Positions 1 through 64,000 of a stretch of DNA of 64,000 bases are shown in pieces. Within the stretch, counting starts at the first letter, position 1, and the number at the start of each line of letters is the position of its first letter. Both the position numbers and the translations under genes were made by a program. The notes under the pieces are model-generated. The model ran no database searches. It saw nothing but the letters and a program-made list of their open reading frames with translations, and had not been told where the DNA came from. Source of the stretch: Sediminispirochaeta smaragdinae DSM 11293 (GTDB lineage Bacteria; Spirochaetota; Spirochaetia; DSM-16054; Sediminispirochaetaceae); the NCBI RefSeq assembly GCF_000143985.1, contig NC_014364.1, positions 1,922,001 to 1,986,000 of the forward strand. Reading direction: 5' to 3'.

Positions 1-1446
1 GGACACAATGCCGGATCATTTACGGTCTGTTCTCCAGAGAAGGGGCTGCCGTATATCTACTCAAGATCATTTTACCTTGTCTTTCCAGAAGAAAAGAGCG
101 ATATTTTCGCTGCGTACCGGGAATGTTTGGAATATTCGGATGTCTTTTTTAATCCTGTTCGGAGTACCGCTTGCGGAATGCAATGGTCTGCATATCTGGA
201 CGGGAAAATTCGTAATCTGCTTTATCTGACGGAATACGACAAACGCTCCGGGCTTGCATATGTAAGGATGGGAAGGGATAATGGGCCGCTGCAGGAAATA
301 TACGAGTATACAGCTGCCTCGTTTCTTGTTAAGAGCCTTGAAGGCGCATGGATCTATGCAAGGCTGGCCGGGCGAATGAACAGGCCGGAATTCCTTTCCT
401 GTGCCGAAGGCATAGGCCGGTTTTTTCTCCGCGGTGAGGTTCTTCCCGGCGTGCATCAGGATTGCCGCGATCTCCGGAACGGCGAATGGGGCGGCTACCT
501 CGGGATTTCCGAAAACGATGAATACAGAAATCTTGTAAACGCCAGGTGCAACGGCGAGTCAATGAGCGGTTATATCAAGCTATATGAAAGTCTTTTAAAA
601 CAAGGCAGGAGTGTCCCCGAGTTTTTACAGCTCCCGCTGCGGGTTGCGGATTTCTATATAGATAACCAGCTGCGCGGTGATTCAGACGGTTCTTTCGGCA
701 GATGGTGGTCTACAGACGGGAAACCAGTAAATCCTCTTGGGACTAACGGGGCCTACATCGTATCGTTTCTTCTTCTGCTAGAACCTTACTATAAAGATTC
801 GCAGAGGCTGAATGATGCTGTCGACAGGGCGGCCCGTTATTATGCAGGTCTTGCGGATTCCGGCGACTTCTTTGGCGATACGTTGGATGCGGATGCGTAC
901 GACAAGGAATCGGGAGTTTCCCTGCTTTCTATGTTTCTGGATCTGTATGAAAGGGACGGGGCCAGGAAATGGCTGGACTACGCCGTAAAGGCGGCGGATT
1001 ACATTCTTACATGGGTCTGGCAGTATGATATAGTTTTTCCGGCCGGAACCCCTCTGGCGGAGGCTGAATTCCGGACAACTGGCATGACTTCCGTTTCGGT
1101 TGCTCACCACCACCTGGATTTCTACGGGATGTCTATTGGTTACGATTTTCTGCGTCTGTGGGAAGCCTCGGGAACAGACATATACCGTAAAAACGCTCTT
1201 ATGATGATTAATGCCTGTAGACAGCTTGCAGGGGAAGGTCTTCGCGGAAGCCCTGCAGCAGCGGGGGCGGACGGGTGGCAGCCGGAGCAGATAAATCACA
1301 CAAACTGGGATTATTTCAACCGCGTTGACCGTTCCAAGGGTTTTTACGATATCTGCATAGCCTGGGTTACCGTTCTGGGGCTGGGTGCCTGGCTTAAAAT
1401 CGAGAAGCGTTTCCCTGAAGTCTTCAGGGAAACAAGGGAGGATTGA
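1..1446 (+). CDS. Six-hairpin glycosidase-like protein, 5' end outside the window
   Basis: The frame is open from base 1, so the real start lies upstream; the first ATG at 127 is internal. About 481 residues are visible. There is no signal peptide in the visible part. The helix-rich sequence with repeated aromatic motifs (NGEWGGYLG, GSFGRWWS, TNGAYIVSFLLLLEPYY, HHHLDFYGMSIGYD, NWDYFNRVDRSKGFYD) resembles (alpha/alpha)6-barrel carbohydrate-active proteins, in which each pair of helices contributes to a central cleft. I cannot assign a glycoside hydrolase family or substrate. The gene is followed after one base by a phosphatase/nuclease-superfamily gene with its own ribosome site, so both probably share a transcript, which would fit a sugar-related cluster running in from the left. 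Function is inferred from fold impression only. Confidence 0.6.
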   Translation, partial: GHNAGSFTVCSPEKGLPYIYSRSFYLVFPEEKSDIFAAYRECLEYSDVFFNPVRSTACGMQWSAYLDGKIRNLLYLTEYDKRSGLAYVRMGRDNGPLQEIYEYTAASFLVKSLEGAWIYARLAGRMNRPEFLSCAEGIGRFFLRGEVLPGVHQDCRDLRNGEWGGYLGISENDEYRNLVNARCNGESMSGYIKLYESLLKQGRSVPEFLQLPLRVADFYIDNQLRGDSDGSFGRWWSTDGKPVNPLGTNGAYIVSFLLLLEPYYKDSQRLNDAVDRAARYYAGLADSGDFFGDTLDADAYDKESGVSLLSMFLDLYERDGARKWLDYAVKAADYILTWVWQYDIVFPAGTPLAEAEFRTTGMTSVSVAHHHLDFYGMSIGYDFLRLWEASGTDIYRKNALMMINACRQLAGEGLRGSPAAAGADGWQPEQINHTNWDYFNRVDRSKGFYDICIAWVTVLGLGAWLKIEKRFPEVFRETRED

Positions 1447-1447
1447 A

Positions 1448-2200
1448 ATGCAAACACCGTTCAGGTTCAGTTTATGCACATGCAATATATGGAACACCGA
1501 AAAATGGGAACAGAGAAAGGTTGCACTGGAAGATTTTCTGGTAAGGTTTAATCCCGATATATGCTGTTTTCAGGAAATACGGGAGGAAACCATGCGTTTT
1601 CTGGACGAAGCTATGCCTTTTCATGCCAGGGTTGAAGATGATTTCAACGGCTGGCGGAATGAAGGGAACATTTATTATAGAAAGGATCTCTTTCGGGAAA
1701 CGGGACATACCGAACTCTTTCTGGATATGCCGGAACCTGATCGCAGGCTATTCATACTTGATCTTGAATGCCTTGCAGACGGCAGGAAATTCCAGGTTTG
1801 TACGGTCCACCTAACCCATCAGAATAACAGGGACGAACAGGATACAGGAACTTCCTACAGGCATGAAGAGGCTTTGAAGATTGCGCGCTGGCTTAAAAAC
1901 CGCAAGTCGGATGCTCCACCGCTTTTACTTTGCGGCGATTTTAACGATCCGTGGCACCCTTCAAGGATACTGGCTGAGGCCGGTCTCAATGATGTTTTTT
2001 ACGAACTTGGCCTTCTTCAGCCTCCGACCTTTCCGAACCCCGCGCTGTCTGAAGAGATCTACATGAACGAGACGATAGACCGTATAATGTACGGCGGAGG
2101 GCCTCTGCCGGTTCTTGCTTCGGTTGTTGATTTCCATGGAAGCGGGGCGAGCTGCGGGGTATCCGATCACAAACCGGTCGTTGCCGTATTTGAGTTTTAA
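1448..2200 (+). CDS. Endonuclease/exonuclease/phosphatase-family hydrolase
   Basis: This 250-residue protein belongs to the metal-dependent EEP superfamily (DNase I, exonuclease III, inositol and sphingolipid phosphatases). The family motifs appear in order: a CNIWN strand near the N-terminus, FQEI (metal-binding Glu, about residue 41), TVHLTHQ, LLLCGDFND (catalytic Asp/Asn), TIDRIMY and the C-terminal SDHKPV with the catalytic Asp-His pair. The ATG at 1448 is preferred to a longer reading from 1385 because AGGGAGG lies just upstream of it and the preceding gene stops at 1446. No signal peptide is seen, so it should act in the cytoplasm. The substrate (nucleic acid, phosphosugar or lipid head group) cannot be told from sequence; pairing with a glycosidase-like gene hints at a small phosphodiester. 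It ends just before a strong terminator. Confidence 0.85.
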   Translation: MQTPFRFSLCTCNIWNTEKWEQRKVALEDFLVRFNPDICCFQEIREETMRFLDEAMPFHARVEDDFNGWRNEGNIYYRKDLFRETGHTELFLDMPEPDRRLFILDLECLADGRKFQVCTVHLTHQNNRDEQDTGTSYRHEEALKIARWLKNRKSDAPPLLLCGDFNDPWHPSRILAEAGLNDVFYELGLLQPPTFPNPALSEEIYMNETIDRIMYGGGPLPVLASVVDFHGSGASCGVSDHKPVVAVFEF

Positions 2201-2220
2201 AAGAACACTGTACTGCTCTT

Positions 2221-2252
2221 AAAGGGAGGGAATTGCGATTCTCTCCCTTTTT
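2221..2252 (+). terminator. Rho-independent terminator after the EEP gene
   Basis: A 13-bp stem (left arm 2221-2233, right arm 2238-2250, one G-U pair) closes a TGCG tetraloop and runs into a short T tract. It lies 20 bp after the stop at 2200 and just before the converging aldo/keto reductase gene. Confidence 0.85.
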
Positions 2253-2290
2253 CCGAGGGAAGATTCGGTAAGGTAGTTGATAACCGGAAA

Positions 2291-3733
2291 TCAATACCAG
2301 TCATGTTTTTCGTTGCGGTCAAGCCCGTTGATTTTTGCCATTTCCTCATCGGTCAATTCAAAGTCAAATATGTCCAGGTTTTCCCTGATGTGGGCCGGAT
2401 TGCTTGACCCCGGTATGACAACGACGCCTTTTTGCAGGTTCCACCGGAGAATGACCTGGGCGGAGGATTTTCCGTGGGCCTGTGCGATAGCGGATATGAT
2501 TTCGTTCTGTAACAGTGGGGCGGTATGTCCTCGTCCGCCCAGGGGATACCAGCCTTCCATAACGATGCCTTTCCCCTGAATATAGGGAATCACATCATTT
2601 TCCTGATAGAAGGGATGTATTTCATTTTGGACCACCGCCGGCATGATCGTAATTTTCGGGAGAAACGCTTCCAGCTCCTCGACATAGTAATTGGACAGCC
2701 CTATGGAGTGAATTTTGCCATCTTTCACGGCCTTTTCCATGGCCTTGTACGCGTCTACATCATGAGCACCGGGATGATGAAGCAGCATCAGATCTATATA
2801 TTCTACACCAAGCTTTTGGAGCGCCTGTTCAATGGCCTCTCCGGCATGATCATACTGATTCATATATAATTTCGTCGTGATGAAAACTTCTTCTCTGGGA
2901 ACGCCGGAAACCCGGATTCCTTGTCCGACACTTTCTTCGTTGTGGTACATATATGCTGTGTCGATTAAGCGGCCGCCGGCTTTCAGGGATTCGGAAACTG
3001 AGTTTACACATACGTCATCCAGCAGACTATAGGTACCCAGGCCGACAATGGGCATTGTATGGCCGCTGTTTAATAAAACCGTTTTGGTATCAAAATTAAA
3101 GACGCCGATGTCTTGAGCGGTATTCTTATGAATATTCAAGCTGTTAATCCACTCCTTTACCGTCTCCTTTGGCGTTGTTGCGGAAAACCTTTGGCCCGGT
3201 ATCCAGCGTACAGAGCTTGCGCATAGGCTGTGAAGGTTCGTATCGCTGGAACCAATGCCGCTGCTGTGCGAGGTGCAAAACGGAATAATTGTTTTTCCGC
3301 TAAAATCATAGCTTTCCAGAAAGGTGTATATGATTTTCGGACATTGTCCCCACCAAATGGGGTAGCCGAGAAAGAGTATATCATAGTTTTCCATGCCCTC
3401 TTTCGAGCCGGAAATCGAAGGGCGGGCCGACGGGGTGTTTTGCTCCACTGTAGCACGCGATGAGGAGTCCCGGTAGTTTCGGTCCGCCGCGGTATAGGGT
3501 ATCTCCGGCGTTATGTGATAGAGGTTCGCACCTGTTTGCCCGGCAATCCATTCGGCAATCTGCTCTGTCGTTCCTGTGCAGGAAAAATATGCTACCAAAA
3601 TCCTCTCCTCTGCCGGAGTGTTTGTTCCGGCAGAGGTTTTTGCCGAAGCCTCCGATTTTGTCGTATCCTGGCATCCTATAGACAGGAGCGGAATTGCAGC
3701 AAGCGCCAGGATACTCATCACTTTCTTATCCAA
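2291..3733 (-). CDS. Flavodoxin / aldo-keto reductase fusion lipoprotein
   Basis: One unbroken 480-residue frame holds two redox domains. Residues 1-21 form a lipoprotein signal (DKK, hydrophobic stretch, lipobox LSIGC). Residues about 45-190 are a flavodoxin-type FMN domain with the phosphate loop SCTGTTE and the isoalloxazine-loop motif YPIWWGQCP. Residues about 205-480 are an aldo/keto reductase with the tetrad visible as Asp and Tyr in LIDTAYMY, Lys in ITTKLY and His in LLHHPG, and the NADPH-site motif VVIPGSS. The TTG at 3733 is chosen because GGAGGT lies 6 nt upstream and it gives a clean signal peptide; the ATG at 3784 would overlap the upstream dehydrogenase. It follows that gene by 19 bp, so both are one transcript under the MerR operator. 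Export of an NADPH-dependent domain is odd. Confidence 0.85.
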   Translation of the reverse strand: MDKKVMSILALAAIPLLSIGCQDTTKSEASAKTSAGTNTPAEERILVAYFSCTGTTEQIAEWIAGQTGANLYHITPEIPYTAADRNYRDSSSRATVEQNTPSARPSISGSKEGMENYDILFLGYPIWWGQCPKIIYTFLESYDFSGKTIIPFCTSHSSGIGSSDTNLHSLCASSVRWIPGQRFSATTPKETVKEWINSLNIHKNTAQDIGVFNFDTKTVLLNSGHTMPIVGLGTYSLLDDVCVNSVSESLKAGGRLIDTAYMYHNEESVGQGIRVSGVPREEVFITTKLYMNQYDHAGEAIEQALQKLGVEYIDLMLLHHPGAHDVDAYKAMEKAVKDGKIHSIGLSNYYVEELEAFLPKITIMPAVVQNEIHPFYQENDVIPYIQGKGIVMEGWYPLGGRGHTAPLLQNEIISAIAQAHGKSSAQVILRWNLQKGVVVIPGSSNPAHIRENLDIFDFELTDEEMAKINGLDRNEKHDWY

Positions 3734-3752
3734 CGGTGGACCTCCTTTGCGT

Positions 3753-4925
3753 TTATCTGAATGACGTGCGGAATACACCCGCACAATCTTCGTCAGTCAT
3801 TTCGCAGGGGTTGGCAAGGAATAATCCCCCTTGCATGGAACGAGCTCCTTTAGCGAGCGTCATAGACTCGTTCAATGAAAAACCGTAGTCACTCATTTTC
3901 AGGTTGTCAACGCCACACGCTTTCTGCAGCCTCATAAGGGCTGTGATGAAGTCCTCCGGTTTGTCGGCATGTTCGATGCCCATTACTTTTGCCATCTTGA
4001 TAAACTGTGCGTCGCAGGCATGGCGCTCAATGAAAAATTCATAGAATGCTTTTGAGATCATGATCAGTCCCGCTCCATGCGGCAGGTTATGATGATAGGC
4101 ACTCATGGAATGTTCCATGGAATGTGCCGCTGTCGTGCTCGTCAGCTGCATGGTAATGCCGGCCATGGTACTCCCGTACGCCACATGTTCCCGTGCTTCC
4201 ATATCGTCACCGTCCTTTACTGCACGGGGCAGGTATTTCGTGATATTCTCAATCGCTGAAAGCGCAATCGTTTCGCTGAGAATATTGATACCGTTGCTGA
4301 TCATTACCTCGGTATTATGGAAAAGTGCATCAAACCCCTGATATGCTGTGTATGCAGCAGGGACGGTTTTCATCAATTCCGGATCTACGATGGCGAGCAC
4401 CGGGGTTAGGGCCGGATCTCCAAAACCGATTTTCTCCTTTGTCTCAAGATTCGATATGACACCCCAGCAGTTAACTTCCGAGGCTGTCCCCGAAGTGGTT
4501 GTGATGGTAACAATCGGCAGCCCTTTGTTTACAAGTGATTGTCCTTTCCCTGTGCCGCCGAAGACATAATCCCATACGTCACCGGGATTTGTAACCATGG
4601 CAGATATGGCAACCGATGAATCCAGAACAGCGCCGCCCCCAAGAGCCACAATAAAGTCGCAACCCTTTTCTTTGGCGAAAGCCGCTCCTTCCATAATGAC
4701 TTCCCTGAGCGGATTCTCCATAATCTTATTAAAAACAGAGATACTGACACCTGCCTTTTTCAGCTGCTCCATGGTTCGTTCCAGAGAGCCGTTTACCGTT
4801 GTGGATTTTCCATTGGAAGTCAGGAGCATCGCCTTTTTTCCCGGCATTGGTAGCTTGCCTAGTTCATTCAGCTTTCCACTTCCGAAAACAATTCTTGTTG
4901 GATTTGAAAAATCAAAATTAATCAT
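3753..4925 (-). CDS. Iron-containing alcohol dehydrogenase
   Basis: This 390-residue group III dehydrogenase should interconvert alcohols and aldehydes with NAD(P)H and an active-site iron. Visible family features are the N-terminal PTRIVFGSGK strand, the dinucleotide loop GGGAVLDSS, the ligand motif GFDALFH (Asp and His) and the further His ligands in MEHSM and LPHG. The ATG at 4925 is preferred because AAGGAGAA stands 7 nt upstream; the frame could be read back to 5009 but that covers the promoter. It is first in a two-gene operon with the flavodoxin-aldo/keto reductase lipoprotein and is divergent from a MerR regulator, an arrangement known for AdhR-type aldehyde-stress operons. Detoxification of reactive aldehydes or quinones is therefore the likely role, but the substrate is unknown. 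Confidence 0.9.
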   Translation of the reverse strand: MINFDFSNPTRIVFGSGKLNELGKLPMPGKKAMLLTSNGKSTTVNGSLERTMEQLKKAGVSISVFNKIMENPLREVIMEGAAFAKEKGCDFIVALGGGAVLDSSVAISAMVTNPGDVWDYVFGGTGKGQSLVNKGLPIVTITTTSGTASEVNCWGVISNLETKEKIGFGDPALTPVLAIVDPELMKTVPAAYTAYQGFDALFHNTEVMISNGINILSETIALSAIENITKYLPRAVKDGDDMEAREHVAYGSTMAGITMQLTSTTAAHSMEHSMSAYHHNLPHGAGLIMISKAFYEFFIERHACDAQFIKMAKVMGIEHADKPEDFITALMRLQKACGVDNLKMSDYGFSLNESMTLAKGARSMQGGLFLANPCEMTDEDCAGVFRTSFR

Positions 4926-4980
4926 TGTACATTTCTCCTTGTCATATCTCATCGTCCAATCAAACGTCTGGCCATGACGA

Positions 4981-5010
4981 TTGACAGGATAAATTATCGT
5001 ATCGTACAAT
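4981..5010 (+). promoter_or_regulatory. Promoter of the merR-family gene
   Basis: TTGACA (4981-4986), an 18-bp spacer and TACAAT (5005-5010) face the regulator gene at 5082. The -10 box lies next to the -10 of the divergent adh promoter, so the two promoters overlap and one bound dimer could control both. Confidence 0.65.
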
Positions 5011-5020
5011 AACTGTACGA
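5002..5020. promoter_or_regulatory. Second palindrome over both -10 boxes
   Basis: TCGTACA and TGTACGA form perfect 7-bp arms around a 5-bp centre. The palindrome covers the merR -10 box and start site as well as the adh -10 box, and overlaps the end of the MerR dyad by 2 bp. It could be a second repressor site. Confidence 0.5.
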
Positions 5021-5042
5021 CCTAAACCTGACTTTAGGTCAA
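5012..5042 (-). promoter_or_regulatory. MerR-type promoter and operator for the adh operon
   Basis: On the minus strand a -35 box TTGACC (5042-5037) and a -10 box TACAGT (5017-5012) are separated by 19 bp, the long spacing characteristic of MerR-activated promoters. A perfect inverted repeat, GACCTAAA and TTTAGGTC with a 6-bp centre (5019-5040), fills the spacer, as expected for a MerR dimer that untwists the promoter. Confidence 0.8.
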
Positions 5043-5081
5043 TAGAATTTATGAAAATGCTGTTCAGCTTTTTACGGGGTG

Positions 5082-5543
5082 ATGAGGGTGTATACTATCG
5101 GGCATGTTTCAAAAATGTTTAATATTTCTATTTCAGCTCTTCGTTATTATGATAAGGAAGGCTTGTTCCCAAATATTACACGCGATCCATCGGGTATACG
5201 AAAATTTGATAGTAGCGATATTGATAGTCTGAGGGTAATTGAATATTTAAAGAAAGCGGGAATGCAGCTTAAAGATATTAAGGTGTTTCTTGACTGGTGT
5301 AATCAAGGTAACGCAACGCTTGTTAAGCGGCGGGATATGTTTCTTGATAAGAAGAAGTCCGTTGAGGCTGATATCCTTGCGATGATGAAAGTTTTGGATT
5401 TGATTACATATAAATGCTGGTATTATACCGAAGCCGTGAAAGATAATTCCGAAGAAAGAGTCAAATCTATTGAACCGGAAGATATGCCTGAAGATATAAA
5501 AAAGTCATTTGAAAATTCACATGGCGACATGATATGCGGGTAG
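5082..5543 (+). CDS. MerR-family transcriptional regulator
   Basis: The 153-residue protein starts with the MerR winged helix-turn-helix: YTIGHVSKMFNIS, ALRYYDKEGLF, then a second helix pair around IEYLKKAGMQLKDI. A long dimerisation helix follows (about residues 80-118) and a short C-terminal effector part carrying Cys near LDWCNQ, YKCWYY and MICG. This layout fits AdhR-type regulators that sense carbonyl compounds through cysteine; the sensing Cys is an inference. It is divergent from the iron alcohol dehydrogenase operon, whose 19-bp-spaced promoter contains a matching dyad. A GTG at 5079 directly precedes the chosen ATG and cannot be excluded. It probably also controls itself, because its own promoter overlaps the target promoter. 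Confidence 0.88.
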   Translation: MRVYTIGHVSKMFNISISALRYYDKEGLFPNITRDPSGIRKFDSSDIDSLRVIEYLKKAGMQLKDIKVFLDWCNQGNATLVKRRDMFLDKKKSVEADILAMMKVLDLITYKCWYYTEAVKDNSEERVKSIEPEDMPEDIKKSFENSHGDMICG

Positions 5544-5556
5544 TCCGTTTATCTAC

Positions 5557-5699
5557 TGTTCCGAATCCTGGTGATTAAAGGGACACAATTCTTTTTCTCG
5601 CAGTCAATTGAAAGCCAAACTATGGGAAAAAGTAAGCACCGACATAAAAATAAGGATTTTACCGGCAAAAGGGCGTGCATACCACCAGGATTCGGAACA
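5557..5699. repeat. 143-bp element bounded by 17-bp perfect inverted repeats
   Basis: The arms 5557-5573 and 5683-5699 are exact reverse complements (outer end TGTTCCG). The homology continues imperfectly for several bases outside. The inside is AT-rich and holds a run GGGACACAATTC near 5580. No convincing target duplication is visible. It may be a small non-autonomous mobile element remnant or a structured RNA; no transposase is present. Confidence 0.55.
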
Positions 5700-5850
5700 C
5701 TATATACATAACCCGATGGCCGAGCGTCAGGGATGCGGAGAACGGCCGGAAGGCCGGTCCGAGCGCAGAGTGCGAGGACGGAAGCGAAGCGGACTTCGGA
5801 GCAAGCCCGACCCGAGCGGCAAGCGAGGGGGACGCCCAGATGGTGTGGAA
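5700..5850. repeat. GC-rich structured block, possible dispersed repeat
   Basis: This stretch within the roughly 340-bp gap 5544-5880 is much richer in G and C than its surroundings and full of short GAGCG and AAGCGA repeats. It contains small hairpins, for example CGGCC-GGAA-GGCCG near 5744 and GTCC...GGAC near 5758-5780. The frame that runs through it has no protein-like features. It resembles extragenic repeats rather than a gene. Confidence 0.4.
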
Positions 5851-5880
5851 TGTCATAACCACTACCTTCGTATTCAGGAC

Positions 5881-6462
5881 TTAGGTTGCTGGGTAGTAGG
5901 GACAGGCTGTTTTCTTACATTCGGCGTTTCGCTGGTGATATGTGCAGCGTATCGGTGTGGTCTGGCCAAGGTCGAGGTCAAAATGTTGTTTCATGAAGGT
6001 GATGCTTGTGCTTACTGCGGTAAAGCAGACGCGCTTGCAGCAGCGGGGGCCGCCGATTTCCGCTATGTTGTATAGGCAGTCGGAGCTTAGGCGGTTTACG
6101 AGTGCCCAGGTGTCAGTCGAATAGGGGCTTGTGCCTGTTGCTACCGAAAGGAACATACCGCTTCCAACGGCCGCACCGCAGGCTCCGTACCAACCGCAGA
6201 ATCCGGCGAGCAGGTTTTTTGCCCGGTCTCCGGCAAGGTTCAGCTCTTCCCTGAGTTTGGCTTTCCCGTCATTTTTCAGCCTGCAATAGGTGGTCAAAAG
6301 GACTGCCGGAACAAGGTAGTGGTGTTCCGGACAGTGCATGGGAAAATCAGGATTTTTCCATATCTTCTCCAAAAGCTGCAGCGGCGATGATGGAGCATCG
6401 TATGACTCCAGACAGGTATCTGTAATATATTGGTACAACTCTTCATTGATTTGGCGGGCCAC
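5881..6462 (-). CDS. Cysteine-rich DUF5714-like protein
   Basis: The 193-residue protein carries cysteines in short motifs: TTYCRLKND, GFCGWYGACGAAVGSG, GGPRCCKRVCF and a C-terminal RCTYHQRNAECKKTACPYY. The Gly-rich WYGACGAAVGSG segment matches my memory of the DUF5714 family, which is uncharacterised but often found near methyltransferases or metal proteins. The density of Cys suggests metal or iron-sulfur binding in the cytoplasm; no signal or membrane segment is seen. The GTG start at 6462 has AAGGAGG upstream. It is divergent from satD, and the 190-bp gap between them holds two palindromes that could serve both genes. No function can be assigned. Confidence 0.75.
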   Translation of the reverse strand: MARQINEELYQYITDTCLESYDAPSSPLQLLEKIWKNPDFPMHCPEHHYLVPAVLLTTYCRLKNDGKAKLREELNLAGDRAKNLLAGFCGWYGACGAAVGSGMFLSVATGTSPYSTDTWALVNRLSSDCLYNIAEIGGPRCCKRVCFTAVSTSITFMKQHFDLDLGQTTPIRCTYHQRNAECKKTACPYYPAT

Positions 6463-6569
6463 GATGTTCCTCCTTTTCCTCTTGTCGGGTGTATGGTAAC
6501 TATCCTGGTTCGACAGATATAGCAGAATCCTTGTATGTTTTGCATATTCTTACGCTGTATTGTGTAAGG

Positions 6570-6617
6570 ATGTACCAAAAGGGTACATAAAAGTTTATAT
6601 GAACCTAAAAAGTTCAT
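6570..6617. promoter_or_regulatory. Tandem palindromes upstream of satD
   Basis: Two perfect inverted repeats stand in a row: ATGTACC/GGTACAT with a 5-nt centre (6570-6588) and ATGAAC/GTTCAT with a 7-nt centre (6599-6617). The second directly abuts the satD -35 box. They look like operator sites for one or two regulators. Confidence 0.5.
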
Positions 6618-6647
6618 TTGACAGATATCGTACCTAATCGTTACAAT
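6618..6647 (+). promoter_or_regulatory. satD promoter (leaderless start)
   Basis: TTGACA (6618-6623), an 18-bp spacer and TACAAT (6642-6647) lie so close to the gene that transcription should begin at or next to the GTG at 6654, six bases after the -10 box. Confidence 0.65.
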
Positions 6648-6653
6648 AGTGTT

Positions 6654-7289
6654 GTGAAAGTCATAGCAGTGATTGCCGATATTGTCGATTCCCGGCAGAT
6701 TGAGCGGCGGCAGGAGTTTCAGAGGCGGCTACAAGCGTGCCTTGGCGATCTCAATGAAACAAGCTCGGCTCTTTTATCTCCCTATACGATCACCCTGGGG
6801 GACGAATTTCAGGCCGTCTACAAGGCTGGTTCCCGGGTCGTGGAGGATCTGCTTTTTATCAGCAGAAGCCTTTTCCCTGTTTCGCTTAGAATCGCCCTGG
6901 GGATCGATGATATTGCGACGGATATCAACACGAAAGAGGCGATCGGGATGGATGGGCCCGCTTTTCATGCGGCACGGGATGGATTAAACAATGTAAAAGA
7001 GGAAAAAATCACTATTGTACAGCTCTACGGTCGCTATGAACAAAGGCAGAGGCTTCTCAATAGCGGCTTGTATTACGCCTATTCGGTGATGAGCGATTGG
7101 AAAGAGCATACCCTTTCGATTTTTTATGGGGTTTTCAGGAATCAACCCGTGAAAGATATCGCCCGGATTGTGGGAATCAGTGAGCGGGGAGTCTATAAAA
7201 CGATCAAAACACATAATCTCGTCGCCTTGGCACGCTATTTTCAGGCCGTTTCCGATGAGATTGCAGCCATGGGGGAAGGTGGGCCGTGA
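6654..7289 (+). CDS. satD: SatD-family protein
   Basis: The 211-residue product opens with KVIAVIADIVDSRQ, the hallmark N-terminus of SatD proteins, followed by TLGDEFQAVY and RIALGIDDI motifs, and ends with a helix-turn-helix region (ARIVGISERGVYKTIK). SatD was named from an acid-tolerance locus in Streptococcus; its biochemical activity is not known, and the fold appears nucleotide-cyclase-like in its DIVDSR/GDEF strands. The GTG at 6654 is chosen over the TTG at 6618 because that TTG is the -35 box and because family members begin just before the VIADIVDS strand. The downstream membrane-protein frame overlaps its stop by four bases, which indicates coupling of the two genes. SatD genes are often paired with a membrane protein. 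Confidence 0.8.
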   Translation: MKVIAVIADIVDSRQIERRQEFQRRLQACLGDLNETSSALLSPYTITLGDEFQAVYKAGSRVVEDLLFISRSLFPVSLRIALGIDDIATDINTKEAIGMDGPAFHAARDGLNNVKEEKITIVQLYGRYEQRQRLLNSGLYYAYSVMSDWKEHTLSIFYGVFRNQPVKDIARIVGISERGVYKTIKTHNLVALARYFQAVSDEIAAMGEGGP

Positions 7290-7420
7290 TAGGATACCTC
7301 TATTTTTGCCTTGTGATTCTTATCGTACGTTTGTGGGCCCAGTGGCGGGAGGAGCCCTTAAGGCTTAGGCCGATGCTGGTCTGCTCTACGGCCGAGTTGT
7401 TCCTGCTCATGCCTCTTTAA
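7286..7420 (+). pseudogene. 5' part of a membrane-protein gene ended by an in-frame TAA
   Basis: A GTG at 7286 overlaps the satD stop and opens a 44-codon frame rich in hydrophobic residues (YLYFCLVILIVRLW, then AELFLLMPL), interrupted by TAA at 7418. The same frame continues directly after the stop into the membrane protein at 7448-8050 and would form one polypeptide of about 254 residues. The TAA therefore looks like a nonsense mutation, or else a short separate peptide. Confidence 0.5.
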
Positions 7421-7447
7421 AGCTGGAGGAGCCTTCTTCCCCTCTTT

Positions 7448-8050
7448 TTGTTTACCGTTTTGTTCAACCTGTTCTCTCTTTTTACCGAACACCGCGCTGA
7501 ACAGCGAGGGAATTCGATATTTCTTTCCAGAATTCTCCAGTTTTTGGTCCTCATACTTGCCGGAAGCTTTCTATTCGGAATATTTTTGCCCGGACTTTCT
7601 TTCAACTCCGTATCGGTCTCTCTTTCGAGGCTTATGGGGCGAAATAATCCTCTTCTGTCTTCCCTCGGAACAGGCGCTTTCGACCGATTCGTGCTTGTTT
7701 TTTTCGGCGCTGTTGTTTTGGTGAATGAGATGAACAATGTCATTCGTTTTATCCTCGGCCTGATAAAAACCGAGCCGCGCTTGAAGGCGACAACGGATGA
7801 TGACCTCGACAGCAAGGAGCTGGGGAGGGGAAAGATCATCGGTGTTCTGGAGCGAATGCTCTTTTACCTCTTTGTTTTGACGGGAAACTATTCTTCCGTT
7901 GCCTTTGTCTTGACCGCAAAGGCGTTTGCCCGTTTTAAGGAACTTGATGATAAAGATTTTGCGGAATACATGCTGATCGGGACGCTCTTATCCAGCGCTC
8001 TGTCGATCTTCTGGACCTTTATCATCAGAGCGGTGATTGCCTCGCTGTAG
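7448..8050 (+). CDS. Uncharacterised multi-pass membrane protein (3' part of split frame)
   Basis: About 200 residues remain open after the TAA at 7418. Predicted membrane segments are LFLFTVLFNLFSLF-like near the start, a second at FLVLILAGSFLFGIFLPG, a third at FVLVFFGAVVLVNEM, then LFYLFVLTGNYSSVAFVL and a last one at the C-terminus (LLSSALSIFWTFIIRAV). No family is recognised. The TTG at 7448 is only the first possible start; the nearest purine-rich site (GGAGGAG, about 7425) is too far away for it. That weak initiation supports reading this as the distal half of an interrupted gene. Its position after satD matches the frequent pairing of SatD with a membrane partner. Whether any protein is made is uncertain. 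Confidence 0.6.
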   Translation: MFTVLFNLFSLFTEHRAEQRGNSIFLSRILQFLVLILAGSFLFGIFLPGLSFNSVSVSLSRLMGRNNPLLSSLGTGAFDRFVLVFFGAVVLVNEMNNVIRFILGLIKTEPRLKATTDDDLDSKELGRGKIIGVLERMLFYLFVLTGNYSSVAFVLTAKAFARFKELDDKDFAEYMLIGTLLSSALSIFWTFIIRAVIASL

Positions 8051-8100
8051 GCTTTCCTTTCTCTTCCATATTCTCCTATCTGCAAATCTCCAAAAAAACG

Positions 8101-8129
8101 TTGACAGAATTGTAAAGGTATCTTAACAT
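8101..8129 (+). promoter_or_regulatory. Promoter of the ABC importer operon
   Basis: TTGACA (8101-8106), 17 bp, then TAACAT (8124-8129) precede the binding-protein gene by about 50 bp. The -35 box is consensus; the -10 is moderate. Confidence 0.65.
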
Positions 8130-8153
8130 TTTACTTGTTAAGCGATCTTAACA
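8122..8153. promoter_or_regulatory. CTTAACA repeats around the importer transcription start
   Basis: CTTAACA occurs at 8122-8128 and 8147-8153, and its exact complement TGTTAAG at 8136-8142. The first two form a palindrome with a 7-nt centre overlapping the -10 box; the third copy is in direct orientation. This is a likely repressor-binding array for the importer. Confidence 0.55.
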
Positions 8154-8182
8154 AATTCTGGTTTCTGTGAAAGGAGATGATG

Positions 8183-9331
8183 ATGAAGAAGATAGTCTTG
8201 CTCTTTACCTGCCTCTTTCTTACCGCTTCTCTTTCGGTTTCTCTTCTCTTTGCCGGAGGGAAACAGGAGGTTTCCGAACCCGCTGTCGTCGAAGAGGTTC
8301 CTATGACCCACGAAGAGCTTGTGGCCGCGGCCCAGGCCGAAGGAAAGGTTGTCGTTTATTCAGTCACCAGCAGAATCGCCAATGCTGCCAAGGCGTTCAG
8401 CGAAAAATACGGGATTGAGGTTGAGGCAACGAACCTCAAGGATTTCGAGCTGGTCGAAAAGATATCGAAAGAGGGTAGTACGGGAGCTGCCGGAGCCGAT
8501 TTTGTACTTTGTCAGGACGGTGGCCGCGTCATGGGAGAGCTCCTCAACCTCGAATATCTGTATAATTATGTCCCTCCAACAATGAAAGATCAGATTCCCG
8601 CTGAGTTTCAAAGTCCCCTGGCCTTTGCCTTTATCAATAAGGTTTTCATTTTCAACGATGAGCTTAGCGAGGCCTACCCCATTACGAACATATGGGCCCT
8701 GACAACCAAGGAATGGAAAGGTAATTTCCAGTTCAAAAATCCCTTTCAGGAAGGGGTTAATGCAAACTTTCTTACCATGGTGACGAAGCCCGAAGTTGCG
8801 GACAGAATTGCAAAGGCGTACAAGGATTATTTCGGAAAAGAGATCGAGCTGACTACCCCGAATGCGGGCTATGAATGGATCAGGCGGATTCTGGAAAACG
8901 ACCTTGTGCTTACCACCAGCGATACCAAGACCGCCGAGAGTATCGGAGTAAAAGGGCAGGGTAAGGAGCATAATGCCGGGTTGTTTGTCTTCTCAAAGCT
9001 GCGATACAAAGATACCAAGAACCTTGCCCTTGCTCCGATCATGGAGATGGAGCCCTTTTCCGGTTTTTACTATCCGATCTATGCCCTGATGTGCTCGAAT
9101 GCCAGCCATCCCAATGCGGCAAAGCTTTTTATCGAGTTTCTGCTCACCGAAGAGGGCTTTTCTCCCTGGAGTTCCGATCTCGGAACCTACTCTTCGAACC
9201 CCTCGATTCCCCTCCAGCCCGACGATTATCCCATGACCACCTGGGTGAAGATTTTGGTCGAGGAGGATCCTGCCTACTGTTTCGAACATCGGGCCGAGGT
9301 CGAAGAGTTTCTCAACGAATACATCTACTGA
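8183..9331 (+). CDS. ABC transporter substrate-binding protein (family 1, ferric/AfuA-like)
   Basis: The 382-residue protein has a Sec signal (MKKIVLLF..., ending LLFAGGKQE as in many spirochaetal binding proteins, without a lipobox Cys) and a periplasmic binding-protein body with GKVVVYSVTS, a hinge region around FAFINKVFIFNDE and the C-terminal KLFIEFLLTEEG typical of the iron(III)/AfuA subgroup. Such proteins deliver ferric iron, sugar phosphates, phosphonates or thiamine; the ligand cannot be fixed here. Three ATGs lie in a row; the third (8183) has the best distance from AAGGAG. A hairpin separates it from the permease gene, which often raises expression of the binding protein over the membrane parts. 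A two-component pair downstream suggests regulated uptake. Confidence 0.9.
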   Translation: MKKIVLLFTCLFLTASLSVSLLFAGGKQEVSEPAVVEEVPMTHEELVAAAQAEGKVVVYSVTSRIANAAKAFSEKYGIEVEATNLKDFELVEKISKEGSTGAAGADFVLCQDGGRVMGELLNLEYLYNYVPPTMKDQIPAEFQSPLAFAFINKVFIFNDELSEAYPITNIWALTTKEWKGNFQFKNPFQEGVNANFLTMVTKPEVADRIAKAYKDYFGKEIELTTPNAGYEWIRRILENDLVLTTSDTKTAESIGVKGQGKEHNAGLFVFSKLRYKDTKNLALAPIMEMEPFSGFYYPIYALMCSNASHPNAAKLFIEFLLTEEGFSPWSSDLGTYSSNPSIPLQPDDYPMTTWVKILVEEDPAYCFEHRAEVEEFLNEYIY

Positions 9332-9340
9332 TTATGTACT

Positions 9341-9369
9341 GTACCGGATCTTAGCAAAAGATCCGGTAC
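9341..9369 (+). other. Intercistronic hairpin between binding protein and permease
   Basis: Perfect 12-bp arms (9341-9352, 9358-9369) enclose a 5-nt loop and are not followed by a T tract. It is more likely an mRNA-stabilising or partial attenuation hairpin than a full terminator. Confidence 0.7.
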
Positions 9370-9400
9370 GGCTTTAGACGATACGAAAAGGACGGAATCT

Positions 9401-11194
9401 GTGAACTACCGCAACAGGGCTATATCATTTTTGAAAAAGCCTCATAACGTCATCCTTGTGTCTCTTGCCGTTATACTTCTTTACCTGACGGTTGTCCCAA
9501 TGCTGACTATCGTGATGGATACCTTTACGGTCCATCAGGCCGAACTGATGCGGGTGAAGGGGGCAAGGGTAGGGGACTTTACCCTTTATCACTGGGCCAA
9601 GGTCCTCTTTTCTTCGGCCAGTAAAAAGATATTTTACGAGCCATTCTTAAATACCATGTTGGTTGCCTTCGGCACCTGCTTTATCGCTATTCTTCTCGGA
9701 GGAACGGTCGCATGGCTGGTTACAAGGACCAATATGCGCTTCAAGGGCGTTATCTCGACCCTCTTTATTTTCCCCTATATCATGCCTTCCTGGACCCTTG
9801 CCATGGCATGGTTGAACTTTTTCAAGAACTCCCTTGTCGGTGGTGCTCCCGGTTTTTTTACCGCAATTACGGGCATCCAGACACCCAACTGGTTTGCCTA
9901 CGGTCCCTTCCCCATCGTGGTAGTTTTAGGACTGCATTATGCTCCTTTTGCCTATATCCTGATCGGCGGTATTCTCAGGAATATGGATGCGAACCTGGAA
10001 GAGGCCGCTCTTATCCTGAAGGCAAGCAGGGGGAAGATTATGCGGAAGATTACCATTCCCATTGTGCTCCCTGCCATGCTCTCCACTTTTCTTCTTGTTT
10101 TTTCCAGTGCCATGAGCGCCTTTGCCGTTCCGGCATTCCTCGGGACTTCGGTACGCTTCCAGGTTCTGACCACCCAGATGTTCCGGACCCTCAATGGACT
10201 GAACCCCGGCTACGGTTACATCATTGCGCTTATCATGATTCTGATTGGTGTGTTGATCCTCGGCATCAATCAAAAAATTATCGGTACCAGAAGGTCCTTT
10301 ACAACGATAACGGGGAAAAGTTCTAATATCGCCTACCTTAATCTGCGCGGTTTTCGAAGCATCATCTCGGTACTGCTTCTTCTGTTCATCGCCCTGGTCT
10401 GTATTGTCCCTCTGTTCTCTTTTGCATTGGAATCCTTTATCATGGAACCTGGCAATTATTCCCTCCGGAACTTTACCACCCTCTTTTGGGTCGGTTCTGG
10501 AGACCCGACCATTGCAAACGGCGAACCTGGAGTTTTGCGGAATTCCTCGATCTTTCACGGCCTGTGGAACAGTGTCAGGCTTTCGGTCATCGTGGCGTTT
10601 ATTGCAGGTTCGGTAGGAATCCTTGCCGGCTACGCCATCGTAAAGCGGCGTAATTCGAGGCTGTCGCTGCTGGTAAATAATCTGGCCTTTTTTCCCTACC
10701 TTATGCCGAGCATGGCCTTCGGGGCCATCTATCTTTCCATGTTTGCCGTTAAACGGGGCTTTATCCCTCCTCTCTATGGAACATTTGCGCTTCTTGTTCT
10801 GGTGGGCGCTGTTAAGTATCTTCCCTTTGCATCCCGGGCAAGTGTGGGTGCCATGCATCAGCTGAGCAATGAAATCGAAGAGGCTGGAACCATTCAGGGT
10901 ATCGGCTGGGGAAAGCGCATGCTCCGCATCATCATACCGATCCAGAAGGCAAGTTTCCTTTCCGGCTACCTGCTTCCCTTCATCTCCTGCATGCGGGAAC
11001 TTTCCCTTTTTATTCTCCTTGTTACCCCCTCTTCGCGGATCCTGACCACCATGCTTTTTCAATATAATGAAAAGGGGTGGAACCAGTACGCCAACGCCAT
11101 CAATCTTCTCATCGTTCTCTTTGTGGTCATCAGTAATCTTGTGGTGAACCGGGTCACCGGGGCATCGATCGATAAAGGAATAGGAGGGCAGTAA
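9401..11194 (+). CDS. ABC transporter permease, two fused BPD domains (FbpB-like)
   Basis: This 597-residue inner-membrane protein contains two homologous permease halves of about 290 residues, as in ferric/AfuB-type and ThiP-type permeases. About twelve membrane helices are visible. Each half has its ATPase-contact (EAA) loop: NLEEAALILKASRGK in the first and EIEEAGTIQGIGWGK in the second, both followed by an RKITIP- or RIIIP-like segment. The GTG at 9401 has AAAAGGA upstream. Its stop shares one base with the start of the ATPase gene (TAATG), so the two are translationally coupled. With the binding protein and one ATPase homodimer it forms a complete type I importer. Confidence 0.92.
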   Translation: MNYRNRAISFLKKPHNVILVSLAVILLYLTVVPMLTIVMDTFTVHQAELMRVKGARVGDFTLYHWAKVLFSSASKKIFYEPFLNTMLVAFGTCFIAILLGGTVAWLVTRTNMRFKGVISTLFIFPYIMPSWTLAMAWLNFFKNSLVGGAPGFFTAITGIQTPNWFAYGPFPIVVVLGLHYAPFAYILIGGILRNMDANLEEAALILKASRGKIMRKITIPIVLPAMLSTFLLVFSSAMSAFAVPAFLGTSVRFQVLTTQMFRTLNGLNPGYGYIIALIMILIGVLILGINQKIIGTRRSFTTITGKSSNIAYLNLRGFRSIISVLLLLFIALVCIVPLFSFALESFIMEPGNYSLRNFTTLFWVGSGDPTIANGEPGVLRNSSIFHGLWNSVRLSVIVAFIAGSVGILAGYAIVKRRNSRLSLLVNNLAFFPYLMPSMAFGAIYLSMFAVKRGFIPPLYGTFALLVLVGAVKYLPFASRASVGAMHQLSNEIEEAGTIQGIGWGKRMLRIIIPIQKASFLSGYLLPFISCMRELSLFILLVTPSSRILTTMLFQYNEKGWNQYANAINLLIVLFVVISNLVVNRVTGASIDKGIGGQ

Positions 11195-12306
11195 TGCCGA
11201 AAATTCACTTGGAACACATTACAAAACGCTTCGGCAGGTCTGTGGCCGTGGATAATCTCGACCTTGTCATCGGAGACCGGGAGTTTGTGACATTGCTGGG
11301 CCCCTCGGGCTGCGGTAAGACAACAACCCTTCGTATGATTGCGGGACTGGAAACCCCGACCGAGGGGGATATCTACATCGACGACCGTTGTGTTTTTTCC
11401 TCGGAACGGGGGATCGATATCTCTCCCGATAAACGGGACGTCGGCTTTCTTTTTCAAAATTATGCCCTCTGGCCCCACATGACCGTATACAAGAATATTG
11501 CCTTTGGGCTTGAAAATATGAAATGGGAAAAGAAACGGATAGAATCCAGGGTGCGTGAGCTCTTGGAGATGCTCCGAATCGAAGAGCTTCGGGACCGCTA
11601 TCCTTCCGAGCTCTCAGGCGGTCAGCAGCAGCGGGTAGCCATTGCCAGGACCCTTGCCACCGGGCCGAAAATACTTTTTATGGACGAGCCGCTGAGCAAC
11701 CTGGATGCAAAACTTCGGATGGAGATGCGGACCGAGCTTAAGCGCCTCCATGCGGAAACAGATTCAACCTTTGTCTATGTGACCCATGACCAGCTGGAGG
11801 CCATGACCCTCTCAAGCAAAATTTGCCTTCTGAAGGAGGGACTCCTACAGCAATTTGCACCCCCCCTCGAGGTCTACCACCAGCCGACAAATCTTTTTGT
11901 CGCCGATTTTGTAGGAAGTCCCAACATTAATATCCTAGAGGTGACCGGAGAAAATGTAAATCTCGACGAGATAAAGCTGAATCACAAACTGCTCAAACTT
12001 CTCTTTACACCCGTCTCTTCGAGCATCACCGTTCAGGAAGGTCAACAACTGCTTCTTGGTATCAGACCTGAAGATATCGTCCTTTCTCCGGAGGGAACGG
12101 TAGCGGGGAGCATCTATTCAACCCTGCCGTCCGGAATGGAAACCATTGTCAAGATTGATCTCGGCGGGCAGATTCTTACCAGCGTTGTATTCGGAAGTGT
12201 CGATTTTGCCATGGGTGAGAAGGTACGGCTCTCGTTTCAATCGGATAAGAATGTCCTCTTCGATAAAAAAAGCGAACGTACTATTGCCATTGGAAAGCTG
12301 CTGTAA
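11194..12306 (+). CDS. ABC transporter ATP-binding protein (FbpC/UgpC type)
   Basis: The 370-residue ATPase drives the importer encoded just upstream. It shows Walker A GPSGCGKT (about residue 35), Q-loop LFQNYALWPHM, signature LSGGQQQR (about 140), Walker B ILFMDEPLSNLD, and switch His in VTHDQLEAM. Residues after about 240 form a C-terminal TOBE-type beta domain with RPEDI, common in sugar and ferric-type importers. The gene overlaps the permease stop by one base. After its stop a response-regulator gene follows within 45 bp with its own ribosome site and no terminator, so transcription probably continues into the two-component pair and the phosphohexomutase. Confidence 0.93.
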   Translation: MPKIHLEHITKRFGRSVAVDNLDLVIGDREFVTLLGPSGCGKTTTLRMIAGLETPTEGDIYIDDRCVFSSERGIDISPDKRDVGFLFQNYALWPHMTVYKNIAFGLENMKWEKKRIESRVRELLEMLRIEELRDRYPSELSGGQQQRVAIARTLATGPKILFMDEPLSNLDAKLRMEMRTELKRLHAETDSTFVYVTHDQLEAMTLSSKICLLKEGLLQQFAPPLEVYHQPTNLFVADFVGSPNINILEVTGENVNLDEIKLNHKLLKLLFTPVSSSITVQEGQQLLLGIRPEDIVLSPEGTVAGSIYSTLPSGMETIVKIDLGGQILTSVVFGSVDFAMGEKVRLSFQSDKNVLFDKKSERTIAIGKLL

Positions 12307-12349
12307 GAACGAGCTCTTTATAGTAGAATCATCACAAAGGAGCTGCAGC

Positions 12350-13078
12350 ATGGTGGTTGATGATTCGGGAAGCGGAAAGACAATTCTTGTAGTGGATGAT
12401 GAGGAGCATGTTGTAAAGCTCCTCTCCATGAACCTCACATCCCGGGGATATGATTGCCTCTGTGCTTATACCGGAGAAGAAGGGCTTGAACAGGCCCGGT
12501 CGCATCATCCGGACCTGATTATCCTCGACGTGATGCTTCCCGGAATCGACGGAATTGAGGTGTGCAGGCTGCTCAAAAGCGATCCCCGCACCCAGCTTAT
12601 CCCCGTGCTTATGCTCAGCGCAAAGAGTGAGGGGATCGACAAGATTCACGGCCTTGAGGGAGGAGCCGACGACTATATTACCAAACCCTTCAGTCTCAGG
12701 GAGCTTTTCTTGCGGGTCGAGGCCTCGTTGCGGCAAATTGCATTACTAACGGGAGCCTGGTCGGGGCGGCCGCATATGCTCTTTATCGGGTCGCTTTCCA
12801 TCGATACCGAACGTTACTTTGCTTCAAATGGCGGGGAGAAAATCGATCTTACGCCCGCAGAGTTTAAGATTTTGAATATGCTGGTAAAGCATCAGGGAGA
12901 AGCGGTTTCCCGTCCCCTTATGTATCGGGAACTTTTCGACAAGGATCCCGCCGATGCCGGGCGATCGGTGGATGTGCACCTCAGGAATATCAGAAAGAAA
13001 TTGAACGATGCAGGGGTCACCGGCTGCCGGATCGAGACGGTCCACGGCTCAGGCTACAGGATAACCCCTCAACCATGA
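12350..13078 (+). CDS. OmpR/PhoB-family response regulator
   Basis: This 242-residue protein has an N-terminal receiver (ILVVDDEEHVV acid pocket, phospho-Asp in LIILDVMLPG, Lys in DYITKPFS) and a C-terminal winged helix (DLTPAEFKILNML ... SVDVHLRNIRKKL ... GSGYRI) that binds DNA. The ATG at 12350 has AAAGGAG upstream; the frame is open back to 12146 inside the ATPase gene but that part is not family-like. Its stop overlaps the start of the kinase (ATGA), so the pair is coupled. Sequence layout is closest to PhoB. It may control the importer, whose promoter carries CTTAACA repeats, but no matching site next to its own gene is evident. Confidence 0.92.
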   Translation: MVVDDSGSGKTILVVDDEEHVVKLLSMNLTSRGYDCLCAYTGEEGLEQARSHHPDLIILDVMLPGIDGIEVCRLLKSDPRTQLIPVLMLSAKSEGIDKIHGLEGGADDYITKPFSLRELFLRVEASLRQIALLTGAWSGRPHMLFIGSLSIDTERYFASNGGEKIDLTPAEFKILNMLVKHQGEAVSRPLMYRELFDKDPADAGRSVDVHLRNIRKKLNDAGVTGCRIETVHGSGYRITPQP

Positions 13079-14832
13079 AAAAACGGCAAACCGCCCTGAT
13101 CGTTTTTCTTTTCTCGGTGCTTTGCTCGGTCACCATTGCATTCTACCTCTATACCGTCGACCTCATCGTGAGCCAAACACGCAGACGCGGGCTTGATGCG
13201 ATTAATCAGATCAGGTGGGCCTTAGATCGGGAGGAGGGAACAGTGCAGGAGATTATCCTGCAGCTATCTCAAACCATACCGGCTCATATTGTGATTGTCG
13301 ATACCGATGCGCAGCTTTTGGCCGATTCCCACAAAGGCGAAACTCAACTTTCCGGCAAATATATTGATGCGGATCTTTCTGAGGCGAGACTTCACAGGGG
13401 AGAGGCAACCCATGCCCTTCGAAACCGTCATCCTAATAATCTATCCGTATCCATTGCGAAACAGGTGGACATCAGGGATCACGAAGGTGTGTTGATATCC
13501 GTAACCTACGATATCGATGAAATTCGTCGTCTGGAAATCTCTTTCTTGATTTGGATGATAATCACCTTTCTTCTGCTTACGGCGATGATTGTCCTGCTTC
13601 TTACGATTCAGATCAAGCGATACCGCCGTCCCATCCGTACCCTGTTGCAGCACACTAAGGATGCGGCGGCCAGCGGTCTTTCAAAAATAAGCATCGATAC
13701 CGTCGATCCCGATCTTGATGAGTTGGTGGAGAATTTTAATTCACTTGTCGATCGGTATGATTTTCTTGTTGCAAACGACAATCGCAAATACAGCAGAATA
13801 AATACCCTTCTCTCCAACCTGCAAACCGGCATCCTGATGATTGACCGAAACAATAAGATTACCCTGGTCAATCCCAGGGCCGAGATGCTGCTCGACCTGG
13901 ATAAGGCGAGGTTATTTGCAAGTGGTGATGTTTTTCCCTCGGATAATGAACACATTGCCGCAATACTTCGCCAGACCCGGCTGATACACGGAGACCACGA
14001 GGCTCGATCCCTACGTCTGACCTCATCCCGGGGGGAAATCCTGGAGTGTAGTCTGGAGGCAATGACAAATAAATATCTCCCCTATGATTATACGGGGGTA
14101 CTTGTCCTTGTTCGCGATGTGACGGAAATGAAGCGTTTGGATCGCCTGAAACAGCAGTTCGTGGCAAATGTTTCCCACGAACTGCGCACCCCTTTGACGG
14201 TCATAAGCGGATTTGCCGAGACCCTGGGATCATGGGAAGGGCTTTCGGAGGATGACAGGAATAGCGCCGTCTCCATTATCGCCCTCGAGGCCGCACGTCT
14301 GAAAAAGCTGATCGGAGAACTTCTTACCCTTTCTCGTTTCGATGATGGGGTGCAGGAAGAGACATGTTCCCCTTTTGATGTTTCGGAAGTAGTACGAGAG
14401 GTTCGTACAGCCTTGGAACCGATTGAACGAGGCAAGGATATTTCGACGATGATGCATCTACCGGACCATGGTCCGGTGATGGATGGGGTGAAACTCTGGT
14501 TTCGCCAAATCGTTTACAATATCTACGACAACGCATTGAAATATGCCCCTTCTGGGGGCTGGGTGGAGATCAAAGTAGCGGAAAGCGATCGGTTCCTAAG
14601 CCTTTCGGTCTCCGATTCGGGCCCCGGTGTTCCAAAAGAAGAACGGGAGCACATCTTCGAGCGTTTTTATCAGATCAATCGATCGACAAACAGCAAGAAT
14701 CCGGGTAGCGGTCTGGGACTCTCGATTGCAAAGCATATGATCGACCAACTTTCCGGGACCATTCTCGTTTCTGAAAATCGTGGGGGCGGAGCCCTTTTTA
14801 CCCTCCGATTTCCCGTTCGAAAATCATTGTAA
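13075..14832 (+). CDS. PhoR-like sensor histidine kinase
   Basis: The 585-residue kinase has a membrane helix at about 7-27, an extracytoplasmic sensor of about 130 residues, a second helix at about 158-182, a HAMP-like linker, a PAS domain (about 240-350, with ILMIDRNNKITLVNPRAE), then the dimerisation helix with phospho-His in SHELRTP and an ATPase domain (N box YDNALKYA, G1 DSGPGVP, G2 GSGLGLS). It overlaps the response regulator by four bases and should phosphorylate it. The PAS between HAMP and HisKA is the PhoR/WalK arrangement. No phoU or pst gene is near, so phosphate as signal is only a guess. A phosphohexomutase follows after 9 bp. Confidence 0.92.
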   Translation: MKKRQTALIVFLFSVLCSVTIAFYLYTVDLIVSQTRRRGLDAINQIRWALDREEGTVQEIILQLSQTIPAHIVIVDTDAQLLADSHKGETQLSGKYIDADLSEARLHRGEATHALRNRHPNNLSVSIAKQVDIRDHEGVLISVTYDIDEIRRLEISFLIWMIITFLLLTAMIVLLLTIQIKRYRRPIRTLLQHTKDAAASGLSKISIDTVDPDLDELVENFNSLVDRYDFLVANDNRKYSRINTLLSNLQTGILMIDRNNKITLVNPRAEMLLDLDKARLFASGDVFPSDNEHIAAILRQTRLIHGDHEARSLRLTSSRGEILECSLEAMTNKYLPYDYTGVLVLVRDVTEMKRLDRLKQQFVANVSHELRTPLTVISGFAETLGSWEGLSEDDRNSAVSIIALEAARLKKLIGELLTLSRFDDGVQEETCSPFDVSEVVREVRTALEPIERGKDISTMMHLPDHGPVMDGVKLWFRQIVYNIYDNALKYAPSGGWVEIKVAESDRFLSLSVSDSGPGVPKEEREHIFERFYQINRSTNSKNPGSGLGLSIAKHMIDQLSGTILVSENRGGGALFTLRFPVRKSL

Positions 14833-14841
14833 GGAGTAGCT

Positions 14842-16239
14842 ATGCAAGCATCTCATCACTTATCCGAAGAAATACTTAAGGCTTGTGATATTCGCGGCAT
14901 CGTAGGTGATGATCTTAATGAGAAGGATGCCTTCTTTATCGGAAAGGCCTTCGGTACCGCTCTTCTTCGCATGGGGAAGAAAAGATGCCTGGTGGGATTC
15001 GACGGCAGATTCTCTTCCCCGTCACTTTCCAGGCGGCTGGTAGAGGGGCTTATTTCCTGTGGAATCTCTGTAACAAAGATCGGACTTGTTCCGACTCCCG
15101 AACTCTACTTTGCCATGCACCATTGGAATATGGATGCCGGCGTGGTTGTGACCGCCAGCCATAACCCCGCCGAATATAACGGTTTTAAATTTCTAACCTC
15201 CGAAGGGCCCTTCCACGAGAAGGCAATCCAGGAGTTTCGGCGGCTCTGTGAGAATGGGGATTTTGAAGAGGGAGAGGGTAATGAACGCTTTCGCTCTATC
15301 GACGATGACTATATCATGTATCTTCTTGGCCACCTGGAGCTTCCGGAGGCCCGAACGCTGTCGGTGGTCTGGGACCCCGGAAACGGTTCTGCAGGGAAAA
15401 TTCTTCCCTCAATCGTTAAAGGGCTACCGGGATCTCACCGCATCATCTGCGGGGAGGTCGACGGCTCCTTTCCCCATCATCATCCCGATCCGAGCTTAAA
15501 GGAAAACATGAACATGCTCGCCGGTGCGGTACAAGAGGAGCATGCCGATCTCGGCATCGCCTTCGACGGTGACGGCGACAGGATAGGAGTTGTCGACGGG
15601 GAAGGCTATATCTTTATGGGCGACCAGCTGCTGACCATCTTTGCAAGGGATTACCTTGCCTCTCATCCCGGCGCCACGGTGATGTCGGAGGTCAAGGCCA
15701 GCCGCTTTTTCTTTGATGACGTGGCATCTCACGGTGGTGTTCCACTGATGTGGAAGGTTGGGCACACAAATCAAAAAGAGAAGATGAAGCGGGAGGGAAT
15801 CGGGCTTGCAGGAGAGACCAGCGGTCACATCTTTTTCGAGGAAAATAAGGGCTATGACGACGGACTTTTTGCCGCAATCAAGCTCATCAATATTCTTTCC
15901 CACAGTAGCCGGAGCATTACCGAGATGAGAAAGGCCTTTCCTCGCTTTTACGATAGTGGAGAAATCCGCATCACCCTTTCACGTAAGGAGCGAGAAAGGG
16001 TGGTGAAAGAAATTTCACAGCGTCTGAAAGCAAAGGGGCTCCCTTTTACCGACATCGACGGCATTCGGGCACATTGCGGCGATGGTTTTTGGATGCTTCG
16101 TGGATCAAATACCCAGCCACATATAACCATCCGCTGTGAGGCGGCTTCACCCGCCGGTCTCGACGCCTGTATGGCTATCATGCGAAAAGAACTTGCGCTT
16201 TCGGGAATTACCGAGTCTATGCTGGAAGCTAAAGGATAG
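14842..16239 (+). CDS. Phosphomannomutase / phosphoglucomutase
   Basis: The 465-residue enzyme interconverts hexose 1- and 6-phosphates through a phosphoserine. The four-domain alpha-D-phosphohexomutase layout is visible: catalytic Ser in TASHNPAEYNG (about residue 104), Mg-binding DGDGDR (about 242), sugar-specificity loop GETSGH, and the C-terminal phosphate-binding RGSNTQPHITIR. The length fits ManB/AlgC-type bifunctional enzymes making mannose-1-P or glucose-1-P for envelope polysaccharide. AAGGAG lies just upstream of the ATG at 14842. It directly follows the two-component pair, so it may be co-expressed with the importer, which would make sense if the importer brought in a sugar phosphate; this is inference. 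Confidence 0.92.
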   Translation: MQASHHLSEEILKACDIRGIVGDDLNEKDAFFIGKAFGTALLRMGKKRCLVGFDGRFSSPSLSRRLVEGLISCGISVTKIGLVPTPELYFAMHHWNMDAGVVVTASHNPAEYNGFKFLTSEGPFHEKAIQEFRRLCENGDFEEGEGNERFRSIDDDYIMYLLGHLELPEARTLSVVWDPGNGSAGKILPSIVKGLPGSHRIICGEVDGSFPHHHPDPSLKENMNMLAGAVQEEHADLGIAFDGDGDRIGVVDGEGYIFMGDQLLTIFARDYLASHPGATVMSEVKASRFFFDDVASHGGVPLMWKVGHTNQKEKMKREGIGLAGETSGHIFFEENKGYDDGLFAAIKLINILSHSSRSITEMRKAFPRFYDSGEIRITLSRKERERVVKEISQRLKAKGLPFTDIDGIRAHCGDGFWMLRGSNTQPHITIRCEAASPAGLDACMAIMRKELALSGITESMLEAKG

Positions 16240-16250
16240 CGAGAAGAGCT

Positions 16251-16277
16251 TCAAGTCCTCTCTCCTCTTGCCGATAG
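16251..16277 (+). promoter_or_regulatory. Sigma-28 (FliA)-type promoter for the flg operon
   Basis: TCAAGTCC (16251-16258), exactly 11 bp, then GCCGATAG (16270-16277) match the flagellar sigma consensus TAAAGTTT-N11-GCCGATAA, strongly in the -10 half (7 of 8). It sits about 35 bp ahead of the flgF start. Confidence 0.7.
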
Positions 16278-16312
16278 TAATAAAAGAGAAGCGAAAAGCG
16301 CGGGAGGAAACT

Positions 16313-17161
16313 GTGGTACGAGGAATCTATACCGGTGCAAGCGGAATGGTCGATCAGATGCACAGAATGGATGCCATCTCGAACAACCTTGCCAATGTCG
16401 ATCTGGTCGGGTACAAGCGTGACCAATCGGTAAGCAAAGCCTTTCCTCAGATGCTGATACGGAGAATGAACGACGACGGGGTCTACTCCTTTCCCTTTGG
16501 AAGTGCAGATACCGCTCCGGTTGTCGGTATGATAGGGACCGGTGTCGAGTACAATGAGTCCTTTACTGTTTTCTCGCAAGGGGCCCTGAAAGAGACAGGC
16601 AACGATTTTGATCTTGCCCTTGACGGAAAGGGCTTTTTTGCGGTCGACACTCCCCGAGGCGAACGCTATACCCGCAACGGCACCTTTGTTCTGACCAAAG
16701 AGGGAATCCTTACCACCAAAGAGGGAGAACCCGTTCTCGGAGAGAACGGCATCATCCGGATCAAAAAGAATAATTTCGTGGTGGATGAGCGGGGCCAGGT
16801 GTGGCAGAACGGCAGTTACGACGGTGATCCCCAGCGTCTTGTCTCCAAAGAGGAAAACGAGTGGGAGAACCTTGAGCTGGTAGATACCTTAAAAGTGGTG
16901 GATTTCCGTCGGGACCGTTACCTGAAAAAAGAGGGTGACAGCCTCTATATTGCCCCCGAAGAGGCTGGCGCTTCCAATCAGGTTGCCCTCGGCTCCGAAA
17001 CCAAGGTGGTCCAAGGCTTTCTCGAAGGGAGTAATGTCAATTCCGTGACCGAGATGGTCAGAATGATAGAGGTAAACAGGGCCTACGAGGCCAACCAGAA
17101 GGCGATGCAAACCCACGATGCACTTACCGGACGTCTGATCAACGACGCTATTAAAGTATAA
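16313..17161 (+). CDS. flgF: Flagellar basal-body rod protein FlgF (spirochaetal FlhO)
   Basis: This 282-residue protein is a rod component of the periplasmic flagellum. It has the N-terminal rod motif RGIYTGASGMVDQMHRMD with ISNNLANVDLVGYK, the internal DGKGFFAVDTPRGERYTRNG segment, and the C-terminal coiled region ending MVRMIEVNRAYEANQKAMQ. The GTG at 16313 with GGGAGGA 6 nt upstream is chosen over an open extension back into the mutase gene. It opens an operon with flgG, a FlgA-like gene, flgI and flgJ, matching the order known in Borrelia. A sigma-28-like site precedes it. Rod proteins are exported by the flagellar secretion apparatus, so the lack of a signal peptide is normal. Confidence 0.93.
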   Translation: MVRGIYTGASGMVDQMHRMDAISNNLANVDLVGYKRDQSVSKAFPQMLIRRMNDDGVYSFPFGSADTAPVVGMIGTGVEYNESFTVFSQGALKETGNDFDLALDGKGFFAVDTPRGERYTRNGTFVLTKEGILTTKEGEPVLGENGIIRIKKNNFVVDERGQVWQNGSYDGDPQRLVSKEENEWENLELVDTLKVVDFRRDRYLKKEGDSLYIAPEEAGASNQVALGSETKVVQGFLEGSNVNSVTEMVRMIEVNRAYEANQKAMQTHDALTGRLINDAIKV

Positions 17162-17175
17162 GGAGTGATTGAGCC

Positions 17176-17970
17176 ATGATGCGATCTTTGTGGACCGCTG
17201 CCAGCGGCATGACCGGACAGCAGTTTAATATAGACACCATCTCCAATAATCTTTCGAACGTAAATACCACTGGTTTCAAGAAAAACCGGGCGGATTTTGA
17301 GGATCTGCTCTATCAAACAAGTCGGGTCGCAGGAACCCCTGCCACCGAGCTGACCACGGTCCCCACGGGAGTGCAGGTCGGCCATGGTGTGAAGGTTGCG
17401 GCTACCCAGAAGATGTTTACCCAGGGTGCTCTTCAGAACACCGGCAACGTTACGGACCTGGCGATCCAGGGTGACGGTTTTTTTCGTGTTCTTCTGATCG
17501 ACGGGAGTTACGGATATTCCCGGGACGGTTCATTTAAGATAGACAGCAACGGACAGCTGGTAAACTCAAACGGACACAGGCTCATACCCGAGGTTGTTTT
17601 GCCGGAGAATTTTGAACGGGATTCCCTTACCATAAGTCAGGATGGACGTATTACCGTCAAGGTGGCGGGAAATGACGATCCTGTTCAGGTCGGGCAGCTG
17701 GAACTCTACCGTTTTGTGAATCCTGCAGGTCTAAGCGCCATCGGGCAAAATAATTTCAAGATTACGAATGCCTCCGGCGATGCCATCCCCGGTCGTCCGG
17801 GTTTCGACGGTATGGGACAAACCGTTCAGCGCTTTTTGGAAATGAGTAATGTTTCGGTTGTCCAGGAAATGGTGAATATGATTGTCGCTCAGAGGGCCTA
17901 TGAACTGAATTCGAAGGCAATCCAGACATCCGATACCATGCTGGGGATCGCCAATAGTCTTAAACGATAG
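17176..17970 (+). CDS. flgG: Flagellar distal rod protein FlgG (spirochaetal FlhP)
   Basis: The 264-residue FlgG forms the distal rod. The N-terminal MRSLWTAASGMTGQQFNID with ISNNLSNVNTTGFKKNR, the body motif IQGDGFFRVLLIDG and the C-terminal FLEMSNVSVVQEMVNMI-QRAYELNSKAIQ are characteristic. Its length equals the family norm of about 260. The gene follows flgF by 14 bp and has a GGAGTG site before its ATG. A second ATG immediately after the first is possible as start. Paralogy with FlgF is clear at both ends, which form the coiled rod core. Confidence 0.95.
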   Translation: MMRSLWTAASGMTGQQFNIDTISNNLSNVNTTGFKKNRADFEDLLYQTSRVAGTPATELTTVPTGVQVGHGVKVAATQKMFTQGALQNTGNVTDLAIQGDGFFRVLLIDGSYGYSRDGSFKIDSNGQLVNSNGHRLIPEVVLPENFERDSLTISQDGRITVKVAGNDDPVQVGQLELYRFVNPAGLSAIGQNNFKITNASGDAIPGRPGFDGMGQTVQRFLEMSNVSVVQEMVNMIVAQRAYELNSKAIQTSDTMLGIANSLKR

Positions 17971-17979
17971 GCTAGGGCA

Positions 17980-18816
17980 ATGATGGTGACCCGTTGCTGG
18001 AGAAAAGGGCTTGCTTTGTTGCTTCTTTTCATCCCGATCTTGGAGCTTTCCGCAGATGATGTGCTGCGGATTCCATCTGTTATTCGTGCGGATACAAGTG
18101 CTTCGGCCCCCGATGCTTCCGCGCTTTGGGGACGGATGACACAGGCTCTGTCAAGGTCGGGGCTTCAAAAGCCCGGCAACGGTATGCTTCTTATCTCGGG
18201 TTCCTCTGCTTCGTCTCTTCTTTCCCCATCGCAAGGGGCCGTGGTTGCTCCCAAGTGGGTCGCTCTGCTTCCATCGAAGGCTCACTCCTCTTTTTCCGAT
18301 ACCTTTTTCCCTCTTTTGGTCCAAAAATTCGGCGCTGCTCTGGAATCGGCTGCCCTGCGGGACCTGATTCCAGATGATACGGTCATTCAATTTGACTTTC
18401 CGCAATCGATGAACGATAGTTCCATGCCGCTTCGTGATCTCTCCTTTTTGGCTCTTGATCCCCTGGCTGCCGCCTTTTCCGGAATGCAAACCGGTAGCGA
18501 CTCCTGTCGGCTTCCCCTGCGACTTGTTTTTCACGGGGAAGAAAAAATCGTTATGGCCCAACTTCGGCTTTTCTCTCTTCAAGACCACGGTTACTCATCG
18601 GTCGTCCGTTCCGGCGATCAATTGCGGGTTAGCTATGGAACCGGTGGTGTTCTGGTGAAATTTTCCGCACGGGTTGAATCTGTAGATGAAAGAACAGGAG
18701 CCTTGCGTATCCGGCCGCTCTCTTCGCTTTTTCGGGATGAACGGGGAACCCGTCGTTTTGATGCGGTGCTTGATGAAAACGGAAAGGCTATAATTGTCGA
18801 TGGAGCATTGAAATGA
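17980..18816 (+). CDS. FlgA-like periplasmic protein (Borrelia BB0773 position)
   Basis: The 278-residue protein has a cleavable signal peptide (RCWRKGLALLLLFIPILELSA) and an otherwise poorly conserved body. The last 80 residues (SVVRSGDQLRVSYGTGGVLVKFSARVES cut into VRSGDQ, ARVESVDE, GKAIIVDG motifs) resemble the C-terminal beta-clip of FlgA, the chaperone for P-ring assembly. It lies between flgG and flgI, where Borrelia has an uncharacterised gene, and its stop overlaps the flgI start (ATGA). A role in FlgI delivery or ring assembly in the periplasm is therefore likely. The N-terminal 190 residues match nothing I recognise, so the family assignment rests on the C-terminus and position. Confidence 0.7.
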   Translation: MMVTRCWRKGLALLLLFIPILELSADDVLRIPSVIRADTSASAPDASALWGRMTQALSRSGLQKPGNGMLLISGSSASSLLSPSQGAVVAPKWVALLPSKAHSSFSDTFFPLLVQKFGAALESAALRDLIPDDTVIQFDFPQSMNDSSMPLRDLSFLALDPLAAAFSGMQTGSDSCRLPLRLVFHGEEKIVMAQLRLFSLQDHGYSSVVRSGDQLRVSYGTGGVLVKFSARVESVDERTGALRIRPLSSLFRDERGTRRFDAVLDENGKAIIVDGALK

Positions 18817-19868
18817 AACAGATACGGCTATCCCTTTTGTTTGCTCTCTGCCTGGTGTGCAGCGGCACCGGCTATGCACAGAACGCGCAGGCTGCCAATA
18901 GCGCGACTTCTTCTTCCTCGGCGGCTGCACCGGCCGCAGGAGGAACAAGAATCGGCGATATTACCGAGCTTCGTGGAATCAGAACGAACCAGCTGGTCGG
19001 TGTCGGTATCCTTACCGGACTTGATGGCAAGGGTGACGGTTCCCGTTCCGTTCCTATCAGGTCGTCTCTTGCCGTTATGCTCGGACACTTCGGGATCGAG
19101 GTCGATGCTCAGGATGCCGCAGGGAAAAACAGCGCACTTGTTTTAGTGACTGCCGACGTTCCCCCTTTCGCTTCTCCCGGGGATCGTATCGACATAACTA
19201 TCTCGGCGCTTTTCGATGCGAAAAACGTGAAGGGTGGAGTCCTGCTTCAGACTCCGCTGAAGTCGGCCGGAGGCGATGTCTACGCTGTTGCCCAGGGCAA
19301 GGTCGAACACTCCGGTGAGAGCTCCACCGTTGGAGAAATCATTGGCGGAGCGGTCATGGAAAACCGTGTGCACAGTGATGTAGAAGGTGAGGGCGGCTTC
19401 ACCCTTCTCCTCGAGCGTCCCAATTATCGTGTCGCCTACCTCATTCGGGAGGCGATAGCCAATGCCTATCCCGATCTTTCGGTATCCGCCGGAGATGCTT
19501 CGTCGGTAAGCGTTACCCTTGGTGAAGATGGGGATCTTGTCCGTCTTATCGGCGAGATTCAGCAGCTTCGCATCGATCTTCCCCGCCCCTCGAAGGTTGT
19601 TATCGACGAGGCTTCCGGTATCGTCGTTATGGGCGGGAATGTACAGATAGCTCCCGTGACGGTGACCTATCGGGGAGCGACGATCGAGGTAGGGCCTCCC
19701 GGCTGGAATAGCGGCAATAGCAATGGGTTTTCCATCGAGGAAACCGTTTCAGTTCAGAAATTCTTCGAAGTGCTTCAGTCCTCTGGTATCGGGACCGATG
19801 ATATTATTGATATTCTTAAGGTTATCGATAGGGCCGGTGCCCTGTATGGCAGCCTCGAGATGATGTGA
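18813..19868 (+). CDS. flgI: Flagellar P-ring protein FlgI
   Basis: FlgI (351 residues) forms the periplasmic ring around the rod. A Sec signal covers residues 1-22 (ending TGYAQ), followed by a low-complexity Ala/Ser stretch and the family start RIGDITELRG-RTNQLVGVGILTGLDGKGD. Further family motifs are VTADVPPFASPGDRIDI, PLKSAGGDVYAVAQG, and ASGIVVMGGNVQIAPV. The C-terminus has the usual long helix and ends near residue 351, close to the normal mature length. It overlaps the FlgA-like gene by four bases. Not all spirochaetes keep P-ring genes; its presence with flgJ suggests a complete ring here. Confidence 0.95.
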   Translation: MKQIRLSLLFALCLVCSGTGYAQNAQAANSATSSSSAAAPAAGGTRIGDITELRGIRTNQLVGVGILTGLDGKGDGSRSVPIRSSLAVMLGHFGIEVDAQDAAGKNSALVLVTADVPPFASPGDRIDITISALFDAKNVKGGVLLQTPLKSAGGDVYAVAQGKVEHSGESSTVGEIIGGAVMENRVHSDVEGEGGFTLLLERPNYRVAYLIREAIANAYPDLSVSAGDASSVSVTLGEDGDLVRLIGEIQQLRIDLPRPSKVVIDEASGIVVMGGNVQIAPVTVTYRGATIEVGPPGWNSGNSNGFSIEETVSVQKFFEVLQSSGIGTDDIIDILKVIDRAGALYGSLEMM

Positions 19869-19880
19869 GGTGATTATTCC

Positions 19881-20198
19881 ATGGAGATTCCAGCGACAAT
19901 ACGATCGGCCGATCGATCGGTTCCTGCAGCAGAAGAGGCGGCCAGAAGGGCTACTGCGACTCAGGATCAGACGAAGCTGAAAAAGGCTTGCACTGATTTC
20001 GAGGCTCTCTTTATAAAACAGATGTTCAAGGCAATGGATAAGACCGTCGAGCATACCGGACTCTTGGACGGGGGAATGGCCGAAGAGTATTTTCGTGATA
20101 TGCTGCTTGATTCTTATGCCGACGAAGCATCAAAAACCAGTAAACTTGGTATTGCCGAAATGATGTTTCGACAACTCAGCAGTAAAGGGATAGTCTAA
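19881..20198 (+). CDS. flgJ: FlgJ rod-binding domain protein
   Basis: This 105-residue protein is the rod-capping half of FlgJ only: CTDFEALFIKQMFKAMDKT, GLLDGGMAEEYFRDMLLDSYADEASK and the tail LGIAEMMFRQL are conserved. The C-terminal muramidase domain of enterobacterial FlgJ is absent, as in many bacteria where another enzyme opens the peptidoglycan. It begins 12 bp after flgI with a GAGGTG site and closes the operon. After its stop comes an AT-rich gap before the sigma-factor gene with its own promoter. Confidence 0.9.
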   Translation: MEIPATIRSADRSVPAAEEAARRATATQDQTKLKKACTDFEALFIKQMFKAMDKTVEHTGLLDGGMAEEYFRDMLLDSYADEASKTSKLGIAEMMFRQLSSKGIV

Positions 20199-20300
20199 AA
20201 AAGTAGACATTTTTTCTCAACATCAATCTTTTTTTATGAAACATGTTGATAAGTATTTATATAGTATGTAGATAACAAAACAACAAATTTTCAATTTTTA

Positions 20301-20316
20301 TGGCATGGTTTTTGCT
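20301..20316 (+). promoter_or_regulatory. Sigma-54 (RpoN)-type promoter of the sigma-factor gene
   Basis: TGGCATG (20301-20307), four bases, then TTTGCT (20311-20316) match the -24/-12 consensus TGGCACG-N4-TTGCW with the GG (20302-20303) and GC (20314-20315) exactly 12 bp apart. Predicted transcription would start near 20326-20329, very close to the ribosome site (20327-20331), so the leader would be only about 10 nt. The AT-rich DNA upstream (20199-20300) includes TCAACAT/ATGTTGA arms near 20217-20250 that could bind an activator. Confidence 0.6.
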
Positions 20317-20337
20317 TTTATTTGATAGGAGCTAACT

Positions 20338-21183
20338 ATGACGAAGATTGAGAAACACAGGCAGGAAGATGACGCCCTGCGAAGTTATTTTGATGAGATT
20401 AAACAACACAAGCTGCTTACCTTCGAAGAAGAGCTGGAACTCTCCCGAAAGATTCAATCGGGTGATGAAGCCGCTCGCCACCGTCTCATTGAGGCAAATC
20501 TTAGGCTTGTAGTGAAAATCGCCAAATCGTATGTGACACCAGGGTTTGGTCTCCTTGATCTCATTCAGGAAGGAAATATGGGACTCATCAGGGCCGCTGA
20601 AAAATATGATCACCGAAAACAGGTACGATTTTCCACGTATGCGGCATGGTGGATTCGCCAGAGTATCGTACGGGCAATTGCAAAGAAACAGAAGGCAATT
20701 AGGCTTCCGCATAGGAAAAATAATCTGCTGAAGAAGATTCAGCGTACCTATTATCAACTCAGCCAGGAGCTTGAACACGAACCTTCGGCCGAAGAGATCG
20801 CTGTGGAAATAGGAATTGAACCCTCCATAGTCGACCAAATGCTTCAGGTTGGGAATCCCGTTGTTTCCCTCGATTGTGAGATTGGCGATGATGCTTCGAC
20901 CCTTCTTGACATGCTGGAAGATTCAACCTATGAACCGGAGCGTGTCTGTATAAACAAGTCGATGCAGGAAGATACCATGCACTTTCTCGACCATCTGAAA
21001 GAGCGCGAACGCCAAATCCTCTTGTACCGGTTTGCCTTCTTCGGCGGGAAAAAATATACCCTGAAGAAGATTGGAATGGAGATGGGTATCAGCCCGGAGA
21101 CGGTACGTCAGATTGAAATGCGTGCGATCAGGAAGCTGCGGGACCATGCGGAGGAGATGAAAGACTATCTTCACCGAGCTTGA
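20338..21183 (+). CDS. Sigma-70-family sigma factor, RpoS-like by position
   Basis: The 281-residue protein lacks region 1.1 and contains region 1.2 ([21 protein letters not shown]), region 2 ([49 protein letters not shown]), region 3 ([13 protein letters not shown] ... PSAEEIA) and a region 4 helix-turn-helix ([20 protein letters not shown]). This is a group 2/3 alternative sigma rather than the housekeeping one, which is larger. It follows the flagellar operon ending in flgI-flgJ, just as Borrelia rpoS lies beside flgI, and a sigma-54-like promoter precedes it, as for Borrelia rpoS. A general stress or motility/adaptation role is inferred. An AGGAG sits 6 nt before the ATG. Confidence 0.88.
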
Positions 21184-21214
21184 CCAAAGCCCTATGAACG
21201 AATAGTGTGATGGG

Positions 21215-22159
21215 GTGACGGAGAAGAAACGACCGCCGAAAACCAAACCGACCCAACTATATTTGCTGCTGGGAGTCATTATAGTATTGCTCCTTGCGGC
21301 ATTGTTGCTTTTTCCGGGAAAGACAGGGTCGCGAAAGCAGGAACTTTCGGAGGGTCGGGACGATTCTCCCTCTCAGCAGGAAGCGCCCCCTGATTCAGAG
21401 ACTGCTCCCGTTGCGGTGCAAAACCCCGCCGAGGATCTGAAAGGCGGGAAGCCTCTTCCCGGTCAGAAGGTTCCGGCAAAGCCGTCACGTGGAGAGCTTG
21501 CCATCATCATCGATGATGTTGGGTATAGTCTCAAAGAGCTCCGTCCCCTGCTTGCCTTTCCGGGCCCCATCACCTTTGCAATCCTTCCGGGTGTTACCTA
21601 TTCCAAAGAGGCTCTCAAGGAGATCCTTCAGGCCGGAAAGGAGGCCATACTTCACCAGCCCATGGAGGCGATCGGGGGAAATGACCCGGGCCCCGGTGCC
21701 ATCTATACCTGGATGGACACTGCTGCTGTTCGCGAACAGCTGGATAAGAATTTAAAGGAGCTCAGGGGCGTTAAGGGAATCAATAATCATATGGGTTCCA
21801 AGGTGACCTCTGATCCCCGAGTGATGGAAGTGGTCTTGGAAGATTTGAAAGAGAAAAACTTGATGTTTATAGACAGCAGGACTACTGCAGAGACGGTCTC
21901 AAGGGGGATTGCGCAGCGCCTGCATATTCCGTATCAGGAAAGGAGCGTTTTTCTGGACAATACTCAAGAGCGGGAAGAGATCCTCCAGGCTTTTCAGGAG
22001 GGGCTGCAAAAGGCGGAAAAAAACGGCCGGGCAATTATGATTGGCCATGTATGGTGTCACGAGCTTGCCGAAATTCTACTGGAGGTGTATCCTCAGGCCC
22101 TTGAAGAGGGGTTCGAGTTCCTTTCTGTAAGTGATCTGATTGATGATACTGCGGAGTAA
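21215..22159 (+). CDS. Divergent polysaccharide deacetylase (YibQ family)
   Basis: The 314-residue protein has an N-terminal membrane anchor (LYLLLGVIIVLLLAALLLF), a low-complexity linker rich in Pro, Ser and Glu to about residue 85, and a divergent polysaccharide-deacetylase domain with ELAIIIDDVGYS, ITFAILPGVTYS, ILHQPMEAIG, NNHMGSKVTSD and IDSRTT. YibQ-type domains are associated with the cell envelope and often sit near peptidases; the activity is unproven. It should face the periplasm. The GTG at 21215 has only a weak ribosome site. It lies just upstream of tsaD with a 2-bp gap, so they are probably cotranscribed. Confidence 0.85.
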   Translation: MTEKKRPPKTKPTQLYLLLGVIIVLLLAALLLFPGKTGSRKQELSEGRDDSPSQQEAPPDSETAPVAVQNPAEDLKGGKPLPGQKVPAKPSRGELAIIIDDVGYSLKELRPLLAFPGPITFAILPGVTYSKEALKEILQAGKEAILHQPMEAIGGNDPGPGAIYTWMDTAAVREQLDKNLKELRGVKGINNHMGSKVTSDPRVMEVVLEDLKEKNLMFIDSRTTAETVSRGIAQRLHIPYQERSVFLDNTQEREEILQAFQEGLQKAEKNGRAIMIGHVWCHELAEILLEVYPQALEEGFEFLSVSDLIDDTAE

Positions 22160-22161
22160 GC

Positions 22162-23175
22162 ATGCTTGTTCTTGGCATTGAAACATCCTGTGATGAATGC
22201 TCGATTGCCGTTGTAGAAGACGGCAAAACAATTCGCTCGAACATCGTGGCGACTCAGATCGATCTTCATCGGGAATTTGATGGGGTGGTACCCGAGATTG
22301 CCTCTCGTCTCCATACCGAGTGGATTTCTTCGGTTTTTAGGAGATCACTCGAAGAGGCTGGCATTGCTAAAGAGGACATTGATGTTGTGGCGGTGACAAG
22401 CCGTCCGGGGCTCATCGGTTCTCTGTTGGTTGGGCTTTCCTTTGCAAAAGGCCTTGCCTTTGCCCTCGGCAAACCCTTGGTGACGGTCGACCACATTCGT
22501 GCCCATCTCTACGCCCCCCATTTAGAACACAGTATCGACTATCCCTATCTTGGACTCCTCGTTTCAGGCGGCCATACCGTGATCGGGATCGTCCGAGAGT
22601 ACGACAGCGTTGAAGTCCTGGGCACAACCATAGACGACGCCTGTGGAGAGGCCTTTGATAAGGTGGCAAAACATTACAAGATGGGCTATCCCGGAGGGGT
22701 GGCTATCGACAAGCTTGCAAAGCAGGGGGATGACTCCCTCTTTTCTTTCCCTGACCCTTCATTGCACAAGGGGGATCATCGATACGATGTCTCCTATTCC
22801 GGCTTGAAGACTGCGGTCATCAATCAAATTACCCAGTTTAGCTCTACGCCCCCTCCATATCGTAACGAGGATATTGCCGCAAGCTTTCAGAAGGCTGCCG
22901 TCGGGATGTTGATGAAACGCCTGAGATACGCCATTGATGACACGGGGATTCGCCGCGTGGTGGCCGGCGGTGGAGTTGTCGCCAACTCCCGTTTGCGTCG
23001 TGAGCTTTCCGAGCTTGAGGATGTGGAGGTTATCGTTCCTTCGATGCGGTTGTGTACCGATAATGGTGCAATGATAGCGGGGCTGGGCTATATGATGTTC
23101 GTAAACGGCATCACCTCATCCTTGGCCGAAAATGCCTCATCAAGGGTCGCTGCCTTTAGGCGAGGCTATCCGTAA
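22162..23175 (+). CDS. tsaD: tRNA threonylcarbamoyladenosine synthase subunit TsaD
   Basis: TsaD (337 residues) transfers the threonylcarbamoyl group to A37 of ANN-decoding tRNAs together with TsaB and TsaE. It begins MLVLGIETSCDECSIA, has the metal-binding HxxxH as HIRAH (about residues 111-115), LLVSGGHTVI, the DDACGEAFDK loop, and the ASP-fold motif VVAGGGVVANSRLR near the C-terminus. Length equals the family norm. It follows the YibQ-like gene by 2 bp and converges on the MinD-like gene, leaving only 9 bp between stops and no visible terminator. Confidence 0.97.
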   Translation: MLVLGIETSCDECSIAVVEDGKTIRSNIVATQIDLHREFDGVVPEIASRLHTEWISSVFRRSLEEAGIAKEDIDVVAVTSRPGLIGSLLVGLSFAKGLAFALGKPLVTVDHIRAHLYAPHLEHSIDYPYLGLLVSGGHTVIGIVREYDSVEVLGTTIDDACGEAFDKVAKHYKMGYPGGVAIDKLAKQGDDSLFSFPDPSLHKGDHRYDVSYSGLKTAVINQITQFSSTPPPYRNEDIAASFQKAAVGMLMKRLRYAIDDTGIRRVVAGGGVVANSRLRRELSELEDVEVIVPSMRLCTDNGAMIAGLGYMMFVNGITSSLAENASSRVAAFRRGYP

Positions 23176-23184
23176 GGGAAATGG

Positions 23185-24144
23185 TCAGAACGCTTCACCA
23201 AGCTGCCGGATATCCTCGTTCTCCTCGAACAGTGCCGGTGCTTCTGGTATTGGAGTTGAAATAAGCTTCTTTGCAATTAATGTCATAGCCCTGCCGAATT
23301 GACTATCCGGATGGTTCTGATAAAAAGGACGGCGTTCGATAATGGATCTGGATATTCCTTCTTCCCGCTTCAGAAATCCGATATACTCCATTTTGATGCC
23401 GACATTGCGGGTTGTTATGGAGCGAAGTTTGCTACCGAGTAAAAGGTCCTGGTTACTGGCCCCCATATTAAGAACAATCCTCGGGTAGAGCTTGCCCAGC
23501 TGTCTGCGGCATTTCTCCGCCGCTTCCTGCGAAAAATCTTCCATCCCGGCCAGAAGATCTGAAAAATCGTTTCCCGATCCCTCCAGCCGTTCGGTCATAA
23601 ACTCGGAGATAAAGTTCCGTTCTTCACTTTTGGAGGGAAAGGTGCGGAAGAGAAGTCTGAAGACCGCAGTCTTTAGAAAGGAATAGGAGCTGAGGATCGC
23701 GGTTGTTTCAGGGCTTGTAACGATGAGCCCCGAAGAGGACATAAGGAAAAAATCAACGACATTATAGCTGCTGCCGGCTCCTAAATCCAGAAGAACAAAG
23801 TCGGCGGTCAGTTGCTCCAGCTCTTTCATGATCTTGAGTTTGCGGAAATAAGGAAGATTGGCAGTGCCCGGAAGCAGGGCATCACCCGGAATAAGAAAAA
23901 GCCTGGGGATTCCTGTATCTACAAGGAGCGATTCCAGAGACTCCGCCTTTTTGTAGATAAAACTGCCGATGCCTGCATGGCGATTTTTGACCCCAAGACA
24001 GGTATGAAGGTTGGAACTTCCGAGGTCGAGATCGACAAGAATAACCGTTTTCCCCAAGGAGGCGAGGGCTATACCCAGGTTGGCGGTGAAAACCGTTTTC
24101 CCGACGCCACCCTTTCCACTGGCAATAGGAATAATTACCTGCAT
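23185..24144 (-). CDS. MinD/ParA-family P-loop ATPase
   Basis: The 319-residue protein has the deviant Walker A SGKGGVGKT at residues 9-17, the ILVDLDLGSSNLHT Walker A' region and a DFVLLDLGAGSSYN Walker B segment. The best start is the ATG at 24144, which gives the usual MQVIIPIASGKGG opening; a -10 box lies 9 nt upstream and no ribosome site is seen. Upstream in-frame ATGs at 24195 and 24294 overlap the promoter and apt. The C-terminal 150 residues are less conserved and contain NMGASNQDLLLGSKLRS. Relatives such as FlhG/MinD position flagella or other polar machinery, but nothing adjacent proves such a role. It is divergent from apt. Confidence 0.85.
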   Translation of the reverse strand: MQVIIPIASGKGGVGKTVFTANLGIALASLGKTVILVDLDLGSSNLHTCLGVKNRHAGIGSFIYKKAESLESLLVDTGIPRLFLIPGDALLPGTANLPYFRKLKIMKELEQLTADFVLLDLGAGSSYNVVDFFLMSSSGLIVTSPETTAILSSYSFLKTAVFRLLFRTFPSKSEERNFISEFMTERLEGSGNDFSDLLAGMEDFSQEAAEKCRRQLGKLYPRIVLNMGASNQDLLLGSKLRSITTRNVGIKMEYIGFLKREEGISRSIIERRPFYQNHPDSQFGRAMTLIAKKLISTPIPEAPALFEENEDIRQLGEAF

Positions 24145-24153
24145 ATCGATAAC

Positions 24154-24182
24154 AGCATAGAGGAGAGTGTCGGAAAAAGCAA
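24154..24182 (-). promoter_or_regulatory. Promoter of the MinD-like gene
   Basis: On the minus strand TTGCTT (24182-24177), 17 bp and TATGCT (24159-24154) end 9 nt before the ATG at 24144, which predicts an almost leaderless mRNA. Confidence 0.45.
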
Positions 24183-24238
24183 TGATCTGTGCCATCCCCT
24201 CTTTCGCTTTCGGGTAAAATTGTATTATGGTGGCTTCT

Positions 24239-24772
24239 ATGAGTGCCACATACGATTTCGATGCAGCCATACGAAGAATACCCGATTTTCCCAAACCTGG
24301 TGTTCTTTTCTACGATATTACCTCGTTGATTGGAAATGCCGAGGCATTTGGGGCTGTGATTGACACAATGAAGCATCTTTACCAGGGGCGGCGTATTGAT
24401 GCCATAGCAGCGGTTGAGGCCCGGGGCTTTCTCTTTGCCACTCCCCTTGCTTACCTTCTGAATCTTCCGACGATTCTGATTCGGAAAAAGGGTAAGCTTC
24501 CCGGAGCCACCGTAGAGCGCTCTTTCTCCCTTGAATATGGTGAGGATACGATTCAAATCCATCGTGGCGATATACCCATAGGGGGGAATGTTCTTATTGT
24601 TGACGACTTGATTGCCACAGGAGGTACCATCCGCGCTGCGGTGGATCTCCTTCGTGAATCTGGTGCCTGTGCAAACGAGCTTTTTTCCGTCATTGGCCTA
24701 CCTTTTCTTGGTTTTAGGGAGCTTCTTTCCGATTGCAGCATCGAGACATTGGTTTGCTATGAGGGAGAATAA
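24239..24772 (+). CDS. apt: Adenine phosphoribosyltransferase
   Basis: Apt salvages adenine to AMP with PRPP in the cytoplasm. Family motifs are RIPDFPKPGVLFYDIT at the start, AAVEARGFLFATPLAY, the flexible-loop region IRKKGKLPG, and the PRPP-binding VLIVDDLIATGGT. The chosen ATG at 24239 gives 177 residues and has a GGTGG stretch 5 nt upstream; an in-frame ATG at 24227 adds four residues and lies 6 nt after a TAAAAT box, so a leaderless start there is also possible. It is divergent from the MinD-like gene and followed by the promoter of two tRNA genes. Confidence 0.95.
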   Translation: MSATYDFDAAIRRIPDFPKPGVLFYDITSLIGNAEAFGAVIDTMKHLYQGRRIDAIAAVEARGFLFATPLAYLLNLPTILIRKKGKLPGATVERSFSLEYGEDTIQIHRGDIPIGGNVLIVDDLIATGGTIRAAVDLLRESGACANELFSVIGLPFLGFRELLSDCSIETLVCYEGE

Positions 24773-24783
24773 AAATGTAGGAG

Positions 24784-24812
24784 TTGACAAAAATAAGGCT
24801 TTTTAGTAGATT
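24784..24812 (+). promoter_or_regulatory. Promoter of the tRNA-Gln/tRNA-Glu pair
   Basis: TTGACA (24784-24789), 17 bp, then TAGATT (24807-24812) end 16 bp before the first tRNA base at 24829, the usual distance for a short tRNA leader. Confidence 0.7.
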
Positions 24813-24828
24813 CCCATGTACCAAACGT

Positions 24829-24899
24829 TGGCCGATAGTGTAATGGTAGCACAACAGATTCTGGATCTGTTTGTGAGGGTTCAAATCCTTCTCGGCCAG
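24829..24899 (+). tRNA. tRNA-Gln (anticodon CUG)
   Basis: A 7-bp acceptor stem (TGGCCGA with TCGGCCA), an anticodon stem ACAGA/TCTGT enclosing TTCTGGA (anticodon CTG), and a T arm with GGTTCAAAT are all present. The CCA end is not encoded, so a CCA-adding enzyme is needed. It is cotranscribed with tRNA-Glu. Confidence 0.93.
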
Positions 24900-24907
24900 C
24901 TCTTTAT

Positions 24908-24979
24908 GGTCCCTTCGTCTATCGGCTAGGACGGAAGATTCTCAGTCTTCAGAGAGGGGTTCGATTCCCCTAGGGACTA
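24908..24979 (+). tRNA. tRNA-Glu (anticodon CUC)
   Basis: The acceptor stem GGTCCCT/AGGGACT (G-U at the first pair), the anticodon stem GAAGA/TCTTC around TTCTCAG (anticodon CTC) and the T arm AGGGG-TTCGATT-CCCCT define a complete cloverleaf. CCA is not encoded. It follows tRNA-Gln by 8 bp and precedes a strong terminator. Confidence 0.93.
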
Positions 24980-24989
24980 TTCCTACGAT

Positions 24990-25016
24990 AAACGCTCGAT
25001 AATCGGGCGTTTTTTT
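24990..25016 (+). terminator. Terminator of the tRNA operon
   Basis: A 10-bp stem (24990-24999 with 25003-25012, one G-U pair) with a TAA loop is followed by a T tract to 25016. Confidence 0.9.
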
Positions 25017-25042
25017 GTCTCTCGCTTTCCCTTTGAAAATCC

Positions 25043-25071
25043 TTGTGTTTTATTCTCTTGTCCGCTATCTT
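25043..25071 (+). promoter_or_regulatory. Promoter before the 569-residue hypothetical gene
   Basis: TTGTGT (25043-25048), 17 bp, TATCTT (25066-25071) end 9 nt before the ATG at 25081, which has no ribosome site. Confidence 0.45.
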
Positions 25072-25080
25072 ATTAAAACC

Positions 25081-26784
25081 ATGAACAGAGAAAGCTCTTT
25101 CGATCGTTTGGTGCAGGCCCTTTCAACCGAAGAGCGGCAGACGATGCTTGATCGTATTCGTACCGCTACAATGACCAGCGATGAACCTCTGGTATTGGAA
25201 GAGACGACCGAAAACTATACGCCTCGGGACTCTTTTGCCCGCCTTGGGTTTTGGAAGCGGCTTTTTTGTTTTCTGAAGGCACTTTTCACCGGTACCGATA
25301 AATACGAAATTGTTGAAGAACTTGATATTCAACGTCTTGCAAAGGATGTGGAAAAAATGAGTCCCTCCGTGCTCAACTACGGGCAGGGGGAGATCGGTAT
25401 AGGATTTTACGATCGAATCGCCAAGCTTGAGGCTTCTCTTACCGTACTCAGACCACCGCTTAGAACTGCCCTCGGTGGATCGAAAGAGGAGTTCGTTGCT
25501 TTCTATGTCGGTTGGATTATGCCCCTTGTGCAGGAAGAGCTGCTTACTTTGCTTGATCCTGAGAAGCTTGCCTTTGAGCGTTCTCTCGAAGACCCCTTCG
25601 AGGTGAAACGAGCGATTGAATCTTCCCTTAAGGAATACCTTGCAGAGATTCTCGATAACGACAGAAAGCGGCTCTACCAGCAGGCCAGGGCGTTGAGTCT
25701 CCTCAAGCAATTTGTTGACTTTCCCTTTTCCAAGCTGCTTCAACCCTTTACCAATGCCGATGGCAGGGTTTCTCCCGTTGCGATGAACGAAATACGGGGA
25801 ACCTTATTTGAATTCGATGCCCTTCTTTACTCATTGGAACCTCTGCCCGATGATGATGCCTTAAAGGCTGTTTTTATGTTCGATATGCAGAAGGATCTGG
25901 ATGAACGGGATTTTAACCCTGCGGATCAGCTTCTGAAGATGATGGACAGCATCTCTTGGGCATGGCAGGTCATTCGTCAGACCGCCGCCGAGTTGCGTGT
26001 CAACGACCTTTGTCGGATCGTGAGTAGGAACCTCAACTATCAGGCCGAATCCGTGGGTGGGGGGGAAGACTGGTTTCAGATGTATCGGAAATTCTGGCAG
26101 AAACGGTGCGATGCCGTACTCGGCCGCTATATTGAAGAGTCTAAGCGGAAACAGATCATTCAGGATGCGGTAAAATTCCTGAAAAAACGTGAGCTGCCCC
26201 TATTGGATAACTATCGTCCAGCTTCGGTGATGCTGAATGTCCGTCCCCGCTTTCCCATTAGTCTTAGTTTTATTGCTTCTTTTGTGAAGGAGCTTTTTCT
26301 CCAGGAGCTGCACAGCCCTCTTAAATTGATTCTTATCGACGGGCAGTTCTATAAGGAACAGAATAGGGAAGAGTACAACGAGTCCTACAGCGGTATCTTG
26401 AAGGTTGTCGACGACATTGCGTACATTGATTCGGCGCTTGCCCCCGACGGGGCCTTGCAGGGTGAGTTTGAGCAGCTTTCGAAAGAGGTCCTCGGCACGA
26501 AGATTATCCGCAAAAAAGTCGAGGTCCGAATCGGAGAACTGGACCGTGAGGCCGATAGGATTATCAACGGATTTGAGGAAAATCTTCGACTTTTGGCAAA
26601 TGTCATCGGTGGCATTGTAGACGGGGAAATGGGGGGACGTTTCGATACTCTCAGTAATCTTGGTTATATCGGTAAGAACGATAACAGCAACCTCATGCGC
26701 CGTTTAAAGGCCATTAAACAGATTTTAGAAAAGGCAATCTTTATTTGCAGGGAGTTGTACGACATTGAGCGAAATCTCGGTTAG
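25081..26784 (+). CDS. Spirochaetal protein of unknown function (DUF5312-like)
   Basis: The product is 567 residues long, largely alpha-helical and without signal peptide. It opens with MNRESSFDRLVQALSTEERQ cut by many charged heptads, has one short hydrophobic aromatic patch (FWKRLFCFLKALF, about residues 55-70) and conserved-looking blocks such as FYVGWIMPLVQEELL and FPISLSFIASFVKELF. I recall similar proteins only from spirochaetes. The ATG at 25081 is preferred to the upstream 25015 start, which lies inside the tRNA terminator. The next gene, pgeF, starts with a TTG inside its last codons (20-bp overlap), so the two are coupled. No function can be proposed beyond a cytoplasmic or membrane-associated structural or regulatory role. 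Confidence 0.75.
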   Translation: MNRESSFDRLVQALSTEERQTMLDRIRTATMTSDEPLVLEETTENYTPRDSFARLGFWKRLFCFLKALFTGTDKYEIVEELDIQRLAKDVEKMSPSVLNYGQGEIGIGFYDRIAKLEASLTVLRPPLRTALGGSKEEFVAFYVGWIMPLVQEELLTLLDPEKLAFERSLEDPFEVKRAIESSLKEYLAEILDNDRKRLYQQARALSLLKQFVDFPFSKLLQPFTNADGRVSPVAMNEIRGTLFEFDALLYSLEPLPDDDALKAVFMFDMQKDLDERDFNPADQLLKMMDSISWAWQVIRQTAAELRVNDLCRIVSRNLNYQAESVGGGEDWFQMYRKFWQKRCDAVLGRYIEESKRKQIIQDAVKFLKKRELPLLDNYRPASVMLNVRPRFPISLSFIASFVKELFLQELHSPLKLILIDGQFYKEQNREEYNESYSGILKVVDDIAYIDSALAPDGALQGEFEQLSKEVLGTKIIRKKVEVRIGELDREADRIINGFEENLRLLANVIGGIVDGEMGGRFDTLSNLGYIGKNDNSNLMRRLKAIKQILEKAIFICRELYDIERNLG

Positions 26785-27487
26785 TAATGATTTTCTTCGT
26801 TTTTTTCCCTTTTCCGATCCGAAGGTGCAAGTTGATATGTCGCTTCGGAGCCTTGGTGATATGAGTGATCCTGAGGGAGAACCCCGTCGCGGCTTCTACG
26901 AGGAAGCAGGCCTTTTGAACCGGAGAGTTTTTACGCTGCAGCAGGTCCATTCCCGCCGTATCGTTTACGTAGATGGAAGCGATCTTCCCATTGCCGTTTC
27001 CCGAATGGAGGGTGACGGTCTTATCAGTCGTGATCCTTCTCTTGTCCTTGGCGTCACCGTTGCGGATTGTCTGCCGATTTTTCTTTTTCATGCCAAGAGC
27101 GGGACCTTTGCCGCGCTCCATAGTGGCTGGAGGGGCACCGGTATCGTCTCTGATGCATTGGAGGCGTTTCGGGCGAATTGGGCCATCGCCCCGGACGAGG
27201 TAGAGGCCTTTATCGGCCCATCAATCGGCGGATGCTGCTATCGGGTGGACGAAAAGCGGGCTCGGGATTTTTCCCGACGCTACGGTGATGCCGTCCTTCG
27301 AAAGGAGGGGCGGGAGTTCTACCTCGACCTCGGTGAGGTAAATGAGCGCTTGCTGCGGATCTCCGGGGTACGTCAGCTGGTACGGGAGAAAAGCTGTACC
27401 AGCTGCGATGATCGTTTCGGCAGTTATCGCAGAGAGGGGCCCGAAGCCTTCCATAGAATGCTTGCACTGATCGCCTTTTTTCAGTAA
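26765..27487 (+). CDS. pgeF: Laccase-domain protein PgeF (YfiH/YlmD family)
   Basis: The 240-residue protein belongs to the multicopper-like family first called polyphenol oxidase and now linked to purine nucleoside metabolism and correction of peptidoglycan editing. Its motifs are LQQVHSRRIVYVD, TVADCLPIFLF (zinc Cys), ALHSGWRGT (His), GPSIGGCCYRV and the C-terminal CTSCDDRFGSYRREG. The TTG start at 26765 lies inside the preceding gene and sits after a GCAGGGAG stretch. Length fits the family. It is followed within 55 bp by argS. Confidence 0.9.
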   Translation: MSEISVSNDFLRFFPFSDPKVQVDMSLRSLGDMSDPEGEPRRGFYEEAGLLNRRVFTLQQVHSRRIVYVDGSDLPIAVSRMEGDGLISRDPSLVLGVTVADCLPIFLFHAKSGTFAALHSGWRGTGIVSDALEAFRANWAIAPDEVEAFIGPSIGGCCYRVDEKRARDFSRRYGDAVLRKEGREFYLDLGEVNERLLRISGVRQLVREKSCTSCDDRFGSYRREGPEAFHRMLALIAFFQ

Positions 27488-27541
27488 AGTTTTTCCTCGA
27501 ATACAGCGACCACCCTCTATGGTCGAAAGGAACAGAACATC

Positions 27542-29323
27542 ATGGCCGACATTACCGATACGAAAACCCTGTGGAAAGGTGCCGTTGCCGACGCCTTGTT
27601 TCGCCACGCTGAAAGTATGGAGCTCTCCTTCCAGCGACCAGACCCCGCGTCTTTGATTGCGGAGCGGCCCCCGAAGCCGGAAATGGGGGACCTTGCCTTT
27701 CCTATGTTTCCTTTTGCCAAGCTTTTTCGCACATCTCCGATGGCCATTGCAAGTGCCGTGGCCGATCATGCAAAGCAGACGGCAGCGGCACTTGGTGCCT
27801 CAGGTGAGGTCGAGGCTTCCGGCCCTTATGTAAATGTCCGTTACAATCTTGCTTCGATGATGCCGGGTTTGCTGAAGCAGGTTTTTTCCGAGGCAGAAGC
27901 TTATGGAAAAACCGATCTGTATGCTGGCGAGAAGATCATGATTGAATTTTCCTGCCCCAATACAAATAAACCCCTTCATCTTGGCCATTTGCGAAACGAT
28001 GCTCTGGGAGAAAGCGTAAGCAGGATCTTAAAGGCCAACGGCGCCGATGTGAGAAAGGTAAATCTCATCAATGACCGCGGTATTCACATCTGTAAATCCA
28101 TGCTTGCCTATTCTGTTTTTGGTAAAGGAAAAAGCCCGGAATCCGAGGGGTGTAAAGGTGATCACTTTGTCGGTGATTATTATGTGAAGTACAATAGCTG
28201 GGCGAAAGAGGAACCCGAGGCAGAGGAACGAGCCAGGGAACTCTTGAGAAAATGGGAAGCCGGTGATCCTGAAACCGTCGAACTGTGGAAAACCATGAAT
28301 CGCTGGACCATCGACGGCATAGGTGAGACCTACCGGAAGACCGGCATCTCCTTTGACGATATCTATTATGAGAGTAAAACCTATTCGGCAGGCAGGGATG
28401 AGGTGCTGAAGGGCTTACGCAACGGTGTCTTTTATAAAGAAGAAGACGGCTCCGTTTGGGTTGATCTTGCCGAGATCAATCTGGACAAAAAGGTTCTTCT
28501 GCGAAGCGACGGAACGACCCTCTACCTTACCCAGGATATCGGTACGGCGATCGCAAGGCATGGGGATTGGCCCTTTAAGCGGCTTATTTATGTTGTGGCT
28601 TCCGAACAGCAATACCATTTTAAGGTTTTGTTTCATGTTTTGAAGAAGCTTGGTTTCGATTGGGCCGAGAACCTTTACCATCTCTCCTACGGTATGGTCA
28701 ATCTTCCTGAAGGCAAGATGAAGAGCCGAGAGGGGACTGTTGTGGATGCAGACGACCTTATTGCGGAACTAAGTTCCATGGCTGCTGCGGAAATCAAGAC
28801 GAAGGGAAGAGAAGGTGATGTGGGAGATGTCGAGAAAACGGCAGAAGCGGTAGGACTTGCCGCTCTCAACTATTATCTCCTGCAGATTTCTCCTGCAAAG
28901 GATATGATCTTCGATCCGAAGGAATCGATCTCCTTCAACGGTAATACCGGTCCTTACCTGCAGTACATGGGGGCGAGGATCAGCAGCATGCTGAGAAAAT
29001 TCGAAGAGCGAAGCGATGAGTTCAAAGGGGCGACAGTGGATCCCTCGCTCATTACCACGATTGAAGAGCGGGAGCTTATCAAGTTGATATCGTTGTTTCC
29101 TGAAAAGGTCGCTCAGGCTGGAGCGGAATTTAATCCCTCTATCGTTACCACCTATTTGTATGATCTGAGCCGAACCTTTAGTCGCTACTATCACGATAAT
29201 CAGATTTTGAACAATGACGATAAAAATTTGGCCTTTACACGACTTTCCCTGGCGAAAGGGGTTCTGCAGGTCCTGAAAAATGCCTATTGGCTTGTGGGGA
29301 TCCCTTTTCTCGAAGTGATGTAG
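27542..29323 (+). CDS. argS: Arginyl-tRNA synthetase
   Basis: ArgS charges tRNA-Arg in the cytoplasm. The 593-residue protein has the N-terminal tRNA D-loop-binding domain to about residue 120, the class I HIGH motif as HLGHL (about 145) preceded by SCPNTNKPLH, the Rossmann core with YDIGTA-like TQDIGTAI, a KMSKS equivalent at MKSREG (about 393), and the helical DALR anticodon-binding domain (LSRTFSRYYHDNQIL near the C-terminus). A GAAAGGAACAG site precedes the ATG. A 6-bp palindrome CGACCA/TGGTCG lies in the leader (about 27508-27526) but no T-box structure is present. Confidence 0.97.
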   Translation: MADITDTKTLWKGAVADALFRHAESMELSFQRPDPASLIAERPPKPEMGDLAFPMFPFAKLFRTSPMAIASAVADHAKQTAAALGASGEVEASGPYVNVRYNLASMMPGLLKQVFSEAEAYGKTDLYAGEKIMIEFSCPNTNKPLHLGHLRNDALGESVSRILKANGADVRKVNLINDRGIHICKSMLAYSVFGKGKSPESEGCKGDHFVGDYYVKYNSWAKEEPEAEERARELLRKWEAGDPETVELWKTMNRWTIDGIGETYRKTGISFDDIYYESKTYSAGRDEVLKGLRNGVFYKEEDGSVWVDLAEINLDKKVLLRSDGTTLYLTQDIGTAIARHGDWPFKRLIYVVASEQQYHFKVLFHVLKKLGFDWAENLYHLSYGMVNLPEGKMKSREGTVVDADDLIAELSSMAAAEIKTKGREGDVGDVEKTAEAVGLAALNYYLLQISPAKDMIFDPKESISFNGNTGPYLQYMGARISSMLRKFEERSDEFKGATVDPSLITTIEERELIKLISLFPEKVAQAGAEFNPSIVTTYLYDLSRTFSRYYHDNQILNNDDKNLAFTRLSLAKGVLQVLKNAYWLVGIPFLEVM

Positions 29324-29324
29324 C

Positions 29325-29354
29325 TTGACCCCCATTGCCTTGTTATGGTATAAG
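29325..29354 (+). promoter_or_regulatory. Promoter of the rplU operon
   Basis: TTGACC (29325-29330), 18 bp and TATAAG (29349-29354) overlap the end of argS and drive the L21-Prp-L27-Obg cluster, with a leader of about 35 nt. Confidence 0.65.
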
Positions 29355-29394
29355 TTCGTCTACGTATTATTATGGATTGATTGAGGTTGGATTG

Positions 29395-29709
29395 ATGTAC
29401 GCACTGGTTGAAATTAAAGGAAAACAGTACAAAGCCGAAAAAGGGGCTCTGCTTACGGTCGACAGACTCGATACACCCGAAGGTCAGGAGCTGGAGTTTG
29501 ATTCGGTCCTGCTTACCAGCGATGGCGAGAAGGTAAGCGTAGGCACTCCCTATGTTGATGGTGTTAAGGTAAAGGTCTCCGTTGAAGGAGAAGAAAAGGG
29601 TGATAAGGTCACTATTTTCAAATTCAAGAAGCGGAAAGCCTATCGAAAACGACAGGGCCATCGGCAGAAGTATTCTTCTATTCGGGTTACCGATATTATC
29701 GGCGCCTAA
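29395..29709 (+). CDS. rplU: 50S ribosomal protein L21 (bL21)
   Basis: The 104-residue protein starts MYALVEIKGKQYKAEKG and contains the 23S-binding block FKFKKRKAYRKRQGHRQKY, both diagnostic for bL21. The ATG at 29395 is chosen because the frame upstream to 29335 runs through the promoter and adds no family sequence. It heads the classical rplU-prp-rpmA-obg order. Confidence 0.97.
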   Translation: MYALVEIKGKQYKAEKGALLTVDRLDTPEGQELEFDSVLLTSDGEKVSVGTPYVDGVKVKVSVEGEEKGDKVTIFKFKKRKAYRKRQGHRQKYSSIRVTDIIGA

Positions 29710-29724
29710 GGCAGGAAGGTTCGG

Positions 29725-30063
29725 ATGGTAACGGTGGTCGTCTCTCTTGACGAGGCCGGAATCGTCCGGGAAATGACGGCGGAAGGACATGCCCTTGGTT
29801 TTGCCAAGGGAGAAAATCCTGTTTGTGCCGCCGTTACCGTTCTTGTTCGGACCTACCTCCGTTGGATCGAGATTGGAGGGATAGAGTCCGTTGAAGGAGA
29901 AGCGCCGAAATCCGGCGTTTTGTATGCGAGTGTCGGTAAGCCCTGCCGGGAACGGGAGTCCCTTTTTCAAGGTGCTTCGCAGTTCTTGCTGACTGGTCTT
30001 TCCGACCTCCATGAGACATTTCCCCGACAATGTTCGTTGAGGGTAAAAAGATTCAAGGAGTAG
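29725..30063 (+). CDS. prp: Ribosomal-processing cysteine protease Prp (YsxB)
   Basis: This 112-residue protein of the Prp family carries the catalytic dyad as His in EGHALGFA and Cys in NPVCAAVTVLVRT. In Firmicutes Prp removes an N-terminal extension from L27. Here it lies in the usual place between rplU and rpmA, but the rpmA product starts directly with MAHKKGGG and a stop codon stands three codons upstream, so no extension exists to be cut. The protease may act on another substrate or serve ribosome assembly in another way. The C-terminus (RQCSLRVKRFKE) is family-like. Both catalytic residues are intact. Confidence 0.88.
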   Translation: MVTVVVSLDEAGIVREMTAEGHALGFAKGENPVCAAVTVLVRTYLRWIEIGGIESVEGEAPKSGVLYASVGKPCRERESLFQGASQFLLTGLSDLHETFPRQCSLRVKRFKE

Positions 30064-30069
30064 CGTGAA

Positions 30070-31901
<1,832 letters not shown>

Positions 31902-31905
<4 letters not shown>

Positions 31906-32513
31906 AGATGAATCTCGAGAAGATGTATCAAAGAGTCGATGTCGAGGCAAAACGCCTGCTATCTCCCTCGCGATATCAACACACTGTTCGAACTGCCAAG
32001 ACTGCGGTCTGCTTATGCAGGAGGTTTAACGCGGATGAGAAGCTGGGAAGGCTTGCTGGAATTGCCCATGACCTTGGGCGAGGTGAGAAGCCTTCTGTGG
32101 TTCTTGAAACGGCCAAAGCGGCGGGGCGCAAGGTCAGCCCGGAAGAAGAGGAGCACCCTTTGTTGCTGCATGGCTGGTATGGAGTCCGCCTTCTGAAAGC
32201 GATGTTTCCGGATTGTCCCGTTGCCGTCTGTGAAGCCGTCGAGTTTCATACCGCAGGAAAACCAGGGATGGGTAAGATCGCCAAGATCATCTTTTGTGCC
32301 GATTATCTTGAACCAGGCAGGGACCATCTCGATCGGACATTGCTGGAGATGAGTGGACGTTGCGAAACCCTGGATTCCCTCTGTATTGTTGTGCTCGAGC
32401 ATCAGCTTGCCTATCTACGATCACAGGGCAGACGGATTGTCAAGGAGTCGCTCCTTTTATATGATGAGCTAAAACGAGGTAGTTGTGAGGAGAAAAACAG
32501 GAAACTCAAATAA
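31902..32513 (+). CDS. yqeK: HD-domain phosphohydrolase YqeK
   Basis: YqeK-type proteins hydrolyse diadenosine tetraphosphate symmetrically and sit beside nadD in many genomes. The 203-residue product has the metal-binding set HTVRTAKTA, AGIAHDLGRG (HD), HPLLLHGWYGV and EFHTAGKPGM, and DYLEPGRDH near residue 140. Its start overlaps the nadD stop by four bases and its end overlaps the LCP gene by 29 bp. Confidence 0.92.
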
Positions 32514-33690
32514 GGCACTGCTGCTTTTGGCGGTGTTGCTTCTTATTCTCGGAATAACGGTTGTTTTTTTATACGTTAATACAAGAACCGACGAGATTGC
32601 CGCTCTTCGTTCGGAACAGCATTATATCCCTGTGTTGTTTTCCGTTCACAAAGGTGATGAGCATCTCTTTTCGGAACTTTTTATCTACCATCCGCTTACC
32701 GGGAAAGGCGCTTTTTTCGATATTCCGGGAGAACTCGGTATGATGATACCCTCATTAAAGAGAATCGATCGTATTGAAACGATTTTCGATCCGGACCATC
32801 CTGATGAATTTCGAAATGCCGTGGCAAAAATGACGGCGATAGATATTCCGTATCATATCATCGTTTCCTATGAGGATCTCGAAGGTGTGGTGGATCTCAT
32901 GGGAGGCGTTGATCTCTTTATCGCCAATCCTGTTGAATATATGGAAAACGATCAGATCGTTCTCCTCCCGTCCGGAAGCGTCAGACTTGATGGTGCAAAG
33001 GCTGCACTGTACGGAACCTATCATGATCCCGATGAGTCGGATATTGAACGCATAAACCGGCGTCAGCGTCTTGCCCAGGCTTTTTTCGGACGGATGGGGG
33101 AAGAAGCTTCCTTACTCATGGAAGGAAGTGCTGAGAAGCTTTTGCACAAACGTATTTCCACCAACCTCAATAGACGGGCCTTCTCTTCTTATCTTGAATC
33201 GCTTACTCTTTTTGATGCTGATCGGGTTGTATTTCAACGTATTCTGGGGACGATACGGAATGTCGATGGGAAGGAACTCTTGTTTCCTCACTATGAGGGG
33301 AAGGTCGTCCGGGAAGCGGTTGAACAAACCCTCGTTTCCATCGCCAGTGAGGAAATCCTGAGTAATGAAGAGCTGACATTATCACTTGAGATTTTGAATG
33401 GCACTTCAAGAAATGGCCTGGCGGGAAGAACCTCTACGGTTTTTAAGGGCTTTGGGTATGAGGTCGTCGGCATTGGAAATGCACCCGAAACCGAGGTTGA
33501 AAAGAGTTATGTTGTCGATCATACAGGTGATATCACAAAGGCTCAGCGGGTAGCGAACCTTATCAGGTGCAAGGATGTTCGAAGCGCTTCGGAAACATCC
33601 CTTGCTTCAACTACCGATAGTGATGTTCTTATTGATGTAACTATTGTTTTAGGAAAGGATTTTGATGGAAGATACTGTAAGGAGGAATGA
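32485..33690 (+). CDS. LytR-CpsA-Psr (LCP) family protein with LytR C-terminal domain
   Basis: The 401-residue protein has a short cytoplasmic start and one membrane anchor (ALLLLAVLLLILGITVVFLYV), an LCP domain (about 45-230) with IPGELGMMIPS, GGVDLFIANP and an RINRRQRLAQAFF arginine motif, and a C-terminal LytR_C domain (about 300-385, LEILNGTSRNGLAGRTSTVFKGFGYEV split over NGTSRNG and GFGYEV). LCP enzymes attach glycopolymers to the cell envelope in Gram-positives and related lineages; in a spirochaete the acceptor is unknown. The GTG start overlaps yqeK by 29 bp. The gene ends one base before the rsfS start. Confidence 0.85.
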   Translation: MRRKTGNSNKALLLLAVLLLILGITVVFLYVNTRTDEIAALRSEQHYIPVLFSVHKGDEHLFSELFIYHPLTGKGAFFDIPGELGMMIPSLKRIDRIETIFDPDHPDEFRNAVAKMTAIDIPYHIIVSYEDLEGVVDLMGGVDLFIANPVEYMENDQIVLLPSGSVRLDGAKAALYGTYHDPDESDIERINRRQRLAQAFFGRMGEEASLLMEGSAEKLLHKRISTNLNRRAFSSYLESLTLFDADRVVFQRILGTIRNVDGKELLFPHYEGKVVREAVEQTLVSIASEEILSNEELTLSLEILNGTSRNGLAGRTSTVFKGFGYEVVGIGNAPETEVEKSYVVDHTGDITKAQRVANLIRCKDVRSASETSLASTTDSDVLIDVTIVLGKDFDGRYCKEE

Positions 33691-33691
33691 G

Positions 33692-34030
33692 ATGAAGCGG
33701 GCGGCCCTGGCGTTGGCGGAGGAAATCAGTAGCCATAAGGGCGAAAACACGGTCCTCATCGATTTGACGGGAAAAAGTAGCTGGACGGATTATTTTCTTA
33801 TTTCGACGGTAAACAGTCTCGGACACCTGAAAGGAATGGTCCGCAATGTAAAAGAGAGGCTTGCCGAACTTGGAGTAGAGCTACTTCAGCGACATAAACG
33901 TATCGGAGAAGACGGATGGGAGCTAATCGATTGCGGCTTTTTGGTGATACACCTCATGACCAAGGAAATGAGGGATTTTTACGACCTTGAACGACTTTGG
34001 TTTGAAGGTGACGTAATTTTCAGGGAATAA
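33692..34030 (+). CDS. rsfS: Ribosome silencing factor RsfS
   Basis: RsfS binds L14 of the 50S subunit and prevents subunit joining in starved cells. The 112-residue protein shows KSSWTDYFLISTVNSLGHL, GEDGWELIDCGFLVIHLM and the terminal EMRDFYDLERLW, all typical. The ATG at 33692 is preferred to 33665 because AAGGAGG lies 6 nt upstream and the preceding gene stops at 33690. It is the last gene of the run from rplU and is followed by a terminator. Confidence 0.94.
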   Translation: MKRAALALAEEISSHKGENTVLIDLTGKSSWTDYFLISTVNSLGHLKGMVRNVKERLAELGVELLQRHKRIGEDGWELIDCGFLVIHLMTKEMRDFYDLERLWFEGDVIFRE

Positions 34031-34051
34031 ACCATAAAGCAAGATAAGAGA

Positions 34052-34103
34052 GGAGGAAGAGCCGCTTTTTTTCACGTGGCTGGTCCTCCCTCCGTTTTTT
34101 TTT
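34052..34103 (+). terminator. Terminator after rsfS
   Basis: Stem GGAGGA/TCCTCC (34052-34057 with 34084-34089) continues after a 2-by-2 internal loop as AGCC/GGCT and is followed by a run of nine T near 34095-34103. It may work weakly in the other direction for the acidic protein gene. Confidence 0.7.
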
Positions 34104-34119
34104 CCGCCCTTACATCGTT

Positions 34120-34380
34120 TCAGGCATCAAAATCGTCGTAATCCAGACCATCGTCGTAGTCGAGGTCTTCTTCGTCGAGGAATTCGCCTTCCTCTTCGTC
34201 GAAATCCTCTTCGTCATCCAGCCCTTCGTCGAGATCTTCTCCGTACTCTTCATCAAGCAGTTCGTCTTCGAAGTCGTCGAAATCATCATCAAAGTCAGAC
34301 TCGTAATCGTCAAAGTCGTTGTCGAGATGATCGTCGTCAGCGCTGGATAAAAAATCCAAATCTTCCAATTCGTCCATCAT
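34120..34380 (-). CDS. Extremely acidic small protein of unknown function
   Basis: Of 86 residues, 50 are Asp or Glu (33 D, 17 E) and there is no Lys or Arg; aromatic residues (Tyr, Phe) are spaced between acid clusters such as DDDFDDFEDE and EEYGEDLDE. The predicted isoelectric point is very low and the chain is probably disordered. It has no signal peptide. Such chains occur as DNA mimics, histone-like-protein partners, or as the acidic tail of RNA polymerase delta, but no domain is present to decide. A GGGAGGG run lies 13 bases before the ATG, further than usual. The frame is not the mere shadow of another gene, as the opposite strand lacks a plausible protein. It converges on rsfS. Confidence 0.6.
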   Translation of the reverse strand: MMDELEDLDFLSSADDDHLDNDFDDYESDFDDDFDDFEDELLDEEYGEDLDEGLDDEEDFDEEEGEFLDEEDLDYDDGLDYDDFDA

Positions 34381-34505
34381 TACGTACGTGAACCCTCCCT
34401 CAAAAAGATTCTCATACAGAAAGCATCTACTGTACTGAAGAACATGTTACTTCGGTCGAGGCAACCTTAACCTACACCTAATCTACGAGATGGCTATAAA
34501 ACATG

Positions 34506-34997
34506 TCAACTCTTTTTCGACCATTCTTTTGCCTTTTTTATGCCAACGAAGATATTGATCTTTCCGAAGCCTCCGGAAATGTCCTGATTGAGGAAATCAT
34601 CCAGTGCTCTGATGTCGTAAGAGATGTTGGCCCCGATGAGCAGGGTCGGGGGAGTGATGTCGCATTCGAAACCGTGATCTGCGAGAAGCATTACCGACCT
34701 TCCGGAAAGTTGATTGAGAATCTCGCCGAAGGCTTCCCGCTGAAAATTTCCAAAACTTTCTTCACTCTCTTCCATGCCCATATTGGCAAGGACCTTGGAG
34801 ATAAACGCAACCAGACTTTTTGTATCGGAGCGTAGAAGCAAGAATCCTTGGATATCCCCGGTAATACCGATGGTCGCGACAGCCTCACTCGGAGGGTTCA
34901 TTTCGGGAGCCGCTTTATACGTGAGATCCGCAAATCCAATTTCATGGAGGACCTCTTCGAATGCTTGTTTAAAAAGCGATAAATGGCCGTTTATCAT
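34506..34997 (-). CDS. CheX-like chemotaxis phosphatase domain protein
   Basis: The 163-residue protein resembles the CheC/CheX/FliY family: GITGDIQGFLLLRSDTKSLVAFISKVL, then the active-site helix region SFGNFQREAFGEILNQLSGRSV, where CheX proteins carry an E-x3-N pair (here E...ILN), and a C-terminal PTLLIGANISYD strand. CheX dephosphorylates CheY-P in spirochaetes and is needed for reversals. The ATG at 34997 is chosen because a consensus promoter ends 7 nt before it; the TTG at 35033 is that promoter's -35 box. It is divergent from ispE and lies 10 kb from the cheA cluster. The assignment is to the domain; whether it acts on CheY is inferred. Confidence 0.72.
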   Translation of the reverse strand: MINGHLSLFKQAFEEVLHEIGFADLTYKAAPEMNPPSEAVATIGITGDIQGFLLLRSDTKSLVAFISKVLANMGMEESEESFGNFQREAFGEILNQLSGRSVMLLADHGFECDITPPTLLIGANISYDIRALDDFLNQDISGGFGKINIFVGIKKAKEWSKKS

Positions 34998-35004
34998 GCC
35001 CCTC

Positions 35005-35033
35005 AGTATAGGTTGATACGAAGAGCGTGTCAA
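35005..35033 (-). promoter_or_regulatory. Promoter of the CheX-like gene
   Basis: On the minus strand TTGACA (35033-35028), 17 bp and TATACT (35010-35005) end 7 nt before the ATG at 34997; the mRNA should be leaderless. Its -35 box is one base from that of the ispE promoter. Confidence 0.75.
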
Positions 35034-35034
35034 A

Positions 35035-35063
35035 TTGAACTAACGCATGGTAGCGGTTATACT
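35035..35063 (+). promoter_or_regulatory. Promoter of ispE
   Basis: TTGAAC (35035-35040), 17 bp and TATACT (35058-35063) end 7 nt before the ATG at 35071, which has no ribosome site, so a leaderless transcript is expected. Confidence 0.75.
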
Positions 35064-35070
35064 ATCGATC

Positions 35071-35979
35071 ATGACACTGACAATAGAGGCTCCGGCCAAG
35101 ATAAATCTTCACCTTCAAGTTGGAAAGCTTCGTTCGGACGGCTATCATGACCTTCTCAGCTTAATGCACCTCGTCGATCTTTCAGATAGGGTGAGCCTGC
35201 GGATGGAAGGAAAAGGGGGAACGGTGGAGCTTGAAGGGAATTTCGACTGCCGGAAGGAGGACAATTTGCTGTATAAGGCTGCCTCGGCCTATCTTCAAGA
35301 AAGACAAAAGAGGGTGCCGAATGCTTCCCCGGCTCCTGGTTTGACCATTTCCTGTTTGAAAAGAATCCCGGCGGGGGGAGGGCTCGGTGGAGGATCATCC
35401 GATGCCGCTGCGCTATTAAAGCTGCTTGACCGTTTTTTCGGGGCTTTTCCCCAAAAGGGGGTTCTCGATGAGATTGCCCTTTCTTTGGGGAGCGATGTTC
35501 CTTTTTTCCTCCACACAGGGGCTGAGATAGCCCAGGGAAGGGGCGAGGTGCTCGAACCCGTGGAACCTCTTCCCGCTTATCCACTTGTGTTGGTATTTCC
35601 GAAATGGAGGATTTCGACTCCCGACGCCTATGCCTCGGTCGATAGGCTTAGGCGCGAAAAAGCGGATCGTCCCCGCTCCCTTTCCCTCGAGCAGTTACGC
35701 GAATCATACAGCAGGCCTGTTGCCCAATGGCCTTTTTTCAACGATTTCACCTCCCCGGTTCTCTTGCAGTTTCCAGAATCTCGTAACCTCCTTTTAGGGC
35801 TGCAGAACCAGGGGGCCCTCTTTTCGCAGATGTCTGGAAGCGGTTCTACCTTTTTCGGACTCTTTGATGGGGAAAAAACGGCCCTTCGGGCCTTTGAAAG
35901 ACTAAAATCCATGGGCTATCGTTGTCATCTTGGAAAAATGCTTGCGCGCCCGTATGACCCGGTTTACAATGGGCGATAA
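35071..35979 (+). CDS. ispE: 4-diphosphocytidyl-2-C-methyl-D-erythritol kinase
   Basis: IspE phosphorylates CDP-methylerythritol in the non-mevalonate isoprenoid pathway. The 302-residue GHMP kinase shows EAPAKINLHLQVG at the start, the ATP loop IPAGGGLGGGSSDAAA (about residue 100), GSDVPFFL and the C-terminal MSGSGSTFFGLF. The ATG at 35071 is preferred to 35047 because it directly follows the promoter. It heads the run ispE-spoVG-tRNA-rplY-pth-tilS-ftsH, whose order resembles that of Bacillus. Confidence 0.95.
   Translation: MTLTIEAPAKINLHLQVGKLRSDGYHDLLSLMHLVDLSDRVSLRMEGKGGTVELEGNFDCRKEDNLLYKAASAYLQERQKRVPNASPAPGLTISCLKRIPAGGGLGGGSSDAAALLKLLDRFFGAFPQKGVLDEIALSLGSDVPFFLHTGAEIAQGRGEVLEPVEPLPAYPLVLVFPKWRISTPDAYASVDRLRREKADRPRSLSLEQLRESYSRPVAQWPFFNDFTSPVLLQFPESRNLLLGLQNQGALFSQMSGSGSTFFGLFDGEKTALRAFERLKSMGYRCHLGKMLARPYDPVYNGR
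35942..35970 (+). promoter_or_regulatory. Candidate spoVG promoter inside the ispE end
   Basis: TTGCGC (35942-35947), 17 bp, TACAAT (35965-35970) lie 40 bp ahead of spoVG. The -35 is weak. Confidence 0.4.
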
Positions 35980-36010
35980 CAGCTAAAGGTGCAACGCGCA
36001 TGGAGGATTT

Positions 36011-36319
36011 ATGGAAATTACTGACATTCGCATCAGGAAACTTGGTTCCGACAGCAAGTTGAAAGCGTATGTGACGATTACCTTCGACGATTGCTTTGTG
36101 GTACACAACGTAAAGATCATCGATGGGAAGAATGGTGCTTTTATTGCAATGCCGAGTAGAAAAACCAGGAGCGGTGAATACAAGGATGTCGCACATCCCA
36201 TTAATTCCGACTTCCGTGGGCGGCTGCAACAGCAGATTCTTGATGAATATGAACGTGTTTTGGAGAGCGGTGAGGATGTCCCTCATTACGAAGATGACGA
36301 AAGTCTTCAGGATGAATAG
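36011..36319 (+). CDS. spoVG: SpoVG family regulator
   Basis: The 102-residue protein opens MEITDIRIRKL and contains VTITFDDCFVVHNVKIIDGKNGAFIAMPSRK and DVAHPINSDFR, the hallmark of SpoVG. In Borrelia, Listeria and Staphylococcus SpoVG binds DNA and RNA site-specifically and affects many genes; here it is a candidate global regulator in a non-sporulating cell. GGAGG precedes the ATG. Its acidic tail (SGEDVPHYEDDES) is longer than in Bacillus. It lies between ispE and a tRNA-Gln gene. Confidence 0.95.
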   Translation: MEITDIRIRKLGSDSKLKAYVTITFDDCFVVHNVKIIDGKNGAFIAMPSRKTRSGEYKDVAHPINSDFRGRLQQQILDEYERVLESGEDVPHYEDDESLQDE

Positions 36320-36409
36320 ATTGATATAGAAAAAAGGGAGTAAAATCACCCGTTCTAGTGGAAAAAAAATCTAAACTATGATAGAAACATAACTCTGTTG
36401 CCAGAACAG

Positions 36410-36482
36410 TGGGGCGTTGGCAAGCGGTTAAGCCACCGGTTTTTGGAGCCGGTATTCGCAGGTTCGAATCCTGCCGCCCCAG
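36410..36482 (+). tRNA. tRNA-Gln (anticodon UUG)
   Basis: The acceptor stem TGGGGCG/CGCCCCA, anticodon stem CCGGT/GCCGG around TTTTGGA (anticodon TTG) and T arm with GGTTCGAAT form a full cloverleaf. CCA is not encoded. It sits between spoVG and rplY, and with the CUG isoacceptor at 24829 supplies both glutamine codons. Confidence 0.93.
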
Positions 36483-36518
36483 GTATATTTTTAGTAAAAG
36501 ATCCGGAGGAGATTTTTC

Positions 36519-37148
36519 ATGGAACAGAAGACGTTAACCGGTTTTGCCCGTACCGAGCTAAAAAAAGGTGCTGCCAGAAGGCTTCGCCGAGAGGGCAAGA
36601 TTCCCGCTATTATTTACGGCCACTCAGAACCCGTGCCTATTTCCGTCCCTGCCAACGAGTTTGAGAAGAAGTATTCCGATCTTTCCGAGAGCACGATCAT
36701 TACCATTTCTGTCGGCGGAAAAGAGTACGATGTTCTTATCAAGGATTATCAGGAAAATACCATGCGGGGTGAAGTGACCCACCTTGATTTTTTTGAGATC
36801 GAGCGGGGTAAGAAGCTGAAGACCCATGTACCTCTGCATGCCGTAGGAACGGCCCAGGGGGTAAAAGAGGGAGGTATCCTCGAGCTTGGTTTCCACGAGA
36901 TTGAAATCGAATGCTTGCCAAAGGATATTCCTTCTCATCTTGAAATCAATATAGAGGGTATGGCCATCGGTGATTCTCGGCACATATCCGATATGTCGGT
37001 TCCCGAAGGGGTTACTGTTCTTGTCAGCACGGATATGGTTGCCGCCTCAATCACAACTCCGAAGGTTGAAGAAGAGGCTCCTGAGGAAGGCGAAGAGGAA
37101 GCTGCTGCAGAGGATATGACGGCTGCCGAAGCGTCTGCAGAAGAATAG
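36519..37148 (+). CDS. rplY: 50S ribosomal protein L25, long (CTC) form
   Basis: The 209-residue protein combines the 5S-rRNA-binding L25 domain (residues 1-95, RTELKKGAARRLRREGKIPAIIYGH split at RREGKIPA) with the TL5/CTC beta domain (HVPLHAVGTAQGVKEGG, LPKDIPSHLEINIEGM) and an acidic Ala/Glu tail. CTC proteins are general-stress-linked in Bacillus. CCGGAGGAG precedes the ATG. It is followed by pth, again the Bacillus order. Confidence 0.95.
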   Translation: MEQKTLTGFARTELKKGAARRLRREGKIPAIIYGHSEPVPISVPANEFEKKYSDLSESTIITISVGGKEYDVLIKDYQENTMRGEVTHLDFFEIERGKKLKTHVPLHAVGTAQGVKEGGILELGFHEIEIECLPKDIPSHLEINIEGMAIGDSRHISDMSVPEGVTVLVSTDMVAASITTPKVEEEAPEEGEEEAAAEDMTAAEASAEE

Positions 37149-37157
37149 TTCTCTGCC

Positions 37158-37751
37158 TTGATACATCAGCTTTGTATCGGTCTGGGAAATCCCGGTCCGC
37201 AGTATAGGGAAACCCGACACAATGTCGGGTTTCTTGTCTTAGAGGCTCTTGCCAAAGAATTCGGAGTCGAGTGGCGAAAGCCCTTCTTCTCACCGTATCG
37301 TTTTGCAAGGCACAGACATTCGAATGCGATGCTTTTTCTTGTCCAGCCCCTTACTTTCATGAATCGTTCCGGCGATGTACTTTCTGCAATTTTGAAGAAA
37401 AGCGGTGCATCATCTGAGAGTATGTTCCTTGTTTGCGATAATCTCGATCTTGCTCCGGGACAGGTTCGTATTCGGATGGGCGGTTCTGATGCCGGTCATA
37501 ACGGCTTAAAATCGGTCATCGCTGCCGCCGGAACTGGGGAATTCCTTCGTATCTATGTAGGAATTGGTCGTCCCAAAGGGGGAACCATTGTCGATCATGT
37601 ACTTGGGATTCCTAGCGAAGGAGAGGAGCAAGAGGCTGTCGATGCTGGTATTGCACGTGCCGCCGAAGCGGTTACCCAGCTTGTCGAAGGTGAGGAGCTG
37701 CAAAGTGTTATGAACCGTTTCAATAGAAGGAATCGTGAAAACGGACATTGA
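37158..37751 (+). CDS. pth: Peptidyl-tRNA hydrolase
   Basis: Pth frees tRNAs from aborted peptidyl-tRNA. The 197-residue enzyme has LCIGLGNPGPQYRETRHNVGF with the catalytic His, PLTFMNRSGD, VCDNLDLAPGQVRIRMGGSDAGHNGLKS split over conserved Asp and GHNGLKS, and IGRPKGGTIVDHVLG. The TTG at 37158 is the only start consistent with the conserved N-terminus and is 10 bp after rplY. Its end overlaps tilS by 17 bp. Confidence 0.95.
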   Translation: MIHQLCIGLGNPGPQYRETRHNVGFLVLEALAKEFGVEWRKPFFSPYRFARHRHSNAMLFLVQPLTFMNRSGDVLSAILKKSGASSESMFLVCDNLDLAPGQVRIRMGGSDAGHNGLKSVIAAAGTGEFLRIYVGIGRPKGGTIVDHVLGIPSEGEEQEAVDAGIARAAEAVTQLVEGEELQSVMNRFNRRNRENGH

Positions 37752-39084
37752 ATCGCTGTTACACCAGAAATTAGAAGCCTTGGGGGCCTTACCCGGGGGG
37801 CGGCTTCTTGTTGCCTATTCAGGGGGGCCGGATTCTACCGCTTTACTTGCCGCCTCCGTTGCGCTTCTTTCCGTTTCTGCCGACTTTACCCTTGAAGCTG
37901 TGTATATCGATCACTGCCTGCGAAGCCAGGATGAACGCCGGGAAGAACGTACTATTATTCAGGCCGCGACCCGGCGTTGGAATGTTCCCCTGCATCTGCT
38001 ATCCGTCGGAGAAGGGGAAATAGTCTCACAGGCAAGCGCGTCCGGCAGCGGGGTTGAGGCTGCGGCTCGCCAATACCGCTATTCCTGCTTTGAAAATCTC
38101 ATTTCGCGTGAGAAGTTCGATTATTGCCTCTTGGCACATACCCTCGATGATCAGGTGGAGACGATCCTTCAGCGTCTATTCGAAGGGGCGGCTCTTGATT
38201 CCTCCTTGGGAATACCCGAACGCAGGGGGCCGTTTTTTCGGCCCTTTCTTTCGGTGAAAAAGTCCGATTTGCTTGATTACCTGAGGGAACGGAATTTCTC
38301 CTTTTCGACGGATTCAACCAACGGGGAAAACTTTTATCTGCGTAATCGTATTCGGAACGAGATCATTCCCGTTGTCGCCTCTGTTTTTCCCGCTTATCGC
38401 ACGGCCATAGAATCCTTTCTTGCAAAGCAACGAATGGCCGATTCTGCGCTGAGAGCGTTGTTGCCTGAAATTCCCTTCAGGAAAGAATCTCCTTCCTCTG
38501 TTTCCTGGGATGCCGAACCCTTTTTTTCCGCACCGGAAGAGGCCCGCCGCCGTTTTCTTTATCGCATCCATGCGGAAATCGATTCTTCTCAGCGGCGTTT
38601 ACCATATCCCTTTGTTGAACGGATTATTCGCATGGACGATAGGCCGGAAGCCTTGATCGAAGCATTCGACTCCAGGATAAGCAGGAGGGGAGATCGGATT
38701 TTTTGGGACGGGGTTGTTGTCCTTCGGGGAAAAAACCGTTACATTAGACGGATACAGGATGGTAGCCTGGTAAACCTTCCCAATATTGGTAAGGTTCGCC
38801 TTTCTTTTTCCGGGCTAACCCCTCCGGTGATTATTCGATCCCGAATGAAAGGGGATGTTATTTCTACGACGGGTGGGCAGAAAAGGCTGAAAAAACTCTT
38901 TCAGGAATGGGCTCTGCCCGAGGGTCTTCGTAATATGATTCCTGTTTTGGAAGATAGCCGCGGTATCGCTGCCGTTTTGGGCAGCCCTTTTGGTTTTCCC
39001 GATAGATATGCCGTTGGCGGAAAGAAATATTGTTCAATCAAAATGGAGTATGTAGGTGAATCCCGAGAACAGACAGCCAGATAA
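37735..39084 (+). CDS. tilS: tRNA(Ile)-lysidine synthase
   Basis: TilS modifies C34 of the AUA-reading tRNA-Ile to lysidine. The 449-residue protein has the PP-loop YSGGPDST (about residues 27-34), AVYIDHCLRSQ, AHTLDDQVETILQRLFEGA and RPFLSVKKSDLL, with a C-terminal substrate-binding part (KRLKKLFQEW). The GTG start lies inside the end of pth. It overlaps ftsH by 29 bp; tilS beside ftsH is a widely conserved pairing. Confidence 0.95.
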   Translation: MKTDIESLLHQKLEALGALPGGRLLVAYSGGPDSTALLAASVALLSVSADFTLEAVYIDHCLRSQDERREERTIIQAATRRWNVPLHLLSVGEGEIVSQASASGSGVEAAARQYRYSCFENLISREKFDYCLLAHTLDDQVETILQRLFEGAALDSSLGIPERRGPFFRPFLSVKKSDLLDYLRERNFSFSTDSTNGENFYLRNRIRNEIIPVVASVFPAYRTAIESFLAKQRMADSALRALLPEIPFRKESPSSVSWDAEPFFSAPEEARRRFLYRIHAEIDSSQRRLPYPFVERIIRMDDRPEALIEAFDSRISRRGDRIFWDGVVVLRGKNRYIRRIQDGSLVNLPNIGKVRLSFSGLTPPVIIRSRMKGDVISTTGGQKRLKKLFQEWALPEGLRNMIPVLEDSRGIAAVLGSPFGFPDRYAVGGKKYCSIKMEYVGESREQTAR

Positions 39085-40999
39085 GAATGGCAACGATCCG
39101 AACAAGCTAAAGTTCGATTTTAACAAGAACAGGTTTGCTCTCTTCTTTCTGATTTCGCTGATCATCATGTTTGTCCTTCTTTTCATGATGAATTCCGGCG
39201 GTGGGGAGATGGAAATTTCTTATTCCAATTTCCTCAATTATTTGAAGGAGGGACAGGTTGATGCTGTTAAAATTCTTGACAACAGCGAAATTAGAGGAAC
39301 GATGAAGAGCTCCGACGGGCAGTCGGTAGTTTTCGTCACAACTATTCCGTATTACCATGATAATCTAATACCCATGCTCGAAGAGCACGACGTTAATATT
39401 TCAGGAGGAACCAAGGGGCTCTCTGCCGGTCGGGTTTTTCTTGAACTTATTCCCTGGCTGCTCTTTTTACTCTTTTTCTGGTTCATGTTCAGACAGGTCC
39501 AGGGAGGGGGTAACAAGGCCTTTTCCTTCGGAAAGAGTAAGGCGAAGCAATATCTTGAGCAGGATAGTCGAATTACCTTCAATGATGTTGCGGGGCAGTC
39601 CGAGGCAAAATTTGAGCTTGAAGAGGTGGTCGATTTCCTGAAGAATCCCACGAAATTTACAAAGATAGGTGCGAAGATCCCCAAAGGGGTCTTGCTTGTC
39701 GGAATGCCCGGTACGGGAAAAACATTGCTTGCCAAGGCAGTGGCTGGAGAGGCCGGTGTCGCCTTTTTTCATATGTCGGGTTCCGATTTTGTTGAAATGT
39801 TCGTAGGTGTCGGCGCAAGTCGTGTGCGTGATCTTTTTGAGCAGGGTAGGCGGCATGCTCCCTGTATCATCTTTATTGATGAACTTGATGCCGTAGGCCG
39901 AACCCGTGGTGCGGGATACGGCGGCGGACATGACGAACGAGAGCAAACCTTGAATCAGATGCTTGTAGAGATGGATGGCTTCGATACGAAGGATGGGGTA
40001 ATTATTCTTGCGGCGACGAACCGTCCTGATGTTCTTGATCCTGCGCTCCTTCGTCCCGGCCGTTTTGATCGGCAGGTTGTTGTCGATATGCCTGATGTAA
40101 AGGAGCGGGAGGATATTCTTGCAATCCATTGTCAGAAAATTCAGCTTGCCGATGATGTGGATCTGAACAGAATTGCCAGGGCCACCCCCGGAACTTCAGG
40201 CGCCGATCTCGCCAATATGGTCAATGAAGCGGCTCTTTTCGCCGCTCGTAACAACCGTGAGACAGTTCATATGCTTGATTTTGAAGAAGCCAGAGATAAA
40301 ACACTCCTCGGTGTCGCACGAAAATCTCGGGTTATTACCTTGGAGGATAAACGGGCCACCGCTTATCACGAGGCCGGCCATGCATTGCTTCATTATTATC
40401 TCAAACATGCGGATCCTCTCCATAAGGTAACCGTTGTTCCTCACGGCAGAGCCCTTGGGCTTGCTCTTTCGTTGCCGGAGCGGGATACCTATTCCAGAAC
40501 AAAAGGCTGGCTGATGGATCGGATAAAGATCGCCATGGGGGGATATGTTGCTGAGGAGCTCATCTATGGTGAGACCACAACGGGAACACAAAACGATATC
40601 AAGCAGGCAACCAGTATTGCCAGACGAATGGTGACCGAATGGGGCATGAGTGAAGAACTTGGTTTTGTGGCCCTTGGCCAGGAGGATGAACCGATCTTCA
40701 TCGGAAAAGAGATTGCCCAGCATAAAGATTATTCCGAAGATACCGCAACCAGAATTGATGTCTCGGTTCGAACACTCCTGAAGAATGCCCTGGACGAAAC
40801 TCGGACAATTCTGACCGAGCATAAAGATCAGCTTGATACGCTTGCCAAAAATTTGGTGAAGGAAGAGACCCTTGACGATGCCGAGATTAGAATGCTTCTC
40901 GGTTTTCCTCCTCGGGAGTCGATAACAAGTCTGAAAATAGAAACTTCGGAGCCTGAAGATTCCGAAAGCGACCCCGAAAGTGAGGATGAGGAGAAATAG
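39056..40999 (+). CDS. ftsH: ATP-dependent zinc metalloprotease FtsH
   Basis: FtsH is the membrane AAA+ protease for quality control of membrane and regulatory proteins. The 647-residue protein has two membrane helices (about 27-43 and 125-145) around a small periplasmic domain, Walker A GMPGTGKT (about 216-223), Walker [12 protein letters not shown], the second region of homology with [19 protein letters not shown], and the zinc motif HEAGH (about 438-442). The acidic C-terminus [15 protein letters not shown] is variable. The GTG at 39056 lies within the tilS end. Confidence 0.97.
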
Positions 41000-41047
41000 G
41001 CTCCGAGGCGATCGGTATGCAAGAATTGAAGCGGTAGCGAGGTATGT

Positions 41048-42754
41048 ATGGTTTCTCGGTTCTTCCCTGTCCTCTCTCTGGCTGTTTGCTTGATTCCTGC
41101 TTTTCTTCTTGCTCAGCCGGTACGTTCTCTTTCCGGTGCAGAATCGAAACTGGGGGCATTGTATGCCGGCTATGCCTATGATGCCTATAATGCGGGAGAA
41201 AAAAGTGATGCATCTCGCCTTGCCAGTGCGGCTCTGGTTTTTGATCCGGGAAATCGTGATGCTCTTGCGGTTTCCGCTCTGCTTACCGCCGATGAGGGAG
41301 AACTTGAATCGGCTCTTCGTTTGTTTGAAAGGGCCGCTGCCGCATATGTCTCGGATCAGGCGGCTTTGGTCGATATTGAGCAACTCCGGCGGCGTATGGC
41401 CGATACCGCTTTGCGGCTTGGATTTCCGGAACGATCGTATCTTTATTTGTTGCCCTTGACGGAAGGAGAACGGATCACTCCTGAGACCGGAGCGCTTTTT
41501 GTCAAGATCCTTTCACTTCTTGGAAAGGAAAATGAATCCGTCGATGTTGCGAGAGAGCTTGCTTCCCGTAATCCCTCTTCATCCCTTGCTGTAAAGGTGT
41601 ATTTGCAGGTGGATGCCGGATATCTCCCCCCTTTTCTTATTAGGCCGCCTGATAAGCAGAAAGCGGTGCAGCAGCTTTCTGCTTATGACAAAGATGTTTA
41701 TCAGCTGCTCTATGTACGTCTACGAAATCAAGACCTGAAGCACGAGATTGCACAGTCGTATAAAGAACGGTTTGGGGAAGATCTTTTCTGGTACCTAACC
41801 GAGGGAATAGGTAATGTGCTGGATCAGCAGGAGCGTGCTTCGCTGATAGGACGGGCACTTGCCGCGCATGCTCCCGGTTCCCGTGAAACTATTCATTTTT
41901 TCCGATCCCTTTTTATCGACGAAACCGATATAAAAGCCTACGATGCCTGGTTTGCGTCATTTTCAGGGCTCCTTATTAGTGACCTGAATGGTGACGGATA
42001 TTCTGAGAGCTCTGAAAGGTACAAGGATGGGATTCTTACCGAGTATCGTCTCGATCAAGATCAGAATGGCCGCTATGAATATCGTGTGGACTTCGAGGAT
42101 GGAAGACCGTCCTCGATTCAATCCGATACCTGGAAACTTACCTATGCGGACTATCCCTATATTGACCAGGCGGAACTGAGTGACGATACAGGAACCGTCA
42201 CCTATATGCTGTATCCCTATAGTATGATTCATCGTTTCGAATATCTTCCCAGGTTGACGGATTCTCTGATCGACAGGGAGCCTGTTGTACATATCATTTT
42301 TCCCGTCGAAGAACGCATTTCGGCCAGATCCCTTTCTGAAAAACGGTATGTAAAGGAAAACCGTGAGACGATTACCATGAATCGGCCTTTTGCCGGGGGG
42401 GTGGAATACCATATTACCTCTCCGAGAGAGGGGGATGTTAGAGAACAGCGGCGAAGTGATGGGGCCTTTATCATACGAGAGCGGGATCCTGACGATGATG
42501 GGATCTTTGAGGTGAAAGAGCGCTATCTTGATAATACACTTATTGAGCTTACCTTCGATGAAAACGGCGACGGGCATCCTGAATACATGGAATCCCATGG
42601 AGAACAAACGGTCTATCTCTGGGACTTAAACGACGACGGTCTTTATGACTGCCGAGAATATATCGACGAGTCTGGAAGGAGTGTCCGGGAGGTTTCGACG
42701 AAGCTTGATGGGGTCTTTGATTTTCGTTTAAACGAGGAAGTGGAGGGTACTTGA
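41048..42754 (+). CDS. Secreted protein with helical repeats and Asp-rich loops, unknown function
   Basis: The 568-residue protein has a Sec signal (FFPVLSLAVCLIPAFLLAQ) and should be periplasmic or outer-membrane-bound. Residues about 35-280 are helical and TPR-like (LYAGYAYDAYNAGEKSDAS, ALRLFERAAAAY). The C-terminal half contains short Asp/Gly loops of the calcium-binding type: DLNGDGYSE, DQDQNGRYE, DENGDGHPE, DLNDDGLYD, alternating with beta-like EYRVDFEDG strands, reminiscent of integrin-like or toxin-complex repeats. It follows ftsH by 48 bp and is joined to the HtrA-like lipoprotein gene with a one-base gap, so both probably act together in the envelope. I do not recognise a family. Confidence 0.7.
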   Translation: MVSRFFPVLSLAVCLIPAFLLAQPVRSLSGAESKLGALYAGYAYDAYNAGEKSDASRLASAALVFDPGNRDALAVSALLTADEGELESALRLFERAAAAYVSDQAALVDIEQLRRRMADTALRLGFPERSYLYLLPLTEGERITPETGALFVKILSLLGKENESVDVARELASRNPSSSLAVKVYLQVDAGYLPPFLIRPPDKQKAVQQLSAYDKDVYQLLYVRLRNQDLKHEIAQSYKERFGEDLFWYLTEGIGNVLDQQERASLIGRALAAHAPGSRETIHFFRSLFIDETDIKAYDAWFASFSGLLISDLNGDGYSESSERYKDGILTEYRLDQDQNGRYEYRVDFEDGRPSSIQSDTWKLTYADYPYIDQAELSDDTGTVTYMLYPYSMIHRFEYLPRLTDSLIDREPVVHIIFPVEERISARSLSEKRYVKENRETITMNRPFAGGVEYHITSPREGDVREQRRSDGAFIIRERDPDDDGIFEVKERYLDNTLIELTFDENGDGHPEYMESHGEQTVYLWDLNDDGLYDCREYIDESGRSVREVSTKLDGVFDFRLNEEVEGT

Positions 42755-42755
42755 C

Positions 42756-44570
42756 GTGAATTACGATGCAGCGAAGCGGGCCTCTGTTCTGATTTTTCTT
42801 TTTGTTTCCACGATTACTTATATCGGTTGTAGTTCCGGCCCGAAGCTTCGGGGAGAGAGTAAACCTCTTTCTGAGGTAAGCTACCAGGGCATTGAAGATG
42901 CCTTTGAGGCGGGGCGTTATGAAGAGGTGATTCAGGAAGTCCAGCTTCTCGATCCCGCCTCGCAGCCGCAGGAGGGCGAACATAAAAGCCTTGACTGGTT
43001 TTTCATGCAGTCTGTCGAAGGGCTTGTCGATAGTTACCATGAAGCTGTTGATTCCAATGACTACTACCGTGCCCTTTCTCTGGGAAGAACCCTTGTGGCC
43101 CTCCACATACTCCATCCCGAGATAGATATTGATCTTCTGGACGAAAGAGAGCTGGCTCTTCGAAAGCTTGAGGAGCCGGGTGAGGATTCCCTTGTTCCCT
43201 TTCTTAATCGATTCCTTTTTGAAGAGATCGACGACCTTTCGGATGCGCAGCTTGAGGAAATAGCCGCGCTCTCGGTGGCCGAATCAAACGGTTCGATTGC
43301 GGCACGTATAGCGGGGGAACTTCAGAAGCGGGGGAAGATGCTTGATTCCTCACTTAGTTCCTTTATCAATGAAAGGAAACGCAGCCCCGAAGAACAGCTT
43401 CCTGCCGTGGCTACCGTATGGGTCAACCGCGGGATGACCATCACCGGCGGTGTCGGTTTACCGGACCGGGTCATCGGTTCAGGTTTCTTTATCGACAGAC
43501 GGGGGTATCTGATAACAAACTACCATGTCATTGCCAGTGAGGTAGATCCCAGCTACGAAGGGTACAGCCGTTTGTATGTGAAATTTTCCGATGATAGTGA
43601 CACAAGAATTCCCGCTCGTGTTGTTGGGTACAGCAAAACATTTGACCTTGCGCTTCTTAAAACCGAAAGAGAACCGAAACAACTTCTTTCTTTTAGCCCC
43701 GACAAAACGATCCACGTCGGAGAGAAGATCTTTGCCATCGGCTCGCCTGGGGGCCTTGAGAATACCCTGACCGCCGGCATCGTTTCTTCAACGGGAAGAA
43801 AATTCCTTCAACTTGGTGATGTCTTTCAGGTTGATGTTCCTATCAACCACGGAAACAGCGGCGGCCCTTTGCTTGATGCAAACGGGGAATTGATCGGGAT
43901 CGTTTTTGCGGGAATAGAACAGTTTGAAGGGATCAATTTTGCCATTCCCTCGGAATGGGCACTTTTGTTGTTGGAAAAATTGTATGAAGGTGGTGATGCA
44001 CCTCTCCCCTCCATCGGTTTTGCCGTGAGGGAAACCCAGGAAGGCCTCAGCGTTATTTATGTCGCACCAGGTTCTCCTGCGGAAAATGTCGGTATTCGTT
44101 ACGGAGATCTGTTGACGGAGTTTGATGGTACGAAGGTGAACAAGTTAATTCAGGTCCATCCTCTGCTGATTAATCATGCTCCCGGCGAGCTGGCCGCCAC
44201 TCGTTGGCTGAGAGATGGGCAGGAACGATCTCTTCTTATTCGAATGGAAAAACGAAAACCGACACCCTTTCTGCCCCTTGCAAAAATTGATCGTCCCGAG
44301 GATCTTTTCCCTCCGCTGTTCGGTATGCGAGTTGAACTTATCGGTGGCGGACTCTTCTCCGATCGTTATCAGGTGCAGGAGGTCTTCTCCGGGTCGAATG
44401 CGGATGAGACAGGGTTTTCTCCTCTTGATCCTTTTACCCTCCAAAAATGGCAGGTCATCGATGATCCTGGTGTTGTTGTTGCCGTATTGAGGATAAAAAA
44501 AAGAAAGGCGGGCTTTCTCGAGAGCGGGGTGCAGATGGCATCTTATCTCGAGACTACAAATTTTCTCTAA
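42756..44570 (+). CDS. HtrA/Deg-like serine protease lipoprotein with PDZ domain
   Basis: This 604-residue protein has a lipoprotein signal (VSTITYIGC, about residues 17-25), a 180-residue helical region unlike standard DegP, then a trypsin-like domain with the triad His in TNYHVIA (about 255), Asp in TFDLALLK (about 294) and Ser in HGNSGGPLL (about 366), followed by a PDZ domain (VAPGSPAENVGIRYGDLL split at SPAENVG). A further C-terminal part of about 80 residues looks like a divergent second PDZ. It should degrade or chaperone misfolded envelope proteins. The N-terminal helical region is unusual. The GTG follows the stop of the preceding secreted-protein gene by one base. Confidence 0.9.
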   Translation: MNYDAAKRASVLIFLFVSTITYIGCSSGPKLRGESKPLSEVSYQGIEDAFEAGRYEEVIQEVQLLDPASQPQEGEHKSLDWFFMQSVEGLVDSYHEAVDSNDYYRALSLGRTLVALHILHPEIDIDLLDERELALRKLEEPGEDSLVPFLNRFLFEEIDDLSDAQLEEIAALSVAESNGSIAARIAGELQKRGKMLDSSLSSFINERKRSPEEQLPAVATVWVNRGMTITGGVGLPDRVIGSGFFIDRRGYLITNYHVIASEVDPSYEGYSRLYVKFSDDSDTRIPARVVGYSKTFDLALLKTEREPKQLLSFSPDKTIHVGEKIFAIGSPGGLENTLTAGIVSSTGRKFLQLGDVFQVDVPINHGNSGGPLLDANGELIGIVFAGIEQFEGINFAIPSEWALLLLEKLYEGGDAPLPSIGFAVRETQEGLSVIYVAPGSPAENVGIRYGDLLTEFDGTKVNKLIQVHPLLINHAPGELAATRWLRDGQERSLLIRMEKRKPTPFLPLAKIDRPEDLFPPLFGMRVELIGGGLFSDRYQVQEVFSGSNADETGFSPLDPFTLQKWQVIDDPGVVVAVLRIKKRKAGFLESGVQMASYLETTNFL

Positions 44571-44588
44571 GTTCGTTTCTCCTTCTCC

Positions 44589-44616
44589 TTGCAAAAACGA
44601 TTCTGTAGATTATACT
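44589..44616 (+). promoter_or_regulatory. Promoter of the STAS-cheA operon
   Basis: TTGCAA (44589-44594), 16 bp and TATACT (44611-44616) lie upstream of a TAGGGAGG ribosome site. It is of sigma-70 type, not the flagellar sigma-28 type. Confidence 0.6.
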
Positions 44617-44633
44617 GATGTAGGGAGGCTCGT

Positions 44634-44963
44634 GTGAACGAACAGAATGATTCCTCTGTGGTCGTGGCCTTAGGGGCAAAAGCAACAATAGAGCAGGTTT
44701 CCTCTCTTGCCGATGAAATTCGGGCAAAGCTAAAACAAACCGATATGCTTCTCTTTCAGGTCGACCAGGTCGAGCAGATCGACTTGTCGGTGATCCAGCT
44801 CATGTACGCGACAAAACGGCAGGCCGATAAAGAGGGAAAGACATTTCAGTTTACCGGCACGGCTTCTCAGGCCTTCTTGGATACCTTGGTTGATGCCGGA
44901 TTCCTTAATGAGCCGGTAGACGATCTTAGCGTATTACACCGTTCACTGATTGATTTTGACTGA
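44634..44963 (+). CDS. STAS-domain protein
   Basis: The 109-residue protein is a single STAS domain, as in anti-sigma-factor antagonists and sulfate-transporter tails. The VEQIDLSVIQLMYATKRQA helix start has Ser at the position that is phosphorylated in SpoIIAA-type proteins, so switching by a kinase is possible. It is first in the chemosensory operon, where STAS proteins are known in some alternative CheA systems. A GGGAGG site precedes the GTG. No anti-sigma kinase is adjacent, so CheA or one of the nearby histidine kinases may be its partner. Confidence 0.8.
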   Translation: MNEQNDSSVVVALGAKATIEQVSSLADEIRAKLKQTDMLLFQVDQVEQIDLSVIQLMYATKRQADKEGKTFQFTGTASQAFLDTLVDAGFLNEPVDDLSVLHRSLIDFD

Positions 44964-44983
44964 AGGCCGAAGGAGAAACAGCT

Positions 44984-47119
44984 TTGTCGTCAATGGATAA
45001 TTTCAAAGAAACATTTCGTGAAGAGGCTTTCGAACTTCTGGCATCTTTGGAAAGCGATCTTCTCGAATTGGAGTCGAACCCCGATGATAAGGAGCTTGTG
45101 TCGTCGGTCTTTCGCGTGATGCATACGATAAAGGGCTCTTCGGCCATGTTCGGCTTCGATGAGATTTCGGAATTTACCCATGAAGTAGAATCTTTTTTTG
45201 ATAAAGTAAGAAACGGTGAATTACGTATAGATCGTCAGATAATCGATGCCACTCTTTCGGCAAGAGATCTTATCCGGGAAATGCTGGAAGAAGAAGGGGA
45301 TTCGAAAGAACGAAAAGAGGAGTGTGAAGCGGTTCTTCAGACCTTTCGGACACTTGCTCAGCAGGCGAAGGGAGGAAAGTCTCCTGATGCGGAAACAGAG
45401 GGTGAGGCCGAAGAATCGCCTTTCGAAGTAGAGAGAGAGGAATCGAATCAGGAAGAGCTGACGTACCGAATTCGTTTTGTTCCACCTTCTGATCTTTTTA
45501 AATCGGGGACTAATCCCATACTGCTTTTACGTGAGCTTCGGGAACTCGGTGATTGCACGATCATTCCCCGTCTTGATTCCATCGAAGGATTGGAAAAGTT
45601 CGATCCCGAGTCCTGTTTTTGCAGCTGGGAAATCATCTTAACAACAAAGGCCGATATCAACGCCATACGCGATATTTTTATTTTTATCGAATCGGATTCG
45701 ACAATTCAAATCGATACCATTGAAAGTTTCAGCGATATGATTGAGAACTCTCAGTCAAGGAGGCTGGGAGATATCCTTCTCGAACGCGGAGTGATCAGCG
45801 AAGAGACCTTAAAGGAGGCTCTCGGAAAGCAGAAACGTCTTGGAGAAGTGCTTGTCGAAACAAAGGCTGTTTCCCGTGGCGATATCTCGGCGGCCTTGCA
45901 GGAACAAGAGCATGGTAAGCGTGTCCAGGAAAAAAGAACTGCGACCCTCGGAAAAGCGGGAATGTCGATAAGAGTTGCAAGCGATAAGCTCGATTCTCTG
46001 GTGGATCTTGTCGGAGAACTTGTTACCGTTCAGGCCAGGATCAGCCAACTGGCTGTTCAGGAGAATGACGCATCTGGTCATCTGCGTCTTGTCTCAGAGC
46101 AACTTGAGCGATTGGTTGAAGAGCTTCGAGATAATACCATGAGCCTCAGAATGGTTCCTATCGGCACAACCTTTAGTAAATTCCGTCGTTTGGTCAGAGA
46201 TCTTTCCCTGGAATTGGGGAAAAAAGTTGAATTACAGGCAGAGGGGGCCGAAACCGAGCTCGATAAGACGGTTATCGAACAACTGGGTGATCCCCTTGTC
46301 CACCTGATTCGTAACTGTATCGATCACGGTATTGAGATGCCTGAGGTCCGTTCTTCTCATGGTAAGCCTGAGCTTGGAAAGGTTCTCCTTTCGGCCCGGC
46401 ATGTGGGAGCCACGGTCCAGATTTCCATCGAAGACGACGGCGGAGGGCTCGACCGTGATGCTATATTGGCGAAGGGCATCGAACGCGGGCTCCTTTCTCC
46501 CGACGGAAAGTTGAGTGACGAGGATATTTTTCAAACGATATTCCTTCCTGGATTTTCCACTGCAAAGAAGATCACCGCCGTTTCCGGACGCGGGGTAGGG
46601 ATGGATGTTGTTAGACAGCAGATTGAGGCCTTGCGGGGGTCTGTCTCGATTTGGAGTGAAACGGGAAAAGGTACCAAAATTACTATTTCGTTGCCGCTTA
46701 CCCTTGCCATTGTAGATGGATTGCTTGTCCGGGTGGGCGAAGAGTTTTTTGTTGTTCCCCTTTCCGCGGTTGAGGCGTGTGTTGAGCTGGATGAAAACGA
46801 AGCCGAGGAACGCGGTAGGCGGCGGCTTCTTGAATTCCGCGAAAAACTACTCCCCTATGTTCGTTTGGATGATCTTTTCGATCTTTCTAGTGATGATACC
46901 TCACTTCGGCAAGTTGTTGTGACCGAGCTCGATTTTAACAGATTCGGCATTGTTGTTGATGAAGTCATCGGGGACCATCAGACGGTGATAAAGAGTCTGG
47001 GCCCGCTCTATCAACGCGTGGAAGGGGTTTCCGGAGCAACCATTCTCGGCGATGGAAGGGTGGCTCTCATTCTCGACATTCTGCAGCTTGCAAAGATTTC
47101 TGCTGCCGTTGCCGGATGA
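44984..47119 (+). CDS. cheA: Chemotaxis histidine kinase CheA with inserted GspE-N-like repeat
   Basis: The 711-residue CheA has an Hpt domain with phospho-His in VMHTIKGSSAMFGF (about residue 46), a linker with a receptor-binding-like domain (FVPPSDLFKSGTNP, about 160-250), then two tandem repeats at about 258-307 (RLGDILLERGVIS..EALGKQ and RLGEVLVETKAVS..AALQEQ) resembling the N-terminal domain of type II secretion ATPases. The P3 dimer helices, the ATPase domain (NCIDHG N box, DDGGGLD, GRGVGMDVV) and a C-terminal CheW-like P5 domain follow. The TTG at 44984 is used; an ATG lies three codons on. It heads cheR and cheB but no cheW or cheY is near. Confidence 0.95.
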   Translation: MSSMDNFKETFREEAFELLASLESDLLELESNPDDKELVSSVFRVMHTIKGSSAMFGFDEISEFTHEVESFFDKVRNGELRIDRQIIDATLSARDLIREMLEEEGDSKERKEECEAVLQTFRTLAQQAKGGKSPDAETEGEAEESPFEVEREESNQEELTYRIRFVPPSDLFKSGTNPILLLRELRELGDCTIIPRLDSIEGLEKFDPESCFCSWEIILTTKADINAIRDIFIFIESDSTIQIDTIESFSDMIENSQSRRLGDILLERGVISEETLKEALGKQKRLGEVLVETKAVSRGDISAALQEQEHGKRVQEKRTATLGKAGMSIRVASDKLDSLVDLVGELVTVQARISQLAVQENDASGHLRLVSEQLERLVEELRDNTMSLRMVPIGTTFSKFRRLVRDLSLELGKKVELQAEGAETELDKTVIEQLGDPLVHLIRNCIDHGIEMPEVRSSHGKPELGKVLLSARHVGATVQISIEDDGGGLDRDAILAKGIERGLLSPDGKLSDEDIFQTIFLPGFSTAKKITAVSGRGVGMDVVRQQIEALRGSVSIWSETGKGTKITISLPLTLAIVDGLLVRVGEEFFVVPLSAVEACVELDENEAEERGRRRLLEFREKLLPYVRLDDLFDLSSDDTSLRQVVVTELDFNRFGIVVDEVIGDHQTVIKSLGPLYQRVEGVSGATILGDGRVALILDILQLAKISAAVAG

Positions 47120-47125
47120 ACCTCC

Positions 47126-47974
47126 ATGGATTATAGCAAAACCTTCAAAAAGCGCGATTTGCGAGATGAAGAGTTTAAGCGTTTAAGTTCCTACATCGAA
47201 ACGAACCTTGGTATCAGAATGCCTCCTGCTAAAAAGGTAATGCTGGAAAGTCGTCTGCAAAAGCGATTAAAGCACCTTGGACTCAATAATTTTTCCGAGT
47301 ATGTTGAATACCTTTTCAGCAAAGATGGACAAGAACTTGAAATCCCCGCCATGATTGATGTGGTTACGACCAACAAGACCGACTTTTTTCGTGAACCGGC
47401 CCATTTTGATTATTTGCGGGAAAAGGTTTTTCCTCATTTGCACATGAAGCATGACGGCAAACCGATAATGTTATGGTCGGCCGCATGTTCCACTGGGGAA
47501 GAACCTTACACCCTTGCCCTTGAAGCTTCGAAATTTCGGGAGCAGCACCCCGGATTTGATTTTCGGATTTACGCTACAGATATCTCGGGAGAGGTCCTTA
47601 CGAAGGCGCGTTCCGGAATATATCTTAAAGATCGGTTGGATCCGATACCGAAAGAGTTCGTTCGAAAATACTTTATGAGGAGTAAGAACCCTGCACAGAA
47701 TTTAGTTCGGGTGAAACCGGAATTGCGGGCTTTGGTCTCGTTCCTTCGCCTGAATCTTATGGATCCCGTTTTACCCTTCAGGGATATGTTCGATGTCGTG
47801 TTTTGTAGGAACGTCATGATCTATTTCGATCGTGATCGGCAGAAATTTTTGCTGGAAAAGATAGCTCGTTCGATGAAGCCCAATGGTTTCTTATTTCTTG
47901 GTCATTCCGAAACCTTAACGGGAATGGATGTTCCCTTTACATCTGTTGCGGCTACCATATATCGTCGTATTTAG
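47126..47974 (+). CDS. cheR: Chemotaxis methyltransferase CheR
   Basis: CheR methylates glutamates of chemoreceptors using S-adenosylmethionine. The 282-residue protein has the N-terminal helical domain, [19 protein letters not shown], the SAM loop [27 protein letters not shown] and [12 protein letters not shown]. It lacks a C-terminal TPR domain. It follows cheA by 6 bp and precedes cheB, so the adaptation pair is complete. Confidence 0.96.
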
Positions 47975-47982
47975 GAGGAGCA

Positions 47983-49065
47983 GTGGAAGAAAAGAAACTC
48001 ACAGTCATGATTGTTGACGATTCTGCGGTCGTTCGTCAGACTATGAAAGATATTATCTCATCGGACCCTATGTTGGAAGTTGCCGGAACAGCGGCCGATC
48101 CCCTTATTGCCGCAAAGAAGCTTGAGAGCTTCATTCCTGATGTTATTGTCCTTGATATCGAGATGCCGCGTATGGATGGTCTGACATTTCTCCGTCGGCT
48201 GATGAACGCTCATCCCGTCCCCGTGGTAATCTGTTCCAGTAAGACCGAAGACGGTAGCCAGAATGCTATTCATGCTCTTGAGTACGGTGCGGTTGAAATC
48301 ATTCAGAAACCAAAGATGGGAACAAAACAGTTTCTCGAAGAATCGAAGGTAACGATCTGCGATGCGGTAAAAGCCGCTGCGTACACCAAGGTAAAAAAGA
48401 AGTCGGTAACCATTCCCCAAAAGACGGTACAGCCTAAACTGACGGCAGATGCGGTACTTTCGAAGGGAACCGCGCCTTTGACAATTGATACCACGGATAA
48501 GGTCGTTGTGATCGGAGCATCGACAGGAGGTACCGAAGCCCTCCGGGAGTTTATCGAGCAGCTTCCTGTAGACGCCCCCGGTATTGCGATCGTTCAGCAC
48601 ATGCCCGAGCATTTTACCGCTGCTTTTGCAAAAAGACTGGACGGACTTGCACGTGTTACGGTGAAAGAGGCGGCGAATAATGATTCAGTACTTCGTGGGC
48701 ATGTGTTGATTGCTCCAGGTAATCGTCATATGCTTCTCAAACGGAGTGGGGCACGCTATTATGTAGAGGTTCGAGAAGGTCCGCTTGTGAGTAGACATAG
48801 ACCCTCGGTGGATGTCCTGTTTCGCTCTGCGGCACGCTATGCAGGCAAAAACGCCATTGGTGTTATTATGACAGGAATGGGCGATGATGGTGCCCGTGGG
48901 ATGGCCGAGATGCATGAGTCAGGCTCTTTTACCATTGCGCAGGATGAGAAAAGTTGTGTCGTATTTGGAATGCCGAACGAGGCGATTAAACGTGGAGGAG
49001 TTGACGAAGTCCTTTCTCTCGATCGGATTGCCGGTAGAGTTCTTGAGAAGGGCCAGAGAGGATAG
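47983..49065 (+). CDS. cheB: Chemotaxis methylesterase CheB
   Basis: CheB removes methyl groups from receptors when phosphorylated by CheA. The 360-residue protein has a receiver domain ([11 protein letters not shown], phospho-Asp in [12 protein letters not shown], about residue 57) and a methylesterase domain with the triad Ser in [10 protein letters not shown], His in VQHMPEHFT and Asp in [12 protein letters not shown]. The linker of about 45 residues is Lys/Thr-rich. AGGAGGA precedes the GTG start. Confidence 0.96.
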
Positions 49066-49085
49066 CAGATACTTCGTTGCAGAAC

Positions 49086-50489
49086 ATGAAAGATTCGGAA
49101 AGAAAGCCGCTCATCCTTGTCGTCGAGGACGAGCAAGTTGTTGCGATAGATATAAGCAGAACCTTACGAGGGCTTGGATACGATGTCTGTCAGCCTGTGG
49201 CATCGGGAGAAAAAGCTCTTCAGATGTTGAAGAGTGTCGAACCGGATCTTATTTTGTTGGATATTCGTCTGGAAGGCGAGCTTGACGGCATCGAGACGGC
49301 CAAAGTGATTCGCCGCGATTATCAAATTCCGTATATCTACCTTTCAACTTTTTCCGACGAACAAACCCTCGGTAGGGCGAAAAAAACCGAGCCATACGGC
49401 TATATCACCAAGAGTAGCCATCGGAACGACCTCCATTCTATGATTGAGATGGCCCTTTATCGCTCTAAGATGGAACGAAGGATACGTGAAAACGAAGAGA
49501 TCCTTTCTGTGACCCTCAAAAGTATCAGTGATGCTGTTATCGGGACTAGTCTGGATGGATCCATCATCAGCTGGAATAGTGGGGCCGAGACGATTTTCGG
49601 CTATAAAGCGGAAGCTGTGAGAGGAATGAATATTTCCATCCTTACTCCGCCCTTTTACCCGAATGAAATGCCGGAGATTCTTGATTCCATTTGGGACGGC
49701 AGTGAGGTCGACCATTACGAGACGATACGGCAGAAAAGGGATGGTACCATTATTAATGTTTCTGTCAAGGTTTCCCCTATTCGTAACCATCAGAATCGGA
49801 TAAGTGGTGCTTCCATCATTGCTCGCGACATCACCACCCGTAAACATTTGGAAAGAGAGATTCTGGAAATCAGCGAAAAAGAGCGGAAGCGGATCGGCCA
49901 GGACCTTCACGACAGCCTTGGCCAGAAACTGACCGGTATAAGTCTGCAGATTAAGGCCCTTGAAAACCGTCTCCGCCAGTCGCTTCCGAATGAGGCGGAG
50001 AATGCCGCCTCTATTGCAACGCTGGTAAATGAAGCCATCATGCAGACGAGAAATCTTGCAAAGAATCTGCTTACCGTTACTCTACAGACGCAGGGGCTTT
50101 CCGTAGCCCTCCAGGAGCTTGCAAGCTATTGTGAGGAGCTCTACGGCATCCCTATCGATTGCAAAACCGCACTCAAGGAAGAGATCACCGATTCCGCCCT
50201 TGCCAGTCAACTTTATCATATTGCCCAGGAGGCGGTTACCAATGCCATTCGGCATGCCAACGCAGACTTCATTGAGATTATGGTTCACGACGATGATTCG
50301 GAAATTATCCTTGAGGTAAAAGATAATGGAAATGGCGCCGTCCTCGGTAGACAAGGAGGAATCGGCTTGAAAATCATGGAGTTTCGTTCCAGTATGATAG
50401 CTGGTAGGTTGAGTATTTACGGCGAACCTGGAAAGGGCAGTAGTATTACCTGCCGAGTTCCAAAAATCGGTTCAGTAGGCGGAACATGA
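49086..50489 (+). CDS. Soluble REC-PAS-histidine kinase (HisKA_3, NarX type)
   Basis: The 467-residue kinase has no membrane segment. An N-terminal receiver (ILVVEDEQVVAID, phospho-Asp in LILLDIRLEGELDG, Lys in YGYITKS) is followed by a PAS domain (SDAVIGTSLDGSIISWNSGAE) and an HisKA_3 module with phospho-His in RIGQDLHDSLGQKL and an ATPase domain with AVTNAIRHANA and GGIGLKIM. The C-terminus resembles NarX/DesK kinases, whose partners are NarL-type regulators; one follows immediately with a four-base overlap. The receiver means the kinase can itself be controlled by another kinase of the cluster, perhaps CheA. A TTG at 49077 adds three residues and is an alternative start. Confidence 0.9.
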   Translation: MKDSERKPLILVVEDEQVVAIDISRTLRGLGYDVCQPVASGEKALQMLKSVEPDLILLDIRLEGELDGIETAKVIRRDYQIPYIYLSTFSDEQTLGRAKKTEPYGYITKSSHRNDLHSMIEMALYRSKMERRIRENEEILSVTLKSISDAVIGTSLDGSIISWNSGAETIFGYKAEAVRGMNISILTPPFYPNEMPEILDSIWDGSEVDHYETIRQKRDGTIINVSVKVSPIRNHQNRISGASIIARDITTRKHLEREILEISEKERKRIGQDLHDSLGQKLTGISLQIKALENRLRQSLPNEAENAASIATLVNEAIMQTRNLAKNLLTVTLQTQGLSVALQELASYCEELYGIPIDCKTALKEEITDSALASQLYHIAQEAVTNAIRHANADFIEIMVHDDDSEIILEVKDNGNGAVLGRQGGIGLKIMEFRSSMIAGRLSIYGEPGKGSSITCRVPKIGSVGGT

Positions 50490-51136
50490 AAAAACGTATC
50501 GTGGTTGTCGATGATCATCCCATTGTCAGGCAGGGCTTTGTTCTGCTCATCAATCAGGAATCAGATCTTGAAGTGGTAGGACAGGCCGAAGATCCCTCGG
50601 CTGCTTTGACGATTATTTCCGCGACCAAGCCTGACCTTGTGTTGGTGGACCTTTCGTTAAAGAACGGGGACGGGCTTGAAATGATCAAGGATTTGTCTCG
50701 TCTCTATCCCGAATTGTTGATGCTGGCGGTAAGCCTTCATGATGAAAATGTCTATGCGGAACGAGCTTTACGTGCCGGTGCCAGGGGCTATATCATGAAA
50801 AGTGAGGCCACCGATAGCGTGATGATAGCGATTCGGCAGGTTTTGTCGGGAGGTTTTTTCCTTAGTGCCAAGATGAATGAAAGGCTACTGACCCGCCTTA
50901 CCGCTGCCGGTAAGCAGGATACGATAGATCCCATGGCCCGTTTAAGCGATAGAGAGTTTGAAGTATTTCAGCTTATCGGACAAGGCTATGATACCCGGCT
51001 CATTGCAGAGTCCCTTTGTCTCAGTATCAAGACGATCGAAACCTATAAGTCTCATCTGAAAACAAAGCTTGATCTGAAAAACTCGACGGAGCTTATGCAG
51101 CGAGCCGTTGAATGGAGTGTGAAGCATCGAAGATAA
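50486..51136 (+). CDS. NarL/FixJ-family response regulator
   Basis: The 216-residue regulator has a receiver (IVVVDDHPIVRQG, phospho-Asp in LVLVDLSLKNGDG, Lys in GYIMKSE) and a LuxR-type helix-turn-helix at about 148-205 (LSDREFEVFQLIGQG, IAESLCLSIKTIETYKSHLK). It overlaps the HisKA_3 kinase gene (ATGA) and is almost certainly its partner. Target promoters are not visible in this window. Confidence 0.94.
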   Translation: MKKRIVVVDDHPIVRQGFVLLINQESDLEVVGQAEDPSAALTIISATKPDLVLVDLSLKNGDGLEMIKDLSRLYPELLMLAVSLHDENVYAERALRAGARGYIMKSEATDSVMIAIRQVLSGGFFLSAKMNERLLTRLTAAGKQDTIDPMARLSDREFEVFQLIGQGYDTRLIAESLCLSIKTIETYKSHLKTKLDLKNSTELMQRAVEWSVKHRR

Positions 51137-51140
51137 AAGT

Positions 51141-52568
51141 ATGCATGAAACAGAACAGAAAGCTCCCTCCATCCTTGTTGTAGAAGATGAAAGCATCGTA
51201 GCCATGGATATGGAACGCCGGCTGCGTGGATTGGGCTACCATGTGGTCGGGCGTGTCCTTACCGGAAAAGATGCGGTTCAGCAAGATGAACTGTTGCATC
51301 CTGATATTGTGCTTATGGATATTCATCTGAAGGGCGATATGGACGGTATAGAGGCCTCTACGTATATTCACAGCAAACGTGATGTTCCCATTATCTACAT
51401 CACTGCCTATTCAGATGATAAAACCCTTGAGCGAGCCAAGGCGACCCAACCTTACGGATATATCTTGAAGCCATTTCAGGAACGTGAAATCCATTCGGTT
51501 ATCGAGATGGCCCTTTACAAACATCATGCCGAGGCGGAGTTGAAGCGTGCCAAACGGGAAGCGGAAGAGGGGCTGCGGGCGAGAAATGAGTTCCTTGCGA
51601 ATATGAGCCATGAGTTTCGTACTCCGATTAATTCAATACTGGGGATGGCCACGCTTGCCAAGGAACGAAGCGATTCGTCCGAGGTGGGTGAGTATCTTGA
51701 TCTTTTGATTGAGTCGGGAAAGGGCCTGTTGGATATGGTCAGTTCGGTTCTCGATTATGCAAAGATAGAATCTGACCGACTCAAGCTTGTCATGTCGAAT
51801 CTTAATGTTTCTTCAATGGTGAAAAAGATACGGGAACGGTTTGCCTATCAAATATCCCAAAGCGATGTTGATTTTTCCATCACCGTTGCGCCGGGGGTTC
51901 CGAAACTTCTCTGGTGTGATGAGGAGAAATATTATCAGATCATATTGAATTTGGTTTCAAACGCCTTGAAGTTTACCTCTCGGGGTGAGGTTTCGGTGAC
52001 AATTTCCGCCGGAGAAAAAATTGATCAGGCAGGCGGTTCCCTTTTACTTAAGGTGGTGGATACAGGGGTGGGAATTGCCAAGGATCAACAGGACCATATT
52101 TTTCGGGCCTTTACCCAGGTGGACGGTTCAGCGACAAGGACCTTCGGCGGAACAGGCCTCGGCCTTACAATCGTAAAGCAATTCGTCGATCAGGTCGGAG
52201 GCTCTATCGAGCTTACAAGTGATACGGGAAAGGGCACGGAGGTCGTGGTGAATCTGCCTGTCAGAATCTCTACCGGAGCGGAACATCGTATTCGTCACGA
52301 CGAAGGCTCCACATTTCCCGATACGCCCATCAATATGTCTGATTTTGCCGAGCATTGTCGTCGCTTACTAAAAGAGCAAGCATATGAACAGATAGAACAT
52401 GAGGCGGATGTAATAAAAAATCATTTTGCCAAGCTTGGTTATGGAAAAGTCGTAGACGATCTATTAAGAGTAATATTAGGGACGCGGAAACGCTCTGAAA
52501 AGAGCGTGCTTAGGGCCCTTATCCTTCTTGATGAGGATACGGGGCAATCTGCGGAACGGGAAGTATAA
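51141..52568 (+). CDS. Soluble REC-histidine kinase with C-terminal tail
   Basis: The 475-residue protein has a receiver (ILVVEDESIVAMD, phospho-Asp in IVLMDIHLKGDMDG, Lys in YGYILKPF), a short coiled linker (AELKRAKREAEEGLRARN), HisKA with phospho-His in NMSHEFRTPINS and an ATPase domain (NLVSNALKF, DTGVGIA, GGTGLGLTIV). The last 85 residues (HCRRLLKEQAYEQIEHEADVIKN split at LLKEQAYEQ) are helical with an Hpt-like feel but no clear phospho-His motif. It lacks membrane segments. The receiver is closely similar to those of the neighbouring kinases, suggesting local duplication. It overlaps nothing upstream and is 4 bp after the NarL-type gene. Confidence 0.9.
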   Translation: MHETEQKAPSILVVEDESIVAMDMERRLRGLGYHVVGRVLTGKDAVQQDELLHPDIVLMDIHLKGDMDGIEASTYIHSKRDVPIIYITAYSDDKTLERAKATQPYGYILKPFQEREIHSVIEMALYKHHAEAELKRAKREAEEGLRARNEFLANMSHEFRTPINSILGMATLAKERSDSSEVGEYLDLLIESGKGLLDMVSSVLDYAKIESDRLKLVMSNLNVSSMVKKIRERFAYQISQSDVDFSITVAPGVPKLLWCDEEKYYQIILNLVSNALKFTSRGEVSVTISAGEKIDQAGGSLLLKVVDTGVGIAKDQQDHIFRAFTQVDGSATRTFGGTGLGLTIVKQFVDQVGGSIELTSDTGKGTEVVVNLPVRISTGAEHRIRHDEGSTFPDTPINMSDFAEHCRRLLKEQAYEQIEHEADVIKNHFAKLGYGKVVDDLLRVILGTRKRSEKSVLRALILLDEDTGQSAEREV

Positions 52569-52584
52569 AAACGGGGAAGTTCGG

Positions 52585-54477
52585 ATGGCATCCATTTTTG
52601 TTGTGGAAGATGAAGGTATTGTTGCTCTGGATATTAAACGCCATCTCGAGAATTACGGTTACGATGTGCCCGGACTCTTTGCCAGCGGAGAAGAGGTCGT
52701 CGCTGCAGTTAAACAGCAGATTCCCGATCTAATTTTGATGGATATCAGCCTACAGGGGAGCATGGATGGGCTGGAGGCCGCTTCAATCATTCGAGAATCC
52801 TATCATGTACCTGTTATCTTACTTACCGCCTATGCCGACGAGAAGACCATTGAACGTGCCAAGATATCGGCTCCTTTCGGCTATATCATTAAGCCCTTTG
52901 AAGCGCGAGAACTGCGAACCACCATTGAAATGGCGCTTCATCGTGCCCTTCTTGAACGACGGCTCCATGAGAGTGAGGAGCGCTATCGACGCTTTTTTCA
53001 GGATGATCTCTCGGCGGATTTTATCTGCGATGCGGACGGACGTCTGATCGATTGCAACGATGCTTATCTGGAACTATATGGCTTTCATTCCGATGAAGAG
53101 GCTGCTCTTGTCGGTATTAATGATCTTTTTATCGATGAAGACGAGAAAAAACGTTTTTGGAAGGGGATCAATAGTAAGCGTAAACTTGGGCTGGCGGAAT
53201 TTTCCATGCGCAAAAACAATGGGAAAAGTTTGATGGTTCGGGCAAATATTGTCCCTCGTTTCGATGATTCCGGGAACCTGGCCGAGATCAATGGTTTTGT
53301 TTTTGATACTACCAGGTTACGGGAATTGGAGGATCAACTTCGCCAGGCCCAGAAGATGGAGGCGATCGGTCGACTTGCCGGTGGGGTCGCCCATGATTTC
53401 AACAATATCCTTACGGTTATCATGGGCTATACGACAATGCTGGAAGAGAAGCTTCACTCCGGCGAGGATGTTGCTTCCGATATAGACGGCATTCAGAAGG
53501 CTGCTAAAAAGGCAACGGCCCTTACCAGACAGCTTCTTGCCTTTAGCCGACGGCAGGTCTTGAAACCGAAACAGATCGATCTAAACAGACTGGTCCGTGA
53601 GATGGAAAAGATGTTGCAGCGGCTTGTGAGCGAGGACATCACCATGACGCTCCTTCCGTCTGCCGAACGGTCGGACGTGTATGTAGATCCTGGCCAAATT
53701 GAGCAAGTTCTTATGAATCTCGTGGTTAATGCCCGGGATGCTATGCCCGGTGGGGGAAAAGTCTTTATCACTACCAAAAACCACGAAGTGGAGAGAGCCT
53801 TTCCTTCGGCCATGGGGACGGTTGTGCCAGGCGACTATGTCGTTCTATCTGTTTCCGATACCGGTACCGGTATTAATGATCAGGATCTTGAAATGATTTT
53901 TGAGCCCTTCTATACCACGAAACCTGACGAAAAGGGAACCGGCCTTGGTCTTTCCACCGTGTACGGCATTGTAAAACAGTCTAACGGAAACATTGTAGTG
54001 GAAACATCAAGTGATCGGGGGACAAGTTTTCATGTATATCTCCCCATCTCGGGCAAAGCTGTTGAAGAGCATGTTTCTTCTTCTGAAGAAACGGCAAGTG
54101 TCGGAGGGAACGAAACGATTCTGGTTGTTGAGGATGAAGAAGGTGTCTTGGAATTGGTTGAACGAATTCTTGCCAAGGCCGGTTACCATGTTCTTACCGC
54201 CCGTAACGGGGGAGAGGCTCTTCTTATTCAGGAACGGCATGATGCTGCTTTGGATCTCTTGATAACGGACCTCATTATGCCCCATCTCAACGGCGGTGAG
54301 CTTGCTGCGCGTATGCGGCAGACCGACGGGGGCTTGAAAGTCCTTTTTATGAGTGGATATCCCGAGCGTACCATCTGGGAGCGTAAGATCGATATAAGCC
54401 GTGAAGTCTTCTTGCGGAAGCCCTTTGAGCCTGTTGAATTATTGAAAAAGGTTCGTCTGCTTATCGATCGAGAATAG
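52585..54477 (+). CDS. Hybrid REC-PAS-histidine kinase-REC protein
   Basis: The 630-residue soluble protein has an N-terminal receiver ([13 protein letters not shown], Asp in [14 protein letters not shown], Lys in YGYIIKPF), a PAS domain (about 140-255, [20 protein letters not shown] split at [10 protein letters not shown]), HisKA with [12 protein letters not shown], an ATPase domain ([29 protein letters not shown]) and a C-terminal receiver ([12 protein letters not shown], Asp in [13 protein letters not shown], Lys in FLRKPF). The VAHDFNN type of kinase often hands phosphate to its own receiver. The ATG at 52585 is preferred; the open frame begins at 52528 inside the previous gene. Two receivers on one kinase make it a candidate hub of the relay. 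Confidence 0.92.
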
Positions 54478-54490
54478 AAAAACGTGTAGC

Positions 54491-54519
54491 TTGAAGAAAG
54501 ATGTTTCTTCAGATATAGT
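54491..54519 (+). promoter_or_regulatory. Promoter of lepA with internal palindrome
   Basis: TTGAAG (54491-54496), 17 bp and TATAGT (54514-54519) end 8 nt before the ATG at 54528, predicting a leaderless mRNA. A perfect palindrome TGAAGAAA/TTTCTTCA with a 4-nt centre (54492-54511) covers the -35 box and spacer and could be an operator. Confidence 0.7.
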
Positions 54520-54527
54520 ACACCCCA

Positions 54528-56336
54528 ATGGCAATATCTCGCGAACGAATGCGCAATTTTTGTATCATTGCGCACATTGATCATGGAAAATCTACCCTCG
54601 CCGACCGTTTTATCCAGAAAGCGAAGGTGATCGACAGCAGAAAATTCAAGGACCAGTTCCTCGACAGCATGGACATTGAAAGGGAACGGGGAATAACCAT
54701 CAAAAGCCAGGCTATTACCATTCCCTATCAGAGCAGGGACGGCCAGATTTACGAGCTAAACCTTGTCGACACGCCGGGGCATGTCGATTTTTCCTACGAG
54801 GTTTCAAGGGCCATCAGCGCCTGTGAAGGGGCTCTCTTGCTGATTGATGCGAGTCAGGGGGTTGAAGCCCAAACCTTTGCAAATATGTATATGGCCGTGG
54901 AACTCGACCTTGAGATCATTCCTGTGGTCAATAAAATTGATCTTCCCAGTGCAAATATCGAGATGGTTAAGCATCAGATCGATCATGACCTCGGTCTTGA
55001 TCCTGACACCGCCGTTCTTGTTTCTGCTAAGACCGGCGAAGGGGTAGATGAGCTTCTGGAGCGGCTGGTTGAGCTGATTCCTCCTCCCGACGGGTCGGAA
55101 GACGAGCCCTTGAAGGCCTTGATTTTCGATAGTCACTACGACCCGTATCGCGGTGTCGTCGTTCATCTTCGGCTCTATGACGGTATCATGAAACGTGGTG
55201 ATGAAATCAAGCTGATGAACAATGGGGCGGTCTACGGTATAGAAGAGGTGGGAATGTTTCGAGGTGATTTGCTTCCTACCGAATCGCTCCGCGCCGGTGA
55301 AGTGGGCTATATGATCGCCGGAATTAAGACCATCAGCGATATAACTGTCGGAGATACCGTAACCCATCCCGAGCGTCCCTGTAGCGTGGCCCGCCACGGT
55401 TTTAAAGAGGTTAAACCGGTCGTCTTTTCTTCCATCTATCCCATCGACAGCGATGACTATGAACTGCTTCTTAGCGCGCTGGATAAACTGAAACTCAATG
55501 ATGCCTCCCTCGTCTATGAAAAGGACTCTTCGGCGGCCCTCGGTTTTGGATTTCGGTGCGGTTTCCTCGGTCTTTTGCACCTGGAAGTGATCCAGGAGCG
55601 ACTGGAACGGGAGTTCGGACTCTCCGTCGTGTTTACCAGCCCCTCGGTTCGTTATCGCGTTACCATGAAAAGTGGAGAGCGCTTTTTCCTTGATAATCCG
55701 CTTTCCTTTCCCGATCAGGTGAAGATTGAGACAATCGAAGAGCCTTATATCCATGCAACCATCATTACCCCTTCAGACTATCTTGGGCCCATCATGAATC
55801 TGTGTCTTGAAAAGCGGGGTGTGCAGCAGTCGATGACCTACCTCGATGAGAAACGGGTAGAGATGGTCTACGAGATGCCCCTTGCCGAGGTTTTGTATGA
55901 GTTTTACGACAGGCTTAAATCGGTAAGCCGCGGCTACGCCTCCTTTGATTATGAGCTTTCCGATCTCAAGGTAACCGATCTTGTCAGGCTCGATATCCTT
56001 GTCAACGGTGAGATTGTCGATGCCCTCAGTCAGCTTGTGTTTCGTGAAAATGCCGCTTATCGTGCAAGGATCATCTGCAAAAAGCTGCGGGAAGAGATCC
56101 CCAGGCAGCAGTTCAAGATTCCGATTCAGGGTTCCGTCGGCAGCACCATTATCGCGCGGGAGACCATCAGCGCCTTGCGAAAAGATGTTACGGCAAAGTG
56201 TTACGGTGGTGATATCAGCAGAAAGCGCAAACTCTTGGAAAAGCAGAAAGAGGGAAAGAAGCGAATGAAGATGGTCGGAAGTGTTGAGGTCCCCCAGAGC
56301 GCCTTTCTTTCGGTTCTCAAGAGCGAAGAACGCTAA
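54528..56336 (+). CDS. lepA: Translation elongation factor 4 (LepA)
   Basis: LepA is a ribosomal GTPase linked to initiation and back-translocation. The 602-residue protein has G1 AHIDHGKSTLADR, G2 in the RGITIKSQ loop, G3 DTPGHVDF, G4 NKIDL, the EF-G-like domains, and the LepA-specific C-terminus (CYGGDISRKRKLLEKQKEGKKR split at GGDISRKRK). It has no ribosome site. Its 3' end overlaps the converging DUF115-like gene by 20 bp. Confidence 0.97.
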   Translation: MAISRERMRNFCIIAHIDHGKSTLADRFIQKAKVIDSRKFKDQFLDSMDIERERGITIKSQAITIPYQSRDGQIYELNLVDTPGHVDFSYEVSRAISACEGALLLIDASQGVEAQTFANMYMAVELDLEIIPVVNKIDLPSANIEMVKHQIDHDLGLDPDTAVLVSAKTGEGVDELLERLVELIPPPDGSEDEPLKALIFDSHYDPYRGVVVHLRLYDGIMKRGDEIKLMNNGAVYGIEEVGMFRGDLLPTESLRAGEVGYMIAGIKTISDITVGDTVTHPERPCSVARHGFKEVKPVVFSSIYPIDSDDYELLLSALDKLKLNDASLVYEKDSSAALGFGFRCGFLGLLHLEVIQERLEREFGLSVVFTSPSVRYRVTMKSGERFFLDNPLSFPDQVKIETIEEPYIHATIITPSDYLGPIMNLCLEKRGVQQSMTYLDEKRVEMVYEMPLAEVLYEFYDRLKSVSRGYASFDYELSDLKVTDLVRLDILVNGEIVDALSQLVFRENAAYRARIICKKLREEIPRQQFKIPIQGSVGSTIIARETISALRKDVTAKCYGGDISRKRKLLEKQKEGKKRMKMVGSVEVPQSAFLSVLKSEER

Positions 56337-57942
56337 GGGCTTGTTCGATAATACGGATAAATCTCTGAGCCGAGGCGATGGTTCGACGAAAGAAGCCATC
56401 GTCCGGCTGTTCCTGATCGATACGATGAAAGTCGGGAAAGAAGCGATAAAGATAATCAAGCTCCTTCCATAATCGCCTGTCTCCCTGAACAAATTGTCTC
56501 AGTAAACGCTGCTCGGAGAGAAGAAAGTCCTGCACATCCCTTCCTGTATTTAGGTCGTCGTTTCCTCTGGATGAGAAGAGGTTTACTGAAGAGTCGTGCT
56601 TCTTTTCCAGCTCAGAAAGAAAACGGGCAGGATCATGGCCGTACCTTTTTCCTGTTTTATCTCTCATATTGAGTGAGGGCAGGCTTCCCGGAAAGATACA
56701 GATAGGCATTGCGGACTTGAAGGCGGAAAGCCGTTCGGTAAAATTTTCTTCATAGCCTGAGAGAACGAAGTCGCTTATTAGCGGGGGAACCTGCTTTTCA
56801 TCGAGGCAAAAGGGATGGCGCTGCAGTATGGCTGAAACATCCCCCTCCGGGCTTAGCCTCCTTCGGTTTTGAAGTTCCCGGTGATGGAAAGGGGTTCCCC
56901 GACAATGGCTTTTGCCGAGTCGATATGAGAAGTCGAGGCCTGCAAGCAGCAGTGCAGGCGGTTTCATCTTTTGGGCCAAGAGCAGAGCCGTCACCCCGAC
57001 CGAGCCGACCGGGGGCAGAAGCGGTATGTTCGGTACGGCGTGCGAGAAGCGGGCAAGAAGCTGCGAAGAATCAAAGGACGATAGAAAGGGTAAGAGTGGG
57101 GCCTGTTGATGTCGTGGAACCCCTCTGAAGGCTGTGAGATCGAAAAGAAGCGGGGTGGAAAAGCCCTGCGAGGTAATAAAGTCCCCCATGGTATAATATT
57201 GGCCGTCCTGACAGACGATAAGATCGGGATCTAAACCGTGCGCCTTCAGTGGCGATAGGGCCGTGTCCACCGCAAGCAAGAGGAATTGCTTGCGATAACG
57301 CTCTATGAGGGGAATGGCCTCTTCAAGGGAGGGGCCCGCTCCCGCAATCAAAATCGGGAGCTTGCTCTGTCGAAGCGGTATTATGTCCTGGTTTGCGATC
57401 GCCGCGCAATTATAAAAGAAATTTTTCAACCAAAGCGGCCCAAACCATACGAGAGTCATCCTATTTTGCCATTGGAGGCGTATATATCGTTCATAGTGGG
57501 AGACCAGTCGGCGGTATGATTCAGGAGCAAGGGCGTAGCCCCCGTTCAACGTGACCAAGCGAACCCTGCGAATAGTGCTTAGCGAGACCGGCGGGGGGAT
57601 TCCAAGGGCTTGATCTTCTTTGAGAAACACAAGCCGTTCGTTCTTGCAAAGAGAAGAAGGCCTTCTCTCCTCTGCGAGGTTGTAGAGCTCTTCATCGATT
57701 TCGACGGCAAGGATCAGAGAGGTTTCATCGATCCTTTCAAGCAATCTATCGACACCATACCAGAGAAGAGGAGAAGGTAGTATATAGAGTGTCTGAGGGG
57801 AAAGAGGTGCGGCATCGGCTCTCTGGCGCGCTTTCTCGACTGGTTCTTTGTAATGATAGAGATTCCTGTTTGCATAAAAACAGGAAAGCCCTCCACCTGC
57901 GGCTTGCAGGAGAGGGCCTTTGGACGAGGAGGTCTCAGCCAC
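56317..57942 (-). CDS. DUF115 / Maf-like protein (6-hydroxymethylpterin pyrophosphokinase MptE-like)
   Basis: The 541-residue protein has a central domain with LPILIAGAGPSLEEAIPLIERYR, LLAVDTALSPLKAHGLDPDLIVCQDGQYY split at AVDTAL and PDLIVCQD, and LLLAGLDFSYR, as in the DUF115 family. Members include archaeal MptE and bacterial Maf proteins that glycosylate flagellins with nonulosonic acids. In a motile spirochaete a Maf role is plausible but unproven. The GTG at 57942 overlaps the stop of the PpiD-like gene by eight bases, indicating coupling; the longer ORF from 58026 has no better start. It converges with lepA with a 20-bp overlap. Confidence 0.8.
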   Translation of the reverse strand: MAETSSSKGPLLQAAGGGLSCFYANRNLYHYKEPVEKARQRADAAPLSPQTLYILPSPLLWYGVDRLLERIDETSLILAVEIDEELYNLAEERRPSSLCKNERLVFLKEDQALGIPPPVSLSTIRRVRLVTLNGGYALAPESYRRLVSHYERYIRLQWQNRMTLVWFGPLWLKNFFYNCAAIANQDIIPLRQSKLPILIAGAGPSLEEAIPLIERYRKQFLLLAVDTALSPLKAHGLDPDLIVCQDGQYYTMGDFITSQGFSTPLLFDLTAFRGVPRHQQAPLLPFLSSFDSSQLLARFSHAVPNIPLLPPVGSVGVTALLLAQKMKPPALLLAGLDFSYRLGKSHCRGTPFHHRELQNRRRLSPEGDVSAILQRHPFCLDEKQVPPLISDFVLSGYEENFTERLSAFKSAMPICIFPGSLPSLNMRDKTGKRYGHDPARFLSELEKKHDSSVNLFSSRGNDDLNTGRDVQDFLLSEQRLLRQFVQGDRRLWKELDYLYRFFPDFHRIDQEQPDDGFFRRTIASAQRFIRIIEQALSVLRS

Positions 57943-59470
57943 GATTGAGAATACGGGTACTGAAGACCTCCATGAAATTGTTTTCCAGCTTCTTGGAGCC
58001 CAGAAAAAGTCTTCTGACCCGATCATCGGTCATATTGGTGATAACGGATCGGTAACGTTGATCAATGGTATCCTTTACGGTCTGCGGAGCATCACGCTCG
58101 TCTATCATCTGAAAGACAATAACGCTATTGCCGACAACCTGCGGTTCACTTACTCCTTCCGGTTCAAGGGAGAAAAGCAATTTCAGAATACGGTCATTGC
58201 TACCGATGCTTTGCAGGTAATTGGAATTATCTAAGGTCCTGATTACCTTCAGAAAACCGACGGAACCGAAGTTAATGGGGAAATAATCGGTAAGATGTTC
58301 GGTAAGCCCCATCGTATCACTCGTTTCGGAAAACGAACTCTTTTCGGCACTTTCTCCAAACGTTTTTCCCAAATCGAGAAAATAGTCCTCAACGATTCCC
58401 CGATCATTTACCAGCATGTAGCTTCTAACTTTATCGATGGTCTCGTCATTAGTGAAGTCCGCGTCGCGGATGGGACCGTTGCTTCTGTATATGGCCCAGC
58501 CGTAGGGGGTTTCCACCAGCCCGCTTGCTTCCCCTGGAGCAAGAGAGAACACTTCATCAAGATCTTTATCATTACTGATATCCGACTGGAGCGCATAACG
58601 CATCACATAGCCCATCTCTCCGCCTTTGTCGGCATAGATATCGGTTGAATGAGCAGTGGCCAGTTCTTCGAAGGTCGAGGTTTCCTCTCGGAGCTGCTTT
58701 AAAACGGCTTCCGCCGATTTTTTATCATCTTTGAGGCTGATTCTGCTGAAGCTTCCCTCAGCAAAAAGATCTCCCGTTTGCCTACCGTATTCGGCGACCT
58801 TTTCCGCCGGGTAGCTGTTTAAATCCCAGTTGACAAAACGAAAGTTACGTTCAGGGGATGCAAGGGAGAGCAGAAACGCTTTCTCGGCACTGCTTGAGTG
58901 GGTGCTAAACACATCACTCACCCATTGCTGATGAATGAGACTTTCATGGTAATAATTTCTGACGGAAAACTTCTCGCTGCTCGAGGTATTCCTATACGCC
59001 TCCGGACTGAACTTTCCGTTTTCCCAGTATCCTTCATAGTAGGTCAGGGCTCTGTCTACGCGCTCGTCGCTTACCTGTAAACCGCTCTTTTGGGCTTCTT
59101 CCATGATGGCCGAATGTATGACCGTCAACTCGAAAGCCCCATTCCAAACCTGGAATAGCTGCCAATCTATATTGTCCTGTCCCTGGGATTGCTGAAACAT
59201 TGCCTGATAACGTTTGGCAACCATATCTCTCTGCCGTGAAAGATAGTTATCCGGACGATATTCAATCGGTTCTCCGTTCCAGCTTCCGAAAACGATACTT
59301 CCCCTCTGACTTCCGAAATGAGATATTGCCGGGGCCCCGACAAACGTAACAACAATAAGCACCAGGATGAAAACACTGAAAGCCCAAAGCATAGGGTGCT
59401 GGTCTCGTTTTTTTTCTACGACATTGGGTTTGTCGATATGATCCTTATGATCCTTCGATTTGCTTGGCAT
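57935..59470 (-). CDS. Membrane-anchored peptidyl-prolyl isomerase (PpiD/SurA-like)
   Basis: The 511-residue protein has a short Lys/Asp-rich cytoplasmic start, one membrane helix (FSVFILVLIVVTFVGAPAIS, about 30-50) and a large periplasmic part. Residues about 60-220 form the SurA-N/trigger-factor-like chaperone helices and 245-345 a parvulin rotamase domain (STFEELATAHSTD, KGGEMGYV, GLVETPYGWAIYR). A second, degenerate parvulin-like region may follow near 420-500. It should help folding of exported proteins. It is followed by the DUF115-like gene with an eight-base overlap. It is divergent from the J-domain gene. Confidence 0.85.
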   Translation of the reverse strand: MPSKSKDHKDHIDKPNVVEKKRDQHPMLWAFSVFILVLIVVTFVGAPAISHFGSQRGSIVFGSWNGEPIEYRPDNYLSRQRDMVAKRYQAMFQQSQGQDNIDWQLFQVWNGAFELTVIHSAIMEEAQKSGLQVSDERVDRALTYYEGYWENGKFSPEAYRNTSSSEKFSVRNYYHESLIHQQWVSDVFSTHSSSAEKAFLLSLASPERNFRFVNWDLNSYPAEKVAEYGRQTGDLFAEGSFSRISLKDDKKSAEAVLKQLREETSTFEELATAHSTDIYADKGGEMGYVMRYALQSDISNDKDLDEVFSLAPGEASGLVETPYGWAIYRSNGPIRDADFTNDETIDKVRSYMLVNDRGIVEDYFLDLGKTFGESAEKSSFSETSDTMGLTEHLTDYFPINFGSVGFLKVIRTLDNSNYLQSIGSNDRILKLLFSLEPEGVSEPQVVGNSVIVFQMIDERDAPQTVKDTIDQRYRSVITNMTDDRVRRLFLGSKKLENNFMEVFSTRILNRG

Positions 59471-59515
59471 CGCATTACCTTTCCGATTCTTCTATTGGTG
59501 TAAACGTATCGAAGA

Positions 59516-59544
59516 ACAGTAGCATGGGAGATTGCTATTGTCAA
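59516..59544 (-). promoter_or_regulatory. Candidate promoter of the PpiD-like gene
   Basis: On the minus strand TTGACA (59544-59539), 17 bp and TACTGT (59521-59516) precede the gene by about 45 bp. The -10 box is poor. Confidence 0.4.
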
Positions 59545-59567
59545 TGAATGGCCCCTTTTGTCTTATG

Positions 59568-59576
59568 TGCTATACT
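59568..59576 (+). promoter_or_regulatory. Extended -10 promoter of the J-domain gene
   Basis: TGCTATACT is an extended -10 box (TGn plus TATACT, 59571-59576) with no clear -35 box. It ends 8 nt before the ATG at 59585, so the transcript should be leaderless. Confidence 0.5.
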
Positions 59577-59584
59577 CCCGTATC

Positions 59585-60385
59585 ATGAGCGGAGCTTCCC
59601 GACGCCGACAGCATAGCTATACCATCGCAGGGCTGCTTGCCCACCAGCCCGCTGGGATGCGGGGGCTTCCCGGCTATCGTGATCTTCTGGCCCGCTATCG
59701 AACATCGGACAGACTGAAACGGGTCAGACTTTCGCGGCGCGGTTATTCCGTGCTTCTCCATGCCCGGGTTTCTCCCGATCGACTGCGCCTCTTTCTTCGG
59801 GCGCAGCATCTTCCCGTCGATCCCTTCTTTCCCCTTTATCTGGCGTTGAAACGGGACTATCTTTCGACTTTGGAACGAAAACGTGAGGAAAAACAACGCT
59901 GGATTATCCATCACTTGCAATCCTTACCACAGCCGCTTTTTCACTCCTTTCTTTCCCTTGCATACCTGGAGCAGTACCTTGCAGGAAGCGACAAAACCCC
60001 TCTTTGGGCCGAAGAGCTTGTTCCAAAAACAAAAAAAGCCACACGCCATCTTATCGGCCTTTCCAGACTCCAATGGATGGATCGCTTCGAAGAGCATTTG
60101 AATTTACTTGTGCAAAGATACCGCAACTTCTCGGCTGAAGAAGCCGAGCTCTTTCTTGCCTTGTTCGTTCTCGAACTTCCCCCTTCCAAGAAGCTTTCCC
60201 TGCCTGTCCCTCTGCCGTCGCCCACATGCATAAAGGAGGCTTTTAGACGATTGAGTAAAAAGGAGCATCCCGATGCCGGTGGGGACGGAATGCTCTTTGT
60301 TAAGCTAAAGTGGGCGGCCGACATTCTTGTCTCCCGCCCTGCTGATACCTATTCACGTGGAGCGTGTGGAAGGGAAAATAGGTGA
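59585..60385 (+). CDS. Protein with C-terminal J domain
   Basis: The 266-residue protein is basic (many Arg) and cytoplasmic. Only its last 60 residues are recognisable as a J domain: CIKEAFRRLSKKEHPDAGGDGMLFVKLKWAADIL cut as KEAFRRLSKKEHPDAGG with the essential HPD, followed by FVKLKWAADIL. The N-terminal 200 residues (RLKRVRLSRRGYSVLLHARV, HHLQSLPQPLFHSFLSL parts) match no family I know and may bind the client or Hsp70 target. It thus could recruit DnaK to a specific substrate. The ATG at 59585 is preferred to 59558 because of the extended -10 box. It converges on the secreted-protein gene with 14 bp between. Confidence 0.75.
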   Translation: MSGASRRRQHSYTIAGLLAHQPAGMRGLPGYRDLLARYRTSDRLKRVRLSRRGYSVLLHARVSPDRLRLFLRAQHLPVDPFFPLYLALKRDYLSTLERKREEKQRWIIHHLQSLPQPLFHSFLSLAYLEQYLAGSDKTPLWAEELVPKTKKATRHLIGLSRLQWMDRFEEHLNLLVQRYRNFSAEEAELFLALFVLELPPSKKLSLPVPLPSPTCIKEAFRRLSKKEHPDAGGDGMLFVKLKWAADILVSRPADTYSRGACGRENR

Positions 60386-60399
60386 ATGGTTACATGCAG

Positions 60400-61083
60400 C
60401 TATCGCGCCGCATGCACGGAAAGGTTGTCAAAGCTCACTGCCATGCTGTTTGTCCTGAGAGCAATATAGGCTCCTTTGTCCGGTGCCTTATCAAGGAAAA
60501 AGCGATAGTATGTTCCGCTTTGCAGAGGGTTCCATACCTTTACCTCTCCGGTATCACCGTTGACGGTTAATCTGACGGGGACCACCCGATCGAGATGTTC
60601 TTCCGTCAGCATGGCACTATCCAGGGGAATATCATAGCCTTTCATGAGCGTCATGGTGTGATGATTTATACTCTTGTAGACTTGGGCGCGAAAGCCTTTT
60701 CCTCCATAGGTCGCATGTTCGTCGTAATTAAGCCAGAGGAGGTAGGATCGACCGTCGCCCCAGGATTTTCCCGGGTGAGCCCTATCAACAAAAACCTGTA
60801 TTCCAAAGCCTCCCTTTCGATCTTCTATAGCACCTCCCTCATAATGCACATCAAAGGAGTAGTCCATCTCCCCGCTTTGGGGAATTCTGAAATTGATCTT
60901 GGCAAGGGGCTGCTGCACATCATTCTGGACGAGCCTCCCCGAAGAGCTGCTCCATGCCCCGTAGTGACTGGCATCCTCTGTTTTTGATTTGAAATCGACA
61001 GAAAGCGATTGGGCCGATAGAGGTAAAATCGTTAGGAGCATCAGCAGCACAGCCATCGGGAAGAGGAAAAAACGACAATTCAT
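60400..61083 (-). CDS. Secreted beta-rich protein of unknown function
   Basis: The 227-residue protein has a Sec signal (FFLFPMAVLLMLLTILPLSAQ) and then a mature part of about 205 residues dominated by beta-like strands: KINFRIPQSGEMDYSFDVHY, GGFGIQVFVDR, SYLLWLNYDE, VVPVRLTVNGDTGEVKVWNP and YIALRTNSMAVSFDNLSV split at these points. It resembles a LamG/concanavalin-like jelly roll as used in carbohydrate binding, but the family is not identified. The ATG at 61083 has AAGGAG upstream. It is divergent from the thioredoxin-CcdA gene. Confidence 0.7.
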   Translation of the reverse strand: MNCRFFLFPMAVLLMLLTILPLSAQSLSVDFKSKTEDASHYGAWSSSSGRLVQNDVQQPLAKINFRIPQSGEMDYSFDVHYEGGAIEDRKGGFGIQVFVDRAHPGKSWGDGRSYLLWLNYDEHATYGGKGFRAQVYKSINHHTMTLMKGYDIPLDSAMLTEEHLDRVVPVRLTVNGDTGEVKVWNPLQSGTYYRFFLDKAPDKGAYIALRTNSMAVSFDNLSVHAAR

Positions 61084-61093
61084 CTGCTTCTCC

Positions 61094-61122
61094 TTTAAAA
61101 AAATCTTTGTTTCCTGTATATA
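61094..61122 (+). promoter_or_regulatory. Candidate promoter of the thioredoxin-CcdA gene
   Basis: TTTAAA (61094-61099), 17 bp and TATATA (61117-61122) precede the GTG at 61174 by about 50 bp. The palindrome TGTATATACA lies over the -10 box. Confidence 0.4.
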
Positions 61123-61173
61123 CATAAAACCAGGAGCATGTCGCAGCGGTTACAGGTAAAAGGGAGGCTTTTT

Positions 61174-62322
61174 GTGAAATTCTGGTTTGTTGCGGTGCTT
61201 ATGTTTTATAGTGCCTTTTCAATGCCTATTTTTTCTTTAACCGCCGTCGATATTGAGTACTACGGGGAGATTGGGTGCTCCCATTGCGATACCTTTCGTC
61301 AGAGGCTGCTTCCTCGGATCGAAGCAGAAACCGGGGTCGATGTCAGAGCCGAATACTATGATATTCTTTCTGAAGATGGTTTTACCCGTTGTAAGGAACG
61401 CTTAACCGAAATGGGGCAGCACTTTGATATTTTCCCTGTTTTGATTATTGGAAATAATGCGTATCAGGGTAATAATGCTGTGGAGTCCGGACTGCTTCGC
61501 GAATTGAGTTTCTTTGCGAAACACGGAGACTATCTGAAACGACAAAAAAAACTTCACATTCATCGCGAATCGTACAGCCAGCAGTTTACCTGGCTTCCGG
61601 TTTTTTTCGCCGGTCTTGCTGATGGTGTGAACCCCTGTGCGTTTACCACCATGCTTTTCTTTTTGTCATGGATTGCATCGAGAGGTGGAGGGCGCCGCAA
61701 GCTTATGCTTTCGGGAGGAAGCTTTATCACGGGGATTTTCCTCTCGTATCTCGCTATCGGCGGTGGCCTTTTTACCCTTTTCCGCACGGCCGAAGGCCTG
61801 GTTATCCTACGGGAAGGTTTACGGTATGGTTTTTCCATCCTTGCCTTTCTTCTTGCTCTTCTTTCTTGCCTCGATGCTGTGATGGTTCGGCGGGGAACTC
61901 GGTCGCGGATGATATTGCAACTACCGCGTTCGATCAAGCTTCTGATCCATGCTCATGTTCGAAAGTATGATGGAAAGGAGTCAGCGTCGAGGCCTGCCTG
62001 TTTTTCTTTGCTTCTTCGTATAGTTCTCCCGCTCGTCGTTACTGGTATGATTGTCTCACTTTTGGAATTGGCTTGTACCGGCCAGGTTTATTTTCCGACC
62101 ATCGCTTTCATGGTCCAGAGCAAAAACAAAGCGGCCTTGCCTCTCTTGCTGCTTTACAATGTCGCATTTATAGCGCCTCTTATTCTCTTGCTATTCCTTG
62201 TGGTGGCGGGTGTCTCTCATCAGCGTATAGTCGGATGGTTCAACAGAAATCTATTTTGGGGTAAATTGGGTCTTGCTCTTCTATTTTTTGTCTTGGCGCT
62301 TTTGCTTTTCCTTGCTCCATAA
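61174..62322 (+). CDS. Thioredoxin-like / CcdA-type thiol transporter fusion
   Basis: The 382-residue protein begins with a signal or anchor (FWFVAVLMFYSAFSMPIFS) and a periplasmic glutaredoxin/thioredoxin-like domain with the redox motif CSHC (about residues 36-39) and IFPVLIIGN. Residues from about 140 form a CcdA/DsbD-type membrane domain with GLADGVNPCAFTTM and LLELACTGQVYFP, which hold the two conserved membrane cysteines for passing electrons from cytoplasmic thioredoxin to the periplasm. A fusion of both parts makes a self-contained reductant relay. The GTG at 61174 is chosen because GGGAGG lies 6 nt before it; the ATG at 61138 has a poorly spaced site. An insert of about 40 basic residues sits in the middle of the membrane domain. 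Confidence 0.85.
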   Translation: MKFWFVAVLMFYSAFSMPIFSLTAVDIEYYGEIGCSHCDTFRQRLLPRIEAETGVDVRAEYYDILSEDGFTRCKERLTEMGQHFDIFPVLIIGNNAYQGNNAVESGLLRELSFFAKHGDYLKRQKKLHIHRESYSQQFTWLPVFFAGLADGVNPCAFTTMLFFLSWIASRGGGRRKLMLSGGSFITGIFLSYLAIGGGLFTLFRTAEGLVILREGLRYGFSILAFLLALLSCLDAVMVRRGTRSRMILQLPRSIKLLIHAHVRKYDGKESASRPACFSLLLRIVLPLVVTGMIVSLLELACTGQVYFPTIAFMVQSKNKAALPLLLLYNVAFIAPLILLLFLVVAGVSHQRIVGWFNRNLFWGKLGLALLFFVLALLLFLAP

Positions 62323-62439
62323 TCTTCGTCGATTTTCGATCTTCTTTCATGAAAAATTTCCAATTCCCTTGCGTTTCGAAAATATATCAAAAGAATAGTA
62401 AGAAAAGGCTATGTGCAGCATGCACGGGGAGGCTCTGGA

Positions 62440-64000
62440 ATGATAAAAAATCTCAAACTCGGAGTAAAGATGACCTTAGGGTTTGGTTTTATCATACTTC
62501 TTGTGGCTATTGTCGGTGGTCTTTCAATCGTCAATATGTCAAGGATCACTGTTCTATCGGAAAGACTCAAGGATGCATATATTCCCGAAGTGCGAGTTGC
62601 AAATGAACTTGAGCGAGAATCGTTAAGGACCATGCTCTACTTCTCTGAGTATTCGCTTAGCTTTGATCCCGATCTCTACAAAGAAGGGATGAACAATCAC
62701 AGTGTAGTGGTTGGGGCCCTGGATGACGCGCTGGCATTGTCCGAGCAGTATTCCTATCTCTCATCCCTTAAGGCTGAGGTTGAAGCCGCTAACCAAAATG
62801 TGAACGAATACGGCCGACAAATTGCTCTTCTAAAGAATTCCGTTGATGCCATAGAGGCCGCAAGGGAGCAGATGGATGCCGCAGCGGCAACGTTGCTTGA
62901 TCAGGCAGAGGAGTATCTCGACGGCCAGGCAAGCATCCAAGGGGAGGAGTTTGCCGCTTCGGATGTCGGCGAGTCGGCCTTACTTCTTCGGGCCTGGAAA
63001 AGTAGGACCATGAATGAGGTGATTGATATGGTCAACGCTGCTCGCATTCTCAATTTTAAGGCTCAGGCAACAAAAGACTATTCATACATGAAAGACGCCG
63101 TGGATGCCTTGGATCAAACAGAAACGCTTGTTCAAAGCATTAGGGCAGAAACCAAACGAAGTTCGGATATTAATTTCCTGGGGGAGATTGAATCGTCCGC
63201 CAAGAGCTATCAGGATGCCGTTCATGAGGCTTACAATCGATTTTTAGAAGTAGAAGAAATCCGTAATGACAGTACGGAAGCCGGTAACAAAGTCCTTGAG
63301 GCTGCAAAAGCGACAGCATCTGCCGGGGTCGGAGCTGCCCAGGATATTGCAAATACTACCGCAGATAGTTTAATTGCCTCCATGTCTCTTATTCTGATTG
63401 GTGTGGTTGTTGCCCTTATCCTTGCTTTGATTATTGCCGTTCTATTGACAAGATCGATTGCCAATGGTCTGAAACAGGGGGTTGCCTTTGCCGAAGAGAT
63501 TGCTTTGGGAAATCTTGAGGTAGAACTTGATATCGATCAGAAGGACGAAATCGGTATCCTGGCGGATGCACTTCGTTCAATGCTTGTGTCATTACAGGAA
63601 AAGGGACGGGTGATAGAACGTATTGCGGAAGGCGATTTGACCGTTCAGTTTTCAAAAACATCGGAAAAAGACGGTTTGGGCGAATCTCTTACTATTATGA
63701 AGCGCTCACTGACCGATATTCTTTCCAATGTGAAAGGGGCAGTGGAACAGGTCGCTTCTGGAGCCGATCAAGTAAGTCAGGCCTCTCAGGAATTAAGCCA
63801 GGGGGCAACGGAACAGGCCTCCAGCCTGGAAGAGATAACATCTTCAATTAATGAGATTAATGCACAGGCAAAGCAAAATGCTGAGAATGCAATGGAGGCC
63901 AACGGTATCGCTAAGTCGGCCGTAACCACTGCGGGGGATGGCAACCGTGAGATGACATCGCTCCAGGATGCGATGGCGGCTATTAATACATCGAGTGATC
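62440..64000 (+). CDS. Methyl-accepting chemotaxis protein, 3' end outside the window
   Basis: The frame is open to the last base, giving 520 residues. It has membrane helix 1 (FGFIILLVAIVGGLSI, about 12-30), a periplasmic helical-bundle sensor of about 270 residues (EEYLDGQASIQGEE, DYSYMKDAVDALDQ), helix 2 (LILIGVVVALILALIIAVLL, about 312-334), a HAMP domain with its second-half repeat (LTRSIANGLKQGV, IAEGDLTVQF) and the first part of the signalling coiled coil (GATEQASSLEEITSSINEI). A GGGGAGG site precedes the ATG. It is 10 kb from cheA and may be one of its receptors. Confidence 0.92.
   Translation, partial: MIKNLKLGVKMTLGFGFIILLVAIVGGLSIVNMSRITVLSERLKDAYIPEVRVANELERESLRTMLYFSEYSLSFDPDLYKEGMNNHSVVVGALDDALALSEQYSYLSSLKAEVEAANQNVNEYGRQIALLKNSVDAIEAAREQMDAAAATLLDQAEEYLDGQASIQGEEFAASDVGESALLLRAWKSRTMNEVIDMVNAARILNFKAQATKDYSYMKDAVDALDQTETLVQSIRAETKRSSDINFLGEIESSAKSYQDAVHEAYNRFLEVEEIRNDSTEAGNKVLEAAKATASAGVGAAQDIANTTADSLIASMSLILIGVVVALILALIIAVLLTRSIANGLKQGVAFAEEIALGNLEVELDIDQKDEIGILADALRSMLVSLQEKGRVIERIAEGDLTVQFSKTSEKDGLGESLTIMKRSLTDILSNVKGAVEQVASGADQVSQASQELSQGATEQASSLEEITSSINEINAQAKQNAENAMEANGIAKSAVTTAGDGNREMTSLQDAMAAINTSSD

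Follow-up and report, generated by a model that had tools for sequence, protein, structure and literature searches.

Within a 64,000-nucleotide stretch of the Sediminispirochaeta smaragdinae genome (the window), one gene probably encodes an envelope-anchored lipoprotein in which an FMN-binding flavodoxin is fused to an NADH-type carbonyl reductase. The host is a marine spirochaete that is strictly anaerobic and Gram-negative; its lipoprotein would therefore lie on the periplasmic side or at the outer surface. Its genome, a single contig of 4,653,970 bases, has been described under the earlier name Spirochaeta smaragdinae (PMC3035371).

A signal peptide, a flavodoxin and an aldo/keto reductase in one frame

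The gene occupies positions 2291–3733 of the window on the minus strand, and all of its parts given below lie on that strand. It runs through 480 codons with no internal stop from a TTG start at 3733, 7 nt downstream of a Shine-Dalgarno sequence (AGGAGG, 3741–3746). The open frame and profile matches give the order signal, linker, Flavodoxin_4 and aldo/keto reductase (AKR) for the 480-residue product. Its N-terminus consists of MDKKVMSILALAAIPLLSIG followed by Cys21; under a simple rule this is a type II signal peptide (3671–3733) with the lipobox LSIGC and cleavage before the cysteine, and such a lipobox-Cys signal, conserved in the homologues, places the protein among the predicted bacterial lipoproteins. 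The next segment, residues 22–43 (3605–3670), is a linker rich in Ser, Thr and Ala that is mostly disordered in an AlphaFold2 model. Residues 44–198 (3140–3604) match the Flavodoxin_4 profile (PF12682; E = 1.3e-53, 181 bits against a cut-off of 24), carry the FMN phosphate loop SCTGTT and have no insertion between beta1 and alpha1. The AKR domain spans residues 218–475 (2309–3082): the Aldo_ket_red profile matches residues 246–472 (E = 2e-48), the barrel alignment begins at 218, and alignment to YvgN shows the tetrad D258, Y263, K288 and H319 to be intact. With its TIM barrel and Asp-Tyr-Lys-His tetrad, the protein belongs to the AKR superfamily. A first-pass annotation had proposed the lipobox signal, both domains in one frame with no frameshift, and a complete tetrad, and each of these points is borne out.

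The AlphaFold2 model, built on an input alignment of 56 sequences, has a mean pLDDT of 84; both domains are confident, and residues 1–40 fall below 50. How the two domains sit against one another is not defined (pTM 0.63), and their arrangement in the model cannot be interpreted. Foldseek neighbours of the barrel are YvgN, prostaglandin F synthases and 2,5-diketogluconate reductases.

Conservation of the export signal

A search for homologues with the same two-domain order, as the first-pass annotation had advised, recovered 33 fused open reading frames from many genomes, the window gene included. Signals were scored by a coarse rule (basic start, hydrophobic stretch and lipobox). The resulting counts derive from scans by pattern and from a sample of genomes, possibly with a few species counted twice, and are not prevalences: 27 of the 33 fused frames have a lipobox, five carry a signal of another kind, and the remaining one is truncated at the end of its contig, which rules out for the family that homologues start after the lipobox. 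Among split genes, a lipobox is found in 56 of the 61 AKR genes of the first scan, and the flavodoxin genes also carry signals. In one spirochaete genus, matched in 21 genomes, a lipobox-free signal is present in nearly all AKRs. More distant control AKRs, scored identically, have no signal in 42 of 43 cases. Judged from these sequences, the export signal is a conserved feature of the family and not an accident.

Independent fusions elsewhere also rule out that the halves are separate proteins joined by a sequencing frameshift in the window. In some draft genomes the AKR or fused frame is interrupted by stops (L006, L050 and L125), through either decay or assembly error.

Additional modules, and fused and split forms

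Some relatives carry a further module ahead of the flavodoxin, namely SLH in L015 (E = 3e-30) and Ig-like Big_2 in L003 (E = 2e-10). SLH and Ig-like modules act outside cells and so lend the export signal independent support, and the earlier suggestion of a surface reductase module agrees with the relatives that bear them. Several relatives have a cyclophilin-like domain, placed either between the two halves or ahead of the AKR; SLH, Ig-like and cyclophilin-like modules are spread over L015, L003, L036, L040, L055, L021 and L078. A dockerin-like stretch in other relatives has no Pfam match and only weak PDB matches. Literature searches for a flavodoxin with SLH and dockerin returned no match, which is weak evidence given how strongly such searches depend on wording.

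In many Lachnospiraceae the AKR and the flavodoxin are separate lipoprotein genes; an FMN reductase gene lies between them and an acetyltransferase gene precedes them. The AKR tree requires 10 changes between fused and split forms, at least six of which are forced by well-supported branches. That the two domains have been joined or split repeatedly with the signal kept suggests that they work together, and speaks for both activities having their place outside the cytoplasm. Among sampled genomes of one gut Clostridia family, 106 of 299 match a flavodoxin lipoprotein, some of the matches being signal-less.

Cofactor site of the reductase

AKRs of the YvgN and 2,5-diketogluconate reductase (2,5-DKGR) type (PDB 3D3F, 3F7J and 1A80) resemble the window protein in fold, tetrad and sequence (about 40–45% identity). 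These matched enzymes are single-domain proteins that keep Lys and Arg at the positions contacting the NADPH 2'-phosphate, whereas the window protein has a signal, a flavodoxin domain and Gly and His at these positions. Within its cofactor loop, PGSSNPAHIREN (2378–2413), Gly442 and His448 align with K232 and R238 of 2,5-DKGR and replace the Lys and Arg that distinguish NADPH-dependent AKRs of this type. The best PDB match of the C-terminal stretch, free of gaps, is 1M9H, a Corynebacterium 2,5-DKGR A with F22Y, K232G and a changed Arg238, which shares both the Gly and the His. This variant was reportedly engineered to use NADH. The two residues are there by design in 1M9H, whereas in relatives of the window protein they are natural and family-wide; the pattern IPGS....HI.EN and the residues corresponding to Gly442 and His448 are retained in nearly all of them, and the tetrad is kept. 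Because Gly and His take the place of the 2'-phosphate contacts as in 1M9H, the AKR is predicted to prefer NADH over NADPH, and the first-pass label of an NADPH-type enzyme is not supported.

Flavin binding by the flavodoxin domain

The flavodoxin domain aligns over its full length to 3KLB (E = 5e-47), a Flavodoxin_4 protein of Bacteroides fragilis with non-covalently bound FMN (PMC11334425). The alignment shows the FMN phosphate loop to be present, and the window flavodoxin is likewise predicted to bind FMN non-covalently; it differs from 3KLB, a lone domain, in having an export signal and in being fused to an AKR. Extracytosolic Flavodoxin_4 proteins, mainly of Firmicutes, are reported to have an inserted loop for covalent flavin that cytosolic ones lack (PMC11334425). 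The window protein has in common with these ApbE-flavinylated proteins that it is a putatively extracytosolic Flavodoxin_4, but their flavinylation-motif insertion between beta1 and alpha1 is absent at that place from its family. The motif D..[ST][GS]A[ST] does not occur in the window protein, which speaks against covalent flavinylation of its flavodoxin, and the relatives examined have an LVAYFSCTGTT-type loop with no insertion. The family would thus be an exception to the covalent-flavin pattern of exported Flavodoxin_4 proteins. Literature searches on exported flavodoxin gave a paper on archaeal membrane proteins as the sole match; the flavinylation papers surfaced only under other words.

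In three relatives the pattern D..[ST]GA[ST] occurs in the linker before the flavodoxin (DVNSGAT in L003, DASSGAT in L007 and DAVSGAT in L019), against 0.15 occurrences expected from shuffles; L003 and L007 are close kin.

The host genome encodes an ApbE homologue, and in Treponema such a homologue liberates periplasmic FMN (PMC4767422). Given these two observations, a supply of FMN from envelope flavin traffic is plausible.

Gene neighbourhood and origin

Upstream of the fusion gene, across a 19-nt gap, lies a gene for an iron-containing alcohol dehydrogenase (Fe-ADH; 3753–5009, minus strand), and the two probably form an operon. Divergent from the Fe-ADH gene is that of a MerR-family regulator (5079–5543, plus strand), whose best NCBIfam match, NmlR, is below cut-off. 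Further on, the window encodes a DUF5714 protein (5881–6462) whose match to the double selenoprotein MbdU is weak (84 bits, against a cut-off of 600).

No close copy of the fusion occurs in a congener genome, whose best AKR is 40% and best Fe-ADH 47% identical. The nearest relatives of both window genes stand together in Christensenella. The fused protein of Christensenella intestinihominis (L002) is 73% identical to the window protein, and the Fe-ADH gene upstream of it, in the same orientation, encodes a protein 73.6% identical to that of the window, with an acetyltransferase gene in between. In the AKR phylogeny the window protein and the Christensenella protein are sisters (support 88/94), nested in a clostridial set. 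The simplest reading of these comparisons is that the two-gene unit of fusion and Fe-ADH was acquired from a Clostridia-like donor, apparently of gut type. Since a second genome of the host's class (G284, L087) has a fused copy at 67% identity, there may have been more than one transfer. The base composition gives no sign of transfer (49.0% versus 49.2%, no difference from the window).

A candidate second in-frame start in one clade of relatives

Inspection of the DNA of split genes revealed a second ribosome site and start codon before each domain. At codon 9 before the AKR (n = 59) there are 20 GTG, 15 ATG, 4 TTG and 3 other Val codons; at codon 2 before the flavodoxin (n = 30) there are 14 GTG, 10 ATG and no other Val codons. 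A ribosome site with a start lies within 14 codons in 24 of 59 AKR and 23 of 30 flavodoxin genes, whereas 300 synonymous shuffles give means of 5.5 and 4.2 and maxima of 12 and 9, respectively. With close relatives thinned, the GTG bias has p ~1e-4 for both AKR and flavodoxin, and under the strictest thinning p is 0.07 (AKR) and 0.01 (flavodoxin); because the position was spotted by eye before testing and the sequences are related, these p values are guides only. A wider sample restricts the second start to one Lachnospiraceae subclade: it is found in 3 of 21 fused genes, and most other Lachnospiraceae flavodoxin lipoproteins are devoid of it.

In Salmonella, ribosome profiling has detected protein forms that occur in pairs and differ in predicted location (PMC11005335). 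Functionally, the pattern in the subclade is most simply read as one gene giving an exported and a cytosolic form; it is also possible that the internal start is a relic of a signal placed ahead of an older gene. Candidate dual-location genes with a second start and ribosome site are L020–L081 (split genes) and L114–L121. In L089–L107, from one spirochaete genus, the AKR has a lipobox-free signal, and an ATG behind GAGG follows directly on the predicted cleavage region, near the place of the internal start in the Lachnospiraceae clade. In the window gene the sole candidate is a weak one, the TTG of codon 46 (3596–3598) with AGGAG 6 nt upstream, so a second start does not explain the window protein.

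Discussion

We propose that the window protein would be exported by Sec and then lipid-anchored on Cys21, which would place a non-covalent FMN flavodoxin, a short linker and an NADH-type AKR in the envelope. There, outside the cytoplasm, it would probably act by reducing small reactive carbonyls or related electrophiles, a role in carbonyl detoxification that the AKR type and the neighbouring genes suggest. The fused lipoprotein would act in a unit with the Fe-ADH, beside the MerR regulator, and its FMN might be drawn from the flavin traffic that is known in the envelope of spirochaetes. As to electrons, the least certain part of the proposal, we tentatively favour a route, at rather less than an even chance, in which the AKR would use NAD(H) that occurs or is retained in the envelope and the FMN domain would be a second redox centre. 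Several considerations weigh against this explanation. To our knowledge, NAD(H) is not plentiful outside the cytoplasm, and its supply is the real puzzle of this reading. Because Sec translocates proteins in the unfolded state, both cofactors would need to be bound outside. The Fe-ADH, FMN reductase and acetyltransferase neighbours, moreover, have no signals in the loci that we read.

The absence of signals from the partner genes would fit an ordinary cytosolic enzyme, with a hydrophobic start that stays unprocessed and a protein that works inside, where AKRs generally find their NAD(P)H. We regard this as improbable, because signals are retained in lipobox, lipobox-free, SLH and Ig-like versions of the family and are missing from distant AKRs. 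Somewhat less improbable, though still unlikely, is that each gene gives two products, a full-length lipoprotein and a cytosolic form from an internal ribosome site that does the NADH work. The start-codon bias and the ribosome sites before AKR and flavodoxin exceed synonymous shuffles in split genes, and a spirochaete genus has its ATG after GAGG at a similar place. Against this stand the confinement to one subclade, with few fused genes and few other Lachnospiraceae flavodoxin lipoproteins sharing the feature, the fading of the AKR start-codon bias at the strictest thinning, the possibility that the internal start is a relic, and the window gene itself, which offers just a TTG inside beta-strand 1 that is expected by chance in about 5% of cases.

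An exported barrel fed by the FMN domain, with no free nicotinamide, would account for the missing cofactor supply, and the flavodoxin-AKR pairing does recur; nevertheless the cofactor loop and tetrad stay conserved and we know of no AKR that accepts electrons from a flavin, and we consider this explanation very improbable. The chance that the gene is an artefact of frameshift, chimera formation or mis-assembly is negligible, since nothing was found in its favour and 33 fused frames from many genomes have the same domain order. An envelope-anchored, NADH-type fusion lipoprotein is the explanation that we retain.

Reductases that depend on nicotinamide are generally regarded as intracellular enzymes. 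A conserved, exported, modular family seemingly without intracellular nicotinamide or covalent flavin puts the source of both NADH and FMN in question. Related flavodoxins are common in gut Clostridia, and the answer for the cofactors could therefore be relevant to redox chemistry in the gut. With the second start codon, it becomes possible to test whether the product of a single gene has two locations. A wider proposition, that extracytoplasmic NADH-type AKRs operate beside a non-covalent FMN flavodoxin and have a cytosolic second form in one clade, seems doubtful to us as a whole; if true, it would imply either an extracytoplasmic supply of NAD(H) or a bound nicotinamide that is recharged there.
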